A DNA stretch of 64,000 nucleotides, taken from contig JAXHMM010000007.1 of NCBI GenBank assembly GCA_034521445.1, positions 1 through 64,000 of the forward strand, written 5' to 3'. Source of the stretch: Balneolaceae bacterium. GTDB lineage: Bacteria > Bacteroidota > Rhodothermia > Balneolales > Balneolaceae. Shown piece after piece: positions 1 through 64,000 of the stretch. Below the pieces are notes generated by a model. That model worked only from the letters and a program-made list of their open reading frames with translations. It searched no databases and was not told the DNA's origin. Position numbers and translations under genes: made by a program. Each line of letters starts with the position of its first letter. Positions within the stretch are counted from its first letter, which is position 1.

Positions 1-24
1 GACTATCAGAAGGCTTTTTCGAAG

Positions 25-98
25 TCGGGACGACAGGATTTGAACCTGCGACCCCACGACCCCCAGTCGTGTGCGCTACCGGACTGCGCCACGTCCCG
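25..98 (-). tRNA. tRNA-Pro (anticodon GGG)
   Basis: On the minus strand the sequence folds into a complete cloverleaf. The acceptor stem CGGGACG pairs with CGTCCCG. The anticodon stem CACGA/TCGTG encloses the loop CTGGGGG, giving anticodon GGG. A GGTTCAAAT-type T arm is present, and the discriminator base is A at position 25. No CCA is encoded. It lies downstream of mce in the same orientation as the purF-engB-serA-mce run. Confidence 0.95.
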
Positions 99-191
99 AT
101 GTAGTGGTGTAAACTTCCTGACGGGGGCGGGTTTGTCAGGAATCCCAAAGATAGGGCGCAGGGGCTATAAACTCAACTGAAAAGCGCGCAC

Positions 192-596
192 TTAGCCCCG
201 GTCCTGGCACAGTTCCACCAGTACTCCGTGGTTGTCCTTCGGGTGCACAAAGGCCACCCACTTGTTGTCGGCACCCTCCACCGGCTCCTCGTTCAACAAG
301 GTGAATCCCTCCGCGCGCAGGCGCTCCAGCTGGGCGTGAATGTCCTCCACCTCGAAGGCCACGTGGTGCATGCCCTCGCCCCTCTTCTCCAAAAAGCGGG
401 CCACGGGCGAGTCGTCCGCCGTAGCACCCAGCAGTTCCACCTTCGAGTCGCCTGTGGCGAAGAAGGCGGTGTCCACCTTCTGACTCTCCACCTCCTCCCG
501 CTTGTAGCAGGGCGTGTTCAGGAGCCGTTCGTAACTATCGATGGCCTCCTCCAGGTTGGATACCGCGATGCCTATATGCTCAATTTTCAAGTCCAT
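192..596 (-). CDS. mce: Methylmalonyl-CoA epimerase
   Basis: The 134-residue protein has the size and pattern of the vicinal-oxygen-chelate (glyoxalase/bleomycin-resistance) fold. It interconverts (2R)- and (2S)-methylmalonyl-CoA in the cytoplasm, linking propionyl-CoA metabolism to succinyl-CoA. Visible hallmarks are the N-terminal EHIGIAV strand (His7), the central GMHHVAFEV strand (His77/78) and the C-terminal GVLVELCQ strand (Glu129), which supply metal ligands in this family. It is the last protein gene of a minus-strand run purF-engB-serA-mce, about 50 bp after serA. The gap carries a short AAGTC-type repeat that also occurs near 27.5 kb. No mutase gene is in the window. A generic VOC protein is the only real alternative. 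Confidence 0.92.
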   Translation of the reverse strand: MDLKIEHIGIAVSNLEEAIDSYERLLNTPCYKREEVESQKVDTAFFATGDSKVELLGATADDSPVARFLEKRGEGMHHVAFEVEDIHAQLERLRAEGFTLLNEEPVEGADNKWVAFVHPKDNHGVLVELCQDRG

Positions 597-648
597 ATGT
601 CTGACAGGTCTGAAGGTTCAACAAGTCGAAAAGTCCGGGCGCCGGCGG

Positions 649-2235
649 TCAGAGTTGCACATAGCGCAGGGCACGGACGCCGTCGAGATCCCGGATCGAC
701 TGCTGTTCACCGTCGTCCAGGGTACGATCCACCGCCACGGCCGTGATGGCCTCGGATCCCTTGCGGGCTCGCCCGTTGCTAAGGGAGGCGATATTGATGT
801 CGCGCGCCGCAAGGGCACCGCTTACGGCCGCCAGCATGCCCGGACGGTCCTCGTTCTTGTAAATAAGAAAATCGCGTCGAAGTCGCAGTTCGATACCGAA
901 GCCGTCGATGTCCACAATCCGGCTGTCCCCCTCACCAAAGACCGTGGCGGAGATGCTGCCGTAGTCCTCGGCTCCCTCCAGCTTGACGGTCACCAGGTCG
1001 CTGTAGGTGCCGGGACGCGAAACGGTGGTCTCACGTATGCCGAAGCCGCGCTCCCCGGCGTAGTGGCGCGCGTTGATCAGATTTACCGACTCGCTTACAT
1101 GCTGCAGCAGCATGCCCTTCAGCAGGGAATCGGTGAGCACCTCGGCATAGCGCGCGCAGGTCCCCGAATATTCGAAGGAAAATTTGTCGGTGTGTTCAGG
1201 GGCCAGCTGCATGGTCACGCTTCCCAGCCGCTCGGCCAGCTCCAGGTAGGGCTGCACCTCGCTGTTGGTGGTCAGGGCGATGGACTTGCCGTTGAGACTG
1301 CCCTTGAAATCCTTGCGCTCCAGGGCGTCGGACATCTGCAGGGCAATATGCCGGGCCACCTTTTCCTGGGCCTCTTCGGTGGAGGCACCCAGGTGCGGGG
1401 TGGTAACAATGCAAGGGTGGTCCAGCGCCCTTCGGATCTCCTCTCCGGGCGGTTCCTCCGAGTAGACGTCCACCGCAATACCCGCAACGGGCCCCTCCTC
1501 AATCATGGCAACCATATCCTCTTCCCTGATAATGCCTCCACGGGCGCAGTTGATCAGCCTTACACCCTCTTTGAACGCAGAAGCATTCTCCATGGAGAAG
1601 AGTCCGCGCGTCTTGTCGGTCAGGGGCGTGTGCACAGTCACCACGTCGGCCGCGCCCATCAGCTCCTCCAGCTCGACCAGCTCAACGCCGGCCTGCTCAG
1701 CCTTCTCGACAGAGGCGTAGGGGTCATAGGCCACCACCTTCATGCCGAATGCCTTCATGCGGGCGGCCACTTCCGAGCCGATCTTGCCCAGTCCCACCAC
1801 GCCCAGGGTCTTTCCATGTACCTCGGCGCCCATGTACTTCTTACGGTCCCATCCCCCCTCCTTCACACGCCGGACCGCCTGGGGGATGTTGCGGGACAGG
1901 GCGAGAATCATCCCGCAGGTGTGCTCGGCCGTGGAGACCGTGTTCCCGTCAGGGGTGTTCATGACCAGCACGCCCCGGGCGGTGGCGGCGGGAATGTCGA
2001 TATTGTCCACCCCCACCCCGGCGCGGCCCACCACCTTCAGGCTGCGGGCCGCCTCCAGCACCTCACGGTCCACCGTGGTAGCGCTGCGCACCACAATGCC
2101 ATGGTAATCCGTAATAGCCTGAAGCAGGGCCGGACGGTCCAGCGACGTCTTGCGAACGGTCTGCATGCCCCGCTCCCGGAAGACCTCCTCGCAGACAGGG
2201 TCGACGTTATCCAGTACCAGGATCTTGAAAGCCAT
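649..2235 (-). CDS. serA: D-3-phosphoglycerate dehydrogenase (long form with ACT domain)
   Basis: Catalyses the first step of serine biosynthesis, oxidising 3-phosphoglycerate to 3-phosphohydroxypyruvate with NAD+. The 528-residue protein is the long three-domain form. It has substrate/NAD-binding domains with the VVGLGKIGSEVAARM dinucleotide fold, conserved PHLGAST near the active site, an intervening domain, and a C-terminal ACT domain beginning around NEDRPGM. The ACT domain suggests regulation by serine or another amino acid. The start was placed at the ATG of MAFKILVL (2235). A longer frame to 2283 would overlap engB and adds 16 residues not typical of SerA. It sits 34 bp after engB in the purF-engB-serA-mce run. 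Confidence 0.96.
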   Translation of the reverse strand: MAFKILVLDNVDPVCEEVFRERGMQTVRKTSLDRPALLQAITDYHGIVVRSATTVDREVLEAARSLKVVGRAGVGVDNIDIPAATARGVLVMNTPDGNTVSTAEHTCGMILALSRNIPQAVRRVKEGGWDRKKYMGAEVHGKTLGVVGLGKIGSEVAARMKAFGMKVVAYDPYASVEKAEQAGVELVELEELMGAADVVTVHTPLTDKTRGLFSMENASAFKEGVRLINCARGGIIREEDMVAMIEEGPVAGIAVDVYSEEPPGEEIRRALDHPCIVTTPHLGASTEEAQEKVARHIALQMSDALERKDFKGSLNGKSIALTTNSEVQPYLELAERLGSVTMQLAPEHTDKFSFEYSGTCARYAEVLTDSLLKGMLLQHVSESVNLINARHYAGERGFGIRETTVSRPGTYSDLVTVKLEGAEDYGSISATVFGEGDSRIVDIDGFGIELRLRRDFLIYKNEDRPGMLAAVSGALAARDINIASLSNGRARKGSEAITAVAVDRTLDDGEQQSIRDLDGVRALRYVQL

Positions 2236-2269
2236 AGAGTATGATAGGTATTGGGTGAAAAGGTGCGTC

Positions 2270-2860
2270 TCAGACGCCCGCAAACTCGGTCAGCAGCTCC
2301 TTGAGTCCGTCAATGCCATCCCCCGTTTCGGAGGAGGCGATTACGATGGGCACTTCGATATTCATCTCGTCCAGTATATCAGCCAGCCGGAACTCCGCCT
2401 GCTTCTGCTTGTTGCGGGAAAGTTTATCTGCTTTGGCCAGCACCACCACGAATGGCATGCGGTTGGAACCCAGCCAGTAGAAAAAATCCTCGTCCAGCTT
2501 GCTGGGCTTGTGGCGGATGTCCACAAGGTGTACCACCAGCCGCAGGGTTTCGCGCCGGAGCAGGTAGTCGCGGATGTCGCGTCCCCAGCGTTCGCGTTCG
2601 GCCTTGGAAACCTTGGCGAAACCGAAACCCGGAAGGTCGACGAAATAGGCCTTGTCATCCACCAGGTAGTAGTTCATCTGCTGGGTCTTACCCGGCACAT
2701 TGGAAGTGCGGGCCAGTCCCCCGTGGTGCATGACGGAATTGATGAGGGAGGACTTGCCCACGTTGGAGCGGCCGGCAAAACAGATCTCCGGGTAACCCGG
2801 TTCCGGGCACTGGTCCAGGGTGGGGGCGCCTGTAATGAACTTGGCCTTCTGGAACTTCAT
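2270..2860 (-). CDS. engB: Ribosome biogenesis GTPase EngB (YihA/YsxC)
   Basis: Small TRAFAC GTPase of 196 residues needed for 50S subunit assembly. The P-loop GRSNVGKSS is at residues 30-38, the G3 motif DLPGFG is near residue 75, and the G4 region AKADK is near residue 144; the usual threonine before KAD is alanine here. Length and motif spacing match EngB. Its ATG overlaps the purF stop by one base (TGATG), which suggests translational coupling. Co-location with purF and serA probably reflects growth-linked expression rather than shared chemistry. Confidence 0.95.
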   Translation of the reverse strand: MKFQKAKFITGAPTLDQCPEPGYPEICFAGRSNVGKSSLINSVMHHGGLARTSNVPGKTQQMNYYLVDDKAYFVDLPGFGFAKVSKAERERWGRDIRDYLLRRETLRLVVHLVDIRHKPSKLDEDFFYWLGSNRMPFVVVLAKADKLSRNKQKQAEFRLADILDEMNIEVPIVIASSETGDGIDGLKELLTEFAGV

Positions 2861-4359
2861 CAGACGATTTCGTTCTCTTCCTTGGCCACGCCGTGATTCA
2901 CCGGCACGGGGTACTCCTCGGTAAAGCAGGCCGTGCAGTACTCCCCGCCGCCGGGGTTGGCCTCCTTCACGGCATTTACCAGTCCCCCGGGCGAAAGGTA
3001 GCGGAGGCTGTCTACTCCGATCTCGCGGGCCATGGCGTCGATGTCACGTCCGAAACGGTTGGCCATCAGCTCCTGCGGGTCCGGGAAGTCCATACCGTAG
3101 TAACAGGGGCTGATAATAGGAGGCGAGCTCACCAGGAAGTGTACTTCGGCAGGGTCGGCGCCTCTAATCATGTCCACCAGGTAGCGCGAGGTGGTGCCGC
3201 GCACGATGGAATCATCCACGATAATCACCGACCGCCCCTTGAGTACGCCTTCAACGGTATTGAATTTGGTGCGCACCTTCTGCTCGCGCTGCTTCTGTCC
3301 CGGCGAGATAAAGGTCCTTCCCACGTAGTGGTTGCGGATCAATCCAATTTCAAACTTGCACGGACGGCCCATCTTCTGGTTCTCGTGGACGTAACCCAGC
3401 GCGGCCGTGTTGGAGGAGTCGGGTACGGAAATAACGATGGGCTTACGGTCCGACGGATTCTCCTGCAGCACTTCGTCCAGGGGATGTTCCCTGGCCAGGT
3501 ACTTGCCCAGGTTGCGCCGCACCTTGTCCACGTTCTCCCCGAAAATCTTGCTGTCGGGACGGGAAAAGTAGACGAATTCGAAGATACACTGGCTGGTGCC
3601 CGTGCCCTGCTCGGGCTCCAGGCGGTAGGAGGTCAACTCCCCCTCATCGGCCTTGCGGTCGATGACCAGCACCTCGCCGGGCTCCACGTCGCGTACATAC
3701 TTGGCCCCTATGATATCGAAGGCGCAGGTTTCGCTGGCCACGCACCAGGATCCGTCGATCACGCCGAGGGCGAGGGGACGGAACCCGTTGGGGTCGCGGA
3801 CGGCGATCACCTCTTCGTCGGTCATCATCACCAGGCTGTAGGCCCCCCTGATGCGGGAAAGCCCGTCCAGGATCTGTTCGATCTTCGTGGGTTTGCGGCT
3901 TTTGGAGATGAGATGAAGGATCAGCTCGGTGTCCGAGGTGCTCTGAAAGAGAACCCCCTCCTTGCGGAACTGCTCGCGAAGCTGCCGTGCATTGGCCAGG
4001 TTGCCGTTGTGCCCTATGGCCAGGTTGCCCTCGCGGTAGTGCACGCGGAAGGGCTGGATATTGGCCGGGTTGCGGGAGGCACCCGAGGTAGAATAGCGGT
4101 TGTGTCCAATAGCCGACTCCCCCCGCAGCTCGTTCTCAAAGATCTCCTGGTCGTCGAAGACCGAGAGCACCAGGCCGAAATCCTTGTGGGCGGGCATGGT
4201 CCAGCGTTCCATGTCGGCGTCGTACCAGGAAGTGACGATGCCTGCGGACTCCTGACCCCTGTGCTGTAGGGCGTGCAGGCCGTAGTAGGAAAGAAGAGCT
4301 GCGTTGGGATGCCGGTGAACGCCGAAAATGCCGCAGTGGTCGCGAGGCTTGTCAATCAT
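2860..4359 (-). CDS. purF: Amidophosphoribosyltransferase
   Basis: Catalyses the first committed step of purine synthesis: glutamine and PRPP give 5-phosphoribosylamine. The N-terminal nucleophile Cys9 follows a short propeptide (MIDKPRDH), so maturation by cleavage before Cys9 is expected. The PRPP-binding signature VIIVDDSIVRGTTS is present in the second half. Cysteines in SQCIFEF, ISPCYYG and YCTAC fit the [4Fe-4S] form known from Bacillus. At 499 residues it is of normal length. It is the first gene of the minus-strand run and overlaps engB by one base. About 95 bp upstream separate it from the SulP gene; no clear promoter was identified there. Confidence 0.96.
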   Translation of the reverse strand: MIDKPRDHCGIFGVHRHPNAALLSYYGLHALQHRGQESAGIVTSWYDADMERWTMPAHKDFGLVLSVFDDQEIFENELRGESAIGHNRYSTSGASRNPANIQPFRVHYREGNLAIGHNGNLANARQLREQFRKEGVLFQSTSDTELILHLISKSRKPTKIEQILDGLSRIRGAYSLVMMTDEEVIAVRDPNGFRPLALGVIDGSWCVASETCAFDIIGAKYVRDVEPGEVLVIDRKADEGELTSYRLEPEQGTGTSQCIFEFVYFSRPDSKIFGENVDKVRRNLGKYLAREHPLDEVLQENPSDRKPIVISVPDSSNTAALGYVHENQKMGRPCKFEIGLIRNHYVGRTFISPGQKQREQKVRTKFNTVEGVLKGRSVIIVDDSIVRGTTSRYLVDMIRGADPAEVHFLVSSPPIISPCYYGMDFPDPQELMANRFGRDIDAMAREIGVDSLRYLSPGGLVNAVKEANPGGGEYCTACFTEEYPVPVNHGVAKEENEIV

Positions 4360-4453
4360 CGAAATGGGTGAGGTTCCCGGTTACCAAAAGGTAAAATTAC
4401 AAAATTCGGCAGGCATATAGAAGCTGTAAATTGCCCATTCAGGGGAGCGGCCA

Positions 4454-6172
4454 TCAGGCAAGGTGCGAGACCTCCTCGGACTCCCGATCCAGGCTCTCCA
4501 CCGCCTTGCTGATATCAAGATAAAATTGCTCGGGTCCCACCACGTCATCCAGCCCGGAACGGCTGAACATGTCGCGCACGGGTCCCTTCACCCCGGTGAA
4601 GATCACCTTGATGTCCCGCTCGCGGTAGTCGTCGATCACATCCTTCAGGGCGTGCAGCGCGCTGGCGTCCACGTCGTTGATACCCACCGCATCGATGATC
4701 ACCTGCCGGAGCTGTTTGCCGCTCTCGTATTCAAGCTGCTCCAGCTTCTCTTTCAGGTAGGAGACATTGGCGAAGTAGAGGGAGGAGTCGATGCGCACGA
4801 TGATGGTGTTGGTCTGGGTGAGTCCCTGCGGGTAGCGCTCCAGGTCACGATAGGTATCGGAATCGGGGATGCGTCCCAGCATCACAATATTGGGATAGGA
4901 GCTCTGATAGATGACAATGCCCAGGGAAATGAGCACACCCACGCCGATGCCCTCCAGGATGCCCAGCGCCATGGTGGCGACAAAGGTGAGCAGCATGAGA
5001 CGAAACTCGCGCCTGCGCACCCTCCACAGGAAGCGCGCCTCGCCCACCTCCACCAGGCCCGGCACGGCCGTAATAATGATGGCGGCCAGTGCGGCATAGG
5101 GCAGGTAATGTATCAGTGGAATCAGCAGAAGCAGTGCGAGGGCTACCATCGCGGCGCTTATAACCAGGGCCATGCCCGTACGGGCCCCGTTCTCATCGTT
5201 GACAGCGGTCCGCGAAAAACTGCCCGCAACGGGATAGGCATGAAAGAGGGATCCGGCCATGTTTGCCAGACCCATGGCAAACAGTTCCTGGTTGGAATCC
5301 ACCTTATAGCTGCGCCGCCTGCGCTCAATGGCTTTTGCCAGTGCGATGGAGGAGGTGAATCCCAGAAATGCCACGGCCAGTACCGTGGGCATGACCTGCC
5401 ACCACGGCAAGCCGGCGAGCGCGGGAAGGGAGGGCACCGGGTAACCCGCCTGCACCGATCCCACGATCTCCACCCCGTAGCGGTCAAGCCGCATCATCCA
5501 GGCTACCAGGATGGCGCCTACCACGGCCAGGAGCTGGGCCGGAAGGCGGGGCGCCCAGCGACGCAGGGCGACAATGACCAGGATGCTGCCCAGGCCGACC
5601 GCCAGCGTAGGGCCATGAAACTGTCCCATCCGGGAAAGGGCTTCGGTAAGCATCACGTAGGCATACTTGCTTCGCGCCACCTCCACGCCCATCAGATCGC
5701 CCAGCTGGCTGAAGCCGATAATAAAGGCAGCGGCCGACGTAAAGCCGCTCAGCACGGGTTTGGAGAGGAAATTCATGAGAAAACCCATGCGGAAGAGTCC
5801 CATAAGAAACTGGGTGACTCCCACCAGAAAACTGATGGCAAGCACCAGGGTAATGTAGATCTCCGTACCGGCGGATGCCAGGTTGGCCGCCCCGGCCGCC
5901 ACCATGATGGAGACAATGGCCACGGGACCCACGGCCAGCTGCCGGGAGGTGCCAAACACGGCATAGATTACCAGGGGCACGATGGAGGCGTAGAAACCGT
6001 AGACCGGGGGCATGCCTGCCAGCAGAGCGTAGGCCATGCTCTGGGGAATGAGCAGGATTCCAACCGTAATGCCCGCGCGCAGGTCGCCCCGCAGGGCCGG
6101 CATCCCGTAGTCCCTCAGCCAATCGGTAATGGGAATGAAACGACGGATCGGGGACTTTCGGTTGTTGTTCAT
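4454..6172 (-). CDS. SulP (SLC26) family anion transporter with STAS domain
   Basis: Inner-membrane transporter of 572 residues. It begins with the SulP hallmark region (LRGDLRAGITVGILLIPQSMAYALLAGMPPVYG, residues about 25-60), which couples to sulfate, bicarbonate or other anions. Roughly a dozen hydrophobic segments follow up to about residue 430. A cytoplasmic C-terminal STAS domain occupies about residues 455-560 (IIVRIDSSLYFANVSYL, then DAVGINDVDASALHAL). The substrate cannot be read from sequence; sulfate and bicarbonate are both common in the family. It is transcribed separately from purF, with tRNA-Gly upstream on the same strand. Confidence 0.93.
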   Translation of the reverse strand: MNNNRKSPIRRFIPITDWLRDYGMPALRGDLRAGITVGILLIPQSMAYALLAGMPPVYGFYASIVPLVIYAVFGTSRQLAVGPVAIVSIMVAAGAANLASAGTEIYITLVLAISFLVGVTQFLMGLFRMGFLMNFLSKPVLSGFTSAAAFIIGFSQLGDLMGVEVARSKYAYVMLTEALSRMGQFHGPTLAVGLGSILVIVALRRWAPRLPAQLLAVVGAILVAWMMRLDRYGVEIVGSVQAGYPVPSLPALAGLPWWQVMPTVLAVAFLGFTSSIALAKAIERRRRSYKVDSNQELFAMGLANMAGSLFHAYPVAGSFSRTAVNDENGARTGMALVISAAMVALALLLLIPLIHYLPYAALAAIIITAVPGLVEVGEARFLWRVRRREFRLMLLTFVATMALGILEGIGVGVLISLGIVIYQSSYPNIVMLGRIPDSDTYRDLERYPQGLTQTNTIIVRIDSSLYFANVSYLKEKLEQLEYESGKQLRQVIIDAVGINDVDASALHALKDVIDDYRERDIKVIFTGVKGPVRDMFSRSGLDDVVGPEQFYLDISKAVESLDRESEEVSHLA

Positions 6173-6274
6173 GATCGGAACAGCCTGAAAAGATCCCGGA
6201 TGTTAACTGCGGCGGCATCCGCCGTCAACTTCCTACAAAACAATGAAATATGGTGCGAATTCCATTCCAAATCC

Positions 6275-6310
6275 AAAAAAGGCCGGCCCGGCTTACGCCG
6301 GACCGGCCTT
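6275..6310 (-). terminator. Rho-independent terminator after tRNA-Gly
   Basis: On the minus strand a strong GC hairpin (AAGGCCGGTCCGGC / GCCGGGCCGGCC, with a GTAA loop) is followed by six T residues. It lies just downstream of tRNA-Gly and would end that transcript before the SulP gene. Confidence 0.85.
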
Positions 6311-6314
6311 GAAG

Positions 6315-6386
6315 AGCGGGAAACGAGATTCGAACTCGCGACCCCAACCTTGGCAAGGTTGTGCTCTACCACTGAGCTATTCCCGC
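6315..6386 (-). tRNA. tRNA-Gly (anticodon GCC)
   Basis: Minus-strand cloverleaf with acceptor stem GCGGGAA/TTCCCGC. The anticodon stem is CAACC/GGTTG around the loop TTGCCAA, giving anticodon GCC. A standard GTTCGAATC T arm is present. The discriminator is T and CCA is not encoded. An intrinsic terminator follows directly. Confidence 0.95.
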
Positions 6387-6425
6387 TTTTGAGTAGGCCA
6401 ATATAAGACTTGTGGGCTATATACT

Positions 6426-6908
6426 TCAACTATAATTCCCCTCGCGCCGTATCCTGGCGCGCACCTTCTCGTCGGGTATCTCACGCTGGAGGGTCTCCCT
6501 GTCGGGCAGCTCGGGGCGGTCGCGGTAGCGGTCCACGGTGCAGAGAAAGCCCAGCTCCTCTCCCCGGTCGGCCTGGAACTGGTGCAGGGTGCCAGAAGCG
6601 ACATAGACCACGTCGTGCAGGTCCAGCTCATGCACCCCGTTGCCCAGGATGAGGGTACCCGAACCGCGGATGACCACCACCGAATGGGGATGGCGGTGGC
6701 GCTCCAGGGAGGTATACCCCCCTTCGGCCACTTCGAAATAACGCGTCTGAAAGGTCAGTCCCCGCTCATCAGGCGCTTCGCCCAGCAGACTATAGCGGCT
6801 CACACCCGCGTGGCTGCCGGGATCGTCCTTGTAATCTCGGCGCTCGATATCGGGCCAGCGCGGCTCGCCGCCGCCGGCCTTGAGTATTTTGGAGCGGTCT
6901 TCGGACAT
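6426..6908 (-). CDS. Single-domain cupin protein, partner of the RuBisCO-like protein
   Basis: A 160-residue cytoplasmic cupin. Motif 1 shows HRHPH (His71, His73, His75) within SLERHRHPHSVVVIRGSG, and motif 2 shows ASGTLHQF (His109), so a metal centre is likely although the usual motif-1 glutamate is replaced by a hydrophobic residue. Cupins of this size include sugar isomerases, epimerases, lyases and dioxygenases; the sequence does not tell which. It lies 26 bp after the RuBisCO-like gene in the same orientation, so a shared transcript and pathway are likely. The start ATG at 6908 has no Shine-Dalgarno sequence, which is common in this phylum. Confidence 0.85.
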   Translation of the reverse strand: MSEDRSKILKAGGGEPRWPDIERRDYKDDPGSHAGVSRYSLLGEAPDERGLTFQTRYFEVAEGGYTSLERHRHPHSVVVIRGSGTLILGNGVHELDLHDVVYVASGTLHQFQADRGEELGFLCTVDRYRDRPELPDRETLQREIPDEKVRARIRREGNYS

Positions 6909-6934
6909 GGTTCGCAGCAGTTGAATGAGGGTGC

Positions 6935-8041
6935 CTATTCGGAACCTTTAAGCATGGCGGCCAGCTCGCGCGCCGCCTCGCGCACCCCGCCGGGGTGCTC
7001 ATAGAGACTTGTGCCCAACAGGAACACGGTATCGGGACCGTAGGTTTCCATCCAACGCGGTATATTTTCGAGCCGCATGCCGCCCCCTGGCATGGGAAAG
7101 GCGGAGGGAAAGGGCAGGTCGCCGCGGCGGGCCGCCTTGTTGATGGACTCGCACTCGGCCAGGCTGAAGGAGAAGCGTCCCCCCGTGTTGGGATAGACCA
7201 CCAGGTCGGCCCCCAGGGCCCGCCAGAGTTGTCCGTAAAGCAGGTCGGGGGTGAGTCCCTGATGCGGGTGCGTGGTGAGTCCCCCGGAAAAGGCGGGGTG
7301 GGCGATAATGGGCAGAGACAGGTCCATGCGCGCCAACTGGTGCATGGTCTCCATGCCAGCGATGTGGGGACAGACCAGCGCGCCGTCGGCGCCCAGCTCC
7401 GCCGCCCGGCGGTAGCGCTCCACACATCGGTCGGCGCGGGCGGTGATATGGGCAAAGTAGCGAGCTCGGTGGCCTGTCTCCTGCTCGGCGTGGCGCACTC
7501 CCTCCACGCATCGGCGTACCCGCTCGCCGAAAGGCGCCCACGCCTGGTCGCTTACTCCGTGGTCATCTTTCATGATATCCATGCCACCAGCCGCGAATGC
7601 ACGGCAGAGTTCCCCCAGCTCTTCGGCGGTGGAGCCCGCCGGCTTGAGGGAGGTAGCGCAGAGGGGGCGGCCGTCCAGGTCCCATGACTCACGCAGGACC
7701 CCGATACCGAAAGCGGGTCCCCCGAACAGCCCATCGGGCAGGGAGTTCCAGTCCACCGCCGCCACCCGTATGCCGGCCTGCAGGGAGATGTTGCCGTAGA
7801 GCGTATTCAGGAACTGCGAGAGGTCGCCCCTGGTCAGCTCGGGATTCCAGCCGATGGTAACGCGGTGGCCTTCCTCCTCCAGGGCTTCGGCATCCAGCGG
7901 TTCGCCCACCACCTCCCGGGCGATCCTTCCGGGCAGCACCCTGCGCGGCAATTCCACGCTCTGCTCCAGGCAGATGCTCTCCACCTTCTCTTCCAGGCTC
8001 TCGTCTTCGGCGGGGAAAATATGGTAGGTCACCTTCATCAT
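6935..8041 (-). CDS. RuBisCO-like protein (form IV)
   Basis: The 368-residue protein has the RuBisCO large-subunit layout: an N-terminal alpha/beta domain (to about residue 120), then a TIM barrel. By eye, counterparts of key RuBisCO residues are Lys133 in SLKPAGS (K175), Lys158 in MKDDHG (K201), Asp160 (D203) and His248 in IIAHPAF (H294). The metal ligand E204 is His161, the second lysine of KPK is alanine, and the His327 region reads YPNTGGRF. It therefore cannot be a normal carboxylase. The KDDHG form resembles the non-photosynthetic RLP group that includes sugar-acid decarboxylases of apionate catabolism (from memory). The start at 8041 (an adjacent ATG is at 8038) has AGGAGG six bases upstream. 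It lies 13 bp after purA and is followed by a cupin. Substrate unknown. Confidence 0.88.
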   Translation of the reverse strand: MMKVTYHIFPAEDESLEEKVESICLEQSVELPRRVLPGRIAREVVGEPLDAEALEEEGHRVTIGWNPELTRGDLSQFLNTLYGNISLQAGIRVAAVDWNSLPDGLFGGPAFGIGVLRESWDLDGRPLCATSLKPAGSTAEELGELCRAFAAGGMDIMKDDHGVSDQAWAPFGERVRRCVEGVRHAEQETGHRARYFAHITARADRCVERYRRAAELGADGALVCPHIAGMETMHQLARMDLSLPIIAHPAFSGGLTTHPHQGLTPDLLYGQLWRALGADLVVYPNTGGRFSFSLAECESINKAARRGDLPFPSAFPMPGGGMRLENIPRWMETYGPDTVFLLGTSLYEHPGGVREAARELAAMLKGSE

Positions 8042-8054
8042 GGCGGGCCTCCTG

Positions 8055-9383
<1,329 letters not shown>

Positions 9384-9401
9384 TTAGACTTTACTTGCGG
9401 A

Positions 9402-9746
9402 TCAGTTCTCCTCGTAGGACGCCACGGCCTCGTCGAGGTTCTTGTAGTTCTTGAAGACCGTGATAAGCTTGGTGACGACCAGGAGACTCTCGATCTTGTC
9501 GGTGGCGTTGGCGAGGCGAAGGTCGCCGCCGGACTTGCGCATGGTGGTCAGCGCTCCGATGAGCATGCCAAGGCCGGAGGAGTTCATGAACTTCACCTTT
9601 CCGAGGTCGACCACGACGTTGGTCTTGTCCTGTTCAATGAGCTCGTGCAGTCTCTCGTTGAGACTGACCGCGTCGGGTCCTCCCATCACCTTCCCCTTGA
9701 ACTCGAGGATCACGCAGTTGTAACGTTCCGAAATATTGAAATTCAT
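9402..9746 (-). CDS. STAS-domain anti-anti-sigma factor
   Basis: A 114-residue protein consisting of one STAS domain, like SpoIIAA and RsbV. The conserved phosphoacceptor region reads FMNSSGLGML near residues 55-64. In the partner-switch scheme the unphosphorylated form binds an anti-sigma kinase and frees a sigma factor, and a PP2C phosphatase reactivates it. No RsbW-type kinase is in the window, but a large PP2C phosphatase is at 45444-48101. The gene has a fair Shine-Dalgarno sequence (CAGGAG before ATG) and follows secF on the same strand by 38 bp, ending at an intrinsic terminator. Confidence 0.88.
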   Translation of the reverse strand: MNFNISERYNCVILEFKGKVMGGPDAVSLNERLHELIEQDKTNVVVDLGKVKFMNSSGLGMLIGALTTMRKSGGDLRLANATDKIESLLVVTKLITVFKNYKNLDEAVASYEEN

Positions 9747-9784
9747 GCTCAGATCTCCTGGTTTGGTTTAGGGTTGGGCTGAAA

Positions 9785-10693
9785 TCACAACTCCAGCCTC
9801 TTTTTCAGTTCAACCACTGCGGAACTGGCCACAAAGAGGGAGCTGTAGGTTCCGATGATCACGCCCAGCATGAGGGCAAAGGAGAAGCCCTTCAGCACTT
9901 CCCCGCCAAAGATAAAGAGCACGGTTACCACAAACAAGGTGGTTACCGAGGTGATGACGGTGCGGCTGAGCGTGTCGTTTAGGCTTCTGTTGACCATCTC
10001 GCCGTGCTCCATGGTCTTGTAAATCAGGGAGTTCTCCCGGATGCGGTCGAAGACCACCACAGTGTCGTTGAGGGAGTAACCCACAATGGTGAGAAAGGCC
10101 GCGATGATGGCCTGATCTATCTGCATGCTGAAAGGTACCAGGTCGGCCAGCAGGGTGAAGACCCCCAGGACGATAATCACGTCGTGGAAGAGGGCGGCCA
10201 CTGCTCCCAGTGAGTAGGTCCAGTTCTTGAAGCGGATGAGGATGTAGACGAAGATCACCACCAGTGCGAAAAGGATGGCGTTCAGCGCCCCCCGCTTGAG
10301 ATCCTCCGCAAAGCGGGGACCCACCACGTTGGTCTGCTGCACCGTGGCCGGGTTGTCGGGGTAGAGATCCTGCAGGTTGGAAGCGATGGTCTGCTGCACG
10401 GCATTGATGTCGCCGGGGTTGTCGGTGCGGATCAGGATGTCGGTGGGGTCGCCATATCGCTTGACCTCCGGTACGGAGCCAAGCGGACCGCTGAGCTCGC
10501 TGCGCACCTCCACCGCGTCCACGGGCTGCTCAAAGGAGTAGACAAACTCCTTGCCGCCCTTGAAGTCTATTCCGTACTGCAGGCCCTTGGTTGTGATGCC
10601 GATGAGGGAGGCCAGGATCAGCACGCCAGAGAGCATGTAGGCGGCCGTGCGGCCCTTGCTGAAATCAAAACTTGGGGTTTCAAACCATCTCAT
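9785..10693 (-). CDS. secF: Protein translocase subunit SecF
   Basis: Inner-membrane accessory subunit of the Sec translocon that uses the proton motive force to help export. The 302-residue protein has one N-terminal membrane segment, a small periplasmic domain beginning with TKGLQYGIDFKGGKEF, and five C-terminal membrane segments containing GYSLNDTVVVFDRIREN, a SecF hallmark. It lies 53 bp after secD on the same strand. SecD and SecF are separate here rather than fused. Confidence 0.96.
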   Translation of the reverse strand: MRWFETPSFDFSKGRTAAYMLSGVLILASLIGITTKGLQYGIDFKGGKEFVYSFEQPVDAVEVRSELSGPLGSVPEVKRYGDPTDILIRTDNPGDINAVQQTIASNLQDLYPDNPATVQQTNVVGPRFAEDLKRGALNAILFALVVIFVYILIRFKNWTYSLGAVAALFHDVIIVLGVFTLLADLVPFSMQIDQAIIAAFLTIVGYSLNDTVVVFDRIRENSLIYKTMEHGEMVNRSLNDTLSRTVITSVTTLFVVTVLFIFGGEVLKGFSFALMLGVIIGTYSSLFVASSAVVELKKRLEL

Positions 10694-10746
10694 AATTGTT
10701 GGTCCTCGTCAGGTTAAATACTGGAATTTCATTGGTTGGGAAGCAC

Positions 10747-12564
10747 CTAGCCAAAGCTGATGGTGGCATCGCGGTCGCGGGTCAGGTAGTCGACCACCAC
10801 GCGTGTGATCACGATGGCGCTGAAGAGCGATGCGGCAATTCCGGCCATGAGCGTGACGGCAAAGCCTTTAATGGGACCTACCCCGAAGCTGTAGAGGATG
10901 ATGCCCACGAAAAAGGTGGTCACGTTGGCGTCCATGATGGCACTCATGGCATTGGAGTAGCCCCCGTCGATGGCCGCACGGAGGGTCTTGCCCCCGCGCT
11001 GCTCCTCACGTATGCGGTCGAAGATCAGCACGTTGGCATCCACTGCCATACCGATGGTGAGCACGATGCCCGCTATGCCGGGCAGGGTGAGCGTGGCCTT
11101 GAAGGCCGCCAGGATGCCCAGGATAAAGAAGATATTGAGGATCAGCGCCAGGTCGGCGATGGCCCCGCCCTTGTGGTAGTAGACGATCATGAATACGGCC
11201 ACGATAAACAGTCCGATGACCGTGGAGTAGAAACCGGCCTGGATGGAGGCCTCGCCGAGGGTGGCGCCCACCGTGCGTTCGTTGACGATATCCAGGGGCG
11301 CGGGCAGGGCGCCGGAAAGCAGGATGTTCACCAGGTCCTGCGCCTCCTGCTGACTCTCCAGTCCGGTAATGGAGGAGCGTCCGTTGGAAATCTTGGAGTC
11401 CACATTCGGGTAGGAGTAAACGTAGCCGTCCAGCACGATGGCGATGGGACGGCCGATGTTGGCGCCGGTGATGCGCGACCATACCCTTGCACCCTCACTG
11501 TTCATATTCATGGAGATGCGGGGCTCGTTGGTGGCCTGGTCGAAATTCACGCTGGCCTCCTCAATCACCTCGCCGGTAAGCTCCACCTGCTCGCGCACTC
11601 CGATCAATTCGAAGAACTCCAGCCCCTGCTCCTCGTTCGTCGAGAAAGGCGCGGCGCCCCACATCAGCTCGGTGTTGCGGGGAATCATGCTCTGTACCTC
11701 CTCGCGTGCGAGCAATTCATTCACCCGGGCGGTGTCCACGCCGGCCGCGTAGCCGAAGACGTAGGAGTTACGCACCTGCTGGGTGTTCATAACCTGCAGC
11801 AGGGGATTGGCCCCGGCGTTCTGGCCGGTGGTGTCCTGCTGGGCCTGCTGGTTATAATAGGAGACAATTTGTTCCTTGGCCGTCTGGATGTCGTTGGCGT
11901 CGGGCGTCAGGCGGAATTCCAGCCGCGCGGTGCCTTTCAGCAGGTTGCGCACACGCTCCTGGTCAGAGACGCCGGGCATCTCCACCACCACGCGGTTGTT
12001 GCCCTGCACAAAGATGGAGGGCTCGGTCACCCCGTAACGGTCCACCCGCGAGCGAACGATGTCCATAGCGCGGTCCACCGCCATGTCGCGCTGATTCTTC
12101 AGATACTGCACAATCTCCTGGTTGCTGGAGCGCCGGGTGATGTCCTCGGTCTCCGAACGGTAATAGCGGCTCAGCATTCCGTCGGGGAAACGGTTCTCGA
12201 ACTCTGATGCCATCTCGTCGATGAAATCGGTGTCGTTCTGAAGGGCGCGCTGCTCGGCTACGTTGATGATGTTCTGCAACGTGGAGTCGGCATATTCGCC
12301 CGCCAGCTCATATAGAAACTGGGGCGTGCCCAGCTGCAGGGTCACATGCATGCCGCCCTGCAGGTCAAGTCCCAGCGAAAGGGAATTCTGCCGGAGATCC
12401 TGCAGCTCCGCACGGTTCTCCTCGCGGTACTGCTCGGCCTCCGCCTGGGGCAGCGATTCGATGTAGTTTCGCTCCAGCATGAGCGCGGCCGAGGGCCAGA
12501 GGTAGTAGATCGACATGGCCAGGAAGACCACGATAAAAGCGATTTTTGTTCCGTTGTTCTGCAT
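10747..12564 (-). CDS. secD: Protein translocase subunit SecD
   Basis: Partner of SecF in the SecDF motor. The protein has about 605 residues with an N-terminal membrane segment (residues about 5-25), a long periplasmic P1 domain starting with SLGLDLQGGMHVTLQL, and six C-terminal membrane segments including GMAVDANVLIFDRIREE, the SecD signature. The ATG at 12564 (MQNNGTKIAF) was preferred to a GTG at 12597, because it places the membrane anchor directly at the N-terminus. Q- and N-rich stretches in P1 look like flexible linkers. Confidence 0.95.
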   Translation of the reverse strand: MQNNGTKIAFIVVFLAMSIYYLWPSAALMLERNYIESLPQAEAEQYREENRAELQDLRQNSLSLGLDLQGGMHVTLQLGTPQFLYELAGEYADSTLQNIINVAEQRALQNDTDFIDEMASEFENRFPDGMLSRYYRSETEDITRRSSNQEIVQYLKNQRDMAVDRAMDIVRSRVDRYGVTEPSIFVQGNNRVVVEMPGVSDQERVRNLLKGTARLEFRLTPDANDIQTAKEQIVSYYNQQAQQDTTGQNAGANPLLQVMNTQQVRNSYVFGYAAGVDTARVNELLAREEVQSMIPRNTELMWGAAPFSTNEEQGLEFFELIGVREQVELTGEVIEEASVNFDQATNEPRISMNMNSEGARVWSRITGANIGRPIAIVLDGYVYSYPNVDSKISNGRSSITGLESQQEAQDLVNILLSGALPAPLDIVNERTVGATLGEASIQAGFYSTVIGLFIVAVFMIVYYHKGGAIADLALILNIFFILGILAAFKATLTLPGIAGIVLTIGMAVDANVLIFDRIREEQRGGKTLRAAIDGGYSNAMSAIMDANVTTFFVGIILYSFGVGPIKGFAVTLMAGIAASLFSAIVITRVVVDYLTRDRDATISFG

Positions 12565-12651
12565 GGAAATAAAACCTAAGGTGTTTACGATTGGCACGGG
12601 CAGCTTGACGCCCGGCGATACTGGGATGGCAAGAAAGGGGGGCGGGCGGCG

Positions 12652-13203
12652 TCAGGGTGCGCCGATAGCGATGCCATGTATCATGGCTTCGACCGCCGGC
12701 ACCTGCAGGGGATCAGCGTAGAGCAGGTCTGGCCCGGTGTGGCGTGAAGCCGTGAGTCCGGTCGACCGATCGGCCGCCGAAAGGTTGAAACCCGGGGCCT
12801 GGTCGGTTTTTTGAGGACCGAATAACTTTCCGCTGTCGGGCAGGGGCACCGCACTCATGGCGTTGCCTGTCTGATAGTGGCTCCACTCGGCCAGCAGCAG
12901 GTGGTAGACCTGCGCGGCGGCGGCCGACTCTTCCAGCGGGAGATTGAATTCTTCGTTGTTGCGTGTCACGATCTCCGAAGCCTCGCTTACCACGCGGCTG
13001 AAGTCCATGCGCGACTGGCGCAGGCGGTTCAACTCACGGCGTACCTGCTGGTCGTCCGCCTCACGCACCACCGAGCTGAGCCAGTCGGCAAAGGACTGGG
13101 TCCGGTGGGCGGCCTGCAGGGGACGGGCCATGCAGGCCAGCATACCCCCGCAGATCACAAGCACGGTGAAGCGAGCAGCCATATGTGAACGCAGTAAATT
13201 CAT
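12652..13203 (-). CDS. Exported protein of unknown function
   Basis: A 183-residue protein that I do not recognise. A signal peptide is likely (positively charged start, hydrophobic VLVICGGMLACMA, then an A-rich cleavage region near residue 33). The mature part begins with a helical segment rich in Q, R and E (VVREADDQQVRRELNRLRQ), and the C-terminal third is proline- and glycine-containing and less structured. The start at 13203 (MNLLRSHM) gives a proper signal sequence; the open frame extends further upstream without one. It lies between uvrA (85 bp upstream) and secD (87 bp downstream), all on the minus strand. Confidence 0.65.
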   Translation of the reverse strand: MNLLRSHMAARFTVLVICGGMLACMARPLQAAHRTQSFADWLSSVVREADDQQVRRELNRLRQSRMDFSRVVSEASEIVTRNNEEFNLPLEESAAAAQVYHLLLAEWSHYQTGNAMSAVPLPDSGKLFGPQKTDQAPGFNLSAADRSTGLTASRHTGPDLLYADPLQVPAVEAMIHGIAIGAP

Positions 13204-13288
13204 AGCAAACGGAAAATAGCCAGAATGACAAAACGGGACAAACGGTAATTGCCCGGCCACAGCTGGAAGCGCCACAAGCGGCGGCAAC

Positions 13289-16192
13289 TCAGGCGGTGGC
13301 CCTGCTGTGCGCCTCCCGCTCAAATTCCTCGCGCAGGTACTGTCCGGTGTAACTGACCTCTGCTTCGGACACCTGCTCGGGGGTGCCCTCGGCGATGATC
13401 TCCCCTCCCTCGTGACCGCCTTCCGGGCCGAGATCGACGATCCAGTCCGCCGCCTTGATCAGATCGAGGTTGTGCTCGATCACGATCACGGTGTTGCCCT
13501 TCTCCACCAGCTGCTGGACCACGTCCACCAGCATACGCACGTCCTGGAAGTGCAGGCCGGTTGTGGGCTCGTCCATGATATACAACGTATCGCCGGTGCC
13601 TACCTTGGCCAGCTCACGGGCCAGCTTGATGCGCTGCGCCTCGCCCCCGGATAGGGTAGTCGACGACTGTCCCAGCCGCAGGTAACCCAGTCCCACGTCA
13701 CACAGGGTCTGCAGGATGCGGTTGATGGCGGGCACCGAGTCAAAGAAATCCAGCGCCTCGGCGGCCGACATGTCCAGCACGTCGGCAATGTTTTTGCCCT
13801 TGTAGTAGATCTCCAGGGTCTCGCGGTTGTAGCGGCGGCCGTTGCAGGTTTCGCAGGTTACGTAGACGTCGGGCAGGAAATTCATCTCGATTTTGCGCAT
13901 GCCGTCGCCGTTGCACGCCTCGCAGCGTCCTCCCTTCACGTTGAAGGAGAAGCGGCCCTGGTCGTAGCCCCGGATCTTCGACTCGGGCAACTCGGCGAAG
14001 AGGGAGCGGATGTGGTCGAACACCTTGGTATAGGTGCCCGGGTTGGAGCGCGGGGTGCGACCTATGGGACTCTGGTCTACCGAAATCACCTTGTCCAGGT
14101 TGTCCAGTCCCTCCACGGTGTCGTAGGGCAGCGGCACCGACTTTGAATTGTAAAAGTAACCGCTGAGAATGGGCTCCAGGGTCTGGTTGATGACGGAGCT
14201 CTTGCCGCTGCCACTCACCCCGGTTACGCAGATGAAGGTGCCCAGGGGCAGTGACAGGTCCATGGACTTCAGGTTGTGTCCCCTGGCCCCGCACAACTCC
14301 ACGGTCATGCCGTTGCCCTCACGTCGGGAGTCGGGCCAGGGAATGCGCTCGCGGTCGGTCAGGAACTTTCGTGTCATCGAATCGGGGTCCAGCTCGCCGG
14401 GCGCCCCCTCGGTCACCACCTCGCCCCCGTGCTCGCCGGCGCCGGGCCCCATGTCAAGCACGTAGTCGGCGTGCTCGATGGTCTCGCGGTCATGTTCCAC
14501 CACAATCACGCTGTTGCCCAGATCGCGGAGAGTTTCCAGGGAGCGGATGAGCTTGATGTTGTCGCGCTGGTGCAGCCCGATACTGGGCTCGTCCAGGATG
14601 TAGAGCACTCCTACCAGCTGCGTGCCGATCTGGGTGGCCAGCCGGATGCGCTGCGCCTCACCCCCGCTGAGGGTCTGCGCCTCGCGGTCCAGCGTAAGAT
14701 AATCGAGTCCCACATTCAGAAGAAAATCCACCCGGTCGCGCACCTCCTTGAGCACCTGGCTGCCGATCTTCTGCTGGCGTTCGGTGAGCTCCATGCTGTT
14801 GACCGCGCCGCGGAGGCTGCGGATGTCCAACTGCACCAACTCGTCGATGGTATACCCGTCGATGCGGTAGGAGAGCGCCTCACGGTTGAGTCGGCCGCCC
14901 CCGCAGGACTCGCAGGTGACCCGTGCCATGAAGGCCTTGGCCTTGTCGCGCTGCTTGGAGGACGAGCTCTCCTCGTACTGGTCGCGGATAATCTGCCGCA
15001 GCCCCTTGAATTCGTGCTTGTAGGTGACGTTGTCGTCACGGAAGTCGTAGCTTACGTCGTACTTCTTCTCTCCTCCCCCCTCGAAGAGCACCTCCAGAGC
15101 CTTCTCGGAAAAATTCTTTATCGGGGTTTCAAAATCGAGGTCGAAGGTATCAAGCACCGCCCTGAGCTGCTTGAAGGCAAAGATGTCGCGCGGCTCACCC
15201 AGGAAGCGGAGGGCCCCCTCGGCGATGCTCTGCTCGCGGTTGGGGATTACAAGGTCGGGGTCCACGTCGTTCATGTAACCCAGTCCGTCACACATCGGAC
15301 AGGCCCCGTAGGGGGAGTTGAAGGAGAAGATATTGGGGGCAGGGTCCTCGTAGGCCAGCCCGCTCTCCGGGTCGAATAAGTTCTGTGAGAAAAGGTGGTC
15401 GGTATACTCGCCCTCGGAGGGGTCGCCCTCCGGTACGCAGACGATTACGTTGCCGTCGGCCATCTCCAGGGCCAGGCGCACGCTTTCGGCGATGCGCTTC
15501 TCACTCTTGGGGTTGATCACGAAGCGGTCGACCACCACCTCGATATCATGGGTCTTGTAGCGGTCGGCCTTCATGTCCTCTTCCAGGTCCATGAACTCCC
15601 CGTCCACGCGCACCTTGATGAAACCCTGCTTCATAGTCTGCTCGAAGAGCTCGCGGTAGTGGCCCTTGCGGCCCCGCACCACCGGGGCCAGGCAATAGGC
15701 TTTGGTGCCCTCGGGCAGGTCCATAATGGAGGCCACCACCTGGTCGGCGGTCTGTTTGGCCATTTTATTGCCCGTCTTCCAGGAGTAGGGCACGCCGATC
15801 CGTGCATAGAGCAGGCGCAGAAAGTCGTAGATCTCGGTGACGGTGCCCACGGTAGAGCGCGGGTTACGGTTGGTGGTCTTCTGATCGATGGAAATAACCG
15901 GTGAGAGGCCGTCGATAAAATCGACGTCGGGCCGCTCCATCATGCCCAGGAACTGCCGGGCGTAGGCGGAGAGAGACTCCAGGAAGCGCCGCTGCCCCTC
16001 GGCGTAGATGGTGTCGAAGGCGAGTGAGGATTTGCCCGATCCCGAAATGCCGGTGACCACCACCAGCTTCTCCCGGGGAATGTCCACGTCAATGTTTTTG
16101 AGATTGTGCTCACGCGCGCCGCGAATGACAATATGTTCCCGCAAATCGAAAGATGTTTTTAGGATGAACGACAAACTGTTAAAGGTAAGCAT
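13289..16192 (-). CDS. uvrA: Excinuclease ABC subunit A
   Basis: Damage-recognition ATPase of nucleotide excision repair, acting with UvrB. The protein has 967 residues with two ABC ATPase modules: Walker A GISGSGKS at about 48-55, signature [12 protein letters not shown], a second Walker [10 protein letters not shown], and signature [12 protein letters not shown]. The C-terminal zinc module is intact (CEACNGDGM...CETCNG). The first zinc module shows only the second CxxC (ACPMCDGLG), which I recall as usual in Bacteroidota. Start uncertain: the ATG at 16192 adds about 17 residues before the usual [16 protein letters not shown] start, and a TTG (Leu17) would give a typical N-terminus. Confidence 0.96.
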
Positions 16193-16320
16193 TTATAGAG
16201 ACTTTTGTAGCCTGCCGAGGGAGATTTTCTTCCCTCCTCTCCCGTGAATTTACGCCGGGGCGAGTACCTTCGGCAGGCATGTCAGCAAGTCCGCCAGCCA
16301 GCGCGGCAGGTCGTTCGCGT

Positions 16321-16353
16321 GTTGGCAGAGACCCCGTTTTTATGGTATCTTTG
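16321..16353 (+). promoter_or_regulatory. Bacteroidota-type promoter for DAHP synthase
   Basis: TATCTTTG at 16346-16353 matches the -7 consensus TAnnTTTG. A GTTG at 16321-16324, 21 bp upstream, fits the -33 element. Transcription would start near 16360, which supports the ATG at 16387 rather than upstream starts. Confidence 0.55.
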
Positions 16354-16386
16354 TCGCTTGCAGTTATGATTCAATCGACCTTCCCC

Positions 16387-17769
16387 ATGTTTAATGAGAA
16401 AAGCGTGTCTCCCGAAATCGCCAACCCGAAGGACTGGACGCCTGTTTCGTGGAAGGATTTCCCGGTCAAACAGCTTCCTGACTATCCCGACCGGGAAGAA
16501 ATCGAGCAGGTCTACGAGGAGCTGCGCAGCTACCCGCCCCTGATCACCTCCTGGGAGGTGGAGGCTCTCAAGAAAAAACTGGCTGACGTGGCCGCCGGCA
16601 ACGGTTTCCTACTGCAGGGGGGCGACTGCGCCGAGAGTTTCGCCGACTGCAAGGCACCCAAAATCGTAAATCTGCTGAAGGTGCTGCTGCAAATGAGCTT
16701 TATTCTCATCCACGAGATGGGCACGCCGGTGGTGCGCGTGGGCCGCATCGCGGGACAGTACGCCAAGCCCCGCTCCAGCGACTTTGAGGAGGTGGACGGC
16801 AAAAAGATTCCCAGCTACCGCGGCGACCTCATCAACCGCATCGCACCCTCCGCAGAGGCGCGCCGGCCCGATCCCCGACGCCTGCTGGAGGGCTACAACA
16901 AGGCGGCCCTCACGCTTAACTTTCTGCGGGGGCTCTCCGACGAGGGCTTCGCCGACCTCCACCATCCCGAGTACTGGGAGCTCGATTTCATGAAGCAGAA
17001 CCGCTATTACAAGGAATACGAGGCGATGGTCAACTCCATCCAGAAGGCGGTGAACTTCATGGAAACCATCACGCCCAATGAGTTCAGCACCCTGCAGAAA
17101 ATCAACGTCTATACTTCGCACGAGGGTCTCCATCTCTGGTACGACGCCGCGCAGACCCGTCGGGTGCCCCGTCGCGAAGGCTGGTACAACCTGAGCTCCC
17201 ACCTGGTCTGGCTGGGCAACCGCACCCGTGATATTGACGGGGCCCATGTGGAGTACCTGCGCGGCATCCGCAACCCCATCGGCATCAAGATGGGACCGGA
17301 TTTCGACATGGAGGAAACCCTGGCGCTCATCGAGAAACTGAACCCCGTGCACGAGGCAGGCAAGATCGTGCTGATCACCCGCTTCGGAGAAGAGAAGGTG
17401 GGCGACCGTCTGCCCGAACTCATCGGCGCCCTCAAGAAGGAGGGCATGCCCGTGGTCTGGAGCTGTGATCCCATGCACGGCAACACCTTTGCCACCGACG
17501 ACAACATCAAGACGCGGAACTTCGACGACATCCTCAGCGAGATTCAGCAGACCTTCGCCATCCACCGCGAGCAGGGCAGCTACCTGGGCGGGGTGCACCT
17601 GGAACTGACGGGCGACAACGTCACCGAGTGCGTAGGAGGTGCTGAAGGCCTCCACGAAGGCGAACTGCACCGCAACTACGAGAGCTACTGCGACCCGCGC
17701 CTCAACTACCAGCAGAGCCTCGAGATGGCCTTTCTCATCGCCAAGGAGTGGAACCAGAGTTACGAGTAA
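16387..17769 (+). CDS. aroG: 3-deoxy-7-phosphoheptulonate synthase, class II
   Basis: Condenses phosphoenolpyruvate and erythrose 4-phosphate, the first step of the shikimate pathway. About 460 residues, matching the plant/mycobacterial class II family. Hallmarks are WTPVSWKDFPVKQLPDYP near the N-terminus, LLQGGDCAESF, VVRVGRIAGQYAKPRS, SHEGLHLWYD, IGIKMGPD, CDPMHGN and GGVHLELTGDNVTEC near the C-terminus. The start was chosen at 16387 from the promoter position and family start. An in-frame ATG at 16366 lies almost on the predicted transcription start, and the frame continues to 16279. Monocistronic by context. Confidence 0.95.
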   Translation: MFNEKSVSPEIANPKDWTPVSWKDFPVKQLPDYPDREEIEQVYEELRSYPPLITSWEVEALKKKLADVAAGNGFLLQGGDCAESFADCKAPKIVNLLKVLLQMSFILIHEMGTPVVRVGRIAGQYAKPRSSDFEEVDGKKIPSYRGDLINRIAPSAEARRPDPRRLLEGYNKAALTLNFLRGLSDEGFADLHHPEYWELDFMKQNRYYKEYEAMVNSIQKAVNFMETITPNEFSTLQKINVYTSHEGLHLWYDAAQTRRVPRREGWYNLSSHLVWLGNRTRDIDGAHVEYLRGIRNPIGIKMGPDFDMEETLALIEKLNPVHEAGKIVLITRFGEEKVGDRLPELIGALKKEGMPVVWSCDPMHGNTFATDDNIKTRNFDDILSEIQQTFAIHREQGSYLGGVHLELTGDNVTECVGGAEGLHEGELHRNYESYCDPRLNYQQSLEMAFLIAKEWNQSYE

Positions 17770-17933
17770 TCCCGACGGCGCTGTAACCCTGCCTATACCG
17801 CCTGCAACTTTTTCAGTCCGGCTGACGCTTTGACCATCGGCCGGTGACAAAAGGTACCGCCTTTCTCCCCTCCCCTGAAAAAAGCGCAGTCACCTCTTGG
17901 CTGAATGACAGTAATACCCCCGCTGCGTCCGGC

Positions 17934-17949
17934 TGGCACGGGTGTTGCA
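17934..17949 (+). promoter_or_regulatory. Sigma-54 promoter upstream of hsp20
   Basis: TGGCACG-GGTG-TTGCA matches the sigma-54 (RpoN) consensus at every position, with the -24 GG and -12 GC separated by exactly ten bases. It is 70 bp upstream of the hsp20 ATG, so the leader would be about 58 nt. Sigma-54 promoters need an AAA+ activator; neither its gene nor an obvious upstream binding site was recognised. Confidence 0.75.
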
Positions 17950-18018
17950 CCTCACAGAGGCGAGACTCGAAACATTCGAACCATCCAACATGTACAAAAA
18001 ACCACAGGAGGTAACACC

Positions 18019-18447
18019 ATGACACTTATACGATATAATCGACCCTCTTCCGACGTGATGTCCCGGAACTTTTCCGACCTGATGGACGAGTTTTTCAACG
18101 ACGTCGTCCAAAATCGCCGCAGCTCCTTTACGCCCGGCATCGACATCTCCGAGACCCAGGAGCAGTTCCTGATCTCGGCCGAACTGCCCGGCATGAGCAA
18201 GAACGACATCAACATCAGCCTGGAAAACGGCCGCCTCTCCATCAGCGGCGAACGCAAGTTCGAACGCGAGGAGGACGGCAAAACCTACCACCGGGTGGAA
18301 ACCCGCTACGGATCCTTCAACCGTTCTTTCCAGCTGCCCGACAACGTAGACGAGGAGAGCATCAACGCCTCCTACTCCGACGGGCTGCTGAACATCAGCA
18401 TCGACAAGCAGGAAGACAAGGTCAAAAAACAGATCGAAATCAACTGA
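18019..18447 (+). CDS. Small heat shock protein (Hsp20/alpha-crystallin)
   Basis: ATP-independent holdase of 142 residues that keeps unfolding proteins soluble for DnaK and ClpB. The alpha-crystallin domain runs from about residue 40 to 130, with PGMSKNDINISLENGRLSISGERK and the YSDGLLNISIDK strand. The C-terminal I-x-I motif is KQIEIN. A strong AGGAGGT Shine-Dalgarno sequence lies eight bases before the ATG, stronger than most genes here. A consensus sigma-54 promoter lies upstream. Neighbouring htrA, cbpA and clpB genes form a loose proteostasis group. Confidence 0.95.
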   Translation: MTLIRYNRPSSDVMSRNFSDLMDEFFNDVVQNRRSSFTPGIDISETQEQFLISAELPGMSKNDINISLENGRLSISGERKFEREEDGKTYHRVETRYGSFNRSFQLPDNVDEESINASYSDGLLNISIDKQEDKVKKQIEIN

Positions 18448-18471
18448 CCATCCCTGCGTCCGGAGGTTATC

Positions 18472-18506
18472 CCGCCCCGGGCGCCCTATGACCACAGCCG
18501 GGGCGG
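18472..18506 (+). terminator. Hairpin downstream of hsp20 (possible terminator)
   Basis: A perfect nine-base inverted repeat CCGCCCCGG/CCGGGGCGG with a 17-base loop lies 24 bases after the hsp20 stop. No T run follows, so it may stabilise the mRNA end rather than terminate transcription. Confidence 0.35.
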
Positions 18507-18645
18507 CAGTGATATGCCGCCCACGGTCTTCTTTTGTCCCCTTCGGCCTTCCGCGCGTACAATATTTTTAGGCCGCCCGCTGTTTTAGCATACAACGAAA
18601 AGCGCATACGGAGTTAACCTGTAGACATATTCAACAGAGAATACC

Positions 18646-20160
<1,515 letters not shown>

Positions 20161-20229
20161 GACATTCATAGAAGGACAGGTTACAGAGGATCTGGCCCGA
20201 ACGGTTCACAGCCTGAAGGCTGATTCCCG

Positions 20230-20285
20230 GCCCCTCCGGCCTCCTCCGCCCTTAACGGCGTGAGGCGGGCGGAGGGGCTTTTATT
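20230..20285 (+). terminator. Intrinsic terminator after degP
   Basis: GCCCCTCCG...CGGAGGGGC form the base of a long GC hairpin with internal GCCT/AGGC pairing. It is followed by TTTTATTT, about 70 bases after the degP stop. Confidence 0.8.
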
Positions 20286-20406
20286 TGCGACAGGGTGGCG
20301 AGCAAAGCTTGTCAAATCGTACCATTCCGCTACGTGGCACCTTATTTGCTTATATTGCATATGCTTTGCAACATAGTGCACCAGAAGCACGTGGCAACCT
20401 GAGGAT

Positions 20407-21429
20407 ATGGAGTACAAAAACTATTACGACATACTGGGCGTAGGCAGAAACGCCTCGCAGGACGAGATCAAGAAAGCGTACCGCAAGAAGGCGGCCAAGT
20501 ACCACCCCGACAAGAATCCCGACGATCCCTCCGCCGAGGACCGGTTCAAGGAGGTGGGCGAGGCCTACGAAGTGCTGAAAGATCCCGAAAAGCGCAAACT
20601 CTATGACCGCGTAGGCAAGGACTGGAAGAAGTACCAGCGGGCCGGCGGATCATCCGACGGCTTCGACTGGTCGCAGTATGCCGGCCGCGGCGGCCGGGGC
20701 GGAGCCGGTGGCTACGGCGGTGGGCAGCAGTCCTATCGCGTGAACTTTGACGTGGACGACCTGTTCGGCGGCAGAGGAGGCCGCCAGGGCGCAGGAGGAG
20801 GTGGATTTTCCAGCTTCTTCGAGACTCTTTTCGGAGGAGCCGGCTCTTTTGGCGGGGCCCAGCAGCAGGCGCAGCGCGGACCCGGAGCAGGCGCACAGGC
20901 CAGGCGCCAGACCGATACCGGAAAAGACATCAACGTGGAGGTGACCATCCCGCTGAAGCAGGCCTCACAGGGCACCACCCGCACGGTACGCGTGGGAGAC
21001 GAAAAGATGAAGATCAAAATTCCCGCCGGCATCGCTGACGGCAAGCGTCTGAAGCTCAAGGGGAAGGGCGGCAACACCCGCGCCGGCGGACCGCGGGGCG
21101 ACCTCTTCCTGAAGGTGAACGTCGACATGCCGGAGGAGTACCAGCGCAAGGGCGACGATCTCTATCTGGACCATCCCGTCGACCTCTACACGGCGGTGCT
21201 CGGGGGCAAGACCGACGTCTCCACGCTGGACGGCAACGTGCGGCTGAGCATTCCAGCGGGCACTTCCAGCGGCAGGCTGTTCCGGATGAAGGACATGGGC
21301 ATGCCCAACTTCAACAGACCCTCAAAAAAAGGCGACCTCTTTGTGCGGGTGCAAATCCGGACGCCGGAGGATCTCAGCGAGGAGGAAAAGAAACTTTTCC
21401 AACAGCTCTCCGACCTGCAGGAGCAGTAG
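20407..21429 (+). CDS. cbpA: J-domain co-chaperone, CbpA (class B DnaJ) type
   Basis: DnaK co-chaperone of 340 residues. The J domain (about 1-70) carries HPD at residues 33-35. A glycine-rich stretch (about 80-170) is followed by two beta-sandwich substrate-binding domains ([15 protein letters not shown] onward). No CxxCxGxG zinc repeats are present, so it is CbpA-like rather than full DnaJ. About 245 bp upstream hold the degP terminator and an AT-rich segment with two ACGTGGCA direct copies (near 20333 and 20391) of unknown meaning. Its stop is one base from that of the convergent membrane protein. Confidence 0.93.
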
Positions 21430-21430
21430 C

Positions 21431-21817
21431 TCATTCTCCCCCTTCCCTCCTTTTCATAGGCCGGGGCCTGAAGTTCACCCAAAGCGAGCAGGCGACGGCC
21501 GCCGCGAAGAGGGCAACCGTCCAGAAATCGACCAGGCCTGGATCAGGCGACCAGCCGGTAAGCTCTTCCGCCAGGAAGGCGGTGTAGCTGTGGGGCAGTT
21601 CGGCATCTCCCAGCCGTCGACGCACCTGCCAGTGCCAGTCTGTGCACAGGCAATAGCCCCATCCGTAGTACCAGCCCATCCCAAGCCAGGAAAACATGGT
21701 GATGCCCACGCTCCAAAGGTGCAGCCTGCGGGTCCTCTTCCAGACCCATCCGGCCAGGTTGAAGAGGATGAGACCGGTATGAAAGAGTATCAAAAAAAGG
21801 TCGAGTGCGACATACAT
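21431..21817 (-). CDS. Small membrane protein, DUF2784-like
   Basis: A 128-residue protein with three hydrophobic helices (about 4-25, 34-55 and 98-116). The middle has a W/C/H-rich region (GYCLCTDWHWQVRRRLG) that resembles the DUF2784 family seen in Bacteroidota; this match is from memory. The function is unknown. It ends one base from the convergent cbpA stop and has its own start at 21817, facing away from the divergently read nuclease gene. Confidence 0.7.
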   Translation of the reverse strand: MYVALDLFLILFHTGLILFNLAGWVWKRTRRLHLWSVGITMFSWLGMGWYYGWGYCLCTDWHWQVRRRLGDAELPHSYTAFLAEELTGWSPDPGLVDFWTVALFAAAVACSLWVNFRPRPMKRREGGE

Positions 21818-21949
21818 GGGCTTGAATCCTTTGCCTCCGGTGAGGCTGCGCCCGCCCGGCGGCTGTTATGATTTTGTTAAGCCCTTACGAACTCCCTGAA
21901 AAATGCAGATATTTAGGCTTCGCACCAAGGCACCCCAAAACGAAGGACC

Positions 21950-22720
21950 ATGAAAGCCACCCCGCTGCTGCTAGCCGCCGCTATCCTGCTGCTGCCCGCC
22001 AACGAGGCCCCCTGGGGCCAGACCGGACACCGCGTCGTAGGCGAAGTCGCCGCCGACCACCTCGACCGCCCCGCCCGCAGGGCCGTGAACCGGGTGCTGG
22101 GGGACACCTCCCTGGCCATCGCCAGCACCTGGATGGACGAAATCAAGTCCGATTCGGCCTACAACCACACCCACGACTGGCACTGGGTGACCATCCCGGA
22201 GGGCATGACCTACGCGCAGACCGAAAAGAATCCCAACGGCGACCTGGTCGGCACCCTCGAGCGTCTCATTACCGAGCTTAAAGGGGGCGGGCTGAGCGTC
22301 CGGCAGGAATCTGAGCATCTTAAAATGCTCATTCATTTGATGGGCGATCTCCACCAACCCCTGCATGTGGGCACCGGCGAGGACCAGGGCGGCAACCAGG
22401 TGAAGGTGGAGTGGTTCTACGAGCCTACCAACCTGCATCGGGTGTGGGACACCCACATGATCGACGATTCCAAGCTGAGCTACACCGAGCTCACCCGCGC
22501 CGTAAACCATCCCTCACGGCAGGAGATTCGCAGCTGGCAGGAAGGCACGGTGCGTGACTGGGCCCATGAAGCCATGGAACTGCGGGGGGAGGTGTACGAC
22601 CTGCCGGCTGACAGCAGCCTGGGCTACCGCTACGACTACGAGAACTGGGACCTCCTGCAGCGGCAGCTCCTCAAGGCCGGGGTACGCCTGGCCGGGGTGC
22701 TGAACGAAATCTACGGTTAG
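21950..22720 (+). CDS. P1/S1-family nuclease
   Basis: Exported zinc-dependent single-strand nuclease/3'-nucleotidase of 256 residues. The signal sequence is at residues 1-20, followed by WGQTGHRVVGEVA, where Trp22 and His27 match the N-terminal zinc ligands of S1 nuclease. Further ligands appear in HDWHWV, HLMGDLHQPLHVG and NLHRVWDTHM. In family members the mature N-terminal tryptophan itself binds zinc. Here an extra proline precedes it (NEAPWGQ), so the cleavage site is slightly unusual. It would help scavenge nucleotides and phosphate. It converges on the macrodomain gene with a six-base gap. Confidence 0.92.
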   Translation: MKATPLLLAAAILLLPANEAPWGQTGHRVVGEVAADHLDRPARRAVNRVLGDTSLAIASTWMDEIKSDSAYNHTHDWHWVTIPEGMTYAQTEKNPNGDLVGTLERLITELKGGGLSVRQESEHLKMLIHLMGDLHQPLHVGTGEDQGGNQVKVEWFYEPTNLHRVWDTHMIDDSKLSYTELTRAVNHPSRQEIRSWQEGTVRDWAHEAMELRGEVYDLPADSSLGYRYDYENWDLLQRQLLKAGVRLAGVLNEIYG

Positions 22721-22726
22721 GTCCCA

Positions 22727-23266
22727 TTAGCCGCCGGCCACCTCGCGCAGCGCCTCCTCATGCACTGCCAGGGCTTCCTCGCCCCACAGCACAAAGCGGA
22801 CCATGCGCACCGACTCCAGTCCGGGCATCTCATCCAGTACGGTGCGCAGCGCCACACGGGCCGCCGCTTTCATGGGATAGCCGAAAGCGCCGGTGGAGAT
22901 GGCCGGGAAGGCCACGCTCCTGATGCCGTGGTCTTCAGCCTGGCTGAGGGCGTTGCGGTAGCAGTCGGCCAGCAGCTTATCGGATGGTTCGTCCCGCCCG
23001 TAGACCGGTCCCAGGCAGTGGATCACGTAGTCGTTGGACAACTTGTGAGCTCCGGAAATCACCGCCTGCCCAGGATTGATGGGCGCCATGGAACGCGTCT
23101 CCTCCGCAAGACCCGGGCCGGCCGCGCGGTGGATGGCCCCGGCCACGCCTCCACCGATGCGGAGCTGCGCGTTGGCGGCATTGACCACCGCCTCCATATC
23201 GCCCTGGGAGGCGATGTCGCCCCGCCTCAGTTGCATCGTTACACCCTTCAGCTCGATCTCTGTCAT
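22727..23266 (-). CDS. Macrodomain protein (O-acetyl-ADP-ribose deacetylase type)
   Basis: A 179-residue single macrodomain, probably an ADP-ribose-derivative hydrolase in the cytoplasm. Signatures are LRRGDIASQGDMEAVVNAANAQLRIGGGVAGAIHRAAG at about residues 14-47, the YVIHCLGPVYG strand, and the phosphate loop FPAISTGAFGYP. Length and motifs fit the YmdB/MacroD-like group. It could remove O-acetyl-ADP-ribose or protein-linked ADP-ribose; no sirtuin or ADP-ribosyltransferase gene is nearby to decide. It is convergent with the nuclease and divergent from clpB. Confidence 0.9.
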   Translation of the reverse strand: MTEIELKGVTMQLRRGDIASQGDMEAVVNAANAQLRIGGGVAGAIHRAAGPGLAEETRSMAPINPGQAVISGAHKLSNDYVIHCLGPVYGRDEPSDKLLADCYRNALSQAEDHGIRSVAFPAISTGAFGYPMKAAARVALRTVLDEMPGLESVRMVRFVLWGEEALAVHEEALREVAGG

Positions 23267-23448
23267 AACAGCCTCCGTTCGGTCTTTTTATGACATGGTA
23301 AAGCCCAGAGCCGGCCGGGTCAAATCGAATCGTCATAGGGGATTCCTCCTCATCTGTCAAATAGGCATACCTTGCAGGTCGGTACAGTATTCGCATTTAT
23401 CTTAAGCGAAACGATCAAACAGCGTATTTCAACACAGACGGACGACCT

Positions 23449-26082
<2,634 letters not shown>

Positions 26083-26191
26083 GGTTACCGTATGGCCGTT
26101 CTTCGGTTTGTGGTAATTGGAAACCCGTCCTGCCAACCAGAAAGCTTTATTACCAATTACCTAAGACCTCAGAACGGCCATACGGATAACC
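26083..26191. repeat. Large imperfect palindrome after clpB
   Basis: The outer arms at 26083-26102 (GGTTACCGTATGGCCGTTCT) and 26171-26191 are complementary over 20 bases with one extra A in the right arm. The inner arms GGTAATTGG (26112-26120) and CCAATTACC (26153-26161) are perfect. The element starts one base after the clpB stop codon. There is no T run, so it is not a standard terminator. Confidence 0.8.
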
Positions 26192-26222
26192 ATAAATAAG
26201 ACAGTAATGGCATTTCCTGGCT

Positions 26223-26332
26223 GAGGCGGATGAGGGTGCTTCTCAGGCCTTGGAGGTTTTGGGAGGGACTTGAAAACCGGAAGGAGCTGGGTCCAAAAGC
26301 TCACCAGCCTGGGAAGCACCCTCACCCGCCTC
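26223..26332. repeat. Second large imperfect palindrome, before the M29 stop
   Basis: The arms at 26223-26248 and 26307-26332 match in 24 of 26 positions when one is reverse-complemented (core GAGGGTGCTT/AAGCACCCTC). An inner stem TTTTGGA/TCCAAAA (about 26257 and 26292) adds to it. It ends eight bases from the stop codon of the convergent aminopeptidase gene and is unrelated in sequence to the neighbouring palindrome. Confidence 0.8.
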
Positions 26333-26339
26333 CATATGG

Positions 26340-27446
26340 CTACCCCAGAAGTGCTTCGGGGTTCAGCCCCTGCAGATCCTCGGCGACGAATTTGCGGCCC
26401 TCGCGGACCTTCTCCCCGTCCAGGTAGACATCCGCCCCGATGCAGACGAGGTCCCAGTGAATGTTGCTCTCGTTGCCGTTGGGAGCAATCTCGTAATCGT
26501 TGCCCAGGGTCAGGTGGTTGGAGCCGTAGATCTTCTCGTCGAACAGGATATCACGCATGGGCGACTCGATGACCGGGTTGAGCCCGAAGCTGAACTCCCC
26601 GAAGCGGCGGGCGCCGTCGTCGGTGTCCAGGATCTCCTCGAGCTGCTGGTTGTTGGAGGAGTCGAAATCGATGACCACCCCGTCACGCACCTCCAGCTTC
26701 ACATAGTCGAAGGGCTTGCCCTGGTAGACCGAAGGGGCGTAGGTGATGTGACCGTTGACCGAATGGAGCAGGGGCGCCGAGAAGAGCTCCCCGTCGGGGA
26801 TGTTGCGCTTGCCGAAGCAGGGTATCCAGTTCTGCCCCTCCACCGAAAATTCGATGTCGGTCCCCTCTCCTTCCAGGCGGATTGTCTCGGTGGCGTGCAG
26901 GCGTTCCTCCAGTGGCTTCATGGCCTCAGCCAGCTCGCGGTAGTCAAGCAGGCATGCCTTGTAGTAGAAATCGCGGAAATCCCGGGTGGGCATACGTGCG
27001 TTCATGGCGAAGGATTCCGAGGGATAGCGCAGCACCACCCAGCTGGTGTTGTTGACCCGCTCCTCGAAATGCACCGGCTGCAGAAAGTGGTCGGAGTAGG
27101 CCTTGTTGGCCTCCTTGCTGACCTGCGAGGTTTCGTAGATGTTGAGGGAGGCGCGTACGCCCACGAAGGCGTCCATCTTCTTCATCAGGGGAAGCTGGTC
27201 CGCCCCGGCCTGATTTTCCCAGAAGTCGGCATCGCCCTTTTCCATAAGGGTGCGCTGCACTTCCGTGTCGTTGATCTGCACGAAGGGATGGGCCTTCATA
27301 TCGCGGGCCGTCTCCGCCAGGGCGCGGATCAGTCCAATGCCGTTGAGACCGGCCAATTGCAGCATGACGTTCTGCCCCTCCTTGAGCTCGCAGCTGAAGG
27401 AGAGGATTTTTTCGGCGAGTTTTTTGTCTCTAACTTCGTAAGTCAT
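26340..27446 (-). CDS. Aminopeptidase, M29 (thermophilic metallopeptidase) family
   Basis: Cytoplasmic dimetal aminopeptidase of 368 residues, related to AmpS, AmpT and PepS. The C-terminal half shows the likely ligands: Glu in NIPDGELFSAP, Glu in GEFSFGLN, His in YGSNHLTLG, and His/Asp in SNIHWDLVC, in the order found in the family. Length is slightly below the 400-410 residues usual for family members. It releases N-terminal residues from peptides. It is convergent with clpB; the gap is filled by two dyads. An AAGTC repeat tract lies just upstream of its start. Confidence 0.9.
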   Translation of the reverse strand: MTYEVRDKKLAEKILSFSCELKEGQNVMLQLAGLNGIGLIRALAETARDMKAHPFVQINDTEVQRTLMEKGDADFWENQAGADQLPLMKKMDAFVGVRASLNIYETSQVSKEANKAYSDHFLQPVHFEERVNNTSWVVLRYPSESFAMNARMPTRDFRDFYYKACLLDYRELAEAMKPLEERLHATETIRLEGEGTDIEFSVEGQNWIPCFGKRNIPDGELFSAPLLHSVNGHITYAPSVYQGKPFDYVKLEVRDGVVIDFDSSNNQQLEEILDTDDGARRFGEFSFGLNPVIESPMRDILFDEKIYGSNHLTLGNDYEIAPNGNESNIHWDLVCIGADVYLDGEKVREGRKFVAEDLQGLNPEALLG

Positions 27447-27566
27447 AAAAGTCTTTAAAGTCTGAAAGTCTAATAAGTCGAAAAATCTTGAAGTCGAGGA
27501 GTCTGGAAGTCCATTGCCCGACTTTCAGACTTCGGACTTTCTGACTTGTTGGACTTATTAGACTTT
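27447..27566. repeat. AAGTC-rich degenerate repeat tract with inverted halves
   Basis: The left half contains many copies of a unit like (A)AAGTCTn at 8-9 base spacing. The right half carries the reverse complement (GACTT). A 15-base perfect inverted repeat, AAAGTCTAATAAGTC at 27465-27479 and its complement at 27552-27566, closes the tract, and its right arm reaches into the stop codon of the tamB 3' fragment. A shorter related tract, CAACAAGTCGAAAAGTC, is near 620-637 between serA and mce. Confidence 0.75.
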
Positions 27567-28776
27567 AATAGTCGTAATTCCATTTGAGGTCGATGCCCTG
27601 CCGGGAATCGTTGCCCTGCGAAATAATGAGTTTCAGGTTCTCTCGCAACAGGTATTCCAACAAAAAGCTGGTATCGGGCGTTGCGTCGGTGATCACGTTC
27701 TGGATGGCGAAGAAGACCCTGGAGTTGAGGTACCAGCCGGTAGTCACGGCGGTGCCGCTCTCCCCGCCCACACGCGTGTTGTCGATCCGCACAACGTCAA
27801 TCCCCAGGCGCTGCGTGGCGAGGGTCTCCACCCGGTCCAGCAGCACGTCCAGGGCCACGTCAGCCGCAGAGGCGTTGGAGCCGGTGCCGGCCACCACCTG
27901 CTTCCACGAGTCGAGGGCGTAGAAGGGCTGCCCGAAGAGGGTGTAGCTTATGATGTTCTCCAGTTCCATGGACGGGGTGCTCTCGTATTTGAACTGCGGG
28001 TCCTCCACCGTGCCCTCAATGACGTACCAGATGCGGATGTCCTGGCGCGTCTGGGGCGGCACATAGAGGGAGCGAACTCGCATCTCCGGATTGTAGGGAT
28101 CGCCGGAGAAGGTGAGCATGCCCTCCTCCAGGCTGAACCGTTTGCCCAGGGGACGGGCATAGCCGCCCACCGAGTTGAGCGTGCCGAAAATCTGCATGGG
28201 AGACCCGGGATCCTTCAGCAGGTCCACCTCGCCCTGCAGTTCCAGCTCCATGTCGAGGTAGCGCCGGTTGCGGACGAAAAAGCGCCGGTTGAAGCGCACA
28301 TCCATATCCAATCCCAGCGAGTCGTAGAGGGCCACGGAGTAGTCGACCATATCCACGGAGTCGAGCTGCACGGACTCCACCGATCGCTCTCCGAAGTTGT
28401 CCATCGTTATAAATCCATTGAGCAAATCCAGGGTGCCGCTCAGACGGGGACTGCCAGGCGTGCCGCGGGCGTGAGCGTCGAGATTGACGCTGGCGTTGTA
28501 GCGCGCGGTGTTGGCCGCCCGGAAATTACGGGCGGTAATGGAAACATCCATTTCGCCCGGGCGGAGCTGGTCCAGGTTCATGGCGCCGCTGGCTGTGAGA
28601 GTCCCATTGCCGCTGCGCGCGCTGAACCGTCTGAGCACCACGCTGTCCCGCTCGAAATCGAGGGTGGAACCGACGCGGTCCACCTGGATGCCGGCGTCCA
28701 CCAGCCGGAAGCGCCCGTTCCGCAGGTTAAGCTGTCCCCTGGCCTGCAGGTCCTCCACCCTGCCGCTCACATGCAA
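27565..28776 (-). CDS. tamB: TamB-like protein, C-terminal part (frameshifted gene)
   Basis: A 403-residue frame encoding the C-terminal TamB (DUF490) domain. It shows repeating beta-strand text such as LSGTLDLLNGFITM and FGTLNSVGGYARPLG, then the conserved region around EEGMLTFSGDPYNPEM and a terminal RQGIDLKWNYDY. Its first codon is a TTG that lies inside the end of the upstream frame. Removing one base near 28777 joins the two frames as ELNGM-LHVSGRVEDLQ, a natural continuation. It is therefore the tail of one tamB gene broken by a one-base insertion, by sequencing error, or read by frameshifting; an independent protein is unlikely because it lacks any membrane anchor. Confidence 0.8.
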   Translation of the reverse strand: MHVSGRVEDLQARGQLNLRNGRFRLVDAGIQVDRVGSTLDFERDSVVLRRFSARSGNGTLTASGAMNLDQLRPGEMDVSITARNFRAANTARYNASVNLDAHARGTPGSPRLSGTLDLLNGFITMDNFGERSVESVQLDSVDMVDYSVALYDSLGLDMDVRFNRRFFVRNRRYLDMELELQGEVDLLKDPGSPMQIFGTLNSVGGYARPLGKRFSLEEGMLTFSGDPYNPEMRVRSLYVPPQTRQDIRIWYVIEGTVEDPQFKYESTPSMELENIISYTLFGQPFYALDSWKQVVAGTGSNASAADVALDVLLDRVETLATQRLGIDVVRIDNTRVGGESGTAVTTGWYLNSRVFFAIQNVITDATPDTSFLLEYLLRENLKLIISQGNDSRQGIDLKWNYDY

Positions 28777-31700
28777 GCATGCCGTTCAACTCGCCCCCGA
28801 TTTCACGCACCGTCCGGCGGTCTACGAAATCGTTGAGCGCGGCCATGTTGAAATTGTTGGTTACCACATCCACCTCGACACTGTCCCGGGGCTGCGGGAA
28901 ATGGGCGGTGAATGCGCGAAAGTCTACGTAGAATGGCGCACGCGCGGTGATCTCGGCCGCCGTCTGTCCCAGTGAACTCACCGAAGCGTCAAGGGTCACC
29001 CGCGAGAGGCGGTGGCTGTAGTCCAGGCGGGCCTGCACCGAATCCACCGCAACGCCGGACAGCACCGCACGGTTGAGCACGGCGTCCGCCTGAATGTCCG
29101 GATCACCCGCCGTACCCGTGAGCGTGCCGCGGAAGTTGAATATGCCGCTGGTGCCAGTGATACCCGCCTCCGCCAGCAGCTTCTCGCACCAGTCGAGGTC
29201 CACCGAATCCACTTCCAGATAGCCCTCTACCTTCTGCTGGAAGAAGCGGTCGGAAAGTGTGGCGGGGTCCTGCAGGTTAAAGGGCGCATGCAGTTCGCCG
29301 TGGACCAGCTCATGTCCCCCGTTTCGCATGCTGATATTTCCGTCAAAGCGTTCTCCTGCGATATCAAAATCCATCTCCAGGGTATCCAGGCCGGTGTCGT
29401 GGTAGGAGAAACGGGTGAGCAGCAGGTTCCCGGCGCCCTGCATGGCCGTATCGCTTCGGCTGACCTGCAGCTCGCCTGAAAGGGTGGCTTCGAACAGCGT
29501 CTCGCCCAGCAGGGTGTTCTGGATAACGGTGGTGTTGAGCTCCCTTCCCCGCAACCAAACCTCCTGCCGCAGGGAGTCGGCGTAGGGTACGGCCAGCTCC
29601 ACAAAGGCCCTGTCGTCTTCGGAGACCAGGCGCATGGTGTCCATGCGCACCGCCCCGGCATGGTAGCGCAGCTGGAAGGGCCGGTCGAGGCGGAGGGTGC
29701 GAACCGAGCTGCTCAGCTCATAATCAGTGGTCAACAGGGCCAGGCTGTCCCTGGCCGCCTCGTACTCCCCCTCGTGCACAATCGTACCGTCGGTGGTGCT
29801 GCTGAACCGCAGCCGGAAGCTCCCCGAGGCGCGGGCGCTGTCCACCCTGCCGCGGCTCTGCATCTGAAGGTCCTGCAGCAGCACGGAGGCAATTTCCGGT
29901 GAGGTGAGCTGCAGGTCGGCCTCGTAGCTGGGCTCCCTGCCCAGACTCAAATCGACGTTGCCTATGGCACTTTCGGCGGTGAAGGTGCTGTCGTAATTCA
30001 CCTGCCGAAGGTCCACCGACCCGTTGAAGGCCAGCTCGCGGGTCGACACCGGGTGGAGCCGTCCGCTGAGCGTGCCTGTGGCGTAGAGCGAGCTTGCCCC
30101 TGCAAGAGTCGCCAGGGATCGGATGTCGATCAGCTCCAGCTCCATGTTCAGCTCGTTGGCCTGGTCATAGGGCCGCGCCAGGTGGAGACGCCCGTCCAGC
30201 ATCCCCTTGACCATGGTGCTGGCGAGGATTCCCTCGCGCACTACCGCCACGGTGTCCGCCACCTGCACCGAGGCGGTAAAACGGCGCAGCAGCTCCCCGT
30301 TCACGACGGAGGAGTCGATCTCCACCTCAGACTGCATCGCAAGGGATTCCAGGGTGGTGCCCGACCCCTCACCGCGCACCGTCATATTCAGGTTGGTGGG
30401 GAAATCGCCCAGCTCCGGGAAGGCGGACAGATCGAGTCCATCTGTCTTCAGCTCGTAGCGGAATCGCGGAACGCTGGACAGGCCGGCCAGGCTGCCCCGC
30501 AGGTCCACCGCGTTGGAAGCCGAGCGGAGACGGCCGTTTACCTGCACCGAATCGAGCGTAAAGGCGCCCTTCAGACCGCCCTCCAGGGGAGGGACAGTCC
30601 CGCCCGGCAGGACGAGACCGGACAGCTGGAGCTCGTAGTTCCAGGGGATGCCTTCGGGAGTCCATCCCCTGCCCTGCGTGCGCAGGTCCAGGGAGGTACG
30701 GCCACCCCATGAGGGATCTCCCAGCCAGTAACCCGGATCGGCGCCCCGCAGGCGGGCACTGAGCCGGTGCGTGATGGAGGGCGACCAGATCTCGTCCAAC
30801 TGCAGCTGCACGTCGGCCGACTGGACGCCCATGCGTGTCGAAAGATCGGCCCGGGCGGAGGCACCCTCCAGGCGGAAGGTGCCGCCCAGGGTGTCGGCCG
30901 TGTGGGAGGTCCCCGGGATACGGGTGGATCCCAAGCCCAGGCTGCCCTGAAGCTCTCCCTCCCGGTGGCGCTGCAGGGGAAGACGGCCTTCGGCCTGCAG
31001 GCGCAGATTGCGCAGGGTTGGCAGGGTGGCGTCGCCCGCCAGCGCGGCCAGATCGGCGTGGACGGCCTGCAGATGCACCCGCTCCAGCACCGGCTCCTCC
31101 CTCCATGAAATACGCCCCTCCAGCTCCAGTCCCCTGAAATCCCGGGAGGAGGCCGACATTCGGAGCGTAAACTGCGATATGGTGCCCGACAGGCTGAGTT
31201 CGGCGTCCAGGGAGGGATCTGCCGCCAGGGGCAGGTCTGCCGCCCGCCGCAGGTCGGCCAGCGCCAGGGGACTGGCCCGGAAAGTGAGATCGGCGGAGCT
31301 GTCGGGTAGTCCCACGCGGCCGCTGCTGTGCACAAGACTGCGTCCGGTGGCCAGCACCAGCCGCTCCAGGGTGACACGCCCGTCGGAGACCCCTGCCGCC
31401 GCCTCCACCCGGAGCTCCTCGTCCGGCATGGCGCCCTGCACCTCAAAGGACAGTTCGCGAAGGTCAACCCGCCAGGAGCCGCCGCCGTAGCGGAAGGCGC
31501 TGTGCAGGCTGAGGTCCGCCATCGTCAGGGAGGAATCGGAGAGGCCGCCGACGCCACGAATCTCCACCCTCCCCTCCTCCAAACGGATCTCCTCCAGGTT
31601 AATCCCGTAGCCGCTCCCCGAGGTGTCGGCCGGCCCTGTTTCGCGCAGCAGCCCGGAGGTGTTCCAGCGCCCCCCCTCTTCCTCCCTCAGCAGATGCAGG

Positions 31701-32089
31701 CGGGGGGCGGTCAGGCGCAGTTCACGGACATGAAATTCCGCACCCAGGAGCGAGAGCAGGTCGTAGCGCAGCACCAGGGAGTCGGCCTCAAAGAGGGGGA
31801 CCTTCTGCCCGGACTCCAGGTGCAGATCGGCCAGGCGCATCTCCTTCCACAGATCGCCCTGCATGGAGCCCGCACGGAAGTCGCCGTGGATGCGGTCGTT
31901 GACCTGCCGCACCAGCTCGGCCCGCACCCAGCCGCGAACCAGGTCGGTACGCAGGGAGAGGCGTGCGGCGGCAGCCAGCAGGCCGAGGGCAAAGAGCGCC
32001 AGCAGCGCCCGCCTCCCCCAACGGAGCAGCCGGGAGGGTCGACCGGGTCCGGCCTGTTGTGCATTGCTATGTGTTTTTCGATCGCTCAC
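28727..32089 (-). CDS. tamB: TamB-like translocation/assembly protein, N-terminal part (frameshifted gene)
   Basis: An AsmA/TamB-like bridge protein between the inner membrane and outer membrane. 1120 residues in this frame: a cytoplasmic N-terminus, a membrane anchor at about 26-46 (RALLALFALGLLAAAARL), then about a thousand residues of repetitive beta strands forming the lipid-transporting groove. The last roughly 17 residues (after ELNGML) do not fit and end at a premature stop, because the frame shifts near 28777 into the downstream fragment. GTG start, three bases after the stop of the TamA/BamA-like gene, so the two are co-translated. Whole protein would be about 1,500 residues, normal for TamB. 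Confidence 0.85.
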   Translation of the reverse strand: MSDRKTHSNAQQAGPGRPSRLLRWGRRALLALFALGLLAAAARLSLRTDLVRGWVRAELVRQVNDRIHGDFRAGSMQGDLWKEMRLADLHLESGQKVPLFEADSLVLRYDLLSLLGAEFHVRELRLTAPRLHLLREEEGGRWNTSGLLRETGPADTSGSGYGINLEEIRLEEGRVEIRGVGGLSDSSLTMADLSLHSAFRYGGGSWRVDLRELSFEVQGAMPDEELRVEAAAGVSDGRVTLERLVLATGRSLVHSSGRVGLPDSSADLTFRASPLALADLRRAADLPLAADPSLDAELSLSGTISQFTLRMSASSRDFRGLELEGRISWREEPVLERVHLQAVHADLAALAGDATLPTLRNLRLQAEGRLPLQRHREGELQGSLGLGSTRIPGTSHTADTLGGTFRLEGASARADLSTRMGVQSADVQLQLDEIWSPSITHRLSARLRGADPGYWLGDPSWGGRTSLDLRTQGRGWTPEGIPWNYELQLSGLVLPGGTVPPLEGGLKGAFTLDSVQVNGRLRSASNAVDLRGSLAGLSSVPRFRYELKTDGLDLSAFPELGDFPTNLNMTVRGEGSGTTLESLAMQSEVEIDSSVVNGELLRRFTASVQVADTVAVVREGILASTMVKGMLDGRLHLARPYDQANELNMELELIDIRSLATLAGASSLYATGTLSGRLHPVSTRELAFNGSVDLRQVNYDSTFTAESAIGNVDLSLGREPSYEADLQLTSPEIASVLLQDLQMQSRGRVDSARASGSFRLRFSSTTDGTIVHEGEYEAARDSLALLTTDYELSSSVRTLRLDRPFQLRYHAGAVRMDTMRLVSEDDRAFVELAVPYADSLRQEVWLRGRELNTTVIQNTLLGETLFEATLSGELQVSRSDTAMQGAGNLLLTRFSYHDTGLDTLEMDFDIAGERFDGNISMRNGGHELVHGELHAPFNLQDPATLSDRFFQQKVEGYLEVDSVDLDWCEKLLAEAGITGTSGIFNFRGTLTGTAGDPDIQADAVLNRAVLSGVAVDSVQARLDYSHRLSRVTLDASVSSLGQTAAEITARAPFYVDFRAFTAHFPQPRDSVEVDVVTNNFNMAALNDFVDRRTVREIGGELNGMLACERQGGGPAGQGTA

Positions 32090-32092
32090 GGT

Positions 32093-33979
32093 TCAGAATG
32101 CCTGTCCTATGCTGAAATGAATGCCTATACGGTCCCAGGCGCTGCCGTAGTCCACCCCGCGGTAGCGGTTCAGGTCCTCATCGGTGGGATTGAGCTTATA
32201 GCCTATATCCACGCGAAGAGGACCGAGGGGCGACCGGTAGCGAAGTCCCCCGCCCACACCTAACTGCAGGGGACGCGAATCCAGCCGCCGCAGGGTATTC
32301 CATACCTGTCCCCCGTCCAGAAAGGCCGCGACACCCAGGTTGCGGATGAGTGCGTCGAGATCCTGGCGAATCTCGATGTTGAAACCCATCATGGCGCCTC
32401 CCCCGGTGGGAATATAGCGCAGAAAACCGGTGCTGTCGGTACGTGCACGCTTGGGACCCAGCTGCTGGCGGTTCCAGCCGCGCACGGAGTTGGTGCCTCC
32501 CTGGAAGAAACGGATGTTATTGGGCAGGGAGTCGGCGGCCAGGTCGCGCAGCGCCCCCACCTGTACGCGCGTGGCCAGCATGGTGCTGGAAGTGAGGCGG
32601 GTGAAGCGCCGCAGGTCAAAGGAGATCTTCTGGAAATTATAGGTGGCCAGCCCGAAGGGTCCCGACACCTCGGCATAGGGCTGGAAAAACCACCCCTCCT
32701 GATCGCGTCCGAGGCTCTCGTTGTAGTAGGCCGAGACCTGGAACGTGGAGAGGTCGTATTCCTGGGTGGAGTCCGGCAGGCTGGCGTCGAACTGCTTGGT
32801 CAGTTCCAGGTTGCGGGTAAACTGATAGGTGGCCGAACCGGTGGTGTGCTGGTTGTAGCGATAGAGAAAGGTATTGGTGAGGCCGGCGCGAAAGAGCTCG
32901 AAACCCGACTCCAGCAGGTGCTGTGCGAAGGGGGAGATGACAATGCTGCTCTTGGTGTTGTAGACGTAGGGAAAGAGGTAGTCCAGCCCCAGGGTCTGCT
33001 CGAGAAAGGAGGCGCGCGCGGAGGCTGTAAAACGGTGGCCCTCACCGAAAGCGTTGCGGTGAATCCAGCTGAGCTGTCCCCGCAGTTTCTCCTCGTTGCC
33101 GAAGCCTGCGGAGACCTCCACCGTTCGCAGGGGATTCTCGCGCAGGCGCACCAGCAGCTCCAGGGTGGAGTCCTGCGGCTGCTCGGGCAGGCTGATGGTG
33201 GCGAATCGGAACAGGTGGTGATTGAACAACTCCTGCTGGGCATCCTGCAGCCCCGTAAGGCTGTAGGCCTCACCCTCCTCCAGGCCGGCCTCTCTCGTCA
33301 CAAAGGCGTCGGATACCGTCTCGTTGCCCTCCACACGCAGGTCGGAATAGTAGGTGCGCGGGCCGGGTTGGAAGCGCAGGATCACGTCGGCGGTCAGCCG
33401 CGCCGAATCGATGCGCGCCTCCACGCTCACCTGCGAGAAGGCGTAGCCCATGTTCTTGACCAGATCGTTGAAGCGTCCTATGACCTCCGGCTCGCGAATA
33501 CTCTCGTAGCGCATGCCCGGCCGGTAGGCGTGGCGCTGCACCGCCTCGCGGAATGTTCTCGATTCCCGTATCGCAAAGGTATCATTCCCGCCGCTGGCAA
33601 AATGGTAATCCACCTCGCGGATGGTCACCGGTACTTGCTCGTCCACCGTAAAGACCACCCGCTTCTTCCACTCGGGTCCCAGCGTCTCCACCCGGTGGTT
33701 CACCCGCACGTTGATAAAGCCACGGCGCCGGTAGTAGTTGCGCAACCGGATCACGTCCCTGCGCACGTCCAGCTCGACCAGGGGATGTCCCCCGCGGTTC
33801 CAGAAACGAAGCTTTTCCCAGAGATTGGGCGTCACGGTGGCGAGCTGGTTCTTGAGGACCAGATCGCTGTAGATCTCGTTGCCCTCAATGGCCAGGCTCC
33901 ACACCTGCTCCCGGTCGGGCTGCGCCCGTGCATCGGAGGGGAGCGCGGCGCATGCGGCCAGTACCAGGCAGATCGTCAT
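32093..33979 (-). CDS. tamA: TamA/BamA-like outer-membrane assembly protein (Omp85 family)
   Basis: Outer-membrane beta-barrel of 628 residues with N-terminal POTRA domains (about 28-260, e.g. YSDLRVEGNETVSDAFV) and a C-terminal 16-strand barrel. The conserved lid-loop motif appears as SVRGWNRQQLGP (VRGW for the usual VRGF/Y) and the protein ends in phenylalanine, as expected for a Bam substrate. Three bases separate it from tamB, which supports TamA over BamA. The predicted N-terminus is short and hydrophobic (MTICLVLAACAALPSDARAQ). An upstream in-frame CTG would give a more normal, positively charged signal peptide, so the start is uncertain. Confidence 0.88.
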   Translation of the reverse strand: MTICLVLAACAALPSDARAQPDREQVWSLAIEGNEIYSDLVLKNQLATVTPNLWEKLRFWNRGGHPLVELDVRRDVIRLRNYYRRRGFINVRVNHRVETLGPEWKKRVVFTVDEQVPVTIREVDYHFASGGNDTFAIRESRTFREAVQRHAYRPGMRYESIREPEVIGRFNDLVKNMGYAFSQVSVEARIDSARLTADVILRFQPGPRTYYSDLRVEGNETVSDAFVTREAGLEEGEAYSLTGLQDAQQELFNHHLFRFATISLPEQPQDSTLELLVRLRENPLRTVEVSAGFGNEEKLRGQLSWIHRNAFGEGHRFTASARASFLEQTLGLDYLFPYVYNTKSSIVISPFAQHLLESGFELFRAGLTNTFLYRYNQHTTGSATYQFTRNLELTKQFDASLPDSTQEYDLSTFQVSAYYNESLGRDQEGWFFQPYAEVSGPFGLATYNFQKISFDLRRFTRLTSSTMLATRVQVGALRDLAADSLPNNIRFFQGGTNSVRGWNRQQLGPKRARTDSTGFLRYIPTGGGAMMGFNIEIRQDLDALIRNLGVAAFLDGGQVWNTLRRLDSRPLQLGVGGGLRYRSPLGPLRVDIGYKLNPTDEDLNRYRGVDYGSAWDRIGIHFSIGQAF

Positions 33980-34169
33980 AAGCGGGGCGATATGCTGCCG
34001 GGAATAGGTCAGACCGTCGGTGGAGTCGGGTTCACTGGATGCGCGTTAAGATTTGTTCGGGTCCCTAAGAATACAAAATATCCCTCTCGAAACATACGCC
34101 CGGGTCTCGTCAGGCCGCCCGTCATTTGCTATATTCATACGAAACCGAAGGTTTAAGAAACCAAAGTAT

Positions 34170-35477
34170 ATGCTGATGCGCCACCTCGCAACCGTTTCAT
34201 GCGTCCTTCGCACGCCGATCCCGGCCTTTCTGCCGCTGTTGGTCCTTCTGCTGATCACCGGATGCGGCACTTCGGAGGAGTTCACCGGTTTCTCCTACGA
34301 TCCGGAGGGCGTCACCGAGACCGAAACCCGTGACGTGCGTCCCATGCACCGCCGCACCATAGGTATCGCCTCCGAAGACCTCTGGGTGGGCAGCGAGTTC
34401 GAGGGGGCGCGCATGAGTGACTTCTACAAGGCGGGCGACTCCCTCTACCGGGTGGTGATCCGTCCCGAGAACGCCCCCATCAACAACAGTCCCTGGTACG
34501 CCTTCCGCATCTGGAGTTCCGAGAAACGCGAGCTGCGCCTGCAGCTCAGCTACGAGGACGGCGAGCACCGCTATCTCCCCGAGCTGAGCCGTGACGGAGA
34601 GCGTTGGCGTCGCATCGAGGCCTCCCGCTACGAGACCGACACGGCGGAGGGGACCGCCACCCTCCGCCTGGAGGTGGGTCCGCGTCCCCTCTGGGTCAGC
34701 GCCCAGGAGCTGGACACCTACGGGCGCTACGCCTCCTGGGCCGATTCGCTCACCGGCACAGCCGCGGTGACGCGCGACACCGTGGGCCGCTCACACCTTG
34801 GAAAGCCCGTGGAGAAGCTGACCCTGGACGAGGTGTCCGGGGAGGCTGGCAAACCCGCGGGCGTGCTGGTGATCACCGCACGGCAGCATCCCCCGGAGGT
34901 GACCGGCAGCATGGCCTTCCGCGCCTTTTTCGAGGAGCTGGCCGGCCACAGCGAGCTGGCCAGGCGTTTCCGGGCGCGCTTCGCCGTCTGGGCCTACCCC
35001 TTCCTGAATCCCGACGGGACGGACCGGGGACACTGGCGGAACAACGCGGGCGGGGTGGATCTAAACCGCGACTGGCGTCCCTTCAATCAGCCCGAAACGC
35101 AGGCCGTGCGCGACGACTTGCTGCCGCTTGCCGAGCGCCGGGACCTGCGCGTGTACTACGGCATCGATTTCCACTCCACCGACGAGAACATTTTCTACCC
35201 CATCGAGCGCCAGGTGGAGACCTTCCCCGACGACTTGACCTACCGTTGGACCGACGCCGTCACTTCCTCCTTTCCGGAGATCGATTTTGTGATCGACCCC
35301 TTCGACACCTCCTCCCCCATCATGAAAAACTGGATCTGGCGTACGTTCGGGGCCGACGCGGTCACCTACGAGGTGAACGACAACGCCGACCGCGGGGAGC
35401 TGCGCAGGGTGGCGCGCACCTCCGCCCGCCTCCTCATGGAGCAGCTCCTGGAAGCGTGGGAGTCCAGGGGTTCATAA
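34170..35477 (+). CDS. M14-family zinc carboxypeptidase lipoprotein
   Basis: A lipoprotein of about 435 residues with lipobox LLITGC (Cys32). An N-terminal beta-sandwich of about 150 residues, similar to those found before M14 domains, is followed by the catalytic domain. Zinc ligands appear in ARQHPPE (HxxE) and DFHSTDE, with the conserved NPDGTDRGHWRNNAGGVDLNRDW between them and a catalytic glutamate likely in YEVNDNADR. It would trim peptides or peptidoglycan stems in the periplasm. Starts at 34170 and 34176 are both possible. It is divergent from tamA and ends 36 bp before the CDF gene. Confidence 0.88.
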   Translation: MLMRHLATVSCVLRTPIPAFLPLLVLLLITGCGTSEEFTGFSYDPEGVTETETRDVRPMHRRTIGIASEDLWVGSEFEGARMSDFYKAGDSLYRVVIRPENAPINNSPWYAFRIWSSEKRELRLQLSYEDGEHRYLPELSRDGERWRRIEASRYETDTAEGTATLRLEVGPRPLWVSAQELDTYGRYASWADSLTGTAAVTRDTVGRSHLGKPVEKLTLDEVSGEAGKPAGVLVITARQHPPEVTGSMAFRAFFEELAGHSELARRFRARFAVWAYPFLNPDGTDRGHWRNNAGGVDLNRDWRPFNQPETQAVRDDLLPLAERRDLRVYYGIDFHSTDENIFYPIERQVETFPDDLTYRWTDAVTSSFPEIDFVIDPFDTSSPIMKNWIWRTFGADAVTYEVNDNADRGELRRVARTSARLLMEQLLEAWESRGS

Positions 35478-35513
35478 GGGCTTTATATTCCCTGTATATC
35501 CTTATCTTTGGAT

Positions 35514-36461
35514 ATGGGACACAACCACGCACATCATCACCGGCACGGCAGCGACCAGACCGAGGGGCGCCTCTGGATCTCCATCGGCCTGAACGCCCTC
35601 ATCACCCTCGCCGAGTTTGTCGGGGGCATTCTCTCGGGCAGTCTCGCCCTGCTGTCGGACGCCCTGCACAACCTCAGCGACACCGCCTCGCTGGCCATCA
35701 GCCTGGTGGCGCGCAAAATTTCCGGGCGGGAGGCCAACCGACGGAAGACCTTCGGCTACCGGCGCGCAGAGATCATCGGAGCCTTCATCAACCTGGTCAC
35801 CCTGGTACTCATCGCCCTTTTCCTGATCAAGGAGGGCGTGGAACGCTTCTACAATCCCCAGCCCATCGACGGCATGGTGATGTTCGTGGTGGCCATCGTG
35901 GGGCTGCTGGGCAACGTGATCACCGCCCTCCTCCTCTATCGCAGCTCCAAAGAGAATCTCAACATCCGAAGTGCCTACATCCACATTCTCTCCGACGCCC
36001 TCTCCTCGGTGGGCGTGATCGTAGCGGGCTGGCTCATCCTGCGCTACGGATGGTATATTGTGGATACCTTTCTCACCCTGGTGATTGCCGGCTACATCCT
36101 CCTTCAGAGTTACCATATGCTGCGCCAGACCATCGACATTCTGATGGAAGGCACCCCCGCCGAAATTGACTTGCAGGAGCTTACGGCCGGCATGCAGCGG
36201 GTGAAAGACGTGCAGGAGGTACACCACATGCACGTGTGGCGGCTGGACGAGCAGAATATTCTGCTGGAGAGCCATGTGGTGATTGACGAGGAGGACCTGC
36301 CGCGCATGGAGGTGATCAAATCGCGGCTGAAAGAGTTGCTCGCCACGGAGTACGACATCCGTCACTCCACCCTTGAATTCGAGTTTGAACCCTGCGGGGA
36401 GCCGGGTCAACGCCCCTGCAACGAGCTGGAAACCGCACCCGCCAACCACACCGTTTCATGA
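35514..36461 (+). CDS. Cation diffusion facilitator (CzcD/ZitB type)
   Basis: Inner-membrane proton/metal antiporter of 315 residues that exports Zn2+ and related ions. A histidine-rich N-terminus (GHNHAHHHRHG) is followed by six membrane helices with the HD-HD site typical of zinc-selective members: HNLSD in helix 2 and HILSD in helix 5. A cytoplasmic ferredoxin-like domain follows, containing VHHMHVWRLD. The ATG at 35514 was preferred to a TTG six bases earlier. Its stop overlaps the SCO start (ATGA), indicating coupled translation in a CDF-SCO-PCuAC operon. Confidence 0.94.
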   Translation: MGHNHAHHHRHGSDQTEGRLWISIGLNALITLAEFVGGILSGSLALLSDALHNLSDTASLAISLVARKISGREANRRKTFGYRRAEIIGAFINLVTLVLIALFLIKEGVERFYNPQPIDGMVMFVVAIVGLLGNVITALLLYRSSKENLNIRSAYIHILSDALSSVGVIVAGWLILRYGWYIVDTFLTLVIAGYILLQSYHMLRQTIDILMEGTPAEIDLQELTAGMQRVKDVQEVHHMHVWRLDEQNILLESHVVIDEEDLPRMEVIKSRLKELLATEYDIRHSTLEFEFEPCGEPGQRPCNELETAPANHTVS

Positions 36462-37066
36462 GTCTTTTACATCTACTGCCTTCCGACGCGCGCCGCCTGC
36501 TCCCCTTCCTGGTCCTGCTGTTCGCCGGAGGTGTGCTCTCCTCCTGTGACGCACCGCCGGTGATCCACGACCTTGAGGGACAGTCCTACGGGCTGGTGGA
36601 CCAGGACAGCAGCGGAGTCTCCTTCCCGGGCGACTTTTCCGGGCAGATTGTGGTGTTGGGCTACATCTACACGCACTGCCCCGACGTCTGTCCCGTCATC
36701 ACCGCCAACATGAGCAACATCCGCCGGCAGCTGGAAGACACCACCGGGGTGCACTTTGTGGGCATCAGCTTCGACCCGGAGCGCGACACTCCCTCCGCCC
36801 TCGCACGGTACATGGACTCCTTTGAGCTGGACCCCGCCCATTTCACCTTCGTGACAGGCGATACCGCAACGGTGGATTCCCTGCTTTCCGCCATGAAAAT
36901 TTTGGCCCGCAAAAGCTATCCCGACAGCACGCGGACCGGCAGCTACCTGATGCAGCACACCAATCGCATCGCGGTGATGGACCGGCGGGGACGCGTGCGC
37001 TTCGAATATCCCGGCAGCGTGGTACCCCCCCAAAACGTCATCGAAGACATCAATAAACTGCGCTGA
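36458..37066 (+). CDS. SCO1/SenC family copper-binding lipoprotein
   Basis: Thioredoxin-fold protein of 202 residues that delivers copper to, or reduces, the Cu-A site of cytochrome oxidase. It has a lipobox (GVLSSC, Cys30) and the CPDVCP copper motif in YTHCPDVCPVITANM. The third ligand is the histidine of MQHTNRIAVMD. Overlaps the CDF gene by four bases and precedes the PCuAC gene by eight, so the three genes form a metal-handling operon. No oxidase subunit is in the window. Confidence 0.94.
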   Translation: MSLLHLLPSDARRLLPFLVLLFAGGVLSSCDAPPVIHDLEGQSYGLVDQDSSGVSFPGDFSGQIVVLGYIYTHCPDVCPVITANMSNIRRQLEDTTGVHFVGISFDPERDTPSALARYMDSFELDPAHFTFVTGDTATVDSLLSAMKILARKSYPDSTRTGSYLMQHTNRIAVMDRRGRVRFEYPGSVVPPQNVIEDINKLR

Positions 37067-37074
37067 CCGACGCC

Positions 37075-37557
37075 ATGAACACCCTGCGCACCATGCTGTC
37101 GCTCATCTTGCTTGCGGTCCTGCCGGCCGCCTGCGGCTCGCCCGACAGGGGTGAAACCGGAGAGGGCACAAGCAGAGAACTGCCCGAAGGACAGATCAGC
37201 GTCACCGGGGCCTGGGCGCGTCCTGCCGCACAGGGCATGACGGGCGGGGCCTACCTCACGCTGCACAACCGCACGGCCGCAGACGACACCCTCACCGGCG
37301 CCTCTGCCTCTGCCGCTTCCCGGGCCGACCTGCACCGCTCCGTCAACAACGGGAGCCTCAGTGGAATGCGACCCGCCGGACCCCTTGCGATTCCGGCCGG
37401 CGACAGCCTCCCGCTGGCACCCGGCGGCTACCATCTGATGTTTATGCGCATGGAGCGCAGCACGGAGCCGGGAGACACCCTTGGGCTGGAACTTCACTTC
37501 GCGAGCGGCGACACCCTCCTGGTGCGCCTGCCCGTAAAGCTGAGCGGGGACTCCTGA
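37075..37557 (+). CDS. Copper chaperone PCu(A)C lipoprotein
   Basis: Periplasmic copper carrier of 160 residues with a lipoprotein signal (VLPAAC, Cys20). The copper site is complete: histidine in DLHRS, ten residues, methionine in SGMRP, 21 residues, then HLM, i.e. H-x10-M-x21-H-x-M. WARPAAQGMTGGAYLTLHN is the usual family N-terminal strand. Acts with the SCO protein directly upstream in copper insertion into cytochrome oxidase. It is convergent with the phosphatase gene. Confidence 0.93.
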   Translation: MNTLRTMLSLILLAVLPAACGSPDRGETGEGTSRELPEGQISVTGAWARPAAQGMTGGAYLTLHNRTAADDTLTGASASAASRADLHRSVNNGSLSGMRPAGPLAIPAGDSLPLAPGGYHLMFMRMERSTEPGDTLGLELHFASGDTLLVRLPVKLSGDS

Positions 37558-37578
37558 GCGGCCAGCCTCCCCTTCAGC

Positions 37579-39225
37579 CTAGTTGAAACGAAGTACGTCG
37601 GCCTCCGAGCCGCTGGGAAAGGAAATGCCCAGCATGGCCGAGACGGTAGGTGCCAGCTGGGATATGCTCACCTTGCGCCAGGTGGCGCCCTGCGGCACGC
37701 CGGGTCCCATAAAGATCAGGGGCACATGCGTGTCGTAGTTCCAGGGCGAGCCATGCGAGGTTCCGGTGGGATAGCCTGAGTCGAGCCATCCGGGCGCCAG
37801 CTGCAGGAAGACGTCGCCGGAGCGGTCGTGATAGAAACCCCGCTGGAACATGGCCTGCACGCCCCCGGTGTAGGAGCGGCGCAGGAAATTGTATGCGGTG
37901 TTGGTGGCCTGCACTCCCTCGTATCGCAGCAGGAAGTCGGCGGCGCTCCGCTGCATGCTTTCCAGATCGATTCCCCGCTGCGCGACGAGCGCGCGGTCAA
38001 GATAGACCTGCTGGTTGGTGTAGGACTCGATCCAGTCGCCCTCCCCGTAGGTCTCCTCGAGGTGGTTACGCAGGCCGGTCAATGCGGCCTCCCGGTCGAA
38101 GCTCCCCCCCGGCAGGCCCCTGTCCACCAGCTCGGCGGGCACGTCCACCACCCCGTGGTCAGAGGTAAAAAAGACCATGTAGTTTCCCTCTCCCACCTGG
38201 CGATCCAGGAAATCGAAAAGGGCGGCCATTTCGCGGTCCAGCTTCAGGTAGGTGTCGGCCAGCTCCAGGGAACGCGGACCGAACTGGTGTCCCACGTAGT
38301 CGGTGGAGGAGAAACTGACGCCCAGGAAGTCGGTGACGGCGTCAGCGCCCAGGTTCTCCTCCGTCACAGCGTGCTCGGCCAGCGTACGCACAAGGGTGTT
38401 GCCAAAGGGCGAGGTGCGGATGCGGGCGGGGTCGCCACCCATGGCGTGCGGGAAAACCGGCCGCTCCTCTCCGTCGAAGGTACCCTCGTAGGGGGTGTCG
38501 TCAGGGTTGGCGGCCGCGTAACGATCAGCCGGCATCGCGAGGGTCCACGTGCTGTCGGAGAAACGGCGAGCGAGACCCTGTTCGTTAAAGTTCTCCACCC
38601 AGTCCGGCAGGGCGTCCATGTACCAGGAGCTGCTGATAAAACGGCCGCTGTCGGAATCGTACCAGTAGGCCGCGTCGCCCACGTGTCCCGCGGGAATAAC
38701 CGCCCCGCGGTCCTTGATGGAGACCGCCACCACGTTGGAGGCGGGATCGGCCGATTTTATCTCGTCGGCCAGGGTTGTGGCGCGCAGGTTACGCGGCGAC
38801 ATCTGTCCCACGCTTCCCACGGAGCCCACGGCGGACACCGAGGTGTCTTCCACCACGTACATCGAACGTCCCAGCTTCCGGTCGTACCATGCGTTGCCCA
38901 CGATGCCATGCACGGAGGGCGTGGCGCCGGTAAAGACCGAGGCATGACCGGGTCCGGTATAGGTAGGAAAATAGTTGAAATGGGCGTTGTCAAAGCTGAA
39001 GCCCTGCCGTGTCAGGCGGCGGAAGCCGTCTTCCCCGTAGAGTTCGCGGTAGCGTTGCAGGTACTCATAGCGCATCTGGTCTACCACGATGCCCACCACC
39101 AGGCGGGGCCCGGCCTCCTCCACGGCGGGAGAGGCTTCAGACTGCGCACCGGCGGGATTGGGCGCAAGGGTCAGACAGAGAGCAAAGGCGAGCAGGGGCG
39201 TCAGGAAAAGGCTGCGTCTAAACAT
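37579..39225 (-). CDS. PafA-like alkaline phosphatase (type I phosphodiesterase superfamily)
   Basis: Exported metallophosphatase of 548 residues. The signal peptide covers about residues 1-27 (LFLTPLLAFALCLTLAPNPAGA). The catalytic Thr lies in NYFPTYTGPGHASVFTG. Metal-binding elements include GIVVDQMR, SFSSTDYVGHQFGP and FFTSDHGVVDVP, and a final HGSPWNYDTHVPLIFMGPG. This pattern matches PafA, the calcium-independent phosphatase of Bacteroidota. It would release phosphate in the periplasm; the exact substrate range is unknown. The ATG at 39225 gives the signal peptide; the open frame extends 67 codons further up without support. Confidence 0.88.
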   Translation of the reverse strand: MFRRSLFLTPLLAFALCLTLAPNPAGAQSEASPAVEEAGPRLVVGIVVDQMRYEYLQRYRELYGEDGFRRLTRQGFSFDNAHFNYFPTYTGPGHASVFTGATPSVHGIVGNAWYDRKLGRSMYVVEDTSVSAVGSVGSVGQMSPRNLRATTLADEIKSADPASNVVAVSIKDRGAVIPAGHVGDAAYWYDSDSGRFISSSWYMDALPDWVENFNEQGLARRFSDSTWTLAMPADRYAAANPDDTPYEGTFDGEERPVFPHAMGGDPARIRTSPFGNTLVRTLAEHAVTEENLGADAVTDFLGVSFSSTDYVGHQFGPRSLELADTYLKLDREMAALFDFLDRQVGEGNYMVFFTSDHGVVDVPAELVDRGLPGGSFDREAALTGLRNHLEETYGEGDWIESYTNQQVYLDRALVAQRGIDLESMQRSAADFLLRYEGVQATNTAYNFLRRSYTGGVQAMFQRGFYHDRSGDVFLQLAPGWLDSGYPTGTSHGSPWNYDTHVPLIFMGPGVPQGATWRKVSISQLAPTVSAMLGISFPSGSEADVLRFN

Positions 39226-39376
39226 GGTACGGTCGATGTAGGGTTCGCTTAGGTTTGTGTAAACATAGTAATAATTACGCGGAGGAGCGGTAAAGAAATC
39301 GTTACCATCCGACGCTTCGGGCCCGAAAAAAAATTGGGCTTGCCCCTTGCATCGAACCGTCGGAGACCCTACATTT

Positions 39377-39401
39377 AATCGTATATTTACGATATACGAT
39401 T
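39377..39401. promoter_or_regulatory. Palindromic operator upstream of arsM (ArsR-like)
   Basis: AATCGTATA and TATACGATT form a perfect nine-base inverted repeat around TTTACGA. Inside it ATCGTA-TATT-TACGAT is a second dyad, giving three half-sites. It lies 68 bp before the arsM ATG, where a metalloregulator such as ArsR would act. No arsR gene is in the window. Confidence 0.65.
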
Positions 39402-39468
39402 TTGTCACAGGGCAACGCGACCCCAAAATTCAAAACGTACACAACATAACGCTTTATTCCCTACCGCC

Positions 39469-40326
39469 ATGAACACCAAAACCAAGACCCCCGAAGAACT
39501 GAAACAGGCCGTCAAGGAAAAATATGCGCAAATAAGCCGGCAGTCGCGCGAAAAGAACACTGCCTCCTGCTGCGGGGCGGGCTGCGGATGCCGTCCCGGC
39601 GCAGAGACCGAGTCCGCTCCCGAAACGGTGGAGTATTCCGTCTTCGCCGACTCCTACGAAGACCTGAAGGGCTATAACCGCGAGGCCGACCTGGGACTGG
39701 GATGCGGGCTCCCCACCGAATACGCCCGCATCTCCGAAGGCGACACCGTGGTGGACCTGGGCTCCGGGGCGGGCAACGACTGCTTCGTCGCCCGCTCAGT
39801 GACGGGCGAAAGCGGGCTCGTCGTGGGCCTGGACATGGTGGAAGAGATGGTCGAAAAGGCCCACGCCAACGCCGAAAAGCTGGGATACGACAACGTGGAA
39901 TTTGTGCTGGGTGACATCGAGGCGATGCCCCTGGAGGATGGCATGGCCGACGTGGTGGTCAGCAACTGTGTACTCAACCTGGTACCCGACAAGCGAAAGG
40001 CCTTTGCTGAGACCTTCCGCATTCTGCGCGGAGGGGGACACTTCAGCATTTCCGACGTGGTGACCCGGGGCGAGCTGCCCGTCGCCCTTCAGCAGGACGC
40101 GGAGATGTATGCCGGCTGCGTATCAGGCGCTATCGACATCGATGAATATCTCGGCATCGTCCGCGAGACCGGCTTCCGCCACCTCGCCGTTCAGAAGGAG
40201 AAGGAGATTACCCTTCCCGACGAGATCCTGCGCAACTACTTCGGCCGGCAGGAGCTGGCGGACTTCCGCAATTCCGGCACCGGCATCTACAGCATTACCC
40301 TCTATGCAGAAAAACCTGAAGCATGA
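39469..40326 (+). CDS. arsM: Arsenite S-adenosylmethionine methyltransferase
   Basis: Cytoplasmic enzyme of 285 residues that methylates As(III) to volatile or exported methylarsenicals. SAM-binding motif I is VVDLGSGAGNDCF. The three conserved arsenic-binding cysteines are Cys79 (GLGCGLP), Cys167 (SNCVLNL) and Cys217 (AGCVSGA). An additional N-terminal cluster CCGAGCGC (residues 34-41) is frequent in ArsM. A palindromic operator upstream suggests arsenic-responsive repression. No arsR, arsB or arsC is in the window, so it may be a single-gene resistance trait or belong to a distant regulon. Confidence 0.95.
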   Translation: MNTKTKTPEELKQAVKEKYAQISRQSREKNTASCCGAGCGCRPGAETESAPETVEYSVFADSYEDLKGYNREADLGLGCGLPTEYARISEGDTVVDLGSGAGNDCFVARSVTGESGLVVGLDMVEEMVEKAHANAEKLGYDNVEFVLGDIEAMPLEDGMADVVVSNCVLNLVPDKRKAFAETFRILRGGGHFSISDVVTRGELPVALQQDAEMYAGCVSGAIDIDEYLGIVRETGFRHLAVQKEKEITLPDEILRNYFGRQELADFRNSGTGIYSITLYAEKPEA

Positions 40327-40531
40327 AATCGCCCTCTTCAGCGACATACGCACCTGCCGGGCCGGGCTGACTGCAGCCTGCTCGGCATGGTGCAGCGGGC
40401 CGATGCCCTTCTATTGCTTATTTTTACATCTGAATTCTTGCAATGAGGCCGGGGACGGATTATATATACTTAAGATGTTGATTCTACTTGGGTGATGCTC
40501 GTGCTCGAATACCAATTCAAATTGCCGGATT

Positions 40532-41563
40532 ATGAACAGAACAATGATCGTTTCCTTTGGTACCCTGCTGGTCCTGATGCTCTGTGCCTGCAGCGGGGAA
40601 CAGCAGCCGGAACAGACCGTTCCTTCCTATTCGGCAAACACCATCGCCGACATACAGGAGTGGCAGGTTCCCTGGGAGGACAGCCGTCCCCGGGACCCCT
40701 ACGTGGCTCCGGACGGTGACGTCTGGTTCGTGGGTCAGCGGGGTGACTACATCGCCGAATTCAATCCCGACAATCAGCAGTTCCGCCGCATCGACCTGCC
40801 GGAGGGCGCCGGTCCCCATAATTGCATCGTGGATGACGAGGGCTTTATCTGGTACGCCGGCAACCGGGCCGCGCACATTGGACGCGTGAACCCGGAAAAC
40901 GGGGAAATCGAGCAGATTCCCATGCCCGACGACCAGGCCCGCGATCCCCACACGCTGGTTTTCGACCGGAACGGAGACATCTGGTTCACCGTGCAGGGCG
41001 GCAATTTCGTGGGCAAGCTGACCGTGGCTGACCGCAGCGTGGAGCTCATCGAGGTACCTACCGAGCGGGCGCGGCCCTACGGCATCGTGGTGGACGAGGA
41101 CAACCGCCCGTGGATCGCCCTTTTTGGCACCAACAAACTGGCCACCGTGGATCCCGAAACGATGGAGCTTACCGAAATTTCCCTGGAGCGAGAGGATGCG
41201 CGTCCCCGGCGCATCGAATGGACCTCCGACGGGCGCGTCTGGTATGCGGACTACGCGCAGGGCTACCTGGGCGCGTACAACCCAGCTGACCAGAGCTTCA
41301 GCGAATGGGTGATGCCCGACAGCGCCGACGCCAATCCCTACGCCATGGTTTCCGACGACCAGGACAACCTCTGGATGGTGGAGACCGGCGTGGAACCCAA
41401 CATTTTCCTGGGCTTCCATCCCGAGTCGGGCGTGTTCCACAGCCAGGAACCCATCGAAAGCGGAGGCGGCACCGTTCGCCACATGTTCTATCACCAGCCC
41501 ACCAACTCCATCTGGTTCGGCACCGATACCAATTACCTGGGACAGACTACACTCGAGCAGTAG
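40532..41563 (+). CDS. Vgb-like seven-bladed beta-propeller lipoprotein
   Basis: A 343-residue lipoprotein (LCAC lipobox, Cys20). The mature part is made of repeated blades of the kind PDGDVWFVG, DEGFIWYAGN, RNGDIWFTV and SDGRVWYAD, typical of the streptogramin lyase (Vgb)/SMP-30-like propeller superfamily. Vgb proteins open streptogramin B, but most members in environmental bacteria have unknown roles, so a lyase activity is not claimed. The stop at 41563 is one base from the start of a monoheme-type protein, and a methyltransferase follows with overlap; the three look like one transcript. Confidence 0.78.
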   Translation: MNRTMIVSFGTLLVLMLCACSGEQQPEQTVPSYSANTIADIQEWQVPWEDSRPRDPYVAPDGDVWFVGQRGDYIAEFNPDNQQFRRIDLPEGAGPHNCIVDDEGFIWYAGNRAAHIGRVNPENGEIEQIPMPDDQARDPHTLVFDRNGDIWFTVQGGNFVGKLTVADRSVELIEVPTERARPYGIVVDEDNRPWIALFGTNKLATVDPETMELTEISLEREDARPRRIEWTSDGRVWYADYAQGYLGAYNPADQSFSEWVMPDSADANPYAMVSDDQDNLWMVETGVEPNIFLGFHPESGVFHSQEPIESGGGTVRHMFYHQPTNSIWFGTDTNYLGQTTLEQ

Positions 41564-41564
41564 G

Positions 41565-42164
41565 TTGCGCGGCTCCCTGCGGAACATAGGACTCTGCCTG
41601 CTGGCACCTTTCGCGGTACTATGGGCGGTTCCCGAAGCGCCGCCGAAGCACGCCGATCTACTCGCGGAACCGGTCCACGCCCCCTTCCCGGAGCAGCTCA
41701 CCGGGGCCTTTACCGGCGACTTCGGCGAGGATACCTGTCGGAGCTGCCACTTTGACTACCCGCTGAATCCCGAGGGGGGCTCCCTGGAGCTGAAAGGCAT
41801 ACCCGAACGCTTCGCGCCCGGCCAAACCTATACCCTGCACATCATTCTGCGCCGGGAGAATCTGCGCCTGGGCGGCTTCCAGCTGACGGCACGCCATTCC
41901 GACAGCAGCCAGGCGGGACGCTTCTCGGTGGATTCCCCCTCCCTGCAGTTCACCAGGGGTCTTGGCGGTGTAAACTACGTGCAGCACACCCCCTCCTCCA
42001 CCGAGCCGGCGGAGGAGGGCCTCATCCGCTGGGAGGTGCCGTGGACCGCACCGGCCTCAGGCGAAGTGCGCTTCTCGCTGGCCGCCAATGCCGGCAACGG
42101 CGACGCCTCCGCCTTCGGCGACTACATCTTCAGTCTCAGCCGCAGCGTCGCACCTGATGAGTGA
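41565..42164 (+). CDS. Exported protein with CxxCH heme site and Reeler/choice-of-anchor-like domain
   Basis: A 199-residue protein starting with TTG directly after the propeller gene. A hydrophobic N-terminus (LCLLAPFAVLWAV) suggests export. One heme-binding motif CRSCH sits near residue 60, followed by NPEGGSLELKGIPERFAPGQTYTLHI, which looks like the Ig-like Reeler or choice-of-anchor domain found next to c-type heme sites. I infer a periplasmic monoheme cytochrome. The overall family was not identified. Its stop overlaps the methyltransferase start by eight bases. Confidence 0.68.
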   Translation: MRGSLRNIGLCLLAPFAVLWAVPEAPPKHADLLAEPVHAPFPEQLTGAFTGDFGEDTCRSCHFDYPLNPEGGSLELKGIPERFAPGQTYTLHIILRRENLRLGGFQLTARHSDSSQAGRFSVDSPSLQFTRGLGGVNYVQHTPSSTEPAEEGLIRWEVPWTAPASGEVRFSLAANAGNGDASAFGDYIFSLSRSVAPDE

Positions 42165-42786
42165 TTCCACCCGCCAGACCGTGGACCGCTACGACCGTCG
42201 GGCCAGCCGCTACGAACGCCGCTGGGCTGCCTACCTCCGGCATACCCACGGCCGCTTCATGAAGAAGCTTGACTTCGGCAAAAACGACCGCCTGCTCGAT
42301 CTCAGCGCGGGCACGGGACTGCTGGCCTCGGATCTGCTGTCCTCGGGCCGGTCCTTCGGCAGCCTCACTCTCAACGAACCTTCCCGCGGCATGCTCGACC
42401 GTGCCAGGAGCCGGCTGTCCGGGCGCGACGACCTCACCTTCACCTCCTATGCAGCGGAAAACTTTCCCTGGGAAGAATACCGTTTCGATGCCATTTTCAT
42501 CCTCAACGCCCTGCACTTTTACCCCCGTCAGCGGGAGATTCTGCGAGGCGCCTATGAAGCGCTGGCCGGCGGAGGACGCCTGTACCTGTTGGACTGGGAC
42601 CGAAGCGGCTGGTTTCGTCCCATAAACGCCTTTATCCAGGTAACTATGGCGGAGTATATTAACACGCGCTCGCTGGAAGAGATACGCGGGATGCTGCAGG
42701 AGACAGGCTTTGCCGTGCGCGGGATGCGGTCCTGGCGATTCAGATGGTGGAAACTCTGCTACGCGGAAGGTTTCAGGGAAGGTTGA
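42157..42786 (+). CDS. Class I SAM-dependent methyltransferase
   Basis: A 209-residue Rossmann-fold methyltransferase. Motif I is LLDLSAGTGLLASDLL near residue 47 and the acidic loop is LTLNEPS. A post-motif strand AIFILNALHFYPRQ and GGRLYLLDWDRSGW follow. Substrate unknown; the sequence resembles small-molecule methyltransferases of the UbiE/Methyltransf_11 type. The ATG at 42157 overlaps the previous gene by eight bases, suggesting coupling. Its last 14 bases overlap the end of the convergent oxyR gene. Confidence 0.82.
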   Translation: MSDSTRQTVDRYDRRASRYERRWAAYLRHTHGRFMKKLDFGKNDRLLDLSAGTGLLASDLLSSGRSFGSLTLNEPSRGMLDRARSRLSGRDDLTFTSYAAENFPWEEYRFDAIFILNALHFYPRQREILRGAYEALAGGGRLYLLDWDRSGWFRPINAFIQVTMAEYINTRSLEEIRGMLQETGFAVRGMRSWRFRWWKLCYAEGFREG

Positions 42787-43720
42787 CCTCCAATACGCGC
42801 CGCCCCTCCGGCGCCAGGGTGGGTCCCCCGGGCAGGCACTCAAGAATGGCCTCCCTCAGCGCATCCACCAGCCGGCGCTTGAGATAGGTGCGATGTATGG
42901 CCAGGCTTACCTCGCGAACAGGCTCGGGTTTGTGAAACGAGCGCAGACGGGCCCGGTGCTCCTCCCTCATGTCCACCGTTGCCAGCTCCGGGAGAATGGT
43001 GATGCCGTTGTTGCGTTCCACGAACTTTCGGAGGGTTTCGATGCTGCCGGCCTCGTACGTGAAGGAGGCCTCCTGCACCTGCGAGCGCTTCAGCTCGCAC
43101 AGCTCCAGGATCTGGCTGCGGAAACAGTGGCCCTCCTCCAGCAGCCACAGCTGGTTCACGTCTATGTCCTCCGCCAGGATGTACTCCTTGTCGAACAGGG
43201 GATGCGAATGCGCCAGGTAGGCGTAAAACTTCTCGTAAAAAAGAGGGATCTCTTCCAGGGCGGCGTTATCCAGCGGTGTCACCAGCAGACCGGCATCGAT
43301 GCTCCCCTCGCGAAGCTCCTCCTCGATGCGTCCGGTCACCATCTCCGACACGGCCAGTTTCACCTCGGGATGGTCCCGAACGAAGGACGGCACAAAGTGA
43401 GGCAGAAGGTAGGGCGCCAGAGTGGGAATGACGCCGAGCCGAAGCTGCCCCCGGAGAGTGCCCCGCTCCGCCTCGATGACCTCGGGGATCTCCTCAGCGT
43501 GCCGCACCGCAGCGCGGGCCTGGCGGATTACCTTGACGCCTATGCCGGTGGGCACCACCGGCTGCCTGTTGCGGTCGAAAAGTTTCACCCCCAGCTCCTC
43601 CTCCAGTTTCTGCACCATCATGCTCAGGGTGGGCTGGGTGACGTGGCACGCTTCGGCCGCCCGCCCGAAGTGGCGGTGGTCGTCTACCGCAATGATATAC
43701 CTGAGCTGCTGGAGGTTCAT
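42773..43720 (-). CDS. oxyR: Hydrogen-peroxide-sensing LysR regulator OxyR
   Basis: A 315-residue LysR-type regulator. The winged helix-turn-helix (1-60) is MNLQQLRYIIAVDDHRHFGRAAE followed by HVTQPTLSMMVQKLE. The redox pair is Cys199 and Cys208 in EEGHCFRSQILELC, at the same numbering as in E. coli OxyR, so a disulfide switch activated by peroxide is expected. The start at 43720 is the family start; the longer frame to 43765 runs into an OxyR box. That box, 24-38 bp upstream, suggests autoregulation. It is convergent with the methyltransferase, with a 14-base overlap. Confidence 0.93.
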   Translation of the reverse strand: MNLQQLRYIIAVDDHRHFGRAAEACHVTQPTLSMMVQKLEEELGVKLFDRNRQPVVPTGIGVKVIRQARAAVRHAEEIPEVIEAERGTLRGQLRLGVIPTLAPYLLPHFVPSFVRDHPEVKLAVSEMVTGRIEEELREGSIDAGLLVTPLDNAALEEIPLFYEKFYAYLAHSHPLFDKEYILAEDIDVNQLWLLEEGHCFRSQILELCELKRSQVQEASFTYEAGSIETLRKFVERNNGITILPELATVDMREEHRARLRSFHKPEPVREVSLAIHRTYLKRRLVDALREAILECLPGGPTLAPEGRRVLEVNLP

Positions 43721-43743
43721 GAAAGGCCGGAGCTGAGAAAGCA

Positions 43744-43758
43744 ATAGATGCTGTCTAT
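43744..43758. promoter_or_regulatory. OxyR box upstream of oxyR
   Basis: ATAG-N7-CTAT matches one dimer half of the OxyR tetramer site. The next predicted half, N7 further on, is degenerate (TAAA...GTTT). It lies 24 bp from the oxyR ATG, fitting negative autoregulation and control of a divergent transcript. Confidence 0.6.
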
Positions 43759-43769
43759 GACGCAATAAA

Positions 43770-44016
43770 TATAATTGTTTTTACTTATTGGGCCAAAGAG
43801 CCCTATCTATGCTACAGAGACAAAAGATGCGGCCGTTGCCGCTTTTTCCAGAGCGTGCACCCTCCGCAGGACCGTATCGAAGATCACGACCGTATCATGC
43901 AACGAGATTGACAAGGCTTGGGAATGAAGGTCGCCGGACCCTCCCGGGTCTACGGCTGACATTCCCTTTCGTGATCAAGGAAGGCAGGTTCGTGGAAGCG
44001 GGCCTGCCTTTTTTTT
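43770..44016 (+). ncRNA. Candidate divergent small RNA next to oxyR
   Basis: About 320 bp between oxyR and the DtxR-type gene hold no convincing protein. On the plus strand a TATAAT-like hexamer at 43770-43775 follows the OxyR box. The region ends in a strong intrinsic terminator near 44016 that serves no annotated plus-strand gene. The layout recalls E. coli oxyS, divergent from oxyR, but there is no sequence evidence of homology. The 5' end is a guess. Confidence 0.25.
43979..44016 (+). terminator. Orphan intrinsic terminator on the plus strand
   Basis: AAGGCAGG and CCTGCCTT pair around a 13-base loop and are followed by six to eight T residues; outer GATCAA/TTGATC extends the dyad. No plus-strand gene precedes it within 1.2 kb except oxyR's divergent region. 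For the minus-strand DtxR-type gene ending at 44040 the hairpin lacks a T run. Confidence 0.7.
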
Positions 44017-44039
44017 GATCAAAGAAGAGGCTTGGCGGG

Positions 44040-44708
44040 TTAATCCTGGTCGGGCATCTCGGCCAGGTAGATATGCTCCCCCAGATTGCGGCCGACGGTC
44101 TGTTCGGACTCTTCGATAAACAGGGTGACGGGACCCTCAAAGGGGGCTTTTTCGTGGATGGTTACCTTGACGCCCGGCAGCAGGCCGATCTTTTCAAGGT
44201 AGCGCAGCACTTCAGGATCCTGGTTTTTTACACGGGTGACAATGTACGTGACGCCTTCGCCCGCCTCGTTGAGCGGCGTGTCATCCATGACGGGCATGAT
44301 TCCATCCTTGCTGGGGATGGGATCGCCATGAGGGTCGTGGGTAGGGTGGTCCAGAAGCTCGGCGATCTTGTCCTCAAACTGCTCGGAAATATGGTGCTCC
44401 AGCTTTTCCGCCTCGTCATGCACCTCATCCCAGGAGTAGCCCATCACCTCCAGCAGGTACAGTTCCAACAGGCGGTGGTGGCGGATAATCTCCAGTGCGA
44501 TCTTGCGTCCGGAAGAACTCAGCGAGGTACCCTTGTAGGAGCGGTAGTTCACCAGGCCCATCTTGGCCAGACGCTTGACCATATTGGTGGCCGAGGCCGA
44601 CGAGACATCCAGTGCCTCGGCGATGCGGGTGGTGGAGGCTCCTTCGCCCTCCGTCTCCAGCTTGTATATGGCCTTGAGATAATCCTCTACAGCCTGGCTG
44701 AGTACCAT
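44040..44708 (-). CDS. mntR: DtxR/MntR-family metal-dependent repressor
   Basis: A 222-residue iron- or manganese-dependent regulator. The N-terminal helix-turn-helix (1-65) begins VLSQAVEDYLKAIYKLE. The dimerisation and metal region follows (HHRLLELYLLEVMGYSWDEVHDEAEKLEHHISE). The DtxR Cys102 position is glutamate, as in MntR, whereas the MntR Glu11 position is lysine, so the metal cannot be assigned firmly. A C-terminal SH3/FeoA domain (about 150-222) is present. The ATG at 44708 is the family start. It would repress metal-uptake genes; no Nramp or Feo gene is in the window. Confidence 0.88.
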   Translation of the reverse strand: MVLSQAVEDYLKAIYKLETEGEGASTTRIAEALDVSSASATNMVKRLAKMGLVNYRSYKGTSLSSSGRKIALEIIRHHRLLELYLLEVMGYSWDEVHDEAEKLEHHISEQFEDKIAELLDHPTHDPHGDPIPSKDGIMPVMDDTPLNEAGEGVTYIVTRVKNQDPEVLRYLEKIGLLPGVKVTIHEKAPFEGPVTLFIEESEQTVGRNLGEHIYLAEMPDQD

Positions 44709-44866
44709 AGGCAGGTGCGTGAAATAGGACGGTGTAAAGTTTCGGGGCGTAAATATATTAATTCTGCCCGTGGAATACAGTAGGAATAGCAGCACGGCCG
44801 TACGAACTTTCGGGCAATATGCCTATGTTTAGCCCTGTTATACACCACGCATTAGTCTCTTAATTC

Positions 44867-45439
44867 ATGTACCAACTCAACGTGATTAAACCAGTCGTTC
44901 TCTCCCTCGCACTGGCGCTGATGCTCCTGGTGACGGGCATCCCTGCCGCCGCGGCCCAGCCTGCCGGAGAGGTCCAATCGGAGGCTGCGGCTGACTCCTC
45001 CTGGGGTATCGGCTGGCACGCCATGCAGCAGGCCCAGAAACTCGCCGCCGACCGCGGACGCAAGGTACTGGTCTACGCCCGGGCCGAGTGGTGCACCTAC
45101 TGCAAGCGTATGGAGAAAGAGGTGCTTCCCGACGGGGAGGTGGGCGCACTCATCGACCGGCATTTCCTGCCGGTAAAGATAGATGTGGAGTCCGATTCAC
45201 TTATGCATTTCAACGGGCGCAGCCTCAGCCAGCGACAGTTCAGCAACGAGATGCGCGCGGTGGCGACCCCCACCTTCGTCTTTATCTCCGGGGAGGGCGA
45301 GGTACTGGGCATTCAGCCGGGTTTCCTGCCCAAGAATACGTTCATGGCCCTGCTCACCTACGTGGGAACCGATGCCTACCGGGAGATGGACGCAGGCGCA
45401 TTTATCAAACAATGGAAAGAGGAGCACAGCGGCAGGTAG
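44867..45439 (+). CDS. Exported thioredoxin-fold protein
   Basis: A 190-residue protein with a signal sequence (about 1-30, ALALMLLVTGIPAAAAQ). The thioredoxin-like domain has the redox motif AEWCTYCKRM (Cys76, Cys79) and a cis-proline in AVATPTFVF. The pattern matches the Thioredoxin_7/SoxW-DsbD-like group, with roles in periplasmic disulfide reduction or cytochrome maturation; the exact partner is unknown. It is divergent from the DtxR-type gene and its stop is four bases from that of the convergent PP2C gene. Confidence 0.85.
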   Translation: MYQLNVIKPVVLSLALALMLLVTGIPAAAAQPAGEVQSEAAADSSWGIGWHAMQQAQKLAADRGRKVLVYARAEWCTYCKRMEKEVLPDGEVGALIDRHFLPVKIDVESDSLMHFNGRSLSQRQFSNEMRAVATPTFVFISGEGEVLGIQPGFLPKNTFMALLTYVGTDAYREMDAGAFIKQWKEEHSGR

Positions 45440-45443
45440 GTCC

Positions 45444-48101
45444 TTACCCGTATCGGATGACCACCATGGTCATGTCGTCGTGCTGCTTGGCCTCCCCTAC
45501 GAATTCCCGCACGTCCTCGAAGAGGCTGTCCAACACCCCTTTGGAAGTCTGTCCCCCATGGGCCTTCAGCAGCTCGCGCAGCCTCACCGCCCCGTAGAAG
45601 CGGCGTTCCTCGTCGAGGGCCTCCACGATGCCGTCGGTGTAGAGCAGCAGGATGTCGTCCTTCTCCAGCTCCACGGTCGTCTGGTGGATATTCAGGTCAA
45701 AGGATTCCTCGCGGGTAAGACCGATGCCCAGTCCGCCGGGCTGCAACTCGCGAATGCGGTCTTCCGAGCGGTCGTAGTGCAGGGCGGGATTGTGGCCGGC
45801 GCGTGCAAAGGTGAAGGTGCGCGAACGGGTGTCGATAATGCCGTAGACCAGGGAGATGAAGGTGCCCTTCTGGGCGTTGTCAAAAAAGAGGCGGTTGGTC
45901 TTCTTGAGAAGGTCGGCCGGGGAATCGGTTTCCCGGCAGAGGCTGTGGATGATGCCCTTGATGAAGGTCATGTAGAAGGCGGCCTGAATTCCCTTGCCGC
46001 TCACGTCGCCTATGGCCACTGCCATGCGGTGCTCGTCCAGCGGGATCAAATCGTAGTAGTCACCCCCGGTCTCGTGGGCCGGCTGGCAGATGGCGGCCAG
46101 GTCGAGGGAAGCCAGCCGCGGGATGCGCGTGGGCAGGAAGGACTGCTGTACTTCGCGGGCGATGACCAGCTCCTGTTTAATGCGCTCCTCCTGGGCCAGC
46201 TCCTCCACGTACTCGGGCACATAGCGCGGGAGCACCCGCTCCTCTTCACCCATAAGAATGGCCAGGCTGGCCGCGCTGATTAACAGAAGCACAAAGACTA
46301 GAAAGGTGACGAAAACGTAGAGGTCGGGAGAGTCGGGAGCCACCCAGCCGGAGGCGGTGCGCACCAAGCCCAGGAAAAGGAATAAAGAGATCAGCAGCGT
46401 GGAAAAGTCCCACTTCAGGTAGATAAGCGTCAGGGCCAGCCCCACCAGGCAGCCCGCCAGGAATTCCGGTCCCGCGGGTCCCGCGGCAATGTTCAGCGGG
46501 AAGAATACCCCGCAGGCCAGCGTCATGGCTGCGCCGGTCCAAAGGCGGCTGCGCGAGCGCGACCATACCAGGCTGCCCAGGATGAGAAAGATGCCCAGCA
46601 CCGCGGTAAAACTGAACCAGCTGTTGTGAAGCATTACGTAGAAGGGCGGCCAGCCGGCGGTGCCATCCAGGAATACGCCCCCTTCGGGTATGCCCAGGTA
46701 GAGACCCTGCATGGCCCACAGAAGAAGCGTCCAAATGCCCGCAAGGACCAGCGAGAGGGTGACCGAGCGCAGTACTACCGATCCCACGGGTTTGTTGAAG
46801 ACCGTGCCCTGCCGGATATAGTCGTAGGTGGCAAGTTTCTGCGGCCAGTGCTGTCGGGTCACCGAGTCACTGGTGGCAAACAGGATAAAAAATCCCACCG
46901 AGGCCGCTGCCGCCATGATGCCGGTGCCGATGAGCAGAAAGATGGCCTCGAACTGCCCGCCGGCATCGCCGAAGAGGTCGAAGCTCGCAATATTCTGCAG
47001 GATAAAGAACCCGGCAATACCCAGGCCCGATAGTATGGCCACCACCAGGGCCGACCGGGTGTCAATGGCCCGCGCGCGAAGTCGGTAAAAGAAGAGTATA
47101 AGGCAGCCCAGCAGGAAAATGACGACCACGGCGTTCTCCACCGTTCCGGCCACCGTGCCCCAGGTGGCGCCATTCGGCCGATCGGGATTCCAGGCGGCAT
47201 TCATCTGCAGCAGAGACCCGGTGGGCGCAATCTGCACGTCCAGTCGCAGTTGCTGGCCCTCGACCGGTGCGGAGTGGAATCTCACCACGGCGGAGTTGGT
47301 GCTTTCAACGCGCCGGATGAAGACCGTATCCCGTGCGAAGGTACTCCGGGCCCAGCCGCTTTGCTCCATAAAATGGCGTGCCATGCGCTCAGCCTCAAGC
47401 CGATTGATCCGGAAGGGCTGGCCTCTGCTGAAATTTTCCCTCATGGCCTGCAGGCGGGATGGTCCGCCCTCCACGGGCTGCTCAAGATCGAAGTAGAGCC
47501 GGCGGGTAAGGGCCGAGTCGGTCTGCCCCTGGATGGGGAGGGAGACAAGGGTATCGTCAATGCGCTCGCCGAAAGCCCTGGCCAGGGCCTCACGGTCAAG
47601 CAATTGCCGGGGCAGACGGTTGAGACTGTTGCGCAGCTCAAGGAAGTTGCCCTGCGGGTCGAAGCGGACACGGATGCCTGCATTCTCGCCCGGCGACGGA
47701 GGATCTCCGCTGGAGTTGACGCTCATCTCCACGTTGCCATCCTCCTCGCTGAAGGGATCGTAGAAGGCCACCTCCCAGTAAAAAGCCTTTAAGCCGGGAT
47801 TCGTGTCCGCGCGCAGGACCTCCACGGCGCGCTGCCTTCCCATCTCCCGCTGCAGGCTGTCCAGCATCACCGAATAGGGCCGCAGATGCACCTCGGTCCG
47901 GTAGTCGCTCAGGCTATAGCCCAGGCTGGAGAGCTGCTCCACCGACCGCAGCTCAATTTCGTCGGCCTCCGTGGATATCTCCGCCGTGGAGAGGGGATGC
48001 TGGGATGGGTAAAGCAGGAAAAAGACCACCGCCCCCGCCAAACCCAGCAGCAGCAGGAGCACGTCCCGCGAATCAGAGCTGAATGAAAAAATCCCGGCCA
48101 T
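45444..48101 (-). CDS. Membrane-bound PP2C (SpoIIE/RsbU-type) serine phosphatase
   Basis: A large 885-residue sensor phosphatase. A first membrane helix (about 14-32) is followed by an extracytoplasmic domain of some 280 residues, then about ten membrane helices from about 318 to 640. A linker helix with VREVQQS-like text (ELVIAREVQQSFLPTRIP) and a C-terminal PP2C domain (about 670-885) follow, with metal residues in HETGGDYYDLI, AIGDVSGKGI, LLYTDGIVEA and HDDMTMVVI. It is expected to dephosphorylate a STAS-domain antagonist such as the one at 9402-9746. The outer domain was not recognised and may bind an external signal. Confidence 0.88.
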   Translation of the reverse strand: MAGIFSFSSDSRDVLLLLLGLAGAVVFFLLYPSQHPLSTAEISTEADEIELRSVEQLSSLGYSLSDYRTEVHLRPYSVMLDSLQREMGRQRAVEVLRADTNPGLKAFYWEVAFYDPFSEEDGNVEMSVNSSGDPPSPGENAGIRVRFDPQGNFLELRNSLNRLPRQLLDREALARAFGERIDDTLVSLPIQGQTDSALTRRLYFDLEQPVEGGPSRLQAMRENFSRGQPFRINRLEAERMARHFMEQSGWARSTFARDTVFIRRVESTNSAVVRFHSAPVEGQQLRLDVQIAPTGSLLQMNAAWNPDRPNGATWGTVAGTVENAVVVIFLLGCLILFFYRLRARAIDTRSALVVAILSGLGIAGFFILQNIASFDLFGDAGGQFEAIFLLIGTGIMAAAASVGFFILFATSDSVTRQHWPQKLATYDYIRQGTVFNKPVGSVVLRSVTLSLVLAGIWTLLLWAMQGLYLGIPEGGVFLDGTAGWPPFYVMLHNSWFSFTAVLGIFLILGSLVWSRSRSRLWTGAAMTLACGVFFPLNIAAGPAGPEFLAGCLVGLALTLIYLKWDFSTLLISLFLFLGLVRTASGWVAPDSPDLYVFVTFLVFVLLLISAASLAILMGEEERVLPRYVPEYVEELAQEERIKQELVIAREVQQSFLPTRIPRLASLDLAAICQPAHETGGDYYDLIPLDEHRMAVAIGDVSGKGIQAAFYMTFIKGIIHSLCRETDSPADLLKKTNRLFFDNAQKGTFISLVYGIIDTRSRTFTFARAGHNPALHYDRSEDRIRELQPGGLGIGLTREESFDLNIHQTTVELEKDDILLLYTDGIVEALDEERRFYGAVRLRELLKAHGGQTSKGVLDSLFEDVREFVGEAKQHDDMTMVVIRYG

Positions 48102-48266
48102 AATCAGGTGCCTGACCCGTTTGAATTATAACGTCCAAAATAGTACAAAATCCCGTATTTTTTTAATGTTCCCCCCATAATATAGTGCGACGGAAGTCGA
48201 ATGATTCGCCCAAGGGGTCATGTTTCGCCTATATGGTACTCATTTGAACGGAAATCGTTGCAGTCT

Positions 48267-49049
48267 ATGTGCCTCATCGCCTTCTCCTACCGCAATCACC
48301 CGCGCTACGACCTGGTCTTCGCCGCCAATCGGGACGAGTTTTACGAGCGCCCCACCCGCGATGCGCAGTTTTGGGAGGAACGTCCCCGTCTGCTGGCGGG
48401 CAGAGACCTGAAGGCGGGCGGCACCTGGATGGGCATCACGCGCGGGGGACGCCTGGCCGCCCTCACCAACTACCGCGACATGGACAACCATAACCCTGAG
48501 GCCGCCAGCCGGGGTGAACTGGTGCTCGAGGCCCTGGCGTACGGGGGCGATACCGCGGAGCTTCTTCGGGAGATCGACGCGCGCGCCGGCCGTTACAACG
48601 GATTCAACCTGCTGGCAGGCAGCGTCTGCCGGCTGCACTACTATTCCAGCCGCGAGAGACGTGTCCGCGAGTTGGATCCGGGTCTCTATGGACTGAGCAA
48701 TCACCTGTTGGACACCCCGTGGCCCAAGGTGCGCTGCGCCAAGTCGGCCCTGGCAGAGATCCTGGCCGGGGAGGATCCCGACAGGGAGGCGCTGTTCGGG
48801 ATGCTGCTGGACCGAAAGGAGGCGTCCGGAGAACAGCTCCCCGACACGGGACTCCCGCCGGAGCGTGAGAAGGCGGTCTCCCCGGTGTTCATACGCTCGG
48901 AAGGCTACGGCACGCGCTGCTCGACGGTGTTGACGGTGGACAAGAAGGGACAGGTATACTTCGAAGAGCGGGTCTATCGGCCGGGAAGCCTGGAGGTGCA
49001 AAGTCGCAACCGGTACGAATTCACCCTGGAGGCGGAGCTGCAGAGCTAG
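48267..49049 (+). CDS. NRDE-domain (TANGO2-like) protein
   Basis: A 260-residue protein starting MCLIAFSYRNHPRYDLVFAANRDEFYERPT, the NRDE signature that names the family. LAGRDLKAGGTWMGITRGGRLAALTNYRD is the second conserved block. Eukaryotic homologue TANGO2 is linked to heme and lipid handling; the bacterial role is not established. The second residue is cysteine, resembling an N-terminal nucleophile arrangement, which is inference. The start is the ATG at 48267; the frame extends 22 codons upstream. It is convergent with the NhaC gene with a nine-base gap. Confidence 0.9.
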   Translation: MCLIAFSYRNHPRYDLVFAANRDEFYERPTRDAQFWEERPRLLAGRDLKAGGTWMGITRGGRLAALTNYRDMDNHNPEAASRGELVLEALAYGGDTAELLREIDARAGRYNGFNLLAGSVCRLHYYSSRERRVRELDPGLYGLSNHLLDTPWPKVRCAKSALAEILAGEDPDREALFGMLLDRKEASGEQLPDTGLPPEREKAVSPVFIRSEGYGTRCSTVLTVDKKGQVYFEERVYRPGSLEVQSRNRYEFTLEAELQS

Positions 49050-49058
49050 GCCTGCAGC

Positions 49059-50885
49059 CTACCCACCGTCTGCAATCTGCGTGCGGGCGGGTTCGGCACC
49101 CTCCGGGGTGTAGTCCGCAGGATCGGGCGTCTTGCCAAATTTCCAGATAATGGCCACGATGAGGGCCACGCCGGTCGGGTAGATGATCCACCAGGGGATG
49201 CCCGCCACCAGCAGGCCGATCATGGCCGCCACGCTGATTCCGCCCACGATCATGGCGTAGGGAAGCTGCGTGTTGACATGCTCCACATGGTCGCACTGTG
49301 TGGCGATGGAGCTCAGTATGGTGGTATCCGATATGGGCGAGCAGTGGTCGCCCCAGACTGAGCCGGTCAGCACCGCGCTGACACTGGCGTAGATAATCTC
49401 CGTCGTCATGTTTACGTCCAGCCCGCTGCTGCTGCCGATCTCCCAGGCCAGCGGCACTACGAGCGGCATGAGGATGCCCATGGTACCCCAGCTTGAGCCG
49501 GTGGCAAAGGCCGTCAGGGCGGAGAGTACCAGCACCAGGGCCGGCATCCAGTAGGGATTGAGGGCGTCGCCGAAGACCGACATCAAATAATCGGCCGTAC
49601 CCAGCTCCACGGTGATGGCGCTCAGCGCCCAGGCCAGCACCAGGATGAGCAGACCGTCGAACATAGTGTGCATGCCCTCCATCATGCCCTCCAGGGTCTC
49701 GTCCACGCTCAGCAGCTTCTGTGACAGGGTCATGCCTACAGCGGTGAAGAGCGCAATCAGGGAGCCCCAGAGCAGGGCTGCGTAGGAGTCGGCCGACTGA
49801 ATAACGTTCTGAATGCGCTCGCCCAGGCCCGCCCGCTCGAGGAAAGCCGCCGCCTCGGCCGTGCCCGCCTCCACGCCGGAAGGCAGCACCGAGCCGGTCA
49901 CGAAAAGACCGGCCACGCATCCGACCACCAGCACCGCGATGGGCACGACGGCGTTGATCCAGTGGGAGACCTTTTGGGTCTCCTCCTCCTGCTCCTCCAG
50001 CTTTTTCTTGTAGATGTTGTAGGTGTCCAGGGAGGGATCATACTTCGCCTTGTAGAGATTGATGCGCGAGGTGAGCATGGTGGCGAAATCCTTGCCCGAC
50101 CAGGCGATGAGAATCACAAAAAGAATGGTGAAAAAGGAGTAGAAATGGTAGGGAAGGGAGTTGATGAAGACCGAGTAGGCCGCCTCGTTGAAGTCGGGCA
50201 TCTTCGCCTGGGCGTCGGAGATAAAGCCCACCATGGCACCGATCCAGGTACTTACCAGGGCGATGGTGGCCACGGGCGCCGCGGTGGCGTCCACCAGGTA
50301 GGCCAGCTTGGCCCGGGAGATGCGCAGGCGGTCGGTCAGGGGACGCATCATGCTGCCCACCACCATGGTGTTGGCGTAGTCATCGAAGAAAACCACGAAT
50401 CCCATAAGCGAGGTGGTGAGCTGCCCCTGCACCTTGGTCTTTACGAAGCGGGTGATGGTGCGGATCACCCCGCGGGTGCCGCCGTTGTCGGTGATCACCC
50501 CCACCATGCCCCCGATGAGCAGAGTGAAGATAACGATGCTCATGTGACTGGCGTCGGCTGTGGCCGGGACGATGTAGTCGCTGAGAGCGGAGAAGAAGGA
50601 GGCGAAGAAATTTTCGAAACCGGGTCCCATAGCCAGGAAGGCCCCGCACCAGATGCCCAGGAACAGGGCGAATAGCACCTGGCGGAATAGAAGGGCGATA
50701 CCGATGGCCACCAGGGGCGGCAGAATACTGGTCCAGCTCACCCCGGCGTTGCCGGCGCCCGTTCCGCTCCCCTCCTGGGCCAGCTCCGCGGAACCGGAGA
50801 GGGCCAGCGAGGGATCCATCCAGAGTGCGACCAGAGCGGCGGCCGCTACAAACAGGAGGATTTTCTTTGTTATGCCGTTCATCAT
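49059..50885 (-). CDS. nhaC: Na+/H+ antiporter, NhaC family
   Basis: Inner-membrane antiporter of about 608 residues with some twelve helices. Characteristic regions are GGMVGVITDNGGTRG, FFDDYANTMVVGSMMRP and TGSSWGTMGILMPLVVPLAW, followed by SVWGDHCSPISDTTI, which contains conserved acidic and histidine residues. A charged cytoplasmic loop rich in E/K (about 290-310) splits the two halves. It exports sodium in exchange for protons, consistent with a saline habitat. The ATG at 50885 (or the adjacent 50882) was chosen over a TTG at 50903. Confidence 0.93.
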   Translation of the reverse strand: MMNGITKKILLFVAAAALVALWMDPSLALSGSAELAQEGSGTGAGNAGVSWTSILPPLVAIGIALLFRQVLFALFLGIWCGAFLAMGPGFENFFASFFSALSDYIVPATADASHMSIVIFTLLIGGMVGVITDNGGTRGVIRTITRFVKTKVQGQLTTSLMGFVVFFDDYANTMVVGSMMRPLTDRLRISRAKLAYLVDATAAPVATIALVSTWIGAMVGFISDAQAKMPDFNEAAYSVFINSLPYHFYSFFTILFVILIAWSGKDFATMLTSRINLYKAKYDPSLDTYNIYKKKLEEQEEETQKVSHWINAVVPIAVLVVGCVAGLFVTGSVLPSGVEAGTAEAAAFLERAGLGERIQNVIQSADSYAALLWGSLIALFTAVGMTLSQKLLSVDETLEGMMEGMHTMFDGLLILVLAWALSAITVELGTADYLMSVFGDALNPYWMPALVLVLSALTAFATGSSWGTMGILMPLVVPLAWEIGSSSGLDVNMTTEIIYASVSAVLTGSVWGDHCSPISDTTILSSIATQCDHVEHVNTQLPYAMIVGGISVAAMIGLLVAGIPWWIIYPTGVALIVAIIWKFGKTPDPADYTPEGAEPARTQIADGG

Positions 50886-51040
50886 ACCGCCTGGAAAATA
50901 CAATCTGCTGGCTTTATTGCCAGTGTCATTTTTATACGCCCCCTTTTAATCTTTTTACAGATACAATTTTGAAATGTGCGCTGAGCCGGTAACTTATGAA
51001 CTCTGATATCATTTTAATAACCACGCAAGAATCAAGATCC

Positions 51041-52660
51041 ATGAATAGCATACCCAAGAAGTGGACGGTGGCTGTGGTGACCCTGCTCTGCCTGGCGACA
51101 GGCGCCTACGCGCAGGACGACTACAGCTCCTATTCGGAGATGACCGACCGCCTTCAGGCGCTCGAGAGTTCTCATTCCGATTACGTGCAACTGGAATCCC
51201 TCACTGAAACGCTCGGCGGCAAAAACGTCTGGCTGCTGACCCTCTCCTCCGGCGATCCCTCCGCCAAGCCCGCCATCGCGGTGGTCGGCGGATCGGAAGG
51301 CTCCCATATCCTGGGCAGCGAGCTGGCGGTGCAGTTCGCCGAAAAACTACTGAACGGCACGCCGGGGGACAGCCTCGAGAGCCTGCTCTCGCGCACCACC
51401 TACTACGTGGTGCCGCGTCTGAACCCGGACGCCACCGAACAATATTTCGCCGACCTGCGCTACGAGCGCAACGCCAACGCCAGGGACACCGACACCGACC
51501 GTGACGGCCCGGTGAACGAGGACGGCTACGAAGACCTTAACGGCGACGGGCTGATCACCATGATGCGGGTCAGCGACCGCACCGGCGACTGGATGCCGCA
51601 CTCCGACGATCCGCGCGTAATGGTGGAGGCCGATGCCAGCGAGGGCGAGCGCGGCGCCTGGAGGATTTACTCCGAGGGACGTGACAACGACCGCGACGAC
51701 GCCTTTAACGAAGACGGGGCCGGCGGGGTGGATCTGAACATGAACTTCACCTTCGACTACCCTGCCTTCGAGCCGGGAGCCGGCGCCTTCATGCTTACCG
51801 AACGGGAGAACCGGGCGCTGCTCGATTTCCTCATGGAGGAGGCCTGGAACACCTATGCGGTGGTCTCCTTCGGACCGGCCAACAACCTCTCCGAGCCGAT
51901 CTCCTTCAATCCCGGCGGCATCTCACAGCGCGTCATCGACGGCTGGTACCGCGAGGACACCGAGCTGAACGCCATCGCCTCCGAGCTGTACAACGAGGTG
52001 ACCCGGCTATCGGGCGGAGAGAACGTATCCGGCGACCCCGGCGACTTCTTCCAGTGGGCCTACTTCCACTACGGCCGCCTCAGCCTGAGCACGCCCGGGT
52101 GGTGGACCTCCGGCGAATCGGGCAACGACCAGGCGGACTACCTGGCATGGGCAGACGGCCAGAACCTGGATGCCTTCGTGCCGTGGACAGAGATCAGCCA
52201 CCCCGACTTCCCCAACCGCACGGTGGAGGTGGGCGGCATCAAGCCATTCATGATGCACAATCCCCCCTACTCGGCAGTGGATACGCTGGCGGACAAACAC
52301 ACCGCCTTCCTGGCGCAGCTCAGCACGCTTCAGCCTTCCGTGGAGATCACCAACGTGGAGGTGGAGGAGGCAGGCGAGAACCTGACGCGCGTGACGGTCG
52401 ATCTCTACAACCCCGGCACGCTGCCCACGGCCACGCGCCTGGGTGAGCGTACACGCTGGGTTCGCGACGTAATCGCCGAGATCAGCCTGGGCGATGGACT
52501 CTCCCTGGTCAGCGGCGAACGCCTGAGCAACTTCGAATCCATCGGCGCTGACGCCAGCGAACGGCTGAGCTGGCTGGTGCGCGGAAGCGGTACCTTCTCG
52601 CTGAAGGCCGGCGCGCCCAACACTGGATTCACCACCATCGAGCAAAGCATTAATCAGTAA
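51041..52660 (+). CDS. M14-like protein with lost catalytic residues (probable pseudoenzyme)
   Basis: Exported protein of 539 residues (signal about 1-24, TLLCLATGAYAQ). It aligns without gaps with the M14 protein encoded next: KPAIAVVGGSEGSHILGSE against KPGMYIDGNIHSNEIQGTE. The zinc HxxE is replaced by ExxH (Glu86, His89). The NR motif reads DLNMN, the third ligand region reads SFGPANN instead of SYHNSGG, and the catalytic glutamate region is changed. It therefore probably lacks carboxypeptidase activity. EF-hand-like stretches (DTDTDRDGPVNEDG, DLNGDG) remain. It is 11 bp upstream of its intact paralogue. The ATG at 51041 gives the signal peptide. Confidence 0.85.
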   Translation: MNSIPKKWTVAVVTLLCLATGAYAQDDYSSYSEMTDRLQALESSHSDYVQLESLTETLGGKNVWLLTLSSGDPSAKPAIAVVGGSEGSHILGSELAVQFAEKLLNGTPGDSLESLLSRTTYYVVPRLNPDATEQYFADLRYERNANARDTDTDRDGPVNEDGYEDLNGDGLITMMRVSDRTGDWMPHSDDPRVMVEADASEGERGAWRIYSEGRDNDRDDAFNEDGAGGVDLNMNFTFDYPAFEPGAGAFMLTERENRALLDFLMEEAWNTYAVVSFGPANNLSEPISFNPGGISQRVIDGWYREDTELNAIASELYNEVTRLSGGENVSGDPGDFFQWAYFHYGRLSLSTPGWWTSGESGNDQADYLAWADGQNLDAFVPWTEISHPDFPNRTVEVGGIKPFMMHNPPYSAVDTLADKHTAFLAQLSTLQPSVEITNVEVEEAGENLTRVTVDLYNPGTLPTATRLGERTRWVRDVIAEISLGDGLSLVSGERLSNFESIGADASERLSWLVRGSGTFSLKAGAPNTGFTTIEQSINQ

Positions 52661-52671
52661 CAGATATCACT

Positions 52672-54423
52672 ATGAAGACGCTTAACACACTTTGTACGCT
52701 GCTACTGACCTGCGCCATGCTGGTCGTCCTGGCCCCCGATCCGGCCGGCGCCCAGACCTCCTCGGAGGGATTCTTCCCGGCCGCGGGCACTCCGGCCAAT
52801 CCGGAGGTGCAGGCCAGCTGGAACCGCTACTACAACTACCAGGGCTACACCGAACTCATCAACCAAATGGCCGAAGCGCATCCTGACCTGGTGCAGGTGC
52901 AGTCCATCGGGCAGTCCTACGAGGGACGTGACATCTGGCTGGTGACGGTCACCAACTTCAACGAGGGCGACCCCGACCGCAAGCCCGGTATGTACATCGA
53001 CGGGAACATCCACTCCAACGAGATCCAGGGTACGGAAATGTCCCTCTACACCATCTGGTACCTGTCGGAGCAGTTCGGCAACATCGAGTACATCACCCAG
53101 CTGATGAACGAGAAGGTGTTCTACATCGTCCCCTCCATCAACCCCGACGCCCGGGAGAACTTCTTTGACGAGCCCAACACAGCCAGCTCCCCACGTTCAG
53201 GCATGAAGCCCCTGGACGACGACGGGGACGGCCGCGTGGATGAGGACAACCTGGACGACCTGAACGGCGACGGCTCCGTCACTCTGATGCGACGCAAGAA
53301 CCCGCGCGGGGAGTACCGGGTCGACCCCGACTATCCCAACCGGATGGTGCAGGTGCCGGATGATCAGTTCGGCAACTACGAGATCCTGGGGCGCGAGGGT
53401 ATTGACAACGACGGCGACGGGGAGGTCAACGAAGACCGCCCCGGCTACTACGACCCCAACCGCGACTGGGCCTGGAACTGGCAGCCCGACTACATACAGG
53501 GCGGAGCGCATAAATATCCCTTCTCCCTGCCCGAAAACCGTGCAGTAGCTGACTTCGTGATGGAGCATCCCAACATTGCGGCCGCCCAGAGCTACCACAA
53601 CAGCGGCGGTATGATCCTGCGTGGACCGGGTGCTGCCGAGGATGTAAGCACCTACAACTACCAGGACATCCAGGTCTACGACGCCATCGCCGAGAAGGGC
53701 GAGTCCTTCATGCCCGGCTACCGCTACCTGGTGGTCTATGACGACCTCTACACGGTATTCGGTGGCGAATTGGACTGGTTCTACGGCAGCCGCGGCATCT
53801 TTACCTACTCCAACGAGCTGTGGACCTCCTACCTGCAGTTCTACTCGCAGGACCCGCCGCAGCCCGACGACTACGTCTTCAACCAGAGCCTGCTCTTCGG
53901 CGACGCCCACGTGGACTGGGAGTCCTACGACCATCCCACCTACGGGGAGATCGAGATCGGCGGCTTCAAGAAAAACTACGGCCGCGCCCACCCCGGCTTC
54001 CTGCTGGAGACGGACGCACACCGCAACATGGCCTTTACCCTATACCACACCTGGAACACGCCCCACCTTGTAATCGACGAGATCTCCACGCGGGATCTTG
54101 GCGGAGGGCAGCGCGAGGTCACCGCGGTGGTCACCAACACGCGCCTGATCCCCACCCACGCCAGCCACGACGTTCAGAACAACATTGAGCGGCCCGACTA
54201 CATCCGCATCGAGGGCGTGGACGTGGAGGCCGGCATGATCGTGGACGACCGCGACATGAACCAGACGGTCGAGCAGAAGGTGAACCCGCAGCAGCTGGAG
54301 GTGGAAAACATTCCCGGCATGGATTCCGTCGTGGTACGCTGGATTGTCAGCGGCAGCGGTGACTTTACCGTCACGGTCGACAGCGAGAAGGGCGGTGTGG
54401 CCAGCCGCTCCAGCGACGGGTAA
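52672..54423 (+). CDS. M14-family zinc carboxypeptidase, exported
   Basis: An active-looking 583-residue metallocarboxypeptidase with signal peptide (1-27). The zinc site is His114 and Glu117 (NIHSNE) plus the histidine of SYHNSGG; DPNRDW gives the substrate-binding NR pair, and the glutamate of TYSNELW is a candidate catalytic base. Two calcium-like acidic repeats, DDDGDGRVDEDNLDDLNGDGS and DNDGDGEVNEDR, are inserted between ligands. A C-terminal beta domain of about 110 residues follows. Likely degrades peptides outside the cytoplasm. It follows its inactive paralogue by 11 bp and ends before an intrinsic terminator. Confidence 0.92.
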   Translation: MKTLNTLCTLLLTCAMLVVLAPDPAGAQTSSEGFFPAAGTPANPEVQASWNRYYNYQGYTELINQMAEAHPDLVQVQSIGQSYEGRDIWLVTVTNFNEGDPDRKPGMYIDGNIHSNEIQGTEMSLYTIWYLSEQFGNIEYITQLMNEKVFYIVPSINPDARENFFDEPNTASSPRSGMKPLDDDGDGRVDEDNLDDLNGDGSVTLMRRKNPRGEYRVDPDYPNRMVQVPDDQFGNYEILGREGIDNDGDGEVNEDRPGYYDPNRDWAWNWQPDYIQGGAHKYPFSLPENRAVADFVMEHPNIAAAQSYHNSGGMILRGPGAAEDVSTYNYQDIQVYDAIAEKGESFMPGYRYLVVYDDLYTVFGGELDWFYGSRGIFTYSNELWTSYLQFYSQDPPQPDDYVFNQSLLFGDAHVDWESYDHPTYGEIEIGGFKKNYGRAHPGFLLETDAHRNMAFTLYHTWNTPHLVIDEISTRDLGGGQREVTAVVTNTRLIPTHASHDVQNNIERPDYIRIEGVDVEAGMIVDDRDMNQTVEQKVNPQQLEVENIPGMDSVVVRWIVSGSGDFTVTVDSEKGGVASRSSDG

Positions 54424-54488
54424 CAGGTTGCGGGGCGTTCTTGCTCTCGCCGGCCCTCACCGTTGGCCTGCACAAATTGATCTGAAAG

Positions 54489-54516
54489 GAGTCGCCTTCG
54501 GGCGGCTCTTTTTTTT
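54489..54516 (+). terminator. Intrinsic terminator after the M14 pair
   Basis: GAGTCGCC-TTCG-GGCGGCTC (one G-T pair) is followed by eight T residues, 65 bases after the stop codon. Confidence 0.9.
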
Positions 54517-54653
54517 GGTAACAGGTCGACGCCCAATGTGAGGCAGCCGGGTATTGTTCACGGCCGCGATAATAATTTCAGGCATCGGACTGTTTGATGT
54601 TTGAAGGCAGACATAGCATTTGGCAACCAGGGACTCACAAGCGAGGGCAATTC

Positions 54654-55097
54654 ATGTCTCCCATACTTTCCACCCACCGTCTGATCGCAATGCTTACACT
54701 CCTGCTGGCAGGACTCCTGTTTCAATCCTGCCTGGAATCACATTCGCCCCCTGTCTGCACATTGCAATTTGAAGTCCACCAGGTAACGGTACTGAATGCT
54801 GAGGGCGAGGCTGCCGATTCCGTCCAGATCCAGATCACCAACCAGGAGAACGGGGAGTCCTTCAGGCCCTGCGAAAGGGAATCCTACGACTGCCCCGTCG
54901 AAGGCTTCGAGGGGAGGTACACCATCATCCATGACGGCTATTTTGAGCATTCCGAAGAGGGAAAGGAGTTCAACCTGCGCGTGACCGGACAGAAGGATGA
55001 GATGAGTTTCCAGGCTGACTACACGTTTCGCAATGACGGCTGTCATATCCGCAAGGTGGCCGGCCCGGACAGCGTTTCGCTGGAGGCCTCCAACTGA
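54654..55097 (+). CDS. Small lipoprotein of unknown function
   Basis: A 147-residue protein with a clear lipoprotein signal (LLLAGLLFQSC, Cys26). The mature part has six cysteines and beta-type text (FEVHQVTVLNAEGEAADSVQIQI), suggesting a small Ig-like or carboxypeptidase-regulatory-type sandwich stabilised by disulfides. I do not recognise a family. The ATG at 54654 starts the signal; an earlier ATG at 54594 would add an unconvincing 20 residues. It has its own unit after the terminator of the M14 pair. Confidence 0.65.
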   Translation: MSPILSTHRLIAMLTLLLAGLLFQSCLESHSPPVCTLQFEVHQVTVLNAEGEAADSVQIQITNQENGESFRPCERESYDCPVEGFEGRYTIIHDGYFEHSEEGKEFNLRVTGQKDEMSFQADYTFRNDGCHIRKVAGPDSVSLEASN

Positions 55098-55216
55098 TGG
55101 TTCAATGCACCCAGGCGAGCACCGGCGCCCTGGCGGATTCCTACCCGCAGCAGGGCCTGGCCGAGCAGATACGCATACTCCGGTAGCCCGGCACAGATGG
55201 CCGCTGGACTATGGCC

Positions 55217-56701
55217 CTAGCCCAACTCGTCGATGGCCGCACGGATACGCCGCACCGTGGTCTCGCGGCCCAACAGCTCGAGGGTGGGAAATAGATCGGG
55301 TCCGTAACCCTGGCCGGTGACCGCGATCCGCAGGGGCATCATGATGGGGCCCCAGCCAATGTCGTGCTCCTCGATGAGTTCTTTGATGTGGTCTTTCAGC
55401 GTGCCGGCCGTGAATTCGTCCGCCGCAAGATCGCCAATTCGCCCAAGGTAGTCCTCCAGCAGGCCGGCGCTGTCCTCCTTCCACTTCTTGAGGGCCTTCT
55501 CATCGTAGCTCTCCGGGTCCTCGAAGAAAAACAGGCCCTCGGTGACGAAATCCTCCACCTTGCTGGCGCGGTCCTTCATCAGCGGGATGACCTCCCTGAG
55601 GTAACCCTCGTCGGGATTGTGGCCGTACTCCCCGGCGATGACCTGCACGCGCGGGTAGAGCTCCTGTACAGACTTCTCGCGCAGATACTGCTCGTTATAC
55701 CAGATCAGTTTCTTGTAGTCGAAGACCGCCCCGCCCTTGCTGACGCGGTCCAGCGAGAAGAGCCCGGTCAGCTCCTCCATGGAGTGGATTTCGCTGTCGT
55801 CGCCCGGGCTCCAGCCCAGGTAGGCCAGGAAGTTGACCAGGGCCTCCGGCTCGAACTTCTGCTCGCGGTAATCCCGGGTGTTGATGGGAATGCCCTCGCT
55901 TTCGGCCTTGCGCTTGGAGAGCTTGCCGCCGGAAGGCGACATGATCAGGGGCAGGTGTGCCATGACGGGCGCCTCCCATCCCAGGTATTCGTAGAGCAAC
56001 ATGTGCTTGGGCGTGCTGCTGAGCCACTCCTCGCCACGGATCACGTGGGTGATCTCCATCAGGTGATCGTCCACCACGTTGGCCAGATGGTAGGTGGGCA
56101 TGCCGTCCGACTTGAGCAGCACCTGGTCGTCCAGGCCCTTGCTTTCGAAGGAGACAAAGCCGCGCACCTCGTCCTCGAAGCGCACCGTCTCCCGGCGCGG
56201 CACCTTGAGCCGGATGACGTAGTCTTCGCCCTCCTCCAGCAGCCGGTCCACTTCCTCCTGCGGCAGGGTGAGGCTGTTTTTCATGGACATGCGCGTGATG
56301 GCGTCGTACTTGGGCGAGGGGTTGCCCGACTTCTCCAGGCGCTCCCGCATCTGGTCCAGTTCCTCCGGGGTGTCAAAGGCGTAGTAGGCGTGGCCCGATT
56401 CCACCAGTTTCTCGGCGTACTGGGCATAGATGTCCTTGCGCTCGCTCTGGCGATAAGGACCGAATTCGCCCGGCTTGCCGGGTCCCTCGTCGAAATCCAT
56501 GCCCGCCCACAGCAGGGAGTCCACGATGTCCTGCTCGGCCTCCTCCACGTAGCGGGACTGGTCGGTGTCCTCGATACGGAGCACAAACACGCCGTCGTGG
56601 TGACGTGCGTAGAGGTAATTGAAAAGGGCGGTCCGGAGTCCCCCGACGTGCAGGAGTCCGGTGGGAGAAGGGGCAAATCGTACGCGAACGGTGCCTTCCA
56701 T
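55217..56701 (-). CDS. gltX: Glutamate--tRNA ligase
   Basis: Class I aminoacyl-tRNA synthetase of 494 residues that charges tRNA-Glu. The HIGH-type motif is PSPTGLLHVGG at about residues 11-21 and the KMSKS-type motif is GGKLSKRK at about 260. The anticodon-binding region fills the C-terminal 170 residues. Length and motifs match discriminating bacterial GltX; whether it also charges tRNA-Gln cannot be seen. About 120 bp downstream of it hold no gene that I can support. Confidence 0.97.
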   Translation of the reverse strand: MEGTVRVRFAPSPTGLLHVGGLRTALFNYLYARHHDGVFVLRIEDTDQSRYVEEAEQDIVDSLLWAGMDFDEGPGKPGEFGPYRQSERKDIYAQYAEKLVESGHAYYAFDTPEELDQMRERLEKSGNPSPKYDAITRMSMKNSLTLPQEEVDRLLEEGEDYVIRLKVPRRETVRFEDEVRGFVSFESKGLDDQVLLKSDGMPTYHLANVVDDHLMEITHVIRGEEWLSSTPKHMLLYEYLGWEAPVMAHLPLIMSPSGGKLSKRKAESEGIPINTRDYREQKFEPEALVNFLAYLGWSPGDDSEIHSMEELTGLFSLDRVSKGGAVFDYKKLIWYNEQYLREKSVQELYPRVQVIAGEYGHNPDEGYLREVIPLMKDRASKVEDFVTEGLFFFEDPESYDEKALKKWKEDSAGLLEDYLGRIGDLAADEFTAGTLKDHIKELIEEHDIGWGPIMMPLRIAVTGQGYGPDLFPTLELLGRETTVRRIRAAIDELG

Positions 56702-56884
56702 GAATGTGGGCTGTAGGTTAGGGATGCGGTTGGTTGGAAGTCAGGAAAAATAAGGTATTGCGGGGAGGAGTGCTAGTCATCGGGAGAGCATACGGGACCC
56801 GCCGGCGCTCCTTCCGGCAAGGTTTAACCCCGGGATGCGAGCCCGATCTGTACTCTATCCGGACAAATCCCTATTCTGGTGTCA

Positions 56885-57559
56885 ATGACCCTTGCACTGC
56901 TATATCCCCAGCTGGCCCCCAACCTCTACGACCTGGCCCTGATGATGCGAGCCGACCGGGTAGTGCTGCTGGATACCGAAACGTGGTCGCGCAAAAGCCG
57001 CATCCACCGCACCCGCATACGCACCCCGCAGGGCACGCAGTGGATCAACATCCCGGTGCGCACCGATGACCGCGACAAGCCGGTGCGCGCCGTGCGCATA
57101 GACCATGCCGAAGAGTGGGCCACCCCCCTGCTGCGCAGCCTGACCTACAACTACCGCAACAGTCCCTACTTCGACTTCTACGAGCCGGAGATCCGCGCCG
57201 ATTTCGAGGCCGCCGCCGACTTCGAATTCCTGATGCCCTTCGTGCTTCACGTGCAGGAGAGGCTGCTGCGTTTTATGGAGCATCCGGTGCACTACGACCT
57301 GGCCTTCGGGCTGGAGGACTACACCTCCGATCCCGACGAGCTGGCCCGGAGGCTGGGCGCCGACCGTCTCTGGCAGGAACACGACAGCCGCCACTACATG
57401 CGACAGGCGGAAAACGCTACAGTGCTTCCGGGCTTCCGCCATCCCCGCTACCGCCAGCACTTCGAAGGCTTCGAGCCCTGGTGCGGCCTCTTCGACCTGC
57501 TCTTTCAATTCGGGCCCGAAAGCTTTAAGATTACGGACCGCATCCGCGAATCCGCATAA
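56885..57559 (+). CDS. WbqC-family protein
   Basis: A 224-residue protein matching the WbqC family, whose members occur in O-antigen and capsule loci and are probably involved in polysaccharide synthesis or transfer. It begins ALLYPQLAPNLYDLALMMRADRVVLLD and has the typical WINIPVRTDDR and SPYFDFYEPEI blocks. The ATG at 56885 is preferred to a GTG six bases before. It lies 14 bp before a class V aminotransferase gene and probably shares a transcript. No other polysaccharide genes surround it, so its substrate is open. Confidence 0.85.
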   Translation: MTLALLYPQLAPNLYDLALMMRADRVVLLDTETWSRKSRIHRTRIRTPQGTQWINIPVRTDDRDKPVRAVRIDHAEEWATPLLRSLTYNYRNSPYFDFYEPEIRADFEAAADFEFLMPFVLHVQERLLRFMEHPVHYDLAFGLEDYTSDPDELARRLGADRLWQEHDSRHYMRQAENATVLPGFRHPRYRQHFEGFEPWCGLFDLLFQFGPESFKITDRIRESA

Positions 57560-57573
57560 AAACGACATCGGAC

Positions 57574-58761
57574 ATGGAGTGTCAAAAGAACCTGTTCCAC
57601 CTGGAGGAGGGCCACCACTACCTGAACTGCGCCTTCCTCTCCCCCCTGCTCAAGAGCGCGGAGGCGGCGGGCGTGGAAGGCATCCGCGCCAAAACCTGCC
57701 CCTGGGAGGTCACGCCCGACCGCTTTTTTGAAGACGGCAACCTCCTTCGGGCGCGCTTCGCCGAGCTGGTGAACGCCCCATCGGCCGACCGGGTGGCCCT
57801 CATGCCGGCGGTCTCCTACGGGGTGGCCACGGCGGTGAAGAATCTTCCGCGGCCCGGCAAGGGCCGTGCCTGGGGCCATGGCGGCAGCGGCAAGCCCCGC
57901 ATCGTGCTCAACGACGAGCAGTTTCCCAGCAACGTCTACGCCTGGCAGCGCTTCGCCCGGGAGCAGGGCTGCGAGATCCACACGGTGGAGGCACCGGAGA
58001 CCGTCGACGGCCGCGGCGCGGCCTGGAACGAGCGCCTGCTGGAGGCCATCACCGACGACACCCTGGCCGTGGCCCTGGCACCCCTGCACTGGACCGACGG
58101 CACGCTCTTCGATCTGGAGGCGGTGGGGCGGCGCTGCCGGGAGACCGGCTCCTACCTGATCGTGGACGGCACCCAGTCCGTGGGCGCCCTCCCCTTCGAC
58201 GTGCAGGCCGTGCAGCCTGACGCCCTCTTCTGCGCCGGCTACAAGTGGCTGCTGGGACCCTACTCCATGGCGCTGGGCTATTTCGGCGAACGGCTGCTCG
58301 ACGGGGTTCCCCTGGAGGAGGGATGGCTCAACCGCAGGGAGAGCGAGGACTTCGCGGGCCTGGTGGACTACCAGCCAGAATACCAGCCGGGCGCCCGGCG
58401 CTACGACGTGGGCCAGAGCAGCAACTTTGTGCTGGTGCCCATGATGCTGCGCGCCGTGGAGCAGCTACTGAAATGGGGGCCCGCCGAAATCCAGCGCTAC
58501 TGCCGCGAGCTGACCGCGCCCCTGGCCGGGGAGCTGCCGGTCCGCGGCTACCGCCTGGAGAACCCCGACTTCCGGGCCCACCACCTCTTCGGCATTCGCC
58601 TGCCCTCCGGACTTACCAACGAGGAGCTGAAAACGCGGCTGGGCGCACGCAACATCCACGTCTCCCTGCGTGGCTCGGCGGTGCGCATCTCACCCAACGT
58701 ATATAACACCGAGGAAGACATCGCCGCTCTGATGGAAGTGCTGAAAGAGGTGCAGGAGTAG
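57574..58761 (+). CDS. Class V PLP-dependent aminotransferase/desulfurase-like protein
   Basis: A 395-residue fold-type I PLP enzyme. The aspartate of IVDGTQSVGALPFDV contacts the pyridine nitrogen and the lysine of FCAGYKWLLGP forms the Schiff base. The C-terminal domain has GIRLPSGLTNEELK. The order matches the class V family that includes SufS-like desulfurases and kynureninase-like enzymes; the sulfur-handling cysteine of SufS is not evident, so an aminotransferase or isomerase-like role is possible. It follows the WbqC gene by 14 bp. Confidence 0.85.
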   Translation: MECQKNLFHLEEGHHYLNCAFLSPLLKSAEAAGVEGIRAKTCPWEVTPDRFFEDGNLLRARFAELVNAPSADRVALMPAVSYGVATAVKNLPRPGKGRAWGHGGSGKPRIVLNDEQFPSNVYAWQRFAREQGCEIHTVEAPETVDGRGAAWNERLLEAITDDTLAVALAPLHWTDGTLFDLEAVGRRCRETGSYLIVDGTQSVGALPFDVQAVQPDALFCAGYKWLLGPYSMALGYFGERLLDGVPLEEGWLNRRESEDFAGLVDYQPEYQPGARRYDVGQSSNFVLVPMMLRAVEQLLKWGPAEIQRYCRELTAPLAGELPVRGYRLENPDFRAHHLFGIRLPSGLTNEELKTRLGARNIHVSLRGSAVRISPNVYNTEEDIAALMEVLKEVQE

Positions 58762-58813
58762 AAGCTCCACCTGGGGCAGTACCCGCGCCCCGTACAACCG
58801 AGCGCCCCTCCTT

Positions 58814-58844
58814 CTTGCAAATCCCGAATTTTCGTGTATCATTG
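58814..58844 (+). promoter_or_regulatory. Bacteroidota-type promoter for the symporter operon
   Basis: CTTG at 58814-58817 and TATCATTG at 58837-58844 resemble TTTG-N19-TAnnTTTG with one mismatch in each box and the exact 19-base spacing. The start would be near 58850, 23 bp before the ATG at 58873. Confidence 0.5.
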
Positions 58845-58872
58845 GCTTAGAACCCAAATCCGGCAGCCTCCC

Positions 58873-59067
58873 ATGGAACAGCAAGCTTCCCACGAAGATC
58901 ACACGACCGGCGGGTCAGGCGCAGCCCCCGGGAACGGCGGAGGTCCCAGCCTCCCGCCCGATGACGCCGACTGGAGCAGGATCTACTGGATCACCGGCCT
59001 GCTGGGACTGGCCTATATAATTATCCTGGGTCTGTTCACCCTTCTCTTCAACACCCCGGCCTCCTGA
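58873..59067 (+). CDS. Small single-helix membrane protein, symporter partner
   Basis: A 64-residue protein. A polar, glycine- and proline-rich N-terminus (SGAAPGNGGGPSLPPDDADW) precedes one membrane helix, ITGLLGLAYIIILGLFTLLF. Its stop codon is one base from the start of the sodium:solute symporter. Small one- or two-helix proteins commonly precede SSS transporters (for example YjcH before ActP), so an accessory or assembly role is inferred. The start at 58873 fits the promoter; an open frame begins at 58834. Confidence 0.7.
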   Translation: MEQQASHEDHTTGGSGAAPGNGGGPSLPPDDADWSRIYWITGLLGLAYIIILGLFTLLFNTPAS

Positions 59068-59068
59068 C

Positions 59069-60799
59069 ATGCACTGGATAGACTGGACAGTGCTCGTACT
59101 CTTCCTGGGTTACACCATCTGGGACGGCACCAAGCACGCCCGGGACACCGACAACATCGAGGGTTTTTTCCTGGCCAACCGCTCCATGCCCTGGTGGGCC
59201 ATGGGCCTGTCGGTGATGGCCACGCAGGCCTCGGCCATCACCTTCATCGGCACCACGGGCGAGGCCTACATGGAGGACATGCGCTTCGTACAGATCTACC
59301 TGGCCATCCCCTTCGCCATGATCATCATCTGCATGACGCTGGTGCCCTTTTTCCACCGCATGCAGAATTTCAGCGCCTACGAGGTGCTGGAGGAGCGTTT
59401 CGGGCTGGGTACCCGCCTGTTTACCAGTCTGCTGTTTCTCATTTCACGGGGACTCGCCCTGGGTACCGTCATCGCGGCGCCCTCCTATGTACTGGCCCTG
59501 CTGCTGGACCTGCCCCTGGCACCCACCATCCTGATTATCGGCGTGACCGCCACCCTCTACACCATGGTGGGCGGCATCACCGGGGTGATCCGTACAGACG
59601 TCAAGCAGATGGCGGTGATGATGTTCGGGCTGGTCTTCTGTTTCATCTGGATCCAGTACCAGCTTCCCGATGACGTGGGCATATCGGACTCCCTCTACCT
59701 GGCCGGCGCCCTCGGCAAGCTGGAGGCCCTCGACCTGAGCTTCGACCTGAGCGAAAAGTACAACGTCTGGAGCGGGGTCTTCGCCGCCATCTTCCTGATG
59801 CTCTCCTATTTCGGCACCGACCAGACCCAGGTGCAGCGCTACCTGACGGCCCGCTCGCTGAAAGATGCACGCAAATCCCTGCTGCTGACCGCCTGGGCGA
59901 AGGTGCCCATGCAGTTTTTCATCCTGCTGCTCGGCGTGATGCTCTACGTCTTCTACATCTTCGGCGGCGCCCCCATCACTTTCCGCGGCGCCGACGTGCA
60001 GGCCACCCAGCAGGAGGAGGTACTGGCCGGGGACATGCTGCAGTCGGAGTACAACAACGTCTACCAGCAGCGCCGGCTGGCCGCCCAGGATCTGCTGCAA
60101 AACCGAAGCGAGGCCAACGCCGAGGAGCTGCGGCAGGCCAACAGCCGCCTGAAGGAGATCCGCCAGGCCGAAATTGAGCGCCAGGAGCGCATCACCGGTT
60201 CCAGCCTCAACGACACCAATTACATCCTGCCCTGGTTCATCCTGCACGAAATCCCCATCGGGGTGATCGGTCTCATCGTGGCGGGCATCTTTGCCGCCGC
60301 CCTGTCCAGCATCGACAGCGAACTCAACGCCCTTTCTACGGTCTTTATCGTTGACTGGTACAAGCGCCTGGACCAGGAGGACAAGAGCAAGGCGTGGTAC
60401 CTGAAGTCCTCCCGCGCGGCCACCCTCTTCTGGGGGGTGCTGGCCACCCTTGCCGCCCTGGCCCTCGGGGAGACCCGCTCCATCATCGAGCTGGTTAACA
60501 AGATCGGCAGCTACTTCTACGGCTCCATCCTCGGGGTCTTTGTGCTGCTGCTCTGGGTGAAGCGAGCCAACGGGGTGGGCGCCCTCACCGGACTCATCTG
60601 CGGCATGGGCACCGTCTTCGCCTTCGACCGGATCTACGACAACCCCGCCACCGGCGAGTGGATAATGCTGTCCCCCTGGGCCAACGTGCCCGAGGGCTTT
60701 GAGAAGACCATCGAGTATCTCTGGCTCAACCCGCTGGGCACCGGCGTGGTGGTGCTGGTGGGCGTGCTGGTGAGCATGGCCTGGAAGCGGAGAAAATAA
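59069..60799 (+). CDS. Sodium:solute symporter (SSS family)
   Basis: Inner-membrane Na+-coupled transporter of 576 residues with about 13 helices. Family features include DTDNIEGFFLANRSMPWWAMGLSVMATQASAITFIGTTGEAY near the N-terminus, YTMVGGITGVIRTDVKQM, FGTDQTQVQRYLTARS and AALSSIDSELNALSTVF. A charged insertion of about 80 residues (about 310-390), with coiled-coil-like Q/E/R-rich text, lies between helices, longer than in many members. The substrate is unknown. Its ATG is one base after the stop of the small membrane protein, so they are co-translated. Confidence 0.92.
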   Translation: MHWIDWTVLVLFLGYTIWDGTKHARDTDNIEGFFLANRSMPWWAMGLSVMATQASAITFIGTTGEAYMEDMRFVQIYLAIPFAMIIICMTLVPFFHRMQNFSAYEVLEERFGLGTRLFTSLLFLISRGLALGTVIAAPSYVLALLLDLPLAPTILIIGVTATLYTMVGGITGVIRTDVKQMAVMMFGLVFCFIWIQYQLPDDVGISDSLYLAGALGKLEALDLSFDLSEKYNVWSGVFAAIFLMLSYFGTDQTQVQRYLTARSLKDARKSLLLTAWAKVPMQFFILLLGVMLYVFYIFGGAPITFRGADVQATQQEEVLAGDMLQSEYNNVYQQRRLAAQDLLQNRSEANAEELRQANSRLKEIRQAEIERQERITGSSLNDTNYILPWFILHEIPIGVIGLIVAGIFAAALSSIDSELNALSTVFIVDWYKRLDQEDKSKAWYLKSSRAATLFWGVLATLAALALGETRSIIELVNKIGSYFYGSILGVFVLLLWVKRANGVGALTGLICGMGTVFAFDRIYDNPATGEWIMLSPWANVPEGFEKTIEYLWLNPLGTGVVVLVGVLVSMAWKRRK

Positions 60800-60850
60800 A
60801 AAGGGCGTGCCCGACGTCCCGGCCGGAGCCGAAACATGCGAACACGCCCT
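60796..60850 (-). terminator. Intrinsic terminator for the VPS10-type gene
   Basis: Reading the minus strand, GGGCGTG (60843-60849) pairs with CACGCCC (60803-60809) across a GC-rich loop and is followed by TTTTTATTTT. It is 50 bases downstream of the stop at 60899. On the plus strand no T run follows. A second hairpin, CAACAGCCGGC/GCCGGCCTGTTG, at 60867-60893 sits just before it. Confidence 0.75.
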
Positions 60851-60898
60851 GAATATCGTCGTCAGCCAACAGCCGGCGCGGGCCGGCCTGTTGCCTAT

Positions 60899-63800
60899 CT
60901 ACCGGTTCAGCCTGATGGGCGGATAGTTCTCCTCGAAGAAGTCAAGCTCGGCCGCCTCCACCGCGCGGCGGTATTCGGCCCACGGCCCGCTGAAGAAGGC
61001 GTTCAACTCTACCAGGGCATCCTCGAAGTAGGTGCGTCCCTGTTCCAGCAGCATGCGCTCGGTCTCCCCGGGCGCAGCATAGTTGGAGGAGATGTAACTC
61101 TCCGCCTCGAATAACTCGTCGTCGACGGTACGCGTGGTGTCGTTCGGGGCGCCCTGTCCGCCTCCGCCCCATCCCGTATCAAAGATATCACTGATGCTGC
61201 CAAGACTGTCCTGCATGGTTTCGGTGCGCTCGATCAGTCCCGCGATGGCGTCGGAGCCGCTCCGGTCGGTCTCCAGGGTGGTAAGGATGTCCTCAAGAGA
61301 CTCCTCAGCGTCTTCAATACGGTTCATGGCCGCGTCGAAGACCGCCTCCAGCTGCTCCATCTGTTTGAGCATGTCGCGCCGGGCGCGCAGATCAGCCATA
61401 TTGAACTCCATGCGTGGATCGTAGCGCAGCTCCACGCCGGTCTCGTCGCTGTAGTCGCCGTAGCTGAAGCGCAGGGTGTAGTTCCCGGGCAGCAGCTCCA
61501 CGCCGCCGGGCATGGCCTCGCCCTCCTCCAGGGGCTCGGCATTGGAGGGACGCACGCCGTCTTCCTCCATCTCCCAGCCCATGCGGTTGAGGCCGTCGTT
61601 CTCAGGCTCCTCGTAGAAGGTGCGCACGACCTGTCCCTGGGCGTTGAGCACCTCCACCTTGATATGGATCTCCTCGTGGCCCTGCTCTTTGCGCACCGTC
61701 TCAAGCTCCTCCATGTTCACGGAATAGCTGATCTGCGGCTCGTCGGAGATGTTGTCGCCCCGGTAGCCACCGTCAGCGTCAAAACGCGTGCCCTTGGCCT
61801 GGCGCCACTCGGCGTTGAATGCCGTGGGAGCAGGATAGACCGTAAGGGGCTGGTCGATCACGTCGGCCCCCTCGGCGGCCATGGCGCGCAGGGGACGGAT
61901 ATCGTCCAGCACCCAGAAGGCGCGTCCGTAGGCGGCGATTACAAGATCGTGGTCGCGAGGGTGGATAACCATGTCGTAGGTGGAGGCCGTCGGGTAGCCG
62001 TTGGTCCACTGGGTCCACGTCTCGCCCCCGTCGATGCTCACATAGAGCCCGAATTCGGTGCCCGTAAACATCAGGTTGGGCTCAACCGGGTCCTGCACAA
62101 AAGAAAGCGAATAGCCCCACAGACCCTTGTCGGCCACCAGGTTCTCCCAGGATTCCCCGTAGTCGTCGGTGTGGTAGACCATGGGCTCCCAGTTGCCGCG
62201 GCGGTAGTCGTTGATTACCGCGAAGGCCTCGCCGGCCCGGTGGTCGGAGGCATGCACTTGGTGCACCCAGCTGCCTTCGGGATGGTCGGGCAGGTTGCCG
62301 GCCACGTTGGTCCAGCTCTCTCCCCCATTGCGGGTCACCTGTACGTTGCCGTCGTCGGTGCCCACCCAGATCACACCCTGGGTTACGGGACTCTCGTCGA
62401 TGGCGGTGACGGTGGTGAAGTTTTCGGCGCCCGTGGCATCGGTGGTCAGTCCCCCGCTGGCGTGCTGGTTCTGCTTGTCGGGATCGTCCGTGGTCAGGTC
62501 GGGTGAGATCACCTCCCAGGTCTCCCCGCGGTCGGAGCTTCGGTGCAGGAACTGGCTGCCAAAGTAGATGGTACCCTCGACGTGGGGGCTCACCGCGATG
62601 GCGGCGTTCCAGTTGAAGCGGAGGCGGGCGTTGTCGGGGTGAACCGGCTGCACGTTGGCGGTGTGGCCCGTCTCGGTGTCGATGCGCCGCACGTTGCCTC
62701 TCTGCGACATTCCGTAGACATAGCGCGGGTTGGTGTGATCAATGGCCACGTCAAAGCCGTCGCCGAACAGTATTTCGTCCCAGTAGTAGTTTCTGATTCC
62801 CCCGTTACGCCATACGGCACTGGGACCCACCCAGGTGCCGTTGTCCTGCATGCCACCGTATACGTTGTAGGGAATATCCATGTCTACGGTAACGTGGTAG
62901 GGCTGGGCTACAGGAATATTGTCCACAAACTCCCAGGTCTCGGCCCGGTCGCGGGAGATGTTGAAGCCCCCGTCGTTGCCCTCGTAGATGAGGCTGGGAT
63001 CTTCGGGATGAATCCACCAGGCGTGGTGGTCAGGGTGCACGCCCGAGTAGGGTATGATCTGCTGGAAGGACTGGCCCCCGTCAATACTGCGCGAAACCCT
63101 GGAGAACATATTGTAAATGCGGTTCTCGTCCTTCGGATCCACGCGGATGTCCGCGTAGTAAAAAGGACGTCCCCCGATATTCTCATCCGTGGTCATCTCC
63201 CAGGTATAGCCGCCGTCCTCGCTGCGGTAGAAAGCGTTGTTCTCCGACTCGATAAGGGCATAAACGATTTCAGGATTGCTGGGCGCGAAGGCGAGTCCCA
63301 TACGTCCCATCGGCTTCTCGGGGATGCCGTTCTCTTCGTGGTTGAGTTCGGTCCACGTCTCTCCCCCGTCAATAGTCATATGAAGCCCGGATCCCGGACC
63401 GCCCGACTCATAGAACCAGGCGTCGCGGTGTGACTCCCACATATTGACCAGGATCTTGTTGGGATTGGAGGGATCAGCCACCATATCGCCCACGCCGGTC
63501 CGTTCGTTAACATAGAGGACCTTTTCCCAGGTCTCTCCGCCGTCGGTGGTTTTGTAGACGCCGCGGTGCTCATTCTCGGCCCACGGATCGCCCATGGCTC
63601 CCGCCCAGACGATGTCGGGGTTATCCGGGTGCACAATTACGCGGTGAATGCTGCGGGTCTCCTCCAGGCCCATCAGCTCCCACGTCTTGCCGCCGTCCAT
63701 CGTGCGGTAGATGCCCGCACCCAGGTTCAGGCTGTTGCGGGGATTACCCTCCCCGGTGCCCACCCAGATGATATCCGGGTTCTTCTGGTGAATGGTGATA

Positions 63801-64000
63801 TCGCCGATCGAGTGTACGGGAACGTCGTCAAATATGGGCTCCCAGTCCGTACCGCCGGACGTGGACTTCCAGATGCCGCCCGATGCGGCGCCCACATAGA
63901 TGATGTCGGGGTTTTTGACGATGGCGTCGATCGCAGTCACGCGGCCGCTCATGCCGGCCGGTCCAATGTTGCGCGGCTGCATGGCCTGCAGTTTCTGCAT
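60899..64000 (-). CDS. VPS10/sortilin-like multi-bladed beta-propeller protein (5' end outside window)
   Basis: At least 1033 residues; the reading frame is still open at the window edge, so the signal sequence and true start are missing. The first 700 residues carry repeated Asp-box (BNR) motifs, e.g. TSGGTDWEP, TMDGGKTWE, TTDGGETWEK, SEDGGYTWEM, SSDRGETWEV and SIDGGETWTQ, typical of VPS10-type propellers in exported proteins of Bacteroidota. The segment from about 790 is a beta domain (LRFSYGDYSDETGVELRYD), followed by a long helical tail. Function unknown; such proteins may bind polysaccharide or peptides. Confidence 0.85.
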   Translation of the reverse strand: MQKLQAMQPRNIGPAGMSGRVTAIDAIVKNPDIIYVGAASGGIWKSTSGGTDWEPIFDDVPVHSIGDITIHQKNPDIIWVGTGEGNPRNSLNLGAGIYRTMDGGKTWELMGLEETRSIHRVIVHPDNPDIVWAGAMGDPWAENEHRGVYKTTDGGETWEKVLYVNERTGVGDMVADPSNPNKILVNMWESHRDAWFYESGGPGSGLHMTIDGGETWTELNHEENGIPEKPMGRMGLAFAPSNPEIVYALIESENNAFYRSEDGGYTWEMTTDENIGGRPFYYADIRVDPKDENRIYNMFSRVSRSIDGGQSFQQIIPYSGVHPDHHAWWIHPEDPSLIYEGNDGGFNISRDRAETWEFVDNIPVAQPYHVTVDMDIPYNVYGGMQDNGTWVGPSAVWRNGGIRNYYWDEILFGDGFDVAIDHTNPRYVYGMSQRGNVRRIDTETGHTANVQPVHPDNARLRFNWNAAIAVSPHVEGTIYFGSQFLHRSSDRGETWEVISPDLTTDDPDKQNQHASGGLTTDATGAENFTTVTAIDESPVTQGVIWVGTDDGNVQVTRNGGESWTNVAGNLPDHPEGSWVHQVHASDHRAGEAFAVINDYRRGNWEPMVYHTDDYGESWENLVADKGLWGYSLSFVQDPVEPNLMFTGTEFGLYVSIDGGETWTQWTNGYPTASTYDMVIHPRDHDLVIAAYGRAFWVLDDIRPLRAMAAEGADVIDQPLTVYPAPTAFNAEWRQAKGTRFDADGGYRGDNISDEPQISYSVNMEELETVRKEQGHEEIHIKVEVLNAQGQVVRTFYEEPENDGLNRMGWEMEEDGVRPSNAEPLEEGEAMPGGVELLPGNYTLRFSYGDYSDETGVELRYDPRMEFNMADLRARRDMLKQMEQLEAVFDAAMNRIEDAEESLEDILTTLETDRSGSDAIAGLIERTETMQDSLGSISDIFDTGWGGGGQGAPNDTTRTVDDELFEAESYISSNYAAPGETERMLLEQGRTYFEDALVELNAFFSGPWAEYRRAVEAAELDFFEENYPPIRLNR

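Follow-up and report, generated by a model that had tools for sequence, protein, structure and literature searches.

In a 2024 review of metallopeptidase pseudoenzymes, M14 cases were drawn only from vertebrates and fungi, together with a role of CPD domain III in Drosophila, and bacterial two-gene pairs were mentioned only for family M16 (PMC11266112). In one M16 pair, TTHA1264 has no activity alone and heterodimerises with TTHA1265, its neighbour (PMC12731061). The roles of the animal and fungal M14 pseudopeptidases have so far been hard to test, and among open-licence PMC papers we found none describing a bacterial M14 enzyme-pseudoenzyme pair. We analysed a 64,000-nucleotide stretch of a Balneolaceae bacterium genome (contig JAXHMM010000007.1, positions 1 to 64,000, here called the window), which contains a candidate for such a pair; the two genes are referred to as pse and act. 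Our proposal, to which we give somewhat less than an even chance, is that they represent a widespread bacterial M14 carboxypeptidase of two subunits that has apparently not been described. An ancient pseudoenzyme would be its obligate partner, which would make it the M14 equivalent of the active/inactive heterodimers of M16; a single duplication, predating the divergence of many Bacteroidota lineages, would have produced the pair, and the two genes would since have been inherited as a unit.

Both genes lie on the forward strand, as do all features given below for them. The pse gene (51041..52660) starts with ATG at 51041, its stop codon ends at 52660, and it encodes a predicted secreted M14 pseudopeptidase of 539 aa; act (52672..54423) starts with ATG at 52672, its stop codon ends at 54423, and it encodes a predicted secreted M14 metallocarboxypeptidase of 583 aa. 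The gap of 11 bp (52661..52671), reported correctly with both frames in the first-pass annotation, is consistent with one transcript. Behind act we found a probable intrinsic terminator (54484..54513) with a 13-pair stem and a UUCG loop, the 3′ side of which runs into a T tract (-20.2 kcal/mol, z -4.5). This hairpin was absent from the consensus terminator scan, probably since some of the T tract is taken up by the stem. Since such a hairpin with a T tract follows act and the gene upstream of pse is divergently transcribed, pse and act look like a short bicistronic unit. The consensus promoter scan of the locus gave no match, which is uninformative, since the consensus was that of sigma-70 and Bacteroidota promoters differ.

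Pfam M14 matches above cut-off were obtained for pse (65.9 bits) and act (137.2 bits), and the two proteins could be aligned over nearly their whole lengths with 26% identity (E 9e-41); judged from these matches, the paralogy claimed on first reading is far beyond chance. NCBIfam gave no match for either protein. A signal-peptide-like hydrophobic N-terminus is present on each of them, and both are predicted to be exported to the periplasm or outside. Elsewhere in the window (34761-35249) another M14 match was found inside a 475-aa open frame.

The active site of act is complete. The zinc ligands of CPA (H69, E72 and H196) correspond to H114, E117 and H309, and N144, R145, Y248 and E270 correspond to N263, R264, Y360 and E382, all seven being invariant in 81 of 81 sequences. 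R175 is the probable R127 equivalent, and the spacing of 22 residues from Y248 to E270 and the GGxxDW motif agree with CPA. With its full set of zinc ligands, Glu270 as general base, and both Arg145 and Tyr248, as expected of an M14 metallocarboxypeptidase, act is predicted to be a working carboxypeptidase. CPA position 255 is occupied by L367, which, read with established knowledge of M14 enzymes, suggests that act prefers hydrophobic C-terminal residues. A separate M14 subgroup of the phylum, with proteins of 664-694 aa (L158-L161, from genomes G127, G076, G190 and G179), has HSGE and GDELW motifs in the alignment but SMDTRVP at the expected third zinc histidine, which could mean either an atypical zinc site or a ligand overlooked by the alignment.

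None of the three zinc ligands is found in pse, where H69 is replaced by E86, E72 by H89 and H196 by G278. The changes noticed in the first-pass annotation, HSNE to EGSH and SYHNSGG to SFGPANN with loss of the third ligand histidine, are real in the alignment. Its claim that the NR pair had gone holds for the arginine, which is methionine (M234), but not for the asparagine, which is kept (N233). Two further losses had escaped it: Tyr248 (Y360 in act, S330 in pse) and Glu270 (E382 in act, P352 in pse). Lacking the zinc ligands and Glu270 of an active M14 peptidase, pse is predicted to be a catalytically dead M14 protein; it is still an M14 homologue by Pfam, PF00246 being found in 42 of 42 family members.

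The loss is general among relatives. At the third-ligand position, 81 close relatives of pse carry Ser (60) or Gly (21), and at the E270-equivalent position Pro (74), Gln (6) or His (1). The exchange of His and Glu is true of the copy in the window, but it is not conserved: by hand count both residues of the E..H arrangement are complete in about 58 of the 81 close relatives, the others having S, K, D, M, L or A at the first position and E, R, Q, D or T at the second, and both residues together are rarer still among the deep members. These deep members (L129 to L143 and others) all lack the active site. A conserved ExxH acting as a repurposed zinc site is ruled out, as both residues drift among relatives. 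From these comparisons the site loss is ancestral and fixed and the E..H swap incidental, with other parts of the protein under constraint.

Some residues of the substrate-binding site persist. None of the 81 close relatives deviates at R143 (the R127 equivalent by its spacing from NPD) or at N233 (the N144 equivalent), 78 of the 81 have K or R at position 145, and the NR pair is often kept in the deep members. Such retention would suit a separate peptide-binding protein, the R127 and N144 equivalents of which hold C-terminal carboxylates and which delivers or protects substrates of act without forming a stable complex. We consider this unlikely. Judged from the alignment, the specificity pocket (positions 254-255) appears to be filled by FF in close relatives. 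Tyr248 has been lost, no more than 31 of the 41 diverse members retain R143, and pse of the window itself has M at position 145.

Over the 41 diverse members, N282 (40/41), H343 (38/41), W370 and P402 are near-invariant and specific to pse. As N282 and H343 differ from the residues of act, a new catalytic or metal site might have been formed from other residues, for example N282, H343 and H387; this reading we regard as improbable, because the former zinc positions, occupied by E86 and H89, vary among relatives and H387 is common to pse and act.

Acidic DxDxDG-like repeats, also claimed for both proteins on first reading, are present and are conserved in both families. In pse the first cluster (DTDTDRDG...DLNGDG) is encoded at 51485..51550, with columns conserved in both families, and the second repeat (DNDRDDAFNED) at 51683..51715; in act the first cluster (DDDGDGRVDED...DLNGDG) is at 53215..53274 and the second repeat (DNDGDGEVNED) at 53404..53436. 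All four are putative calcium-binding sites. The AlphaFold2 model of pse (pLDDT 85.7, pTM 0.87) has an M14 fold and superposed on carboxypeptidase T with 3.2 Å rmsd over 289 residues (Z 25.8). The model of act, built with only 23 aligned sequences, has a pLDDT of 72.1 and is still M14. In Pfam, nothing beyond M14 was matched by the pse family except for one weak EF-hand match in one member. The M14 domain was matched in a PDB sequence search only over its N-terminal part, and the C-terminal beta domain, searched within the whole protein, had no separate sequence match.

Through a genome scan 149 pse relatives were obtained, the best 80 of which were used for locus analysis; these belong to Cyclobacteriaceae, Roseivirga, Flavobacteriaceae, Bacteroidales MAGs and a Balneolaceae MAG. 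In all 78 loci with enough flank act is located directly downstream of pse on the same strand, and the two remaining loci end at a contig edge. The gap is mostly 3-13 nt, being 13 nt or less in 58 of 77 measured relatives, and in one genome (G403) it coincides with an assembly break. Of 395 genomes of the phylum, 36 contain pse, 37 contain act and 36 contain both (Fisher p ~2e-50, shared ancestry being ignored), and the single act without pse begins at the first bases of its contig. In one genome (G192) the two genes are both kept but are found on different contigs, neither of them close to a contig end. The gene pair is well conserved across relatives. It is accessory in Balneolaceae, as about 19 of 92 genomes carry pse.

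No neighbouring genes are common across families and only the pse-act pair is shared, so a wider operon is ruled out. Within Balneolaceae, where the neighbourhood was examined over window positions 45444-58761 and genes were named from reading the sequences without a family search, the pair is often located between an NhaC-like antiporter gene (49059-50903, reverse strand) and gltX (55217-56701, reverse strand). Natural act-pse fusions were found neither among the open frames of the scanned pse loci nor in the genomes of the phylum. Some Bacteroidales and f24 genomes contain pse-act-act triplets. Triplets were noted at L018, L056, L070, L134 and L135; in the last copy of L135 the third zinc His is replaced by Leu (LYLNTGG), and this is possibly a second, younger inactive copy. 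In genome G116 the pse homologue (L134:2216-3864) is split over two frames of 192 and 365 aa, by a frameshift or a sequencing error.

The gene order could also be read as that of a co-secreted inhibitor or zymogen-like regulator, pse occluding the active site of act until it is removed; being encoded ahead of act, the inhibitor would be made first, and both proteins have signal-peptide-like N-termini. Inhibitor complexes occur among the structures found. Known protein inhibitors of M14 enzymes are small, and a full-size paralogue in this role would be unusual for the family. Nothing in the sequence marks the active site of act as the contact, and we give this reading little chance.

In a tree of 84 sequences pse and act each formed one clade with SH-aLRT of 99, that of pse extending over many families, though the outgroup root was weak (47). 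The duplication behind the pair is older than the split of many families. The pse and act subtrees mirror each other in topology, and the identity matrices of 32 diverse pairs are correlated with r = 0.90, a value as high being reached in 0 of 2000 permutations. One genome (G092) carries two pairs, and the nearest neighbours of each pse match those of its own act. Over 18 close pairs dN/dS was 0.015-0.076 for pse (median 0.059) and 0.007-0.092 for act (median 0.022). Both genes are therefore under strong purifying selection, and pse, conserved and selected despite its lost site, is a predicted pseudopeptidase. The lost catalytic residues of pse and an amino-acid evolution two to three times faster than that of act might suggest a recent duplicate that is decaying into a pseudogene. 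This reading has a negligible chance and is refuted by open frames of full length at each of the 80 loci scanned, a dN/dS of about 0.06, the age of the duplication and the near-perfect co-occurrence with act.

The one-to-one pairing, the constant order and short spacing, the tendency of genomes to keep the two genes together or lack both, and the selection on pse without a catalytic site point to a partner role, and pse is probably functional as a partner and not in decay. This bears out the first suggestion of a secreted enzyme with a co-expressed pseudoenzyme, for which we have signal-like N-termini, the M14 fold, the site loss in all relatives examined, adjacency, co-occurrence and purifying selection. 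Among the partner roles then named (subunit, inhibitor or substrate-binder), a subunit is favoured. In this mechanism act would work as a secreted M14 carboxypeptidase, with pse as its dedicated, catalytically dead M14 partner; pse would bind act physically, and act would require it to fold, to remain stable or to handle substrates, so that the pair would operate like the inactive and active M16B subunits, the nearest mechanism described so far. We give an even chance to act forming, and depending on, a stable complex with its dedicated pse, which makes this the likeliest of the readings considered. Several observations count against such a complex. The unlinked genes of G192 mean that co-translation is not essential, and a mirrored topology would also arise if the two genes were co-inherited but their products never met. 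The faster evolution of pse, the lack of natural fusions among the scanned frames and the split pse of G116 are likewise counted against it.

Compared with solved structures, the closest are carboxypeptidase T and the pancreatic carboxypeptidases A and B (M14A), with Z of 25.8 for pse and up to 26.8 for act. Like these enzymes act keeps all catalytic residues, whereas pse is without an active site. Each of them works as one active enzyme, about 300-325 residues long, while pse and act add acidic-repeat insertions and a C-terminal beta domain.

The eukaryotic M14 pseudopeptidases (AEBP1/ACLP, CPXM1, CPXM2, CPD domain III and fungal Ecm14) resemble pse in being secreted proteins of M14 fold in which zinc ligands, substrate-binding residues or Glu270 are replaced (PMC11266112, PMC7706225). 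All five keep H69, and all but CPD domain III keep E72; pse, in contrast, has lost all three ligands, Tyr248 and Glu270, and has a one-to-one active partner encoded alongside. As Pfam files pse as a zinc carboxypeptidase, automatic annotation likely calls this dead protein a peptidase. In a bacterial operon that also encodes a one-to-one active partner, the role of a dead M14 domain could be tested directly.

Family M16 differs from the pair in its unrelated fold and motif (clamshell endopeptidases with HxxEH), and pse and act are not M16 members. In the M16B heterodimers and the mitochondrial processing peptidase both subunits are needed for function, as would be the case for pse and act. In gene arrangement the two kinds of pair are alike: as in the bacterial M16B heterodimers SPH2681/SPH2682, TTHA1264/TTHA1265 and AlbF/AlbE, pse and act are adjacent paralogous genes, here co-inherited, one with its zinc site intact and the other with it lost.
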